A stretch of 31,270 nt of DNA from a virus, in the IMG/VR virus record IMGVR_UViG_3300042870_000257, positions 1 to 31,270 of that record. One strand, 5' to 3'. Below are positions 1 through 31,270 of this stretch, piece after piece; the stretch's first letter is position 1; each line of letters begins with the position of its first letter. The position numbers and the translations under genes are program-made. Below the pieces are notes generated by a model that saw only the letters and a program-made list of their open reading frames with translations, ran no database searches and was not told the origin of the DNA.

Positions 1-231
1 CAACATTGACCGCTGAAGATAGTGGCAAAGTATTAATTTTAAAAGCAGCGGCAGGAGCTGAAATCACTTTGCCAGCGGTGGCAACATCTGCAGGATTGAG
101 ATTTAAGTTTGTAGTTGGTTTAGCTTTTGCAACAACTAATTGGACTGTAAAAGCGGCGACAAATGTAATTGAGGGTTCTGTTTTAGTAAACGGCGCACAC
201 GTTGCAGGAGTTAACGAAAACACAATTTCTT
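1..231. repeat. Terminal redundancy, left copy
   Basis: Matches 31040-31270 at 229 of 231 bases. T128 and T140 correspond to C31167 and C31179; both are third codon positions and change no residue. The repeat is best read as assembly overlap of a circular or circularly permuted genome. Confidence 0.9.
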
Positions 232-347
232 TCGTAGCAAGTGCAGAAGCAATTGGAGACTTTGCAGAATTAGTTTGTGACGGAACGAATTGGTATGTTA
301 ACGGTTCAGGAGTTGCTGCAGGTTCAATCACTTTAACAGCAGTATAA
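1..347 (+). CDS. Capsid decoration-like protein, 3' part (gene split by window ends)
   Basis: This is the rest of the gene that starts at 30964. The reading frame crosses the artificial junction without a break (76 + 347 = 423 nt, 140 residues plus stop). The product is a small beta-rich, Ala/Gly/Thr/Val-rich protein with a DSGKVLIL segment followed by an ITLP segment and ending in GSITLTAV. Proteins of this type often lie directly upstream of major capsid proteins in tailed phages and are assigned as head decoration proteins. The next gene, 22 bp downstream, is the major capsid protein, which supports a virion role. An apparent TTG start at 6 is an artefact of the cut. The decoration role is inferred from context and composition, not from a catalytic motif. 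Confidence 0.6.
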   Translation, partial: TLTAEDSGKVLILKAAAGAEITLPAVATSAGLRFKFVVGLAFATTNWTVKAATNVIEGSVLVNGAHVAGVNENTISFVASAEAIGDFAELVCDGTNWYVNGSGVAAGSITLTAV

Positions 348-369
348 ATAATTAAAAAACTATAAAAAA

Positions 370-1329
370 ATGAGTACAAGTACATCAATAACAACTACTT
401 ACGCTGGCGAGTTCGCAGGTAAGTACATTGCAGCGGCTTTATTGCCTGCACCAACTTTGGCTAATAACTTAATTACAATTAAGCCAAATGTAAAATTCAA
501 AGAAGTAATGAAAAGACTTACTACCGATAAATTATTGGGTAATGCTTCATGCGACTTTGACCCAACTGGAACGGTAACTTTGACGGAAAGAATTTTACAG
601 CCGAAAGAATTACAAGTAAACCGCCAATTGTGTAAATCAACTTTCAGAAATGATTGGGACGCTATCGAAATGGGTTATTCAGCATTCGACGTTATGCCAA
701 AATCTTTTACTGATTTCTTGTTGGCACAATACGCGGAAAAAGTTGCTTCGGAAAATGAAGTTAACATCTGGAGAGGTGTTGCATCAAACGCTGGTGAGTT
801 CGACGGATTTTCAACTTTGTTATCTTTAGACGCGGCACTTCCTGCGGCGCAAGAACTTGCATTAGTTGGTGGTGGTTTATTATCAACTAACGTAATTGCT
901 GAATTAGGAAAAATTTTAGACGCTACGCCGATTGCGGTTTCATCACAAGACGATTACCACATTTACGTATCAACTAATTTCTTTAGATTGTACGTTCGTG
1001 CTTTGGGTGGCTTCGCTACTAACTTAGGAGCTAACGGTATCGACGGTAAAGGTTCAATGTGGTTCAACGGTGGCGCAGTATTGCCTTTTGAAGGTGTTAA
1101 AATTGCACATTGTCCGGGACTTGCAAGTTCAACGGCTATCGCTTCAACAAAATCAAATATGTTCTTTGGAACTGGTTTAATGGCAGATACGCAAGAAGTT
1201 CGAGTAATTGACCAAGCGGAAATTGACGGTTCACAAAATGTACGTATCGTTATGCGATTGACTGCAGGTGTTCAGTACGGAATCGTTGAAGACGTTGTAA
1301 CTTACAATATCACAAATTCAGCTAACTAA
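370..1329 (+). CDS. Major capsid protein
   Basis: The 319-residue product builds the icosahedral head. Its length, its place after scaffold-like and decoration-like genes, and its mixed alpha/beta make-up fit an HK97-fold major capsid protein of the kind seen in Bacteroidetes phages. The middle has a helix-rich stretch with LLAQYAEKVASENEVNIWRG at about residues 116-135, resembling the spine-helix region, and the C-terminal third is strand-rich (QNVRIVMRL, GVQYGIVEDVVTYN). The ATG follows an A-rich leader (aactataaaaaa), typical for Bacteroidetes. The stop overlaps the start of the next gene by one base, so the two are probably translated together. The fold is not proven from sequence alone. 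Confidence 0.8.
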   Translation: MSTSTSITTTYAGEFAGKYIAAALLPAPTLANNLITIKPNVKFKEVMKRLTTDKLLGNASCDFDPTGTVTLTERILQPKELQVNRQLCKSTFRNDWDAIEMGYSAFDVMPKSFTDFLLAQYAEKVASENEVNIWRGVASNAGEFDGFSTLLSLDAALPAAQELALVGGGLLSTNVIAELGKILDATPIAVSSQDDYHIYVSTNFFRLYVRALGGFATNLGANGIDGKGSMWFNGGAVLPFEGVKIAHCPGLASSTAIASTKSNMFFGTGLMADTQEVRVIDQAEIDGSQNVRIVMRLTAGVQYGIVEDVVTYNITNSAN

Positions 1330-1886
1330 TGAGTTGCGATATAGCACAAGGTAGAACCGAACAATGTAAGGATTCTATCGCAGGATTAGATGCGATTTAT
1401 TTCGTAAATTATGGCGAATACGACCCCGAAACTGATGTAACTTATAACGTAGGAGCAGGTTTAGAAGATTTGATTGATACAATGTCAGGCATCACAACTG
1501 TTTATAAGTTTGAGTTAAAGGGAACGAACAGTTACCAAGAAACTGTAAACACTTCGAGAGAAAACGGAACAACTTTTTTCACGCAAGAATTAACGGTAAC
1601 TTTGAAAAAGCAAGATGCAAAAACGCACAAAACTGTTAAATTGTTATCTTACGGAAGACCGCATATTTTTGTAAGAGGAAGAGATAACACGTATCGAATT
1701 GCAGGTTTGTTTAGAGGTTGCGACGTTAGCGCCGCTACTATTGCAAGCGGAACGGAAATGGGTGACCTAGTAGGTTATAATTTGACTTTTACTGGAATGG
1801 AAAACATACCGGGAAATTTCATAAACGCAAACACGGAATCTGATTTCTTAACAGCAATTGGTTCGCCAACGGTTGTGACAACTTAA
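1329..1886 (+). CDS. Probable tail tube (major tail) protein
   Basis: The 185-residue, beta-rich product starts one base inside the capsid gene stop and ends just before a strong terminator, so it is probably made at a level close to capsid protein. Segments such as YKFELKGTNSYQETVN, FTQELTVTLKKQD and YNLTFTGMENIPGNF alternate strand and turn as in tube-forming tail proteins. Similar proteins in Bacteroidetes phages are treated as structural or tail tube proteins. An alternative is a second head protein, given its place between capsid and portal. There are cysteines at residues 3 and 13 but no catalytic motif. Confidence 0.5.
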   Translation: MSCDIAQGRTEQCKDSIAGLDAIYFVNYGEYDPETDVTYNVGAGLEDLIDTMSGITTVYKFELKGTNSYQETVNTSRENGTTFFTQELTVTLKKQDAKTHKTVKLLSYGRPHIFVRGRDNTYRIAGLFRGCDVSAATIASGTEMGDLVGYNLTFTGMENIPGNFINANTESDFLTAIGSPTVVTT

Positions 1887-1909
1887 GATTTTCATATTAA
1901 AAAAATTAA

Positions 1910-1934
1910 GGGAAGCTTCGGTTTCCCTTTTTTT
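1910..1934 (+). terminator. Rho-independent terminator with UUCG tetraloop
   Basis: GGGAAGC (1910-1916) pairs with GUUUCCC (1921-1927) around a UUCG loop, followed by seven T residues. The C(UUCG)G closing is an exceptionally stable tetraloop. It ends the capsid/tail tube transcript, so the portal gene downstream needs read-through or its own promoter. Confidence 0.9.
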
Positions 1935-1955
1935 ATGCAACAGAATTTAGGTTTT

Positions 1956-1974
1956 ATAGTTTATATATTATGAA
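1956..1974 (+). promoter_or_regulatory. Late-gene AT-rich start box (copy 1)
   Basis: ATAGTTTATATATTATGAA is identical over 19 bases to the sequence around the start of the gene at 22006. The ATAG lies exactly 14 bases before the ATG. The copy at 29244 (ATAGTTTATTAGTTATG) has the same spacing, and a partial copy lies at 30399. Here it follows a strong terminator, so it may be a late promoter with a very short leader, or a translation signal. Confidence 0.45.
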
Positions 1975-2275
1975 TGTTTTACAAGTAAGCGGTTCAGCTC
2001 AAGAAATTAAATGCGTACCACGTTCGGTAACGATTACTGAAATAATTGTAATTGATGAAGAAGCAGGAACGAGCGAAACAATAAGCGCACCGATAATTAA
2101 TGACTTCGGCTATTACGTAGGAATTGAAGCGGTTTATAATTTAACTGCAGGGCGGTTTTATATTGTTCAACTTTACAACCTTACTGTTTTTTTAGGCAGT
2201 GAGCGAGTTTGGTGTTATAAAGCTGGATTGCAAACAACGGAACATTCAAGTAATAATGATTTTGTGATGTTATGA
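1970..2275 (+). CDS. Small beta-rich protein of unknown function, between terminator and portal
   Basis: A 101-residue product with no recognised domain. It alternates hydrophobic and polar strands (SVTITEIIVIDEEAG, RFYIVQLYNLTVFLG), which suggests a beta-sandwich. It is the first gene after the terminator at 1910-1934 and its stop overlaps the portal ATG (ATGA), so it is coupled to the portal gene. The AT-rich box ending in its ATG is shared with the tail chaperone gene at 22006. A minor virion or connector role is possible but only from position. Confidence 0.65.
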   Translation: MNVLQVSGSAQEIKCVPRSVTITEIIVIDEEAGTSETISAPIINDFGYYVGIEAVYNLTAGRFYIVQLYNLTVFLGSERVWCYKAGLQTTEHSSNNDFVML

Positions 2276-4065
2276 ATATAGACGTAATAAATTTGGCGCA
2301 ATACGAAGCACCGCAAATTATAGAATCCAAGCAAAAAGAATGGGTAACTTTTGGCGATAACAATTCGTACTTTCAATTTCTTATAGACCGCTATCGAAAA
2401 AGCGCAACGAACATGAGTATTATTAACAACGTTACTCGCTTAATGTATGGGAAAGGATTAGGGGTAATTGACGCAAGCAGAAAGCCGAGCGAATACGCTC
2501 AAGTAATGGCTATTTTCAATAAGAACTGTTTGCGAAAATTATGCTTTGATTTAAAAACATTAGGTCAGTGCGTTATTCAAGTCCACTATTCAGATGACCA
2601 TAAAAAAATACTAAAAGCTTTTCATATGGATATGAATTTAGTGGCGATGGAAAAATGCGATGAATACGGGCAAATTAACGGTTATTATTATTCTGATAAT
2701 TGGGAAGACATTAAAAAATTTCCTCCTAAAAGATATTCAGCTTTTGGAAGTTCTAAGGATAAAATAGAAATACTTTGCGTTAAACCTTATTCGGTAGGAA
2801 TGAAGTATTTTTCAACGCCCGATTACGTGGCAGGAACGGCATATGCGTTACTTGAAGAAGAAGTAAGCGACTACCTTATTAATACAGTTCAAAAGCGTTT
2901 CAGTGGAACAAAAGTCGTAAATTTTAATAATGGAGTTCCTGATATTGAAGTGCAAAATTTATTACAGTCGCAAGTTAAGAGCAAACTAACTGGTTCGAAA
3001 GGGGAATCGGTTATTGTAGCTTTTAATAATAACAAAGAAACGGCAACGACAATTGATGATATACCTTTGAACGATGCACCCGAACACTATCAATTTTTAG
3101 CAACTGAATGCGAAAAGAAAATAATGGTTTCGCACTCGATTACAAGCGGTTTGCTTTTGGGTTTAGGTTCGGCAAATGGATTCGGCAGTAATGCAGATGA
3201 ATTAAAGAATGCTTTTGTATTGTTCGATAATATGGTTATTAGACCGTTACAGCAACTTTTACTAGACGGATTAGAACAAATACTAAACTACAATGGAAAC
3301 AGCGCTAAATTGTTCTTTAAGACGTTACAACCTTTGGAGTTTACGGATTTAGAAAATGTTACTACAAACGAAGAAAAGCAAGAAGAAACGGGAACGGAAT
3401 TAAGCGCTCAGGAAAACGAAGACGATAAAGTTGCACAAGCGTTAATTGACAAAGGCGAAGATATGCCAGATAATTGGGTTTTAATTGATAGCTACGAAGT
3501 TGATTATGAAAATGACGATTTAGAAGATGCCGAAATTGAAGCTTTAAATAATAAAAAACCTAGCTTATTAAGTCAAGTTTATAATTTCGTTTCAACGGGA
3601 ACTGCAAACCCAAGAGCGAAAAGTGAACAAGATGCAAAAGTTGACGGAATTAAATTTATGGTTCGTTATTCTTACGAGGGTGGATTAAGAGGGAATTCAA
3701 GAAAATTTTGTCAAAAAATGGTAGGGGCGAATAAACTTTACCGTAAAGAAGATATTATAAGAATGGGTAGTTTAGTTGTGAACGAAACGAAAAAACGCTC
3801 GGACGGAATAATTGCAGGTTTTGGTCCACGTGGGGCAACTACCTATTCGGTATGGTTGTACAAAGGCGGTGGAGCGTGCCACCATAAATGGATGCGGAAA
3901 ACGTTTGTAGCTTTTGATGAAAAAAGTGGTATCGACCCGTTAAGTCCGAAAGCGAAAACGATTTCAACTAACAAGGCGGAAAAGGCAGGTTATAGAGTTC
4001 GCAACCCGAATTTAGTAGCGGTGCGTCCAATTGATATGCCAAACAAAGGATTTTTACCTAAATAA
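2272..4065 (+). CDS. Portal protein with fused C-terminal MuF-like domain
   Basis: The 597-residue product would form the portal ring through which DNA enters and leaves the head. The N-terminal two thirds (to about residue 380) resemble portals of Bacteroidetes phages: an opening with WVTFGDNNSYFQFLIDRYRK, SIINNVTRLMYGKGLGV, and a DELKNAFVLFDNMVIRPLQQ stretch typical of the stem/crown boundary. An acidic linker (about 370-420) follows. The last 150 residues contain RKFCQKM, YRKEDIIRMG and GGGACHHKW (C536, H537, H538, W540), reminiscent of C-terminal regions of MuF/SPP1 gp7-type head morphogenesis proteins. No separate minor head gene is seen, so a fusion is plausible. The portal call is firm; the MuF likeness is tentative. 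Confidence 0.8.
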   Translation: MNIDVINLAQYEAPQIIESKQKEWVTFGDNNSYFQFLIDRYRKSATNMSIINNVTRLMYGKGLGVIDASRKPSEYAQVMAIFNKNCLRKLCFDLKTLGQCVIQVHYSDDHKKILKAFHMDMNLVAMEKCDEYGQINGYYYSDNWEDIKKFPPKRYSAFGSSKDKIEILCVKPYSVGMKYFSTPDYVAGTAYALLEEEVSDYLINTVQKRFSGTKVVNFNNGVPDIEVQNLLQSQVKSKLTGSKGESVIVAFNNNKETATTIDDIPLNDAPEHYQFLATECEKKIMVSHSITSGLLLGLGSANGFGSNADELKNAFVLFDNMVIRPLQQLLLDGLEQILNYNGNSAKLFFKTLQPLEFTDLENVTTNEEKQEETGTELSAQENEDDKVAQALIDKGEDMPDNWVLIDSYEVDYENDDLEDAEIEALNNKKPSLLSQVYNFVSTGTANPRAKSEQDAKVDGIKFMVRYSYEGGLRGNSRKFCQKMVGANKLYRKEDIIRMGSLVVNETKKRSDGIIAGFGPRGATTYSVWLYKGGGACHHKWMRKTFVAFDEKSGIDPLSPKAKTISTNKAEKAGYRVRNPNLVAVRPIDMPNKGFLPK

Positions 4066-4071
4066 TACGAA

Positions 4072-4572
4072 ATGGCAGAAGCACTAATTATAACGAGGGA
4101 CGATGTTGTTAAGTTCACTTCATTAAACGGAAACGTTGACCCAGATAAATTTATTCAATATATTAAAATTGCTCAGGATTTACATATTCAAAGTTATTTA
4201 GGAACGGATTTATTAGAAAAAATAAAAGCGGATATTATTGCGAATACTTTAAGTGGTAACTATTTGACACTTGTTAACACGTATATAAAACCGATGCTTA
4301 TTCACTGGGCGATGGTTGAGTATTTACCTTATTCAGCGTACACGATTGGAAACAAAGGGGTTTATAAACACAGCGCAGAAAGTAGCGAAAATATCGACCG
4401 TTTGGAATTATCGTTATTGATTGACAAACAAACGCAAACAGCAAACCATTACAGCACTAGATTTGTGGATTATATGTGTTTTAATCAAGCTTTATTTCCC
4501 GAATACAATAGCAACAGCAACGGAGATATTTATCCAAATTCAAATACTAATTTTACTAATTGGGTATTATGA
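4072..4572 (+). CDS. Head-tail connector protein (DUF6712-like)
   Basis: This 166-residue, mostly helical product follows the portal by six bases. Repeated helix patterns (FIQYIKIAQDLHIQSYLGTDLLEKIKAD, YIKPMLIHWAMVEYLP) match the small helical adaptor proteins that attach under the portal in Bacteroidetes phages (DUF6712 type, analogous to HK97 gp6). The C-terminus is Asn/Ser-rich (EYNSNSNGDIYPNSNTNF), probably flexible. The gene's stop overlaps the ATG of a 28-codon ORF. Family assignment rests on recall of typical members. Confidence 0.65.
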   Translation: MAEALIITRDDVVKFTSLNGNVDPDKFIQYIKIAQDLHIQSYLGTDLLEKIKADIIANTLSGNYLTLVNTYIKPMLIHWAMVEYLPYSAYTIGNKGVYKHSAESSENIDRLELSLLIDKQTQTANHYSTRFVDYMCFNQALFPEYNSNSNGDIYPNSNTNFTNWVL

Positions 4573-4655
4573 AGAAACGATCAAAAAAGAATATTGAAAA
4601 ATTATTAGTTTTCCTTCAACAAATAGAACAAGAAACTGAAAAGCCGAAAAAATGA
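4569..4655 (+). CDS. 28-residue coupled microprotein
   Basis: A tiny ORF exactly bridges two connector genes: its ATG overlaps the stop before it (ATGA) and its stop overlaps the next ATG (ATGA). The product is Lys/Glu-rich and predicted helical (IEKLLVFLQQIEQETEKPKK). It may be a true small protein or mainly a device that carries ribosomes between the two larger genes. No function can be assigned. Confidence 0.45.
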   Translation: MKKRSKKNIEKLLVFLQQIEQETEKPKK

Positions 4656-5344
4656 GTTACTTTAAAATAATAGATACTTTAAAGGCGCAGTTATTAGCTA
4701 CGAATTTAATTAATACGGTTACGGACGGTCAGATTTCAGATATTGATTTAGCGAAACAAACGATTTTCCCGTTAGCTCACATTATTATAAATTCAGCAAC
4801 TATTGAAGGTAAGTTGCAAAGATTCAGCGTTACTATTTTGGCGATGGATATTTTAGACGGAAAAGAAAACTACGATGTTGAGCCGTCAATTATGAACACG
4901 ATGTTGCAACTGTTAAATCGTGTTTATGAAATAATGACAAGGGGCGATTTAAACCCCGATTACATAATGATTGACGGGTCGCCAACTTTAGAACCGTTTA
5001 CGGATAGGTTTGAAAACAAATTAGCAGGTTGGGCGATGTCGTTTGATGTAATAATGATGTCGGAAATGACCGTTTGCGATACTGGTTTTGTTTCAGGTTG
5101 CCCGAATGTAACGGTAACTGATGGCGATGAAACAATACAAATTTTAGCAGGTGGCACGTACACTTGTGAGGGCGGTGGCGAACCGATTGAAATAACAAAT
5201 AGTGACGATACTTATTTAGAAATAACAAGCGTTAATTTTGTGTTGCCAGATACGGAAGTAATTTTAACCGTTGACGGAAATATAGAACCTAGCGTATTCG
5301 TTCCTACTTTGGGAACTGAAACAATAAATGTAATATGGCAATAA
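4652..5344 (+). CDS. Tail terminator / head-tail joining-like protein with extra C-terminal beta domain
   Basis: The first 135 or so residues form an alpha/beta unit (ISDIDLAKQTIFPLAHIIINSATIEGKLQRFSVTILAMDI, then WAMSFDVIMM) like tail-completion or tail-terminator proteins. The remaining 90 residues are a separate, strand-rich domain starting CDTGFVSGCPNVTVTDGDET, with cysteines and an acidic, Gly-rich pattern common in tail-associated proteins of Bacteroidetes phages. It may be an accessory, surface-exposed Ig-like domain. The gene overlaps the following fibre gene by 10 bases. Confidence 0.55.
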   Translation: MSYFKIIDTLKAQLLATNLINTVTDGQISDIDLAKQTIFPLAHIIINSATIEGKLQRFSVTILAMDILDGKENYDVEPSIMNTMLQLLNRVYEIMTRGDLNPDYIMIDGSPTLEPFTDRFENKLAGWAMSFDVIMMSEMTVCDTGFVSGCPNVTVTDGDETIQILAGGTYTCEGGGEPIEITNSDDTYLEITSVNFVLPDTEVILTVDGNIEPSVFVPTLGTETINVIWQ

Positions 5345-6984
5345 ACGTAAACATACCAAAACCGACTTACACAACTGCGGAAGTTACTGATTCAGTTGAT
5401 GCACGCTACGTAACGGATGCTGAATTAACAGTAATTCAAAACACAAGCAATACGAATACGGGCGACCAAGATTTAAGCGGTTTAGTTCCTTACACGGGTG
5501 CGACTGGAAGTGTTGATTTAAACACAAATGATTTAATTTTTGGCGCAGGAGCTGGAATATTATTAGATAATACCTCAAGATTAAGAGAGGGAACTATTGA
5601 CGCGGGAACTGGAGGGACAAAGGGGATTGCTCAAATTTGCGCCGTTGGTTATGAATTAAAGTGGGAAGCGGGCAGTCAATATGTAATGGACGGTAACGGC
5701 GTTTTAGTTCGTATAGTTAATTATAAATTCAATATTGCGCCAACAGTTGACAATGACGATACGGAAGGTTTCTACGTTGGTTCTCGTTGGATATTAGATG
5801 ACGGAACTATTTATACTTGTTCAGATAGCACAACGGGCGCCGCGGTTTGGGATTTAAACAGTGGCTTTGTTCCTTACACGGGTGCAACGCAAGACGTTGA
5901 TTTAGGGGAATACGAATTAAAAGCGGGACAAATTGAATTAGACCAAACACCAACGGGAACGGCTGGAGTTGCTGTAATGCGTTGGAACGATACAGACGGA
6001 ACGGTTGACTTAGGTTTAAAAGGCGGTAACGTAAATTTACAAATAGGACAAGAACAAGTAGTTAGAGTAGTCAATAAAACAGCTACAAACATAAATTTAT
6101 TAGAAGCTAATTATCAAGCGGTAAGAGTAACGGGTGCGCAAGGTCAACGATTAAAAGTAGATTTGGCACAAGCTACAAACGACGCTTTGAGTGCTGAAAC
6201 TATTGGTTTAGTAACTGAAACAATCAATAACAACCAAGAGGGTTTTATTACAACTAGTGGACTAGTAAGGGGTATTAATACAACGGGTAGTTTACAATCT
6301 GAAACGTGGGCAGATGGTGACATTGTTTATTTAAGTGCAACAACGGCGGGTAGAATTACAAATGTTAAACCAAGTGCGCCAAATCATTTAGTAATTATTG
6401 GTTACGTTGTTTCAGCACACGCAACGCAAGGTTCTATTTTTGTAAAAGTTGATAACGGTTATGAGTTAGATGAATTACATAATGTTGCTATTTCAACCCC
6501 TTTAAATAATCAATCCTTAGTTTATGAAACGTCAACAACACTTTGGAAAAATAAAGCGTTAACAACAGCTGAAGTTGCGGATAGCACAAATAAACGATAT
6601 GTAACGGACGCAAATTTAACCGTAATCGGAAATACAAGTGGAACGAATACGGGCGACCAAACGTTTCTAAATGCACGTGTTCAAACAGTAAGTTCAAGTG
6701 CTACAGTTACAGCAACAAGTACAAATGACATAGTAACCATTACAGCGCAGGCAGTTGGTTTAACCTTAGCAAACCCAACGGGAACTTTTACAGAAGGACA
6801 AAGTTTAATAATAAGAGTTAAAGACAACGGAACTGCAAGAACAATTGCATACGGTGCTAATTTCAGAGCAATTGGAGTGACGGCACCGACTACAACTGTA
6901 ATAAATAAAACAACTTATATCGGTTGTATATTTAATTCAACAGATACGAAATTTGATATTATTGGGACATGTACAGAAGCTTAA
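5335..6984 (+). CDS. Tail fibre / structural adhesin with internal repeats
   Basis: The 549-residue product has repeated modules. TAEVTDSVDARYVTDAEL near the N-terminus recurs as TAEVADSTNKRYVTDANL near residue 410, and VPYTGATGSVDLN recurs as VPYTGATQDVDLG. The two modules flank a central beta-rich body (about 190-390). The C-terminus is a compact strand-rich segment (GQSLIIRVKDNGTARTIAYG). This make-up is typical of trimeric tail or head fibres in Bacteroidetes phages. It probably takes part in host adsorption. Overlap with the preceding gene indicates co-translation. Confidence 0.65.
   Translation: MAINVNIPKPTYTTAEVTDSVDARYVTDAELTVIQNTSNTNTGDQDLSGLVPYTGATGSVDLNTNDLIFGAGAGILLDNTSRLREGTIDAGTGGTKGIAQICAVGYELKWEAGSQYVMDGNGVLVRIVNYKFNIAPTVDNDDTEGFYVGSRWILDDGTIYTCSDSTTGAAVWDLNSGFVPYTGATQDVDLGEYELKAGQIELDQTPTGTAGVAVMRWNDTDGTVDLGLKGGNVNLQIGQEQVVRVVNKTATNINLLEANYQAVRVTGAQGQRLKVDLAQATNDALSAETIGLVTETINNNQEGFITTSGLVRGINTTGSLQSETWADGDIVYLSATTAGRITNVKPSAPNHLVIIGYVVSAHATQGSIFVKVDNGYELDELHNVAISTPLNNQSLVYETSTTLWKNKALTTAEVADSTNKRYVTDANLTVIGNTSGTNTGDQTFLNARVQTVSSSATVTATSTNDIVTITAQAVGLTLANPTGTFTEGQSLIIRVKDNGTARTIAYGANFRAIGVTAPTTTVINKTTYIGCIFNSTDTKFDIIGTCTEA
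5362..5469 (+). repeat. Tail-fibre repeat module, copy 1
   Basis: This segment encodes the YVTDAELTVIQNT / NTNTGDQ module and matches 6556-6660 imperfectly, ending in the identical string GAATACGGGCGACCAA. Downstream, GTTCCTTACACGGGTGC is also present twice without mismatch, at 5485-5501 and 5869-5885. Confidence 0.75.
6556..6660 (+). repeat. Tail-fibre repeat module, copy 2
   Basis: Second copy of the module at 5362-5469, encoding KRYVTDANLTVIGNT / GTNTGDQ. The two copies bracket the fibre body, so the protein probably has the same short connector fold on each side. Confidence 0.75.
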
Positions 6985-7793
6985 TTTCTTTAATGCCGAA
7001 AACTAGCTTTGACGCAGACGCTCAAGCGTTTATAACTGCGGCGTCAATAACTGACCCTACACAACAAAGTGCAATTAACACTTTAGTACTTGCATTGAAA
7101 GGTTATTCTATTTGGACAAAGTTTAAAGCTATTTATCCTATTGTAGGTGGCACAGCTTCAAGTCATAAATTCAACTTAAAAGACCCACGTGATTTAGATG
7201 CTGCATTTAGATTAACATTTGCAACTGGGTTTACACATTCGGCAACTGGTATGCTACCTAATGGAACAAGTGCTTTTGGAAATACTTTTTTAGCTGGTAA
7301 CTTATTAACTGTGAGCAACCAAGCTATGAGCTATTATTCAAGAACAAACACATCAACGGCTGTTAATATGTATGAAGTAGGTTATATCCCTTCTACTATT
7401 TATCGAAATGGATTAGGAGTAAGGTCAACATTTAGACTTGTAGCAAATAGGTCGGTAAGTGATATTGCATTAAACAATGGAGCTGGTGCGGCTATATTAC
7501 CTAACAACCTCGATAGCACAGGGTTTTATATTGCAAATAGAAATTCAAATGTTGATAATAAAATGCATAAAAATGGAGTTATTGTTGGAATAAGTACATT
7601 AAGTATTGGAACACCAACAACAAGCTCTTTAAATTATTATATTTCAGCTTCTAACAGCAACGGAACAGCTAATAATTTTTCAAATAGAGAATGTGCATTT
7701 GCTTCAATTGGTGACGGTTTAACAGATACAGAAGCGGCTAACTTATACACAGCGGTACAAGCATTTAACACAACATTATCTAGACAAGTATGA
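6969..7793 (+). CDS. Virion adhesin-like protein, possible receptor-binding lectin fold
   Basis: A 274-residue product whose N-terminus (SFDADAQAFITAASITDPTQQ) and C-terminus (IGDGLTDTEAANLYTAVQAF) match a structural protein commonly encoded after tail fibres in Bacteroidetes phages. The middle is strand-rich (about 90-240) and consistent with a jelly-roll or lectin-like, carbohydrate-binding fold. The ATG at 6969 lies inside the fibre gene; an ATG at 6993, beginning MPKTSFDADAQ, may be the true start because it removes an overlap and fits the usual beginning of the family. Likely role: host surface binding. Binding function is inferred. Confidence 0.6.
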   Translation: MYRSLISLMPKTSFDADAQAFITAASITDPTQQSAINTLVLALKGYSIWTKFKAIYPIVGGTASSHKFNLKDPRDLDAAFRLTFATGFTHSATGMLPNGTSAFGNTFLAGNLLTVSNQAMSYYSRTNTSTAVNMYEVGYIPSTIYRNGLGVRSTFRLVANRSVSDIALNNGAGAAILPNNLDSTGFYIANRNSNVDNKMHKNGVIVGISTLSIGTPTTSSLNYYISASNSNGTANNFSNRECAFASIGDGLTDTEAANLYTAVQAFNTTLSRQV

Positions 7794-8017
7794 TAGAAGG
7801 TAGAATAGTAACAAACCAAACAGCAGAAAGTCTACAAGGGGTATTCTTTGACTCAGATACATTCTTTAATTTTGTTCAAGATATTAATGAAGTATATTTC
7901 TTATTCTTGAGCAGTTCAGATGAAATTGATATTTCTGTAACTGAATACGCTTATTTATTAAAAATCCCTTTGAGTGAATATATACCACCAATAACACCAA
8001 TTAACAATGAAAACTAA
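7790..8017 (+). CDS. Small acidic protein of unknown function before holin
   Basis: A 75-residue product coupled to the adhesin gene by an ATGA overlap and overlapping the holin start. It is acidic and aromatic-rich (FFDSDTFFNFVQDINEVYFLFL). No known motif. Position suggests a small virion or tail-fibre accessory protein. Confidence 0.6.
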   Translation: MIEGRIVTNQTAESLQGVFFDSDTFFNFVQDINEVYFLFLSSSDEIDISVTEYAYLLKIPLSEYIPPITPINNEN

Positions 8018-8429
8018 AACAACACTTTTACTATTATCTTTTTTCTCGATATTAACGCCAATCAAACCGCTTGTGTTAATTGCGGTTGTTTCAATTATTT
8101 TAGATACTTGTTTCGGAGTTTGGCGAAGTTGGAAGAAAGGAAATAAAATCCGTTCGCATAGACTTTCACACACGATTTCTAAGAGCTTATTATATAGTGG
8201 TGCAATAGTATTTATCTTTTGCCTAGAAAAGTTCGTTATAAGCGATATTTTAGGGCAATTTATAGCAGTTGATTTAGTATTAACAAAAATGTTCACGTTC
8301 TTTTGCGTAGTAACTGAATTGAAGTCTATAAATGAAAGTTATGAAAGTGTAACGGGCAAAGATATTTTAAAAGCGTTTATTGGTTTCGTAACACGAAGTA
8401 AAAGACAATTTGAAGATTTCAAAGATTAA
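8007..8429 (+). CDS. Holin
   Basis: The 140-residue product has a hydrophobic N-terminus (LLLLSFFSILTPIKPLVLIAV continuing to about residue 35), a basic loop (WRSWKKGNKIRSHRLSH) and two further membrane segments (about 60-80 and 87-103), then a charged C-terminal tail. This topology and the segment LDTCFGVWRSWKKG match the phage holin family with three to four membrane spans common in Bacteroidetes phages. It would make inner-membrane holes that trigger lysis. Candidate spanin and endolysin genes follow within 4 kb, supporting a lysis module. Confidence 0.8.
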   Translation: MKTKTTLLLLSFFSILTPIKPLVLIAVVSIILDTCFGVWRSWKKGNKIRSHRLSHTISKSLLYSGAIVFIFCLEKFVISDILGQFIAVDLVLTKMFTFFCVVTELKSINESYESVTGKDILKAFIGFVTRSKRQFEDFKD

Positions 8430-8440
8430 TTGTATATTTG
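8409..8440 (+). promoter_or_regulatory. Bacteroidetes-type promoter P1
   Basis: TTTG at 8409-8412 and TATATTTG at 8433-8440 are 20 bases apart, matching the Bacteroidetes consensus (TTTG, 17-23 bases, TAnnTTTG). A terminator begins only 28 bases downstream, so the transcript would be very short unless read through. Confidence 0.65.
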
Positions 8441-8467
8441 TTTTCCATATTGTTTAGTTAGTTGAAG

Positions 8468-8492
8468 CCCTGCAGAAATGTAGGGTTTTTTT
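8468..8492 (+). terminator. Rho-independent terminator with GAAA tetraloop
   Basis: CCCTGCA (8468-8474) pairs with TGTAGGG (8479-8485) around GAAA, followed by seven T residues. It closes the holin transcript and also any RNA from promoter P1. The hairpin and the following tail (T-run then ATGCGT) closely resemble the terminator at 14847-14877. Confidence 0.9.
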
Positions 8493-8500
8493 ATGCGTTT

Positions 8501-8538
8501 ACCGTTTATAAAGCTATTTTACCGTTCATCACAATTAT
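8501..8538 (+). promoter_or_regulatory. Tandem operator-like repeat, copy A
   Basis: ACCGTTTAT (8501-8509) and ACCGTTCATCACAATTAT (8521-8538) start 20 bp apart, two helical turns. The same arrangement, with an identical 21-bp core at 8518-8538 / 13452-13472 and the same 20-bp period, occurs at 13435-13472. Both copies sit just upstream of a TAnnTTTG promoter. This looks like a binding site for a dimeric regulator controlling two early operons. Confidence 0.6.
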
Positions 8539-8570
8539 TGTAAATAATCGGAATTACCGATATATATTTG
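8538..8570 (+). promoter_or_regulatory. Bacteroidetes-type promoter P2
   Basis: TTG at 8538-8540 and TATATTTG at 8563-8570 are 22 bases apart. The -33 element abuts the operator-like repeat, and TCGG (8548-8551) / CCGA (8557-8560) form a short inverted repeat in the spacer. It would drive the block starting at 8650. Confidence 0.6.
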
Positions 8571-8584
8571 TTCACGAAATAAAT

Positions 8585-8622
8585 AACCCCCGAAGCCTGA
8601 TTTATCACGAATTGAGGGGGTT
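8585..8622 (+). promoter_or_regulatory. Leader hairpin in the 5' untranslated region of the 8650 operon
   Basis: AACCCCC (8585-8591) pairs perfectly with GGGGGTT (8616-8622) over a 24-base loop, with a smaller TGAT/ATCA pairing inside. The T-run after it is short (three), so it is a weak terminator, an RNA-stabilising 5' hairpin or an attenuator. Confidence 0.55.
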
Positions 8623-8649
8623 TAATAAAGTAACTAATAAACAAATAAT

Positions 8650-8943
8650 ATGACACCAAAAGATAAAGCAAAACAACTTTATGAATTAATAAGGTATGAT
8701 GTTTCAACATTAAAAGGAACTGAAACCTTAATTAATGAAGTAGCAAAAAGATGCGCATTGATTGCAGTTGATGAAATGCTTAAGCAAAATAAAAAAATTA
8801 CGGTTTCACATCTAGTAAGTACATATAAAAGTAGTCAAGACTTTAATGAAAATTTTACTAATGTTCAAAATGAACTTGATAGTTATGTGCTTCAAAATTA
8901 TGGATACTGGCAAGAAGTTAAACAAGAAATAAATAAATTATGA
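8650..8943 (+). CDS. MTPK-family paralog 1, unknown function
   Basis: A 97-residue product that starts MTPKDKAKQLYELI, has a central CALIAVDEML helix and ends WQEVKQEINKL. The same three landmarks occur in the genes at 8940 and 20249, so these are three divergent members of one family within this genome. The helix pattern suggests a small helical protein. Two members are adjacent and coupled (ATGA), pointing to tandem duplication; the third is beside the sigma-like and terminase genes. Function unknown. Confidence 0.75.
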   Translation: MTPKDKAKQLYELIRYDVSTLKGTETLINEVAKRCALIAVDEMLKQNKKITVSHLVSTYKSSQDFNENFTNVQNELDSYVLQNYGYWQEVKQEINKL

Positions 8944-9158
8944 CACCAAAAGATAAAGCAAGAAAGTTAACGCTTAAGTTTATGAAAATTGATTCAGATT
9001 CAGAACAATTTGATGAGTTTGAAATCAAATTGTTTTATGCTCAAAGATGCGCATTAATTGCAGTAGATGAAATAATTCAAGCAATGGACAATGTTATGTT
9101 TCCTAATCCATTTAAGCAGTATTGGAACAAAGTTAAACAAGAAATACAAGCATTATGA
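8940..9158 (+). CDS. MTPK-family paralog 2, unknown function
   Basis: A 72-residue product beginning MTPKDKARKL, with QRCALIAVDEII in the middle and WNKVKQEIQAL at the end. The first 21 bases of the gene (atgacaccaaaagataaagc plus one) are identical to those at 8650, a recent-looking tandem duplication, while the linker between the middle and the end is shorter. It overlaps its neighbours on both sides by ATGA. Confidence 0.75.
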   Translation: MTPKDKARKLTLKFMKIDSDSEQFDEFEIKLFYAQRCALIAVDEIIQAMDNVMFPNPFKQYWNKVKQEIQAL

Positions 9159-9322
9159 AAAAACTAACTATCGAAATTGAATTTCAATCTTTAAGAAGTA
9201 TGGATGCTTTACTGAATAAATTAAGAACCGAAATAATGAAAAAACAAATTCTTAAAAACGGGCACACTTATAACGAAGCAATCGGAATGTTTAAAATTGA
9301 AGAAATTAAATCCAAAATATGA
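9155..9322 (+). CDS. 55-residue small protein of unknown function
   Basis: An ORF fills the gap exactly between two coupled genes, with ATGA overlaps at both ends. The product is basic and helical after a short strand (KKLTIEIEFQ, then LRSMDALLNKLRTEIMKKQI). A strand followed by helices could suit a small DNA-binding or regulatory protein, but no family is recognised. Confidence 0.65.
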   Translation: MKKLTIEIEFQSLRSMDALLNKLRTEIMKKQILKNGHTYNEAIGMFKIEEIKSKI

Positions 9323-9546
9323 AAACACATTTATTAAAACTAGAAAATAACGGAGTGACTGAATACAAGTTAGTCAACAACAACGAACATTTTACGGTTA
9401 AGGGGTTGCGTTTATTTATTCCTTATAAAGCTTGTATTTACAAAGGAGTTGAGTGCGCAATTATTAGCCAACATTTAAACTTTTATATTATTCTTTTTGA
9501 AGGCAAAGAGATAAAAACAACATCAACACTAATCGAACTAATTTAA
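9319..9546 (+). CDS. Small protein of unknown function
   Basis: A 75-residue product, rich in strands (HLLKLENNGVTEYKLV, FYIILFEGKEIKTTSTLIEL). The start is coupled to the gene before it (ATGA), and the next gene follows 5 bases after the stop. It lies in a run of small, probably early-expressed accessory genes under promoter P2. No motif recognised. Confidence 0.6.
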   Translation: MKTHLLKLENNGVTEYKLVNNNEHFTVKGLRLFIPYKACIYKGVECAIISQHLNFYIILFEGKEIKTTSTLIELI

Positions 9547-9551
9547 AAACA

Positions 9552-9902
9552 ATGGAAGAGAAAACAATTTTTGAGGAATTAAACGAGAAAAACATTTGTT
9601 ATTCAGTAATGGTAAATTTAGTAGTTTCTAACGTGCAAACTATAAAAAACAGTAAGAAAGAATTTTTTATAATTATTCACCGAAAGGACAAAGACAAAGT
9701 AAAAGGTTTTTACAATACCGATGTTTACAAGCATATTATTTACGAACGTGAATTAATACCGCAGGAAGTGGATCGGTTTAAAGAAACGCTTTGTAATTTT
9801 GTAAAAGTTAAACACGATAAAGATGGAAGAGTTTACGAACTGAAAAACAATTCATTTAAAGAAATGTACGACACGATAAAACAATACAAACAATGGAACT
9901 AA
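9552..9902 (+). CDS. Charged small protein of unknown function
   Basis: A 116-residue, highly charged alpha/beta protein (FFIIIHRKDKDKVKGFY, ERELIPQEVDRFKETL). No known domain. Its end overlaps the start of a membrane microprotein at 9893 by 10 bases. Belongs to the accessory run under P2. Confidence 0.6.
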   Translation: MEEKTIFEELNEKNICYSVMVNLVVSNVQTIKNSKKEFFIIIHRKDKDKVKGFYNTDVYKHIIYERELIPQEVDRFKETLCNFVKVKHDKDGRVYELKNNSFKEMYDTIKQYKQWN

Positions 9903-10057
9903 ATTTTATACTTTTATGCGTTATCGCGGTGGTTTCGATAACGCTTATTGTTAAGGAAAAACAAATTTCGTTCTTAAAGCAGGAGCGAGAATATTTTAAA
10001 AACAAAGCAAGTAGATTGCAAGAAGGAATTGATAAAATAATAAAACTAACGAAATGA
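9893..10057 (+). CDS. 54-residue membrane-anchored coiled-coil protein (Rz-like topology)
   Basis: The ORF bridges two genes, overlapping the previous stop by 10 bases and the next start by ATGA. Residues 4-20 (NFILLCVIAVVSITLIV) form a membrane span and the rest is a charged coiled-coil (KQISFLKQEREYFKNKASRL). This is the layout of a short i-spanin or another inner-membrane lysis accessory, which fits its place between holin and lipoprotein-like genes, but its length is below the usual i-spanin size. Confidence 0.6.
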   Translation: MELNFILLCVIAVVSITLIVKEKQISFLKQEREYFKNKASRLQEGIDKIIKLTK

Positions 10058-10266
10058 CAATTAACGAAGCACGAATTTTAATAAGCAAACAAGCGGATAA
10101 AATTAAAGAACTGGAAGCGGATTACCACGATGAATTTACAAAGGGAATTTTGAAGACAAAAGAGATTGAAAAGTTAGAACGAATCATTAATTTTATTCAG
10201 CGAGGTATGGAAGGGAATTTTAGGTTTGAATCAGTAATTAACGACTTAAAGGGAGGTTTAGAATGA
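10054..10266 (+). CDS. Small coiled-coil protein
   Basis: A 70-residue product made largely of heptad-like helix (KQADKIKELEADYHDEFTKG, TKEIEKLERIINFIQ). It is coupled on both sides by ATGA overlaps to a membrane microprotein and to the candidate spanin. A structural partner of one of these neighbours is possible; no catalytic motif. Confidence 0.6.
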   Translation: MTINEARILISKQADKIKELEADYHDEFTKGILKTKEIEKLERIINFIQRGMEGNFRFESVINDLKGGLE

Positions 10267-10700
10267 ATAAACAAAACATAACAATTGCTTTTATTTGGAT
10301 AGCAGTTTTAGGACTTAGTTTAATGCTGTTTTATAGTTGTTCAGCAAGTTACCATTTTACTAAATTCCTGAAGAAAGGCGGAACTATTGACACAACCGAA
10401 CGAATTGTAAGCGTTGAGAAAGTAATTAAGATAAACGGCAAGGATTCAATTATAACCGTTTTAATGCCGTTAAATTGTCCCGAAGTACAAATACCTTTAA
10501 CACGTCAAGAAATACGCTACAAATACAGAATACAGCGTGATAGCATCGAAACAATTAGATACGTTACTAAGTGGAAAACTAAAGAAGTTGTTAAGTTGGC
10601 AAAAGTTCACAAGCGTAAACCGTTCAATTGGTTTTGGGTTGGTTTGGGAATAGGTTTAGTTTTACCAATTTTATTTAGACTTGTAATAAAAAAATTATGA
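10263..10700 (+). CDS. Candidate unimolecular spanin (lipoprotein-like N-terminus, C-terminal membrane span)
   Basis: The 145-residue product has a hydrophobic N-terminal helix ending LMLFYSC, with C26 as a possible lipidation site (lipobox-like, with F at -3 instead of L/V). A charged, beta-prone middle (about 30-115) follows, and residues 121-141 (WFWVGLGIGLVLPILF) form a second membrane span with a short basic tail. An outer-membrane lipid anchor plus an inner-membrane C-terminal span is the diagnostic topology of u-spanins, which fuse inner and outer membranes in the last step of Gram-negative lysis. Its position between holin and a candidate endolysin supports this. If C26 is not lipidated it would be a two-span membrane protein instead. 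Confidence 0.55.
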   Translation: MNKQNITIAFIWIAVLGLSLMLFYSCSASYHFTKFLKKGGTIDTTERIVSVEKVIKINGKDSIITVLMPLNCPEVQIPLTRQEIRYKYRIQRDSIETIRYVTKWKTKEVVKLAKVHKRKPFNWFWVGLGIGLVLPILFRLVIKKL

Positions 10701-11527
10701 AAACTGTTAATGTAGTTATGTTTTCTGGTGGCAGAACGTCGGCTTTTTTAGCTAAATACGTAAAAGAAAACTTAAATTATAAAGATTCAATTTTCGTTTT
10801 TATGAATACAGGAAAAGAACGTGAAGAAACTTTAATTTTTGCAGATAAGTGCGATAAAGAATTTAATTTAAATTTGATTTGGCTTGAGGCAAATATTCAT
10901 AAAGACAAAGGAATTGGAACTAGTTATAAAATAGTGACTTTTAAAACAGCTTCAAGAAATGGAGAACCATTTGAGCAAATGTTAACTAAATATCCAATGC
11001 CAAATAATATGGCTTCAAATTGCACAAGGGAATTAAAACAACGACCTATTGATGCTTATTTACGTGAAAATTACAAAGGTTTTGAAATTGTGCGTATTAT
11101 TGGAATTAGAGCAGATGAAGCACACAGAAAGTCTAATAATGCAAATAAAGAAAATTTAATTTACCCTTTATGCGATGAATTAAAAGTAAATTCTAAATTT
11201 ATTCGTAATTGGTGGGAAAATCAAAGTTTTGATTTACAATTAAAAGATTATGAAGGTAATTGTGATTTATGCTTTAAAAAGTCATTGAAGAAAAGATTAA
11301 CAATAATTAAAGAAAATTCAAATGTTGCCGATTGGTGGGAAAAAATGGAAAATAAATATAGTTCCGAAATAATACCTAGATTTGATTTAAGAACAAATAA
11401 AAGCATTACTGAAATAAAACAACTTGCAAAACTACCTTTTCAAAAAGCTGAAGATTTACACGAATTATCAAAACAACAATGTAACCTTTTTGATTTTGAA
11501 ACTGATTGTTTTTGCAAAGCGAATTAA
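10697..11527 (+). CDS. PP-loop ATPase, PAPS reductase-like
   Basis: The 276-residue product carries the PP-loop motif SGGRTSA (residues 10-16), which binds the ATP pyrophosphate in adenine nucleotide alpha hydrolases such as PAPS reductases. CTRELK (C109) matches the region after the nucleotide-binding core. C189-D-L-C192 and C262, C271 and C273 could bind a metal or Fe-S cluster. Phage members of this family are often called phosphoadenosine phosphosulfate reductase-like, but most lack proof of that reaction and may be nucleotide-dependent modification enzymes; IbrA and DndC are distant relatives. It is coupled to the candidate spanin by ATGA but is unlikely to act in lysis. Confidence 0.8.
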   Translation: MKTVNVVMFSGGRTSAFLAKYVKENLNYKDSIFVFMNTGKEREETLIFADKCDKEFNLNLIWLEANIHKDKGIGTSYKIVTFKTASRNGEPFEQMLTKYPMPNNMASNCTRELKQRPIDAYLRENYKGFEIVRIIGIRADEAHRKSNNANKENLIYPLCDELKVNSKFIRNWWENQSFDLQLKDYEGNCDLCFKKSLKKRLTIIKENSNVADWWEKMENKYSSEIIPRFDLRTNKSITEIKQLAKLPFQKAEDLHELSKQQCNLFDFETDCFCKAN

Positions 11528-11544
11528 TTAATTAAATTTACATT

Positions 11545-12123
11545 ATGAAACCAACAATTGAACAAATTATTAAAGGAATGGAAACAATCGGAGCGGTTGT
11601 ATTTCGTGAACCTTTCAGCGTAAACCTTTTTGGAGTGCGCACAAATGAAAACCGAGCGAACACGTTTAACGATTGGGGTGGCGCTTTCTATTGGGACGAC
11701 AAAGGCAAACGGCATGAATTAATAATTCCGATTACGACGGATGCTGGAGTTTATTTTAGGCGAAAACCAATGAATAAATTAGGAACTGCGATTATTGTGC
11801 ATAACAAACAATATCGTGGCGTTTATAATTTGCAGGACAACGGGCACCGCCAAAATCAAAAAGCGTTTAGACAAATTAAACCAATGGACTATTGGAGGGA
11901 TAATAACAAGGATTCTGTTTTAGATATGGAAGGTAAAATTTATACGGAAATAGCGCACACGAATTTTCATTATATGGGACGTGGCGTAACCGTTGACAAT
12001 TGGAGCGCTGGTTGTGTTGGTGCATCCGTAACGAATTTAAACAAATTATTTGCTTTTGTTGAAGTTCAAAAAGGTCGAGTTTATAGCTTTACACTGTTAC
12101 ACGAAACTATTTTAGTAAAATAA
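11545..12123 (+). CDS. Candidate endolysin with YkuD-like H...SxGC motif
   Basis: The 192-residue product has a conserved-looking core: FGVRTNENRANTFND, ITTDAGVYF, a HTNFHYMG segment (H138, H142) and NWSAGC (S154, C157). A His followed by S-x-G-C resembles the catalytic motif of YkuD-type L,D-transpeptidases, and similar proteins occur widely in phages of Bacteroidetes. It is the last gene before a strong terminator and follows holin and candidate spanin genes, so a peptidoglycan-cleaving endolysin is the best guess. No signal peptide is visible, consistent with holin-dependent export. No lysozyme or amidase gene is seen elsewhere. Confidence 0.55.
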   Translation: MKPTIEQIIKGMETIGAVVFREPFSVNLFGVRTNENRANTFNDWGGAFYWDDKGKRHELIIPITTDAGVYFRRKPMNKLGTAIIVHNKQYRGVYNLQDNGHRQNQKAFRQIKPMDYWRDNNKDSVLDMEGKIYTEIAHTNFHYMGRGVTVDNWSAGCVGASVTNLNKLFAFVEVQKGRVYSFTLLHETILVK

Positions 12124-12148
12124 ATTCGGAGTTGAACGCCTGAATTTC

Positions 12149-12176
12149 AGCCACTTACAAAATAAGTGGCTTTTTT
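12149..12176 (+). terminator. Rho-independent terminator
   Basis: AGCCACTTA (12149-12157) pairs perfectly with TAAGTGGCT (12163-12171) over a CAAAA loop, followed by a T-run. It ends the lysis/accessory transcript. Confidence 0.92.
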
Positions 12177-12205
12177 ATTTGTTAAAATATGTTAAAATTT
12201 AAGTA

Positions 12206-12242
12206 TTGATAGTGTGTATATTAAATATAGTATGTATATTTG
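12206..12242 (+). promoter_or_regulatory. Bacteroidetes-type promoter P3
   Basis: TATATTTG at 12235-12242 fits the -7 consensus; the nearest TTG (12206-12208) is 26 bases upstream, longer than usual. Upstream, GTTAAAAT is repeated in phase at 12181-12188 and 12191-12198. The promoter would drive the early block beginning at 12264. Confidence 0.5.
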
Positions 12243-12263
12243 TAGAAACAAAAACGAAATAAT

Positions 12264-12464
12264 ATGAAAGCAACTGAAATGATTAACGCAGAAATGAAAA
12301 GAAGAACTGATTTAGTAGAATGTTTAGAGTTCAGAAAGTCAGCGGTAGAATTAGCTAAAAAAATAGGAATTACAGCTAAAGAATGGAACCAAAACAAAAT
12401 GGCTATTCTTTTAATGTTAGCTAATGAATTTTGCGCAATAGAAAACAAATTAAATAAAGCATAA
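12264..12464 (+). CDS. Small helical protein, first gene of early block
   Basis: A 66-residue product that appears entirely helical (TEMINAEMKRRTDLVECLEF, then SAVELAKKIGITAKEWNQNK). The segment ELAKKIGITAKEWNQNK has a helix-turn-helix-like rhythm, so a small DNA-binding regulator is possible. It lies 22 bases after promoter P3 and ends just before a small hairpin terminator, so it may be expressed more strongly than the genes after it. Confidence 0.65.
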   Translation: MKATEMINAEMKRRTDLVECLEFRKSAVELAKKIGITAKEWNQNKMAILLMLANEFCAIENKLNKA

Positions 12465-12469
12465 TAACT

Positions 12470-12491
12470 AAGGGGCGTAAAAACCCCTTTT
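12470..12491 (+). terminator. Short terminator-like hairpin
   Basis: AAGGGG (12470-12475) pairs with CCCCTT (12484-12489), followed by four T residues in total. A weak terminator that would reduce, not abolish, transcription into the downstream genes. Confidence 0.6.
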
Positions 12492-12505
12492 AAAACTAAA
12501 CAATC

Positions 12506-12586
12506 ATGGCAGGAACAATCGTGTACTTATTGATACTTTATTCAATAGCAGCAACAATCAAAATTTTAACCCTTAAAACTAAATAA
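12506..12586 (+). CDS. 26-residue single-span membrane microprotein
   Basis: A tiny ORF after the hairpin; the middle (TIVYLLILYSIAATIKILTL) is one hydrophobic span and the end is basic. It lies one base before the next ATG. Small single-span proteins are common early phage products, but a chance ORF cannot be excluded. Confidence 0.4.
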   Translation: MAGTIVYLLILYSIAATIKILTLKTK

Positions 12587-12587
12587 A

Positions 12588-12728
12588 ATGGCAAAGAAAA
12601 GAATCCAGATTTCAATTAGCGAAGCAGATATAAAGCACTGCAAAGAACAATCATTTAAGCAACTTAAAGACGTAAACGTCAGCGGTTATATTCAGTTATT
12701 AATTTCAAAAGATAAAACAAAATGTTAA
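12588..12728 (+). CDS. 46-residue ribbon-helix-helix-like DNA-binding protein
   Basis: The product begins with a basic strand (KKRIQISIS), then a helix (EADIKHCKEQSFKQLKD) and a second helix (NVSGYIQLLISKD). This strand-helix-helix order and length match the ribbon-helix-helix fold of Arc/MetJ-type repressors, where a dimer's strands enter the DNA major groove. It is in the early block between two operons that carry the same tandem operator-like repeat, making it a candidate repressor for those sites. Its stop overlaps the next gene's start (ATGTTAA). Confidence 0.6.
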   Translation: MAKKRIQISISEADIKHCKEQSFKQLKDVNVSGYIQLLISKDKTKC

Positions 12729-13066
12729 AAGATAAATTTATGACCGTTTGCACTGGTTGCGATGGTAACGGCAAATTAGAAAATGAAGTTTTGCAAATGG
12801 GCGAAGTGAACTATTATTACACAAAATGCGACTGCGAAAATGGAGTAGAATTAGATTGGCAAAAAGTAAATTCCGAAATTAAAAACACTAAGGAAAAAAT
12901 AGAAATCAATCTAATGTCTATTGATAATTATAATCAATTTATGCGTGATGCAATGCGTGAAAATAATCCGTCAAAAGCAATAGTCGCACTTAAACTACTT
13001 ATGGAACAAGAAACTAAAATTGCTGAATTAGAAGATTATTTAGCCGAATTAGAAACAATAGATTAG
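12722..13066 (+). CDS. Zinc-finger protein with C-terminal coiled coil
   Basis: C10-TG-C13 and C36-D-C38 form a probable zinc site. CTGCDGNGKLE resembles one half of the DnaJ CxxCxGxG zinc finger. The second half (about 45-114) is a long charged helix (MEQETKIAELEDYLAELETI). The zinc module may bind single-stranded DNA or a protein partner. It lies immediately upstream of the SSB-like gene, which supports a role in early DNA metabolism. Specific function unknown. Confidence 0.6.
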   Translation: MLKDKFMTVCTGCDGNGKLENEVLQMGEVNYYYTKCDCENGVELDWQKVNSEIKNTKEKIEINLMSIDNYNQFMRDAMRENNPSKAIVALKLLMEQETKIAELEDYLAELETID

Positions 13067-13087
13067 TAACAATTAAACAAATATAAA

Positions 13088-13435
13088 ATGCAAGTAGCAG
13101 GAAAATTAATGGTAATTAACGCCACGCAAGTAATTAGCGAAAAGTTTAGTAAAAGAACGTTCGTTGTTGAAACAAGCGACCAGTATCCACAGCAAGTTGA
13201 GTTTCAGTTAACGCAAGATAAATGCGACTACCTAGACCAATATAAATTAGGCGAGAAAGTAAGCGTTTCAATTAATATTCGTGGCAGGGCGTGGACGAAT
13301 CCAGCAGGCGAAGTAAAGTATTTCAATACGTTGGAAGCGTGGAAACTTGAACGACTAGATGGCAACGGAGAAAGTATTCAGGACAAGGCACGTGTTGACC
13401 AAATTGAAGATGATGGCGACGGACTCCCGTTTTAA
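13088..13435 (+). CDS. Single-stranded DNA-binding-like protein (DUF3127)
   Basis: The 115-residue product has the OB-like pattern of DUF3127 proteins, found in Bacteroidetes and their phages: VAGKLMVINATQ, SKRTFVVET, YPQQVEFQLTQDKC, and GEKVSVSINIRGR followed by FNTLEAWKLER. The C-terminus is an acidic tail ending DDGDGLPF, the same design as the interaction tip of bacterial SSB. It probably coats phage single-stranded DNA and recruits partners, with the ERF annealing protein encoded next. Confidence 0.75.
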   Translation: MQVAGKLMVINATQVISEKFSKRTFVVETSDQYPQQVEFQLTQDKCDYLDQYKLGEKVSVSINIRGRAWTNPAGEVKYFNTLEAWKLERLDGNGESIQDKARVDQIEDDGDGLPF

Positions 13436-13472
13436 CCGTTTATCATTGATATTTACCGTTCATCACAATTAT
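13435..13472 (+). promoter_or_regulatory. Tandem operator-like repeat, copy B
   Basis: ACCGTTTAT (13435-13443) and ACCGTTCATCACAATTAT (13455-13472) start 20 bp apart, as at 8501-8538. It overlaps the stop codon region of the SSB-like gene and lies directly upstream of promoter P4. Confidence 0.6.
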
Positions 13473-13476
13473 AAGT

Positions 13477-13504
13477 TTTGGGCGGTTCTTTAAAATTAAA
13501 TTTG
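13477..13504 (+). promoter_or_regulatory. Bacteroidetes-type promoter P4
   Basis: TTTG (13477-13480) and TAAATTTG (13497-13504) are 16 bases apart, close to consensus. It would start transcription of the ERF gene at 13519 with a very short leader. The operator-like repeat ends 4 bases upstream of the -33 element. Confidence 0.65.
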
Positions 13505-13518
13505 TAAAAAAAACAATT

Positions 13519-14034
13519 ATGGAAACAAAAAACATTTACCAAAAGCTTTACGAAGCAAAACAAGAAATCGGAAAAGTAGCGAAGAACGCTAAAAATCCAC
13601 ACTTCAAAAACACTTATGCTGATTTAAACGCATTAATTGAAGCAGTTGAACCGATACTACTTGACAAAGGTTTAATTCTATTACAGCCAATTAAAGACGG
13701 TAAAGTATTTACAGTAATAACAAACGTTGAAGATGCAACATTTGTAGAAAGCGGAATCAGTTTGCCTATTGGAATAACACCGCAACAAATGGGTTCCGCA
13801 ATTACGTACTTTCGAAGATATACTTTGAGTTCACTTTTAACCTTACAAGCTATTGACGATGACGGGCAACAAGCTTCACAACCCGTTAAAGTACAAAAAA
13901 CTGAATGCGATGCGCCAACGTTTGAAACTGTTAAACAAGCAATTATTGAAGGCAAAAGAACTATTGAACAAGTAAAGGAAAAATTCATCTTTACAGGGAC
14001 TCAGAACATTGAACTTTTAAACCTTAAGAAATGA
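13519..14034 (+). CDS. erf: ERF-family single-strand annealing protein
   Basis: The 171-residue product has the signature blocks of the ERF family: NPHFKNTYADLNALIEAV (26-43) and TPQQMGSAITYFRRYTLSSL (87-106), followed by AIDDDG (111-116). ERF proteins form rings that anneal complementary single strands during phage recombination and genome circularisation. It has its own promoter with a candidate operator and is flanked by SSB-like and helical accessory genes. The C-terminal helix (about 130-171) is probably a partner-binding tail. Confidence 0.88.
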   Translation: METKNIYQKLYEAKQEIGKVAKNAKNPHFKNTYADLNALIEAVEPILLDKGLILLQPIKDGKVFTVITNVEDATFVESGISLPIGITPQQMGSAITYFRRYTLSSLLTLQAIDDDGQQASQPVKVQKTECDAPTFETVKQAIIEGKRTIEQVKEKFIFTGTQNIELLNLKK

Positions 14035-14126
14035 ATTTAGCAGACATCGAAAGTTGGTGGAATAAGCGTGGACACTTTAACATTGAATTATATATGAATT
14101 ATTTACGAGCAAAAAACAAATTATGA
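14031..14126 (+). CDS. 31-residue coupled microprotein
   Basis: A short ORF fills the gap between the ERF gene and the next gene with ATGA overlaps on both sides. The product is Trp/Asn-rich at the start (IESWWNKRGHF) and helical after. It is probably translated by coupling; function unknown. Confidence 0.45.
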   Translation: MNLADIESWWNKRGHFNIELYMNYLRAKNKL

Positions 14127-14338
14127 CACGAGCTGAAGCATTAAAAAAAACACGTGAAAGGTTCACGAATTTAATTGACGGAAAGGTTTTACCTTACGTT
14201 GGAATAACTGAAATTATCCTATATTACGAAACGCTGGTTGCTAAAAATGTTGCGCCAACAGTTAGTCGAAGTTCTGGAATATTAGATAATTTTCGAGAAG
14301 CAGAAATACAAGAATACGAAGAAGATAATAATTTTTAA
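14123..14338 (+). CDS. Small protein of unknown function downstream of erf
   Basis: A 71-residue product with a basic helical N-terminus (TRAEALKKTRERFTNLIDG) and an acidic end (REAEIQEYEEDNNF). No recognised family. Its place between ERF and a helical recombination-associated gene suggests a DNA-metabolism accessory. Confidence 0.6.
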   Translation: MTRAEALKKTRERFTNLIDGKVLPYVGITEIILYYETLVAKNVAPTVSRSSGILDNFREAEIQEYEEDNNF

Positions 14339-14357
14339 CCCCTAAAAACAAACAATA

Positions 14358-14828
14358 ATGGAAAACATGGAAGATTTCGGAGTTGACCTCCAAGCAAAAG
14401 AACACGATTACCAAAACGCACAGCCGAACGTAATCGAGAAAACAACGCAAGGTATTAACGCGATCGTTGAAGCCGTTGAAAATGGAGTTGTAAACCCCTT
14501 AGATGCATTTGCAAGTTTCAATAAGTTGGAAAAGCTATTCAAAGAAGCAAAGGTAAAGATTGATGAAATGGCACGTGACGAAGCAGAAAAGTACACAGCG
14601 AAAACTTTTACTTTCGGAAACGTGGAATTTACACGCAAAGACGGAGCGAAGAAACTAAACTATTCAGAAGATTTGGTTTACGCTAATTTACAAGCTAGTT
14701 TAAAAGCACGTGAGGAATTGTTAAAGGTAGCGCAAAAACAAACAATGCTATTCGATAACGAGGGCGTTGAGGTGCCGAAAGTTTCAATTAGCTACAATAA
14801 AGATAGTTTAATGGTTAAATTCAAGTAA
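14358..14828 (+). CDS. Helical protein associated with the recombination module
   Basis: A 156-residue, mainly helical product (FASFNKLEKLFKEAKVKIDE, EKYTAKTFTFGNVEFTRKDG, VYANLQASLKAREELLKVAQ) with a short strand-rich end (VPKVSISYNKDSLMVKFK). Similar proteins often accompany single-strand annealing proteins and SSBs in phages of low-GC and Bacteroidetes hosts but have no settled function. The last gene before a strong terminator. Confidence 0.65.
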   Translation: MENMEDFGVDLQAKEHDYQNAQPNVIEKTTQGINAIVEAVENGVVNPLDAFASFNKLEKLFKEAKVKIDEMARDEAEKYTAKTFTFGNVEFTRKDGAKKLNYSEDLVYANLQASLKAREELLKVAQKQTMLFDNEGVEVPKVSISYNKDSLMVKFK

Positions 14829-14846
14829 CACAATCCAAATTAATTA

Positions 14847-14877
14847 ACCCCTGCATTTAGTTGTAGGGGTTTTTTTT
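14847..14877 (+). terminator. Rho-independent terminator
   Basis: ACCCCTGCA (14847-14855) pairs with TGTAGGGGT (14862-14870, one G-U pair) over TTTAGT, followed by eight T residues. Close relative of the terminator at 8468-8492. Confidence 0.92.
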
Positions 14878-15176
14878 ATGCGTATTTCCCGAGTTTTAGC
14901 AGTTAAAAACATAAAACTACCCTAAAACTTTTTAAAAGTAAGGAAGGTAAAAGCTATATACAGCAAAGGATACAGCAAAATTTCCCGACTTTTACCTACT
15001 TTTTTATAATTTCCTATTCAATACAGACTTAGGAATTAAAAAATAATAATTCTAAAAAAAAAGTAAGAAAGTGGGGAAATGTAGTTCAAACCCTTATAAA
15101 CAAAAGGAAAATGCTTCCCGACTTTTTAAAAGTTTTGGTAAAGTTTAAAGAAAGTTTTTTATTAAAGAATTATTTG
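14878..15176. other. Gene-free AT-rich region with iterons and palindromes: candidate replication origin
   Basis: No ORF on either strand is convincing here. The region holds TTCCCGA(C/G)TTTT three times (14886-14898, 14982-14994, 15115-15127), ATACAGCAAA twice at a 12-base period (14958-14967, 14970-14979), the palindrome ACTTTTTAAAAGT twice (14927-14939, 15121-15133), and the inverted repeat AGGTAAAAG/CTTTTACCT (14945-14953, 14989-14997). It lies directly before the replicative helicase gene. Repeats, palindromes and AT-richness beside a helicase gene fit an origin; binding sites for regulators are the alternative. Confidence 0.45.
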
Positions 15177-15184
15177 TATATTTG
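15177..15184 (+). promoter_or_regulatory. Bacteroidetes-type promoter P5 (-7 element)
   Basis: TATATTTG fits the consensus -7 element; no good TTTG -33 element is seen at the usual distance, so activation or a phage factor may be needed. It would transcribe the structured leader and the helicase gene. Confidence 0.5.
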
Positions 15185-15189
15185 TGGAC

Positions 15190-15298
15190 GTGAAAGTTAT
15201 CAATGCAGAAGGGTAGCTATTAGTCACTAAAAAAATTATTTAAAGCTCATTAACTTAGTAGCGCTGCATCGCAAAAGGTTAATGGGCTTTTATTTTTT
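15190..15298 (+). ncRNA. Structured leader RNA or small RNA ending in a terminator
   Basis: About 110 bases between promoter P5 and the helicase gene carry no ORF. They end in a 13-bp hairpin (15242-15254 with 15278-15290, one G-U pair) followed by a T-rich run to 15298, so most transcripts may stop before the helicase. The loop holds CTGCAT (15264-15269), exactly complementary to ATGCAG at 15203-15208, with extra complementarity around GCTA/TAGT, which would allow a pseudoknot or competing fold. It could be a riboswitch-like or attenuation leader, or a free small RNA. No known RNA family is recognised. Confidence 0.55.
15242..15298 (+). terminator. Terminator hairpin in the helicase leader
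   Basis: AAAGCTCATTAAC (15242-15254) and GTTAATGGGCTTT (15278-15290) form a long stem with one G-U pair; the 3' side runs into TTTTATTTTTT. It lies 16 bases before the helicase ATG, in the same direction, so it must be read through for helicase expression. Confidence 0.8.
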
Positions 15299-15313
15299 AA
15301 AACATTATGCAGA

Positions 15314-16804
15314 ATGAATGAAGCAACTACATTAATGACATTTTGGGACACGTTTAAAGACGGCAAAATATCAATTCACAACTACAATTTTAAATTATTT
15401 CTGGAAGGAAACAATTTTATAAAGTCAAAACCAAACCCTCAAAGCACTTTTAATCTTATAAGAAAAAACGGTATATTTTTAAATATAGTTGATGAATACG
15501 AAATAAAGGATTTTGTAATGGATTTTATTTTACAGCATAATTTTGAAAGTTCTGTATTCAATTTAGTTACAAGTCGAACAAGTCTTTTTAAAAGAGATTA
15601 TTTGTCAATGCTTAAAACTGAAACAATAAACATTTTAAGAGACAATGCAGAAACCTGCTACTTATTTTATAAAAACGGAGTTTTAGAAATTACAAAAAAC
15701 AAAGTTGAATTAAAGGAATATAAGGAATATAACCTTAACGTCTGGAAAGACCAAATTATTAACCGAGAATATTCAGAATGCGATCACCATGATAGCGAAT
15801 ATAGAACTTTCATTTGGTTAATTTCAGGAGGTTTTAAATTAACAGAAAACGCAAGTTCAAAAGAAATTGAAAGCTATAAACAAGCGGTTGCCAGATACAA
15901 TACTTTTCAATCTGTAATAGGTTACTTACTTCATTCTTATAACAACGGTTGCGATAATCGCGCGATAATTTTAAATGATGAAATGATTAGCGATGAACCA
16001 AACGGTAGGAGCGGAAAAGGTTTATTTTGGAATGCTTTAAAACATCTTAAAAAAGTTCACTCACTTAACGGAAAAAAGTTTGATTCAAACGATAAATTTA
16101 AGTATTCAAGTGTAAAAACAGATACTCAGGTTTTGGTTTACGACGATGTAAAAAAGAACTTTGTTTTCGAAGATTTGTTTTCAGAAATTACGGAAGGAAT
16201 TGATATTACTTACAAAGGAGTTGATACAATAAAACTTTCAATTTCAGAAAGCCCGAAAATATTAATTACTACAAATTACACGTTAAAGGGTTCTGGTGGA
16301 TCGCATGATGCCAGAAAATTCGAAGTTGAACTAAGTACATTTTTTAATTCAAAATATACGCCCTTACATTATTTTGGGCATAAACTATTTGATAGTTGGA
16401 ACGAAGCTGAATGGAAACGTTTTGATTCTTATATGATTCAATGCATAAAAAAATACTTACAAAACGGTTTAATGGATTACGATAAAATTTCTTTACCAAT
16501 TAAAAAATTACAAACAGAAATTAATATTGAACTTTACAACCAATTGCAAGGATTGAAATTTAATGACTGGTATAATTACGAAAAGCTATTTAACGATTAT
16601 AACGCAATTGTAGGGAAGTATGGATTTAAAGGAAAAACAGCATTTACACAAGCGTTTAATAAATATGTAAAATTCTTTGAAATAGAAGTTGATTACAGCG
16701 AGCCAAACGGAATAAAACACATTATGTTTGTGAAACGTGAAAAAGAAATAGTAAAGGAAAAAGTTGAAATTTGGGACGAACTAAACACAAAAGCAGGATT
16801 ATGA
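15314..16804 (+). CDS. SF3-type replicative helicase (D5-like)
   Basis: The 496-residue product has the three motifs of superfamily 3 AAA+ helicases: Walker A GRSGKG (231-236), Walker B VLVYDDV (273-279) and motif C KILITTNY (315-322), with a candidate arginine finger at R334. SF3 helicases unwind DNA at phage origins as hexamers. The first 200 residues are helical and show no clear archaeo-eukaryotic primase or zinc motif, so priming may depend on the host or on a divergent domain. The last 100 residues are winged-helix-like. No DNA polymerase is encoded here, so host polymerase is probably used. Confidence 0.88.
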   Translation: MNEATTLMTFWDTFKDGKISIHNYNFKLFLEGNNFIKSKPNPQSTFNLIRKNGIFLNIVDEYEIKDFVMDFILQHNFESSVFNLVTSRTSLFKRDYLSMLKTETINILRDNAETCYLFYKNGVLEITKNKVELKEYKEYNLNVWKDQIINREYSECDHHDSEYRTFIWLISGGFKLTENASSKEIESYKQAVARYNTFQSVIGYLLHSYNNGCDNRAIILNDEMISDEPNGRSGKGLFWNALKHLKKVHSLNGKKFDSNDKFKYSSVKTDTQVLVYDDVKKNFVFEDLFSEITEGIDITYKGVDTIKLSISESPKILITTNYTLKGSGGSHDARKFEVELSTFFNSKYTPLHYFGHKLFDSWNEAEWKRFDSYMIQCIKKYLQNGLMDYDKISLPIKKLQTEINIELYNQLQGLKFNDWYNYEKLFNDYNAIVGKYGFKGKTAFTQAFNKYVKFFEIEVDYSEPNGIKHIMFVKREKEIVKEKVEIWDELNTKAGL

Positions 16805-17130
16805 ATTCAATAAAAGAAATTTTAGCAGAAACGCACGAAATCGATAAAGCGTGGAAAAAGCTCGATATGAGTTGGATCATGGAAACGCAATACAAACACT
16901 CAGGTTATTTTCTAAACGATATTATTATCGAAGTTGAACGTAACTTGATCGCAAAGCAAAAGGAAGATTTGCCGAACACTAAAACAATTCTTAAATTCGA
17001 GAAAACATTAAACCGTTTACTTTTGATTCAGGAATACTTTAATAAATCGCAAAGTTACATTCGTGATTTGGAGTTACAAAACGAGCAATTAAAACAAAAG
17101 TTTGAAGCTTATAAAATAAATATAAAATGA
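16801..17130 (+). CDS. Helical protein of unknown function downstream of helicase
   Basis: An ATG at 16801 overlaps the helicase stop (ATGA) and gives a 109-residue product; upstream in-frame starts would run inside the helicase gene. The product is helical and charged, ending in a coiled coil (IRDLELQNEQLKQKFEAYKI). No family recognised. Coupling suggests a replication accessory. Confidence 0.65.
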   Translation: MNSIKEILAETHEIDKAWKKLDMSWIMETQYKHSGYFLNDIIIEVERNLIAKQKEDLPNTKTILKFEKTLNRLLLIQEYFNKSQSYIRDLELQNEQLKQKFEAYKINIK

Positions 17131-17258
17131 CTTATAAACTAATTTATGCTAATTTTCAGGTTTGGTATTTCCCGAGCCGTCAGTTAGCACTTTGGAAGAA
17201 AAAACAACTAATTGCAACGGGTAATTATTCACGTGAATTTAAAATAGAAACAGTTTGA
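17127..17258 (+). CDS. 43-residue coupled microprotein
   Basis: A basic, aromatic-rich small product (YANFQVWYFPSRQLALWKKK) bridging two genes, with an ATGA overlap at its start and a TTGA overlap with the next gene's TTG start. No family recognised. Confidence 0.5.
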   Translation: MTYKLIYANFQVWYFPSRQLALWKKKQLIATGNYSREFKIETV

Positions 17259-17800
17259 AACCTTACACCCTTAAACAATTCATTGATTACGTTCATATGA
17301 TTGATTGTTTAAATTCAACGATGCCAGCGTCAAAAGTTACGTTTAAAAAATACGATTTGGATAAAAAACGAGTAACTAAAAAACGATTAGTTGAGGTTCG
17401 ACAAACGGATAACGGTATTCCTTACGAATTTGTTATTCAGAAAAAAGAAACTTTAAAAATACCAAACGCAAACACCAACGAAATAACAAAACTAATCGTT
17501 GATTACGTTCACTACATTTACCCAAAATCTTCAGCATTTAAACGTATTTCAAGCGAGGGAAAATATAGAGTTGGAATTGGTTACATACCTAGTTCAAATA
17601 AAGGAATGTCGGACGCAGAGGGACTTGTTAACGGTAAGTTTTTAAGTTTGGAATTAAAGATAGGAAAAGACAAACAACGTGATTCACAAAAAGCAAGACA
17701 AATTGAAGTTGAAGAAAGCGGAGGAATTTATTACCTTTGTAAGTGGACGGACTTTGAAACGTTCCAGACTGAAATACAGAATTTAATACCAATTGAATGA
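17255..17800 (+). CDS. VRR-NUC-like endonuclease (PD-(D/E)XK fold)
   Basis: The C-terminal half shows the VRR-NUC pattern: GMSDAEG (D120), FLSLELKIGKDKQ with E133-x-K135, and QKARQIEVEESGGIYYL (145-161). These are the metal-binding acid, the E-x-K core and the Q/helix block of this restriction-endonuclease-like fold. Phage VRR-NUC proteins are thought to cut branched DNA such as Holliday junctions. The start codon appears to be TTG at 17255, overlapping the preceding stop; an in-frame ATG at 17297 would give a shorter form. The N-terminal 75 residues are basic and may bind DNA. Confidence 0.8.
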   Translation: MKPYTLKQFIDYVHMIDCLNSTMPASKVTFKKYDLDKKRVTKKRLVEVRQTDNGIPYEFVIQKKETLKIPNANTNEITKLIVDYVHYIYPKSSAFKRISSEGKYRVGIGYIPSSNKGMSDAEGLVNGKFLSLELKIGKDKQRDSQKARQIEVEESGGIYYLCKWTDFETFQTEIQNLIPIE

Positions 17801-18003
17801 AAGCAAATAAAGTAGCAATTATTGACGTTTACGAAAATGGTATTTTTGTGCGTAAATTAGAATCTGTTTGGTCAAATTTGCCAAATTTAGAATTACATTG
17901 TACCTTTGAAATAACTACTCAAAAATTAGAATGCAAAACACAAATTGATAAACAACTTTTTGATTTTATAGAAAATGAAGTTATAGAATTTTTAACGATA
18001 TGA
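17797..18003 (+). CDS. Small protein of unknown function between nuclease and ParB-like gene
   Basis: A 68-residue product with alternating strands (KVAIIDVYENGIFVRKLE, LELHCTFEITTQKLEC) and an end helix. Coupled by ATGA to both neighbours. No recognised motif. Confidence 0.6.
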   Translation: MKANKVAIIDVYENGIFVRKLESVWSNLPNLELHCTFEITTQKLECKTQIDKQLFDFIENEVIEFLTI

Positions 18004-18578
18004 ATGCAATCAAAACAAAACTAAGCGAGGTTAAATTAAACCCAAACAACCCCAGGTTAATTAAAGACGACAATTTTAAGAAGTTAGTTCAATCAATAAA
18101 AGACTTTCCAGAAATGCTAGATATTCGACCTATTGTAGTTAACGCAGATATGGTAATCCTTGGCGGAAATATGCGATTTAAAGCGTGCAAAGAAGCAGGA
18201 TTAAAAGAAGTTCCGATTATAATTGCCGATAACCTTACGGAAGAACAACAACGAGAATTTCTGATTAAGGATAACGTAAGCGGTGGCGAATGGGATTGGA
18301 GTTTATTAAGCGAATGGGATTCGGAGCAGTTGGAAGAGTGGGGTTTGCAAATTTATGGCTTTGAAGATAATATGACTAATAATGAAGGTTATGAAGGTTT
18401 AGACCAATTAAGTAAATTAGATAAATTTTTAAGTGCTGAATTAAAAAGAATGTTTTTAGTTTATGATAACGAAACTTTTGAAAATGTTATTGAATGGTTT
18501 AATAAACAACAAGCAAAACACGAATTAGAAAACCATAGCCAAGTAATTTTAAAGTTAATGGAAAATGAAAACATTTGA
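18000..18578 (+). CDS. ParB/sulfiredoxin-fold protein
   Basis: The N-terminal 95 residues match the ParB-like nuclease/Srx fold: LSEVKLNPNNPRLI (8-21), DIRPIVVNADMVILGGNMRF (41-60) with GGNMRFKA in place of the usual GERRxRA box, then VPIIIADNLTEEQQREFLIK. Phage proteins of this kind usually carry or neighbour a DNA methyltransferase; here the rest (about 100-192) is a helical domain without methyltransferase motifs. ParB folds can bind CTP or act as nucleases, so the activity is uncertain. It overlaps the TET/JBP-like dioxygenase gene, suggesting joint action on DNA. Confidence 0.78.
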   Translation: MNAIKTKLSEVKLNPNNPRLIKDDNFKKLVQSIKDFPEMLDIRPIVVNADMVILGGNMRFKACKEAGLKEVPIIIADNLTEEQQREFLIKDNVSGGEWDWSLLSEWDSEQLEEWGLQIYGFEDNMTNNEGYEGLDQLSKLDKFLSAELKRMFLVYDNETFENVIEWFNKQQAKHELENHSQVILKLMENENI

Positions 18579-19395
18579 ATTAAATAAAATTAAGGGCTGC
18601 GAAGAACTAATAAAACAAACGCCAACAAAAAATGATTATAATTTAGTAATAAGTGAAGACACTTTATTTACTAAAAATGGCGTTAATGTAGGTTTATATA
18701 TTAAAATAGATAATAATCAATTACAAGGAATAAGGAACGCAAGTTTAAATACAAAATATGTAAAAACTTACAGGACAAGAAAAGCACTTCCAACACAATC
18801 AAGCGTATTTGGAAGTTTACCAAGAATACCTTTAAGAAATGATTATTGTAGGTTTTCAGCACAAACAAAAAACGAAAAAGAAAACGCAAATATATTATTT
18901 AGTTTTTTACCTTACTTAACTGAAATTTACAAAATCTATTTACCAACGCAACACGAACACGATTTAAAAGTAATACAAGAAAACGTTGATAGCGATTATT
19001 TAATTAAAGAAAAAACACCCTTTACAACCGCAAACATAAATGTAAACCACGCAATAAAATACCATAAAGACACGGGAAATTTTAGGGGTAATTTATCAAA
19101 CGTTTTAATTTTAAGAGACGGGATTGTAGGCGGTCAACTTGTTTTCCCTGAGTATGGTTTTGCACTCGCACAAGAAGACGGTTATTTAGCAATATTTGAT
19201 GGGCAAAGTGAAATTCACGGGGTAATGCCTATCATAAAAACAAAAGAAAACCCTTACCGTGCGTCTATAGTTTATTACACACTTGAAAATATGAAGCATT
19301 GTTACCCGTTTAAAATGGAAGTTGAAAGGTTACAAAATGTCGCTTCAGTAAGGGCAAATAACAGGGCAAACAATAAAGACCCAAGGACAAAATAA
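18565..19395 (+). CDS. TET/JBP-like 2-oxoglutarate/Fe(II) dioxygenase
   Basis: The 276-residue product has the layout of TET/JBP-family base dioxygenases: H167-K-D169 as the iron-binding HxD, GGQLVFPEYG (189-198) where this family has its conserved GG-L-P turn, H218-G-V as the distal iron ligand, and R232 in YRASIVYYT as the 2-oxoglutarate anchor. Members hydroxylate the methyl group of 5-methylcytosine or thymine in DNA. The N-terminal 100 residues lack a recognised domain. The gene overlaps the ParB-like gene by 14 bases. The dioxygenase fold is well supported by motif order; the base substrate is unknown because no methyltransferase is encoded. Confidence 0.72.
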   Translation: MKTFELNKIKGCEELIKQTPTKNDYNLVISEDTLFTKNGVNVGLYIKIDNNQLQGIRNASLNTKYVKTYRTRKALPTQSSVFGSLPRIPLRNDYCRFSAQTKNEKENANILFSFLPYLTEIYKIYLPTQHEHDLKVIQENVDSDYLIKEKTPFTTANINVNHAIKYHKDTGNFRGNLSNVLILRDGIVGGQLVFPEYGFALAQEDGYLAIFDGQSEIHGVMPIIKTKENPYRASIVYYTLENMKHCYPFKMEVERLQNVASVRANNRANNKDPRTK

Positions 19396-19416
19396 ACAGT
19401 GAAATAACAGAGAATT

Positions 19417-19731
19417 ATGGCTGATAAATTAGACAACTTAAAACCATTTGAACAAGGCGAAAGTGGAAACCCAAACGGAAGACCAAAAGGAAGTCGTAAC
19501 CGTTCAACTATTGCGCGTCAATGGTTGGAGGTTAATCAAAATTTAAAGAACCCTTTAACAGGCGTAAACGAAACAATGTCACAAGAAGATTTAATGACTT
19601 TGGCACTAATTAAAAAAGCAAGGGACGGCGATGTTTCAGCTTACAAAGCATTGATGGATTCAGGTTACGGAGCACCTTTACAGTCTATTGAAAATACAAT
19701 TATCGAGCAACCTTTATTTCCAGATGAATGA
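19417..19731 (+). CDS. Candidate small terminase subunit (DUF5681-type)
   Basis: The 104-residue product has the DUF5681 signature FEQGESGNPNGRPKGSRNRS (11-30), a basic Gly/Asn-rich arm that binds DNA, followed by helices (SQEDLMTLALIKKARDGDVS, then AYKALMDSGYGAP). Such proteins commonly sit upstream of large terminases and probably recognise the packaging site. Its stop overlaps the ATG of the sigma-like gene. Confidence 0.7.
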   Translation: MADKLDNLKPFEQGESGNPNGRPKGSRNRSTIARQWLEVNQNLKNPLTGVNETMSQEDLMTLALIKKARDGDVSAYKALMDSGYGAPLQSIENTIIEQPLFPDE

Positions 19732-20252
19732 ATTGGTTAAGTGAAGTTGCAAAGAACCATAAGAGTTATGTAAAAGTAATTAACAGTTTCGGCGAATATT
19801 TTTATGCTGAAGATTTGGTGCAAGAAATGTACCTTAGACTAGACCGAAATAAGCAACCCGAACAAATAATTGTTAACGGAAAAGTGAATGAATACTATAT
19901 TTATTTAACGCTGAAGTCTATATTTTTAAACTTTGTAAAAGCAAAAGAGCAAGTTTATAAAACAAATGATTTACCTTTGAATATTGAAGCCGTTGACAAT
20001 AGCAGTTATCACGAAGCACAATTTCGTTTTAACAGCATTATCGAAGCTGAAATTGATAAGTGGGAATGGTACGATGCAATGTTGTTTAGGTTGTATTTAG
20101 ATAGCGGAAAATCAATGCGAGATATTTCGGACGGAACGACAATAAGTCTGCGCTCGGTATTCGACACGTTGGCAGAATGTAAGCGTAAATTAAAAGCGAA
20201 CTGTAAAGAAGATTATGAAGATTTAATTAATAACGATTACGAATTGATATGA
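19728..20252 (+). CDS. Sigma-70-like factor (ECF-like)
   Basis: The 174-residue product has a region-2-like block, YAEDLVQEMYLRL (26-38), which matches the core-binding helix of sigma-70 proteins, and a C-terminal helix-turn-helix (KSMRDISDGTTISLRSVFDT, about 128-147) like region 4. The layout and length resemble ECF sigma factors. A phage sigma factor could redirect host polymerase to late promoters. Alternatively it could be a DNA-binding protein derived from a sigma factor, perhaps part of packaging, given its place before the large terminase. Region 2 DNA-melting residues are not clear. Confidence 0.6.
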   Translation: MNWLSEVAKNHKSYVKVINSFGEYFYAEDLVQEMYLRLDRNKQPEQIIVNGKVNEYYIYLTLKSIFLNFVKAKEQVYKTNDLPLNIEAVDNSSYHEAQFRFNSIIEAEIDKWEWYDAMLFRLYLDSGKSMRDISDGTTISLRSVFDTLAECKRKLKANCKEDYEDLINNDYELI

Positions 20253-20488
20253 CACCGAAAGAGAAAGCAGAAGAATTGTATCTTAAAATGTTAAATTGGC
20301 AAAGTGATTCAAATAAATTTTTAGAAACAAATATTATTTCAACGTCAGCTAAACAATGCGCTTTAATTGCAGTTGAACAGATGATATTAGTTCTACCATT
20401 CACAAATACTAATACGTCACTTAATGAGTATGCTATTTATTTGCAAAAATACTTATTAGAAGTTAAACAAGAAATACAAAATTTATAA
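20249..20488 (+). CDS. MTPK-family paralog 3, unknown function
   Basis: A 79-residue product starting MTPKEKAEELYLKML, with KQCALIAVEQMIL in the middle and LEVKQEIQNL at the end, the same landmarks as the genes at 8650 and 8940. It is coupled to the sigma-like gene (ATGA). Confidence 0.75.
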   Translation: MTPKEKAEELYLKMLNWQSDSNKFLETNIISTSAKQCALIAVEQMILVLPFTNTNTSLNEYAIYLQKYLLEVKQEIQNL

Positions 20489-20491
20489 ATA

Positions 20492-20887
20492 ATGGCAAAA
20501 AGAAAACCAAAAGGATTAGGCGACACTATCGACCAAATCACAACAGCAACTGGAATTAAAGCACTTGTTAAATTTGTAGCAGGGGAAGACTGCGGTTGCG
20601 ACCGCCGAAAGGAAGCGTTAAACAAACTATTTCCTTATAATAAACCCAATTGTTTAAACGAAGCAGATTACAACTTTCTACACGAATTTTTTACAGTTGC
20701 AAGGGGTTCAATTGTTCCCTCCGTTCAATACCGATTAAACGAAATTCACACTAACGTTTTTAACAAGGTAACGAACTTTACTAATTGCACAAGTTGTTTA
20801 GCGGATAGGGTCAACGCACTAAAAAAAGTTTATGTTCAAACGAACGACAGCCGTCAACAAGATACGGCAATTGAAGAAACGAATTAA
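20492..20887 (+). CDS. Conserved Cys-containing protein before large terminase
   Basis: A 131-residue product. The N-terminal segment KGLGDTIDQITTATGIKALV is typical of proteins found before large terminases in Bacteroidetes phages. It has C34-G-C36, then a cysteine at about 54, and N-C-T-S-C near residue 100, suggesting a metal site. Its last 56 bases overlap the large terminase gene. Function unknown; a packaging accessory is plausible from context. Confidence 0.65.
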   Translation: MAKRKPKGLGDTIDQITTATGIKALVKFVAGEDCGCDRRKEALNKLFPYNKPNCLNEADYNFLHEFFTVARGSIVPSVQYRLNEIHTNVFNKVTNFTNCTSCLADRVNALKKVYVQTNDSRQQDTAIEETN

Positions 20888-21986
20888 AATAATTCAAGGC
20901 GGAACTTCGGCTTCAAAAACATTTTCTATTTTAGCGGTCCTAATTGATTACGCAGTTAAAAACCCGAACAGCGAAATAAGTATTATTGCTGAATCAATAC
21001 CACATTTAAGACGTGGAGCGTTAAAGGATTTTATTAAAATTCTAAAATGGACGAACCGATATAACGATGAATGTTTAAACAAATCGTTATTAACGTATAC
21101 AATGAAATGCGGTTCTGTTTTTGATTTCTTTTCGGCAGATGATTCTAGTAAATTAAGGGGTGCAAGGCGTGACATTTTATATATGAATGAGTGTAATAAT
21201 ATGACCTTTGACGCTTATAACGAACTTTCAATCCGTACAAAGAAACACGTTTATTTAGACTTCAATCCCGTCAATGAATTTTGGGTTCACTCCGAATTAA
21301 AAGACGACCCGAACGCAGATTTTATAATACTTACTTATTTAGATAATGAAGCGTTAGACGATTCTATTATTCAGCAAATAGAGAATAATAAAATCAAAGC
21401 GTTAACATCAAATTATTGGGCTAATTGGTGGAAAGTTTACGGCGAAGGACAAATCGGAATGCTTGAAGGCGTTGTATTTAGCAACTGGAAAACAATCGAT
21501 TCAATACCAACGGATGCTCGTTTATTAGGAATAGGATTAGACTTCGGATATACCAATGACCCAACTTCAGCAATAGCAGTTTATAAGTGGAATGACAAAC
21601 GTATTCTTAAAGAATTGTTTTACCAAACGGGAATGTTAAACGGTGATATTGCGAACCTATTACCAAAAGATACTTTGATTTATGCAGATAGCGCCGAGCC
21701 GAAAAGTATTGAAGAAATACGGCGCAGGGGGTTGCAAATATACCCAGCAACGAAAGGCAAAGATTCAATTAATTACGGAATTGATTTAATGCAACAGCAA
21801 GAATATTTAGTAACTTCGGAAAGCGTTAATTTAATTAAAGAACTTCGTGGGTATTGTTGGGACGTTGATAAGACTGGCAAACAGCTGAATAAACCGCAGG
21901 GGGGAAAAGACCACGCAATTGATGCGGTGCGTTACCACGAAATGGAATCCATAAGCACAAATAAAGGCGTGTATAACATTTATTGA
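20832..21986 (+). CDS. terL: Large terminase subunit
   Basis: The 384-residue motor has Walker A GGTSASKT (23-30) and Walker B ILYMNE (115-120), with Asn instead of Asp before the catalytic Glu. The nuclease half has the RNase H-like acids D237 (LDFGYT), D286 (YADSAEP) and D360/D364 (KDHAIDAVRY). Together these translocate DNA into the prohead and cut the concatemer. A short length is usual for Bacteroidetes phage terminases. The start at 20832 overlaps the previous gene by 56 bases; RIKIIQGGTSASKT lies close to the N-terminus, so no later ATG would retain the motif. Confidence 0.93.
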   Translation: MFKRTTAVNKIRQLKKRIKIIQGGTSASKTFSILAVLIDYAVKNPNSEISIIAESIPHLRRGALKDFIKILKWTNRYNDECLNKSLLTYTMKCGSVFDFFSADDSSKLRGARRDILYMNECNNMTFDAYNELSIRTKKHVYLDFNPVNEFWVHSELKDDPNADFIILTYLDNEALDDSIIQQIENNKIKALTSNYWANWWKVYGEGQIGMLEGVVFSNWKTIDSIPTDARLLGIGLDFGYTNDPTSAIAVYKWNDKRILKELFYQTGMLNGDIANLLPKDTLIYADSAEPKSIEEIRRRGLQIYPATKGKDSINYGIDLMQQQEYLVTSESVNLIKELRGYCWDVDKTGKQLNKPQGGKDHAIDAVRYHEMESISTNKGVYNIY

Positions 21987-21991
21987 TTAAA

Positions 21992-22010
21992 ATAGTTTAT
22001 ATATTATGAA
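21992..22010 (+). promoter_or_regulatory. Late-gene AT-rich start box (copy 2)
   Basis: Identical over 19 bases to 1956-1974, including the ATG. It occupies the only gap between the large terminase and tail genes, so it is a likely start point for tail-module expression. Confidence 0.45.
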
Positions 22011-22752
22011 AGTAGAAATTACTATTCCAACATCTATTTCGGAAATACCTTTGGTTAATTACCAAAAGTTTGTTAACGCTTCGCAAAATAGCGAAGACGA
22101 ACAATTTTTAATGGAGCAAATGGTTCAATGTTTTTGCGGTATTGAATTAAAATCAATTGCAAAAATACCGATGAATGATTTAACGGATTTAATTCTTTCG
22201 TTGACTGAAACATTAAAAAGCGAAGGGAAATTTCACGAACGTTTTAAAATAAAAGATTTGGAGTTTGGTTTTATTCCGAATTTAGAAAAAATAACATTTG
22301 GCGAATACGTTGACCTAGAAAATTACTTACAAGACGTTTCTAATTTTCACAAAGCAATGGCAGTTATGTATCGACCAATTAAAGAAACAAAAGGCGAACG
22401 TTATTCAATACACGATTACAACGGTAGCGACGAATATAGCGATTTAATGAAGTTTGCACCGTTGGAGATAGTAAAGGGAGCGAATGTTTTTTTTTGGAGT
22501 TTAGAAAAAGAATTATTGATGGCTACGCTGACATATTTGGAGAAGGAAATGCAGAAGCTAACGAAGGAAGACTTAGCGAACGCAGTCAATTTGGAAAACA
22601 GTGGGGTTGGTATGGAAGCATCAATGTACTCGCTCAAGGAGACGTTACAAAGTTTGATGCAGTTACCAAATTGGGACTCCGAAAATGCCTTACTTTTCTC
22701 ACGTTTAAAAAACAAAGCGATGAAATTCAGGAGCGAGAATTTAAACGAATAA
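22006..22752 (+). CDS. Tail assembly chaperone, zero-frame product (gpG-like)
   Basis: The 248-residue product occupies the tail chaperone position, between terminase and tape measure modules. Its first 160 residues (IPLVNYQKFVNAS, FGFIPNLEKITFGEYVDLEN) are the conserved part. At residue 162 the reading frame meets nine T residues (22487-22495), where a -1 slip leads into the second ORF. Unusually, the zero frame also stays open for a further 250 bases, so the normal and shifted products have similar lengths (248 and about 253) with different ends. The zero-frame end may be real or a chance extension. Confidence 0.7.
   Translation: MKVEITIPTSISEIPLVNYQKFVNASQNSEDEQFLMEQMVQCFCGIELKSIAKIPMNDLTDLILSLTETLKSEGKFHERFKIKDLEFGFIPNLEKITFGEYVDLENYLQDVSNFHKAMAVMYRPIKETKGERYSIHDYNGSDEYSDLMKFAPLEIVKGANVFFWSLEKELLMATLTYLEKEMQKLTKEDLANAVNLENSGVGMEASMYSLKETLQSLMQLPNWDSENALLFSRLKNKAMKFRSENLNE
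22487..22495 (+). promoter_or_regulatory. T9 slippery site for -1 ribosomal frameshift
   Basis: Nine consecutive T residues allow tRNAPhe-type re-pairing and a -1 shift from GTT-TTT-TTT-TGG to TTT-TTT-TTG-GAG. The ORF entered encodes the conserved C-terminal half of tail chaperones. Confidence 0.6.
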
Positions 22753-22766
22753 CTAAACGACAATGA
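22494..22766 (+). CDS. Tail assembly chaperone, -1 frame extension (gpT-like)
   Basis: This reading frame continues LEFRKRIIDGYADIFG and contains FGKQWGWYGSINVLAQGDVT with FDAVTKL and LRKCLTFLTFKKQSDE. That is the recognisable C-terminal half of tail assembly chaperone GT-type products in Bacteroidetes phages, which binds tail tube and tape measure proteins. It has no credible start of its own (the first codon here is TTG inside the slippery run), so it is expected to be made as a fusion of about 253 residues. If the T9 tract were an assembly error, this would be a single continuous gene. Confidence 0.7.
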   Translation: MEFRKRIIDGYADIFGEGNAEANEGRLSERSQFGKQWGWYGSINVLAQGDVTKFDAVTKLGLRKCLTFLTFKKQSDEIQEREFKRITKRQ

Positions 22767-23365
22767 GTAAAGATTTAAGAGCGGAAGCATTACAAAAGTT
22801 CGTTGACGGAGTTGTTAAACAAGCAAGAACGAATTTAACTAGACGTAAAAAAAACGCTTCTAAAAAGCTTTACAATTCGATTAAAGGCGATAGCAAAGTT
22901 TACGAAAATTCTATTCGCATCGGTTTTTCAATGGAAGATTACGGGTTTTTCCAAGATCAAGGAGTTAAAGGAAAAGACCCTAGCAAAGTTTCACCGAACG
23001 CAAAGATAAAAGGACAACAAGCACCAAACAGCCGTTTTAAATTTGGTTCTGGAAGTCGAGCAGGTTCATGGTTGAGTTTTGTTTCAAATATAGCAGTTTG
23101 GGCAGCTAGAAAAAACATAAGACTTCGTGACGAAAAAGGCAAATATAAAAAAGGTAATTATAACACAATAGCGCAAATAATAGCAGGGAATATTTACAAC
23201 CGTGGTATTAAACCAACGATGTTCTTTTCCGATGCTTTAGAAACGAAATTAAAGAAATTACCAACTGAATTAATAAACCCTTATGTATTAACCGTTGAGA
23301 ATATTCTCGACATAGCAATTAGAGAAAATGTACGCAAGAACGCCGTTTATAAGTCAAGTAAATGA
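22763..23365 (+). CDS. Tail completion / neck protein (gp10-like)
   Basis: A 200-residue basic product. KKLYNSIKGDSKVYENSIRI, then FSMEDYGFFQDQGVKGKDPS and GNIYNRGIKPTMFFSDALE fit HK97 gp10-type neck proteins, where the YGxFQDxGxxG turn and the later RGIKPTxFF segment are typical. It joins tail to head. It overlaps both neighbours (start 4 bases into the frameshift ORF, end 38 bases into the next). Confidence 0.65.
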   Translation: MSKDLRAEALQKFVDGVVKQARTNLTRRKKNASKKLYNSIKGDSKVYENSIRIGFSMEDYGFFQDQGVKGKDPSKVSPNAKIKGQQAPNSRFKFGSGSRAGSWLSFVSNIAVWAARKNIRLRDEKGKYKKGNYNTIAQIIAGNIYNRGIKPTMFFSDALETKLKKLPTELINPYVLTVENILDIAIRENVRKNAVYKSSK

Positions 23366-24476
23366 AACGGGACAAACAGGAGCGAAAGTTGAAATTTTTA
23401 TAAGTAACACTTCAACTTTTCCTGCAACCCCGAATTACACACTTGAAAAAAGCAATCCGAGTTTAACGAATAATGTAGTTCGTTTCAATATAACTCCGTT
23501 TATTCGTGAGTTCATTAAAAACACATATCAAAATATTAGAACGCTACCGAACCCCCCAACGTTAACGCCGAACGCACATAGTGCATATGTTCAAATTAAG
23601 CGATATAAAAACGTTTCAGGTATTTACACTTTACTAGATACAAGAACGTTCCGCTCGTTTGATGGTTACCGAAGTTTTACGGATTCAACAGTTTTTCCAA
23701 CTTTGCCATGGAGCAATGAGGTTAATACTTTTACGGGTGCTTTTCCATTATGGAACTACCCAACGGGAATGACTTTTTATTATCGTGGTTCAAGTGCGGC
23801 GAGCACCCCGAGCGGTTTAGATTCTCCAGGATATATGACTGTTTATTTAGCTCCGAATTCTTACGTTAAATATATTTCAATTGCAAATCCTGCAAATGAA
23901 ATTACAACGAATTTAGATGCAGTAAATCAAAGGTATGTTGATATTCCTGTTATTTATCAAAGTGCAAGTTTTCCGAACACAAATTATTTTTTTAAGGGAA
24001 ATATTGTTGAATTTTATTCAGCTTCAGACGTGTTATTACAATCGTTTACTTTCAAACCGTTAGTTGAATGCCGTTACACTCCGATTCCGATTGATTTCAT
24101 AAATAAAGCAGGGGGGTGGCAACGTGTATTTTTCTTTAAAGCATCAACCGATAAAATGAATTTTACAAGCGAAGATTATAATTTCCTTACTGAAGTTCCA
24201 ACAGCAACTCCAAATAGTTGGACTGTTTCGGACGGTCAAACAAGGCAGATGAACCGCAACGCAAGGCGAAAAGTTACATTAAACAGCGGAAGTGTTGAGG
24301 AAAATTTCAAATTCATTGTTGAACAATTATTATTATCGGAACGAGTAATTGTAAACGGACTTCCTGCAAAAATATTAACGGGCGATATTGACTTGATAAA
24401 AACTGTTAACAGAAAAGATTTAAACTATACACTAGAATTTGAATACGCTTATGACGAAGTTAGCACTATTTATTGA
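23328..24476 (+). CDS. Tail structural protein (distal tail-like)
   Basis: A 382-residue, beta-rich product that starts inside the preceding gene. Segments such as SFDGYRSFTDS and the second-half repeat of strands resemble structural tail proteins in Bacteroidetes phages. It lies in the position of a distal-tail or baseplate component, before a large tip protein. Its last quarter (RQMNRNARRKVTLNSGSVEE, then LEFEYAYDEVSTIY) ends with strands typical of a tail-associated domain. Specific role not determined. Confidence 0.55.
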   Translation: MYARTPFISQVNETGQTGAKVEIFISNTSTFPATPNYTLEKSNPSLTNNVVRFNITPFIREFIKNTYQNIRTLPNPPTLTPNAHSAYVQIKRYKNVSGIYTLLDTRTFRSFDGYRSFTDSTVFPTLPWSNEVNTFTGAFPLWNYPTGMTFYYRGSSAASTPSGLDSPGYMTVYLAPNSYVKYISIANPANEITTNLDAVNQRYVDIPVIYQSASFPNTNYFFKGNIVEFYSASDVLLQSFTFKPLVECRYTPIPIDFINKAGGWQRVFFFKASTDKMNFTSEDYNFLTEVPTATPNSWTVSDGQTRQMNRNARRKVTLNSGSVEENFKFIVEQLLLSERVIVNGLPAKILTGDIDLIKTVNRKDLNYTLEFEYAYDEVSTIY

Positions 24477-26964
24477 GGGGGTTGAGGTTGACTTATTCAA
24501 AGACGAAATTGTAACGGTTAATAGTTCCGTTGCAAACGTTCAAGATATAAGCAAAGTATTTAGCGACTTTTCACAATCGTTTTTAGTTCCTGCATCACCA
24601 CGAAACAACGCTATTTTTGAGCATTGGTACGAAAGCGATGTTATTCCTACAATTGACCAAAATTTAAGACGTGACGCATTTATTGAAATTGAAACACAAC
24701 CGTTTAGAACTGGCAAAATTCAGATGAATGAAGCTGTAATAAAAAACGGTCAGGTTGTAAGTTATTCGTTAAATTTCTTCGGCGCGTTGACTTCGCTAAA
24801 AGATAGGTTTGCAGAATTTACGTTAAAGGATTTAGATTATTCTACAATAGCGCACACTTACAGCGGTACGGAAGTTTACAATAGGGTTACGGACGGAACA
24901 ACAGCTTATAATGTACGATACCCACTAATTGCACCTAGAAGAGTTTGGACGTTTGGAGACGCAAGTGCAAACGATATTACAACCAACACAGGAAGTGTAA
25001 AATGGTTTGAGTTATTTCCTGCTATCCGAGCAGATAAAATATTTGAAATTATAGGAACACAATTTGGAATAACTTTTAACGGCTCGTTTTTTAATTCAGC
25101 ACGTTGGACTGATTTATACATTCGCTATCAAAATGTAGAACAGTTTGTGTTTTTGACTAATTACGAATTAATTGATTACAATAGTACAACACCAAGTAAC
25201 ACGTTTTTTAATACGATTGATAATACATTAACATACTCTTATGTTCCAATTGCAGGTTTAACATTTCACGAAACAACATTAAGTTTTTCAAGTGTTTCAG
25301 ACGGAACGGCTACTATTTACTGTGAAGGTTATGTTAACGGAGTTTTGTATGCTACTTATGAAAGTTATGGAGGGACAAATCCACTAATCTTAACTAAAGA
25401 AGCAAACATACCCGGTTTAAATTCAGTTGTTACTTATCAATTTAAAGCTGATAAAACAGTTAATTTTGACGTTGATGTATTGTATCAAGACCCTAGCGGA
25501 AATATTTATACGGGGTTTGGAAATACAATTAATTTAACGTCAACTTTAAACGCTTCAGTTTTAGCACCTAATTTAAAAATTGTAGATTTTGTTTCAGCTA
25601 TTTTCAAAGCATTTAATTTGGTTTGTGTTGGCGAAAACGAAACGACATTTACAATAGAACCGTTGCAAGATTGGTATTCATTAGGCAAAGAATTTGATAT
25701 TACAACGGATGTAATAAATTCAAGTGGAATTAAAAAAGTTCCTTTATATAAGCAGATTGCTTTTAAGTATAAAGAAAGTAAATCATTTATTAATAAAAAC
25801 TTTTCAGCGTTATTCAATCGACAATATGGTGACTTAGATTATTCATTCAATTACGATGGTACGGAATTTAAAATCGAGTTGCCCTTTGAGAACATTCAGT
25901 TTGCGGAATTAGAAACAAGTAATTTGTTTTGTACGTTTTTAATTGAAGAAAATCAATCGGCGTATGTTCCAGAACCTTTGCTTTTATATTTAGGAGGCGA
26001 AGAAACGGCAACAACTTTTAAATTCTTTGACGGTTCAAGTTATCTAAACGTAACAGATTACGCATTATTCAATTCAGTCAACACAACGGGTTTTAGTTTG
26101 TGTTTCGGAAATGAATTTAATATCGTAACGCAAGAAACAGAACCAAACAGTTTATACAACACTTATTACGCAAACCACTTAGGTAATTTATACAACCTAC
26201 AACAACGTTTATTTTCTTTTACAGCTTATTTACCAACTGGGTTAATTAGTGCGCTTAGATTGAACGATAAGCTAATTATAAAAGATAAGAGATATTTGAT
26301 TAACGATATATCTACAACGCTAAACAACGGCGAAGTAAAAATGAATTTACTTTTGGATTTAGAACCGATCGTTCCGTGTTCGGAATGTTTTATTGTTAAA
26401 TTTATTTTAGACGAAATTGAATATTCTGTTGAAGTGAATTTAGCAGGGCAGGAAAATGGATTTAATTATTACACTGGCGTTGACGGCGAAAATACTTTTA
26501 CAATTGGTTGGGAAAATGGAAATTGGATTTTGTCAGTTGACGACGGAGAAAGTGAAATTGCGTTAGCAAACGTTGAAAGCTTCGATTCGTGTATTCCATT
26601 TAACGCAGTTTGGGACAAGGTAGAATTACTTACGGATTTAGATATAGCGCCTTGCTTTGTATTCGATTGCGATGAATGTGTTAATATAGCTTTTGATATT
26701 ACCGTTGAAGAAGAAACAACGAACTACAATTTTGAAATGATTTGGGACGGAACTAGATTTAACGGAGCAGATAACGACGAATTTTTTAGATTGATTTTTG
26801 AAGACGGACAATGGAATTTATATTCTTCAAACGATAATATAACTTTTGATTTAGTGGCAACAGCAAGCGAAGAATGTGATTGTCCCCAAGGTTGCGAGTC
26901 GTGGACGATTGCGGAATTTTACGAAGAAATATTAACAAACTTTACATCTACATCATGCGAATAA
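24451..26964 (+). CDS. Large tail tip / baseplate hub-like protein
   Basis: The ATG at 24451 overlaps the preceding gene and is preferred over an upstream TTG at 24439, giving 837 residues. The first 600 residues are structural (VANVQDISKVFSDFSQSFLV at about 30, RNNAIFEHWYE, then many strand repeats), with DYSFNYDGTEFKIELPFENI near 475. The last 200 are two related beta domains with acidic stretches and cysteine clusters: PCSECFIVKFILDEIEYS and APCFVFDCDECVNIAFDITV. They may contact host surface structures. The protein lies before the tape measure, so a tail tip or hub role is probable. Confidence 0.6.
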   Translation: MTKLALFIEGVEVDLFKDEIVTVNSSVANVQDISKVFSDFSQSFLVPASPRNNAIFEHWYESDVIPTIDQNLRRDAFIEIETQPFRTGKIQMNEAVIKNGQVVSYSLNFFGALTSLKDRFAEFTLKDLDYSTIAHTYSGTEVYNRVTDGTTAYNVRYPLIAPRRVWTFGDASANDITTNTGSVKWFELFPAIRADKIFEIIGTQFGITFNGSFFNSARWTDLYIRYQNVEQFVFLTNYELIDYNSTTPSNTFFNTIDNTLTYSYVPIAGLTFHETTLSFSSVSDGTATIYCEGYVNGVLYATYESYGGTNPLILTKEANIPGLNSVVTYQFKADKTVNFDVDVLYQDPSGNIYTGFGNTINLTSTLNASVLAPNLKIVDFVSAIFKAFNLVCVGENETTFTIEPLQDWYSLGKEFDITTDVINSSGIKKVPLYKQIAFKYKESKSFINKNFSALFNRQYGDLDYSFNYDGTEFKIELPFENIQFAELETSNLFCTFLIEENQSAYVPEPLLLYLGGEETATTFKFFDGSSYLNVTDYALFNSVNTTGFSLCFGNEFNIVTQETEPNSLYNTYYANHLGNLYNLQQRLFSFTAYLPTGLISALRLNDKLIIKDKRYLINDISTTLNNGEVKMNLLLDLEPIVPCSECFIVKFILDEIEYSVEVNLAGQENGFNYYTGVDGENTFTIGWENGNWILSVDDGESEIALANVESFDSCIPFNAVWDKVELLTDLDIAPCFVFDCDECVNIAFDITVEEETTNYNFEMIWDGTRFNGADNDEFFRLIFEDGQWNLYSSNDNITFDLVATASEECDCPQGCESWTIAEFYEEILTNFTSTSCE

Positions 26965-27116
26965 ATAACATAATTCAGCTATTGAAAACACAAAAGTTTT
27001 ACGGCGTATCAAAAGAAGTTGATATTGCAAAAGGCGTAAACGAATTAACAAGCGATTTAAAAAGAATAGTACAGCAAGAAAATCAAAAATATCATGGCAG
27101 AAAAAAAGGTTATTGA
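26955..27116 (+). CDS. 53-residue small protein between tip and tape measure genes
   Basis: An ATG at 26955 overlaps the end of the tip gene and the ORF ends 23 bases inside the tape measure gene. The product is helical and basic (FYGVSKEVDIAKGVNELTSD, ending GRKKGY). Its position suggests a tail assembly factor; no family recognised. Confidence 0.55.
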   Translation: MRINNIIQLLKTQKFYGVSKEVDIAKGVNELTSDLKRIVQQENQKYHGRKKGY

Positions 27117-29247
27117 AATAGAAATTAAAGACAATAGTAAGTCTTTAAAGGCACAATATAAGGAGGCAGTTTTAGAGGTTCAAAAACTTGCGGATGCGTT
27201 CGGTGAAACGTCAGTTGAAGTTGCTAACGCTGCAAAAAAAGCAGCGGAATTAAAAGATAAAATTGAAGACGTAAACGATGCTATCCAAGCACAAAAAGGC
27301 GAAGGTGCATTTATTGCATTAGGAAAATCAGTTAGTGCGGTTGCGAATGGTTTTAGTGCCGTTCAGGGCGCAATGGGATTAGTTGGTGTTGAAAGCGAAG
27401 AAGTTCAACAAGCGATGTTACGCGTTCAAAGTGCAATGGCTTTGGCGCAAGGATTGGAGGGTTTAGAAGATGCAGGAAGAGCGTTTAAACAATTAGGTGC
27501 GGTTGTTAAGTCAACAACTATTTTCACAAGCGCTTATAATTTTGTGATGGGAATTTCCAATAAAGAAACCCTTGCAAATGTAGCAATAACGGAAGCTGAT
27601 TCAGTTGCAAAAACTGGCTTAAGTGCGTCAACGGTTGGACTTACAACGGTAACTGGTGGAGCAACAACAGCAATGAAGTTGTTTAGGTTTGCGTTAATAG
27701 CTACGGGAATCGGTGCAATAATTGTTTTGGTTGGTTTATTAATTGCAAACTTTGACAAAGTAACTAAGGTTGTTACAACGTTAAGCGGTTATGTAATCAA
27801 AGCTTACGATTACTTCGATAATTTAGGAACGGGAATAAAAGTTTTAATAGGAATATTTTTCCCGTTTATAGGAGTTGTTTACGGTGCAATCAAAGCACTT
27901 GAATACTTCAATGTTATTGACACGAAAAACGAACGCAATATGCAAGCAAGGCACGAAGCTAATATGAAACGTGTTGATAAATCACTTGCTAAACAAGAAC
28001 AGCAACGTAAAGCTAGAAAAAAAGCATACGATGAAGAAACTGGAAGTATTGACCGACAAATTAAGTTATTAGAAGCGCAGGGGAAATCAACGGAGGCACT
28101 TGAAAAGTTACAGCTTAAACGTTCGTTAACAAATCAACGTGAATTAATAAAAGAAGCTCGTTTGAACTTACAGATTTTAAGAGCGACAAATATCGGTGGA
28201 GTAAACGATGAAATGATTGAGGAAACGTTGACGGCTATCGCTGAAATGAAACAAGGTATTTTAAACACTGAAAACGAAATAAAAGTTGCTAGGATTAACA
28301 ACGCAAAAGAAACAAAAAAAGAAATTGATAAAATTGAAAAAACAGATAGTATTGATTTAACAAAAGACCCTAAATATATTGCAGAACAACAAAGGTTAGC
28401 TGAATTAAATAAACTTGAATTAGATGCTATTGAAAAAAGCGAAAAAGCGATAAAAGATGCCAACGCATTGAAACTTCAGCAAGAACAAGAATTTCAATCG
28501 CAAATAGAAGAAATAGACGAAGATAATTTTCAGAAAGGGTTGCAAAAAACAATGACCGAAGAAGAATATCAACTCGAATTAGTTCGTCAGAAATATTTTA
28601 CACTTGAAGAACTTGCAAAAGGGAACGCAGAACAATTAGCAATTATTGAAACGGCAAAAGCTTTAGAGATAGGAGCGATAACAAAAACAGCTAGTGAAAA
28701 AGAACTAGCGGATGCAAGGGCAGTAGCAGAACAAAAATCCGCTATTCAGCAACAAGGTTTAGATACTGCAATGCAAGGAGTTGCGTTAATCAAAGGTGTT
28801 TTTGAAAAAAGTAAAGGCGTACAAAAAGCGGCGGTTATTGCAGAAAGTGCAATCGGTATTGCTAAAATGATAATTTCAAATAAATTAGCAAATGTAGCGG
28901 CGTTAGCAACGCCCCAAGCAATTGCAACTAGTGGAGTTGCAGCCGCTCCCGTAATAGCGATGAATAACGTTTCCACTGGTTTAGGGATAGCGGCTAATAT
29001 AGCGGCAACAACAAAAGCGTTAAAAACTTTGGGCGGTGGTTCAGCACCCGACGGTGGCGGTGGTTTAGGTGGTAGCGGTGGCGGTGCAGGTGGCGTTGTT
29101 GCACCGAATTTAAACGTTGTTGGAGATACTGGAATAAATCAATTAGCAACTTTACAGCAACAACCCGTTAAAGCGTACGTGGTAAGTAACGACGTTACAA
29201 GTGCGCAACAATTCGATATGAAAGTGCAACAAACTGCGCAAATATAG
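27094..29247 (+). CDS. Tape measure protein
   Basis: The 717-residue product sets tail length. It starts with a helical N-terminus (KAQYKEAVLEVQKLADAFGE), has hydrophobic spans at about 198-220 (ALIATGIGAIIVLVGLLIAN) and 245-265 (KVLIGIFFPFIGVVYGAIKA), long charged coiled coils (about 285-500), an Ala-rich helix, and a Gly-rich linker near residue 650. This is typical of tape measures. With the common rule of 1.5 angstrom per residue, the tail would be about 100 nm. The tail chaperone, tail tip and this gene form one module. Confidence 0.88.
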   Translation: MAEKKVIEIEIKDNSKSLKAQYKEAVLEVQKLADAFGETSVEVANAAKKAAELKDKIEDVNDAIQAQKGEGAFIALGKSVSAVANGFSAVQGAMGLVGVESEEVQQAMLRVQSAMALAQGLEGLEDAGRAFKQLGAVVKSTTIFTSAYNFVMGISNKETLANVAITEADSVAKTGLSASTVGLTTVTGGATTAMKLFRFALIATGIGAIIVLVGLLIANFDKVTKVVTTLSGYVIKAYDYFDNLGTGIKVLIGIFFPFIGVVYGAIKALEYFNVIDTKNERNMQARHEANMKRVDKSLAKQEQQRKARKKAYDEETGSIDRQIKLLEAQGKSTEALEKLQLKRSLTNQRELIKEARLNLQILRATNIGGVNDEMIEETLTAIAEMKQGILNTENEIKVARINNAKETKKEIDKIEKTDSIDLTKDPKYIAEQQRLAELNKLELDAIEKSEKAIKDANALKLQQEQEFQSQIEEIDEDNFQKGLQKTMTEEEYQLELVRQKYFTLEELAKGNAEQLAIIETAKALEIGAITKTASEKELADARAVAEQKSAIQQQGLDTAMQGVALIKGVFEKSKGVQKAAVIAESAIGIAKMIISNKLANVAALATPQAIATSGVAAAPVIAMNNVSTGLGIAANIAATTKALKTLGGGSAPDGGGGLGGSGGGAGGVVAPNLNVVGDTGINQLATLQQQPVKAYVVSNDVTSAQQFDMKVQQTAQI

Positions 29248-29260
29248 TTTATTAGTTATG
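29244..29260 (+). promoter_or_regulatory. Late-gene AT-rich start box (copy 3)
   Basis: ATAGTTTATTAGTTATG has the same opening ATAGTTTAT and the same 14-base distance to the ATG as the copies at 1956 and 21992. It lies in the only gap between tape measure and protease genes. Confidence 0.4.
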
Positions 29261-29809
29261 GACGTTTTCGAATTGGTAATTAAAGACGAAACTAAGGACG
29301 GTGTTTTTGCTGTTTCTTTAGTTGAAAAACCTGCAATTGAAGAAAACTTTATTGCGCTTTCGGAACACGAAATCGAACTTAAAGCAATTGATGAACAACG
29401 AATTGTTTTAGGAGCCGCGTTAATTCCAAACAAACGAATATTTAGAAAGGATAAAGACAAAGAGTTTGAAATTTTCTTTTCTAAGGAAACGGTAAAACGT
29501 GCAAGTGAGTTGGTATTCATGCGAGGGCAACATCAGAATACAACTGAAAACCATGCCGTTAAAGTTGACGGAATGACAATTGTTGAATCGTGGATTATTG
29601 AAGATAGCAAAAAAGATAAAAGCGCATTTTACGAAATGAGCCTGCCCGTAGGAACGTGGATGATCGCGATGAAAGTCGACAACGATGAAACGTGGGAAAA
29701 AGTAAAGAAAGGCGAATTTAAAGGGTTCAGCATTGAGGGGTATTTTGCGGAAAAATACGAAATGTCAGCAAGGGAAAAAGTAGTACAAATTTTAACAAAG
29801 TATATATGA
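29258..29809 (+). CDS. XkdF-like prohead serine protease
   Basis: The 183-residue product matches the XkdF family: FELVIKD opening, LVEKPAIEENFI, LGAALIPNKRIFRKD, a HAVKVDG segment with H99 as the probable catalytic His, VESWIIED, and FKGFSIEGYF with S158 as the probable nucleophile. XkdF-like proteases process scaffold and capsid proteins in some phages. It lies upstream of scaffold-like, decoration and capsid genes, as expected for a head-maturation enzyme. Confidence 0.78.
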   Translation: MDVFELVIKDETKDGVFAVSLVEKPAIEENFIALSEHEIELKAIDEQRIVLGAALIPNKRIFRKDKDKEFEIFFSKETVKRASELVFMRGQHQNTTENHAVKVDGMTIVESWIIEDSKKDKSAFYEMSLPVGTWMIAMKVDNDETWEKVKKGEFKGFSIEGYFAEKYEMSAREKVVQILTKYI

Positions 29810-30195
29810 AAAGTTTAGAGATTATCAACAAAATGAGTGAACAAGAAGCGGTAAAATTAGAATCGCAAAAAGTAGAATTAGCAATGTTTAAATCGGTTCA
29901 GGAAATCGAAAAAATGTACGCTGAATTTCTTAAAAAATCGCAAGACGGTTCGAAGTATATAACTGCAATTAGACAAGCGCAAACAGGTTTAAACAGTACG
30001 GGAAAGATAATTAATGTTGAAGCAGATAGATTTATTACTGAAGCAACAAAAACTATTAACGAAGCGAAAGCGTTGGGTTTAACAGCACCTGCATCAATCA
30101 CGAATTTGCCAGCTTTTGCAAAATCTATAAAAGGAAAAGCAGCCGCTTATTTTAAACTTGCAAACGCTATTGATTCAAATATCAAAGGAATCTAA
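29806..30195 (+). CDS. Coiled-coil protein of head module, unknown
   Basis: A 129-residue helical product (EAVKLESQKVELAMFKSVQE, then AAAYFKLANAIDSNIKGI) coupled to the protease gene by ATGA. A scaffold-assisting role is possible by position; no motif. Confidence 0.6.
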   Translation: MKSLEIINKMSEQEAVKLESQKVELAMFKSVQEIEKMYAEFLKKSQDGSKYITAIRQAQTGLNSTGKIINVEADRFITEATKTINEAKALGLTAPASITNLPAFAKSIKGKAAAYFKLANAIDSNIKGI

Positions 30196-30196
30196 C

Positions 30197-30376
30197 ATGC
30201 CAACAAAAACAACATCACCTAAAGGCGGTAAACGTGGTTGCTTATGCAAGGATAACAAGTACCGAAAAGAATGTTGCGAGGGCGAATTATCACAGCAGGG
30301 AATCGGTTCAACTGTTAACGGTGGTTCACAAACAGTCATAAGACCAACATCAAACACAGTGGTAATTATTCGCTAA
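30197..30376 (+). CDS. 59-residue SEC-C-like zinc protein in head module
   Basis: The ATG at 30197 gives a product with C15-x-C17-x8-C26-C27 (GCLCKDNKYRKECC), the same spacing as the SEC-C zinc motif (CxCx8CC). A basic N-terminus and a Gly/Thr/Val-rich C-terminus surround it. Similar mini proteins occur in head modules of Bacteroidetes phages. Possible roles are binding portal, scaffold or DNA; none is known. The longer frame from 30158 would run inside the preceding gene and is not favoured. Confidence 0.65.
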   Translation: MPTKTTSPKGGKRGCLCKDNKYRKECCEGELSQQGIGSTVNGGSQTVIRPTSNTVVIIR

Positions 30377-30398
30377 AGTGCAACAGATTAAAAACAAA

Positions 30399-30410
30399 AT
30401 AGTTTATATA
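30399..30410 (+). promoter_or_regulatory. Late-gene AT-rich box, partial copy 4
   Basis: ATAGTTTATATA repeats the first 12 bases of the 1956 and 21992 boxes, but the ATG lies 24 bases downstream rather than 14, so it may be a promoter element with a longer leader. Confidence 0.35.
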
Positions 30411-30422
30411 AAAAAACCAATT

Positions 30423-30959
30423 ATGAATTACAAAGAAATAGTAAACAAAATTTGTGTCGCTTTAAACATCGAAGTGAAATTAGAGCAAATGAAATTAAAC
30501 GACGGTGTAACGGTTATTGAAGCGGATAGCTTTGAAGCTAACAACGAAGTGTTTATAATTACCGAAGACGAACAAAAAATCCCAATGCCAGTTGGTGAAT
30601 ACGTAGTCGAAAACGGAATGCTTTTAATCGTAACTCAAGAAGGTGTAATTGCTGAAATTAAAGAACAAGAAGCACCTGCAGAAGAGCCAGCAGAAGAGGA
30701 AATGAAAAAAGACGATAAAATGAAAGACGAAAAAATGATTGATAAAGCAACGGTTAAAAAAACAGTTGAATCAATGGTTAAAGAAACTTTCTTTTCGGAA
30801 ATGGAATCTTTAAAAGAGGAAAATGAAAGATTGAAAACAGAACTTGCACAAATGCAAGAACCGAAACCAATTGTTCATAATCCAGAATCAAAACAAATGG
30901 AGCCGTCAAAAGCACCGAGATCAACAATGGATTTAGTATTAAAATTTATAAACAAATAA
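30423..30959 (+). CDS. Scaffold-like protein
   Basis: The ATG at 30423 gives a 178-residue product with a beta-rich N-terminus (EVFIITEDEQKIPMPVGEYV), an acidic Glu/Lys-rich linker and a coiled coil (SEMESLKEENERLKTELAQM), ending in a basic tip. Helical, charged proteins with this order, just before capsid genes, act as scaffolds or capsid chaperones. A GTG at 30378 in the same frame would add 15 residues and run through the AT-rich box, so it is not favoured. The protease at 29258 is a plausible processor. Confidence 0.7.
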   Translation: MNYKEIVNKICVALNIEVKLEQMKLNDGVTVIEADSFEANNEVFIITEDEQKIPMPVGEYVVENGMLLIVTQEGVIAEIKEQEAPAEEPAEEEMKKDDKMKDEKMIDKATVKKTVESMVKETFFSEMESLKEENERLKTELAQMQEPKPIVHNPESKQMEPSKAPRSTMDLVLKFINK

Positions 30960-30963
30960 CAAA

Positions 30964-31270
30964 ATGAGTACAACGTATTTAAATGTTTCTAACGATGTTG
31001 AAAGACAGTTAGCAAACGTAGAAGCTGTAACAGGCGCAACAACATTGACCGCTGAAGATAGTGGCAAAGTATTAATTTTAAAAGCAGCGGCAGGAGCTGA
31101 AATCACTTTGCCAGCGGTGGCAACATCTGCAGGATTGAGATTTAAGTTTGTAGTTGGTTTAGCTTTCGCAACAACTAACTGGACTGTAAAAGCGGCGACA
31201 AATGTAATTGAGGGTTCTGTTTTAGTAAACGGCGCACACGTTGCAGGAGTTAACGAAAACACAATTTCTT
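30964..31270 (+). CDS. Capsid decoration-like protein, 5' part (gene continues at position 1)
   Basis: The ATG at 30964 follows the scaffold-like gene by four bases. The first 25 residues (TTYLNVSNDVERQLANVEAV) are not present in the 5' fragment of the window and join in frame to the sequence from position 1, giving 140 residues. From 31040 on the sequence duplicates 1-231. See the entry at 1-347 for function. Confidence 0.65.
   Translation, partial: MSTTYLNVSNDVERQLANVEAVTGATTLTAEDSGKVLILKAAAGAEITLPAVATSAGLRFKFVVGLAFATTNWTVKAATNVIEGSVLVNGAHVAGVNENTIS
31040..31270. repeat. Terminal redundancy, right copy
   Basis: Right copy of the 231-base repeat. Removing one copy closes the genome at 31,039 bp and restores one continuous decoration gene. 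Confidence 0.9.

Follow-up and report, generated by a model that had tools for sequence, protein, structure and literature searches.

Experimental evidence for TET-like enzymes that oxidise thymine directly in DNA comes mainly from trypanosome JBP proteins. Among cultured phages, relatives of the TET gene analysed here were found in 96 records, and the arrangement of a ParB-like gene and a TET gene with no methyltransferase is present in phages of Mycobacterium, Gordonia, Microbacterium, Rhodococcus and Arthrobacter; ParB-TET pairs were also found in cyanophages. In the Mycobacterium phages Nigel and Prince the two genes overlap by 14 nt, and the pair is followed by a PF18751 kinase and then the terminase in Nigel, and by a PF18724 amino-acid:DNA transferase, a gene annotated as adenylate kinase and then the terminase in Prince. 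Similar loci are carried by Gordonia phage CaiB, Microbacterium phages Margaery and Kozie, Rhodococcus phage Tonitrus and Arthrobacter phages. Cassettes of this type were reportedly, and probably, described earlier by Iyer et al. 2013 and Lee et al. 2021. The genome papers of CaiB and Tonitrus already name ParB-TET a base-hypermodification cassette (PMC9302106, PMC11955845). A sequence-only reading of the DNA studied here had proposed that a two-gene modification system with no methyltransferase would be new, and these cultured actinophages and cyanophages leave that claim only partly right.

The window, by which we mean the whole stretch of viral DNA that was analysed, is 31,270 nt long (IMG/VR record IMGVR_UViG_3300042870_000257). 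Bases 1–231 and 31040–31270 form a direct terminal repeat (231 bp, two mismatches), so the record was read as a whole genome, very probably complete and circularly permuted with a length of about 31.04 kb. No near-identical cultured phage was found by megablast. Both ORFs of the pair were confirmed, the one at 18000–18578 encoding a ParB-fold protein of 192 aa upstream of the one at 18565–19395. The locus and its downstream boundary contain the following features.

18000–18352, plus strand: ParB-CTPase-fold N-terminal domain, residues 1–117 (Pfam PF02195), common to the ParBs of other modification enzymes
18353–18578, plus strand: C-terminal tail of the ParB-like protein, TET-type, residues 118–192 (from tail HMMs, nearest neighbours and model)
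18565–18578, plus strand: 14-nt stretch shared by the end of the ParB gene and the start of the TET gene, exact in 43/56 viral-contig loci and in Nigel and Prince
18565–19395, plus strand: TET/JBP-family 2-oxoglutarate/Fe(II) oxygenase, 276 aa (from Pfam PF12851, ligands and model)
19063, 19069 and 19216, within the oxygenase gene: iron ligands H167, D169 and H218
19258, within the oxygenase gene: 2-oxoglutarate anchor R232
19417–19731, plus strand: DUF5681 protein (Pfam PF18932), probable terminase small subunit and downstream boundary of the cassette
20832–21986, plus strand: terminase large subunit, TerL (Pfam PF17288/PF04466)

The Pfam profile Tet_JBP (PF12851) matched residues 95–239 of the downstream protein with 64.1 bits against a cut-off of 34.9 (E 1.2e-17). 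The motif residues H167, D169, G189-G190, P195, H218-G219 and R232 were found at these positions and are invariant in 38 relatives that are 43–87% identical. The AlphaFold2 model has a mean pLDDT of 88.1, and its best PDB matches are NgTET1 (Z 18.8, 218 residues aligned, rmsd 3.1) and human TET2 (Z 18.4). A profile of the family searched against the PDB recovered TET2 by sequence (E 2e-4), with the HxD, H and R catalytic motifs aligned. Therefore, profile, ligands and fold together identify the product of 18565–19395 as a TET/JBP-family enzyme with an intact predicted active site, in agreement with the sequence-only reading, and the HMM search and structure prediction it had asked for place the protein with TET/JBP above AlkB and FTO with the iron ligands kept. 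2-oxoglutarate oxygenases are known to have many substrates, and this enzyme could in principle act on protein or RNA instead of DNA; this is highly improbable, as the model matches TET/JBP structures with Z 16–19 but FTO, AlkB and AlkBH3 with Z of 14 or less, and enzymes that decorate modified DNA bases are found near the relatives' genes. Separately, TET-like genes of mycobacteriophages (L062:776–1744, phrog_6059) are called 'queuine tRNA-ribosyltransferase' in RefSeq and PHROGs. The L062 gene matches the TET family of the window and scores 26.5 bits with Tet_JBP, below the cut-off, and the label is probably a propagated misannotation.

The Pfam scan of the 49 ORFs of the window recognised packaging, head, holin, ERF recombinase, DUF3127, PAPS reductase, ParB_N and Tet_JBP domains and no DNA-methyltransferase domain, and whole-genome searches with PF00145 and PF01555 gave no match, so, within the reach of profile searches, the earlier statement that the genome has no methyltransferase stands. 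Kinase, glycosyltransferase, amino-acid transferase and thymidylate synthase were likewise absent among the Pfam-recognisable domains of these ORFs, and the PF18751 kinase was not found in the genome. PADLOC reported a single 'MTase_II' match, and this falls on the ParB domain, a domain also known from fusions with methyltransferases of that type. Two other regions of the genome were noted. A PAPS-reductase-family gene at 10697–11527 matches SspD in PADLOC (E 8e-16) and DndC weakly; this gene is not enriched in TET contigs (2/20 vs 3/24) and was left out of the model. A non-coding stretch at 14829–15313, before a primase-like gene, has a terminator-like hairpin at 14846 and three exact copies of TTCCCGASTTTT (at 14886, 14982 and 15115), which are all the copies in the genome; this count was matched in 2/100 shuffles, and the copies are possible origin or binding sites.

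To which base the enzyme is directed was addressed through the gene content of its relatives. The PF00145 C5-cytosine methyltransferase is present in 0/13 cultured TET phages, and 12 of them lack a homologue of thymidylate synthase. Thymine-hypermodification enzymes, namely the PF18724 'amino acid:DNA transferase' and/or the PF18751 kinase, are encoded by Tonitrus, Prince, Kozie, Nigel and Margaery; the assignment to thymine rests on the cited papers and the Pfam names. Because the cultured TET phages are without C5 methyltransferases, mostly without thymidylate synthase and in several cases equipped with thymine-hypermodification kinases or transferases, thymine appears the likelier substrate than 5-methylcytosine, and the simplest source of a hydroxymethyl group in these phages would be TET acting on thymine in DNA. 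The sequence-only reading had left the choice between thymine and host-methylated cytosine; its thymine option is thus plausible. The main rival for the substrate is 5-methylcytosine made by host methyltransferases, or by phage ones in relatives, as for eukaryotic TETs. NgTET1 and TET2 belong to the same fold family, PF00145 was found in two of the 24 viral contigs searched (and in these only among 25 records, with Nigel included), and a C5-cytosine methyltransferase was recognised in L013 by inspection. Burke et al. 2021 are also said to have found phage TETs that act on 5-methylcytosine together with a phage GpC methyltransferase. Nevertheless, we regard this substrate as unlikely here, given the lack of C5 methyltransferases in the 13 cultured TET phages, the thymine type of the linked decorating enzymes, and the dependence on particular host strains that reliance on host methylation would impose.

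Genes next to TET in other phages hint at further decoration of the oxidised base. A gene for an FkbM-type methyltransferase adjoins TET, before or after it, in unrelated phages (L056, L057, L059, L060, L122, L123, L125 and Prochlorococcus phage MED4-184, L075), and this enzyme might O-methylate the hydroxymethyl base. At L097:947–2247 a glycosyltransferase gene and then a sulfotransferase gene (PF03567) lie between ParB and TET, an order that suggests a sulfated sugar on the oxidised base.

The overlap of the TET gene with a ParB-like gene by 14 bases, which the sequence-only reading had described, was confirmed by the ORF coordinates, and the pair proved to be conserved. Among 60 TET relatives in viral contigs, 56 have an upstream ORF, and in 56/56 of these loci a ParB gene directly precedes TET; the overlap is exactly 14 nt in 43/56, and genes farther out, terminase families included, vary. 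Where dS is unsaturated, dN/dS is about 0.06–0.12 for both genes, indicating strong purifying selection. The pair is therefore not a chance association, and in the sampled relatives with an upstream ORF it is obligate. The overlap suggests that translation of ParB and TET may be coupled. Some phages (Cr30, P12024L) have TET without an adjacent ParB. In Nonlabens phage P12024L, gene 25 (L077:7208–7423, 71 aa) overlaps the downstream TET gene by 14 nt and starts with DWGI, as at the boundary of the ParB tail; its position as a detached ParB tail is suggestive, but the HMM match is not significant (E 0.6). No prophage or host relative turned up when 84,980 bacterial and archaeal species genomes were scanned twice; the degenerate patterns used were narrow, which makes this weak evidence.

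The ParB-like protein matches ParB_N (PF02195) with 35.4 bits against a cut-off of 26.3, and the best PDB match of its N-terminal domain is M. xanthus ParB with bound CTPgammaS (Z 14.3, rmsd 1.4 Å, 33% identity). Its nucleotide motifs are altered: QPR is replaced by NPR, GERR by GNMR, and ENxxR by DN without the following R. CTP binding is uncertain because two of the three conserved nucleotide boxes, GERR and ENxxR, are changed. PDB matches of the model span only residues 1–120 of the 192; after residue 118 the model shows a linker and about three predicted helices with no HTH assigned, and its confidence is low at 121–160.

The domain is not confined to TET loci. A search of viral contigs with the ParB alignment, made without reference to TET, yielded 80 ParB-N loci. 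ParB is fused to an N6/N4 methyltransferase in 26 of them and has a separate DNA-modification enzyme just downstream in 47. These 47 comprise Mom (13), TET directly (6), TAGT glycosyltransferase with or without TET (12), FkbM methyltransferase plus TET (3), ADDT-like and/or kinase plus TET (3), other glycosyltransferase-like plus TET (2), ABC-GNAT (4), alpha-glucosyltransferase-like (2), D12 methyltransferase (1) and DpdA-like (1), with families assigned by Pfam and PHROGs for representatives and by BLAST clustering for the rest; the labels 'GT' for cluster c42, 'ADDT' for cluster c62 and 'QueD-like' are our own reading, made with no Pfam match. L111 adds a pair of QueD-like and DpdA-like genes next to ParB. 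Members of the modifier clusters were counted 64 times at a distance of no more than three genes from ParB and 0 times among 546 other ORFs. TerL is 2–5 genes downstream of ParB in 68/77 loci, most exceptions being loci that end before TerL, and DUF5681 relatives sit between modifier and TerL at other loci. The order parB, modifier, terminase is thus conserved, and the survey of other phage genomes that had been proposed earlier found both the ParB-TET pair conserved and the terminase nearby. Same-family ParBs also lie beside DpdA-like genes (queuine tRNA-ribosyltransferase, phrog_887) at L111:3001–4759, with the QueD-like gene, and at L131:3001–4271, and ParB relatives in L162 and L164 are neighbours of a C5-type enzyme bearing SPPC, a motif that has been reported for CmoX.

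The ParB of the window is thus not TET-specific, since close relatives adjoin or are fused to other DNA-modification enzymes. Its N-terminal domain reaches 86% identity with a Mom-linked ParB; the tails of these two proteins are only 8% identical. The sequence-only reading had suggested that the ParB-like protein guides or follows the reaction. It could instead be an effector, either a nuclease or an NTPase, directed against host or rival DNA that lacks the modification, with modification as self-protection. Phage annotators label the family 'ParB-like nuclease', and nuclease-active ParB/Srx proteins have been discussed (PMC10853773); yet the fold matches are to the CTP-binding domain of ParB and Noc, fusion to methyltransferases fits recruitment better than a toxin, and the tail varies with the enzyme, making an effector role quite unlikely.

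To compare the two parts of the protein, 76 non-redundant stand-alone ParBs were split after the conserved W[GA]x motif. The nearest neighbour of the N-terminal domain has the same partner enzyme in 38/76, within the range of shuffles (mean 24.7, maximum 43), so this domain does not predict the partner, whereas the nearest neighbour of the tail has the same partner in 65/76 (shuffle maximum 40). Between same-partner and other pairs, identity is 58% vs 63% for the N-terminal domain and 43% vs 19% for the tail. HMMs of the N-terminal domain score about 170–230 bits on all groups without discrimination; tail HMMs score about 110–134 bits on their own group, self-scores that are circular, and near 0 on most others. 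Comparisons across phyla are not circular in this way. The tail of cyanophage MED4-184 (ParB-FkbM-TET) matches TET-linked tails with E about 1e-13 to 1e-15 and that of Lactobacillus phage phi jlb1 (ParB-TAGT) matches the L141 tail with E 4e-32, E-values that are optimistic with composition correction off and about 70% of the compared tails TET-linked; the MED4-184 FkbM enzyme is 57% identical to a viral-contig FkbM, and the glycosyltransferases of phi jlb1 and L141 are 46% identical. TET-linked tails of actinophages always have a TET-linked tail as best match, in some cases weakly. Leptospira phage LE4 is a counter-example to the tail rule, with no significant tail similarity despite a 49%-identical ABC-GNAT enzyme. 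The tail alone found no match in cultured phages by tblastn and is detected only by profile or by tail-to-tail comparison.

Linked recombination is the main rival for this rule. The cassette lies nearly always between parB-N and terminase, and tail and enzyme are adjacent or overlapping, so exchange within the parB N-terminal domain and the terminase could swap everything between them, and tails with no docking function would be co-inherited with their enzymes. Tails are alike, however, across lineages with little else in common (MED4-184, phi jlb1 and the TET-linked actinophages), and although linked transfer would still give part of this likeness, we consider it rather doubtful that hitchhiking explains the whole correlation. 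A literature search found no paper stating the tail rule, and the association with ParB may already be mentioned in Iyer et al. 2013 or Lee et al. 2021. The apparently new element is the ParB, with its shared N-terminal domain and partner-tracking tail, and not the ParB-TET pair.

The reading that we favour, and hold to be rather probable, is a module in which TET adds a hydroxyl group to the C5 methyl of a phage-DNA pyrimidine and the ParB-like protein serves as an adaptor with an enzyme-fitting tail. With Fe(II) and 2-oxoglutarate, the enzyme would most likely convert thymine to 5-hydroxymethyluracil, presumably after replication and before packaging. The CTPase-fold domain would act as a common element recruiting a modification enzyme to phage DNA, possibly by working as an NTP-dependent clamp; the tail would fit the enzyme class, here TET. 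Since the genome encodes no recognisable kinase, transferase or glycosyltransferase, modification probably stops at the undecorated oxidised base, and this base would protect the DNA against some host nucleases. A compact phage TET with neither methyltransferase nor decorating enzymes would be a clean test case for thymine oxidation. More broadly and more tentatively, at somewhat short of even chances, phages of several phyla may share a plug-in ParB-fold adaptor, in which a near-constant domain is combined with a tail that is swapped along with its enzyme (TET, Mom, ABC-GNAT, glycosyltransferase, DpdA or methyltransferase), nearly always by the terminase; one delivery mechanism would then serve unrelated chemistries on different bases, with the window as a minimal thymine-oxidising version. 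If the tail selects the enzyme, the frequent occurrence of ParB-like genes next to base-modification genes of phages would have an explanation, new modification enzymes could be sought just after parB-N and before the terminase, and a common pathway would be suggested for the self-marking of phage DNA ahead of packaging.

Compared with known systems, the TET protein of the window resembles NgTET1 and TET2 in its HxD...H...R active site and, for most of its length, in fold, but it is a small single-domain phage protein, 13–17% identical to them, paired with ParB and with thymine, in JBP-like chemistry, as probable substrate. The ParB-like protein has the N-terminal CTPase-fold domain of canonical ParB partition proteins; the canonical proteins have intact QPR, GERRxRA and ENxxR motifs, and are further characterised by a central HTH for parS and a C-terminal dimerisation domain. 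The actinophage cassettes (CaiB, Tonitrus, Nigel/Prince and Margaery) resemble the window in having ParB upstream of TET just before the terminase and no C5-cytosine methyltransferase, and Nigel and Prince also in the length of the overlap. Unlike these cassettes with their ADDT and kinase genes, the phage studied here has no kinase, amino-acid transferase or glycosyltransferase, and its ParB N-terminal domain has near relatives at Mom and methyltransferase loci, whereas actinophage N-terminal domains are far more diverged. The phage fusions of a ParB-CTPase-fold domain to N6/N4 methyltransferases (PMC12704722) have the same N-terminal domain, 70–89% identical in the closest cases, while the ParB of the window is a separate protein with its own tail, beside the enzyme. 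The CmoX loci for cytosine carboxymethylation (PMC12783734) likewise place a ParBc protein beside a phage base-modification enzyme, with a different chemistry and a different enzyme.
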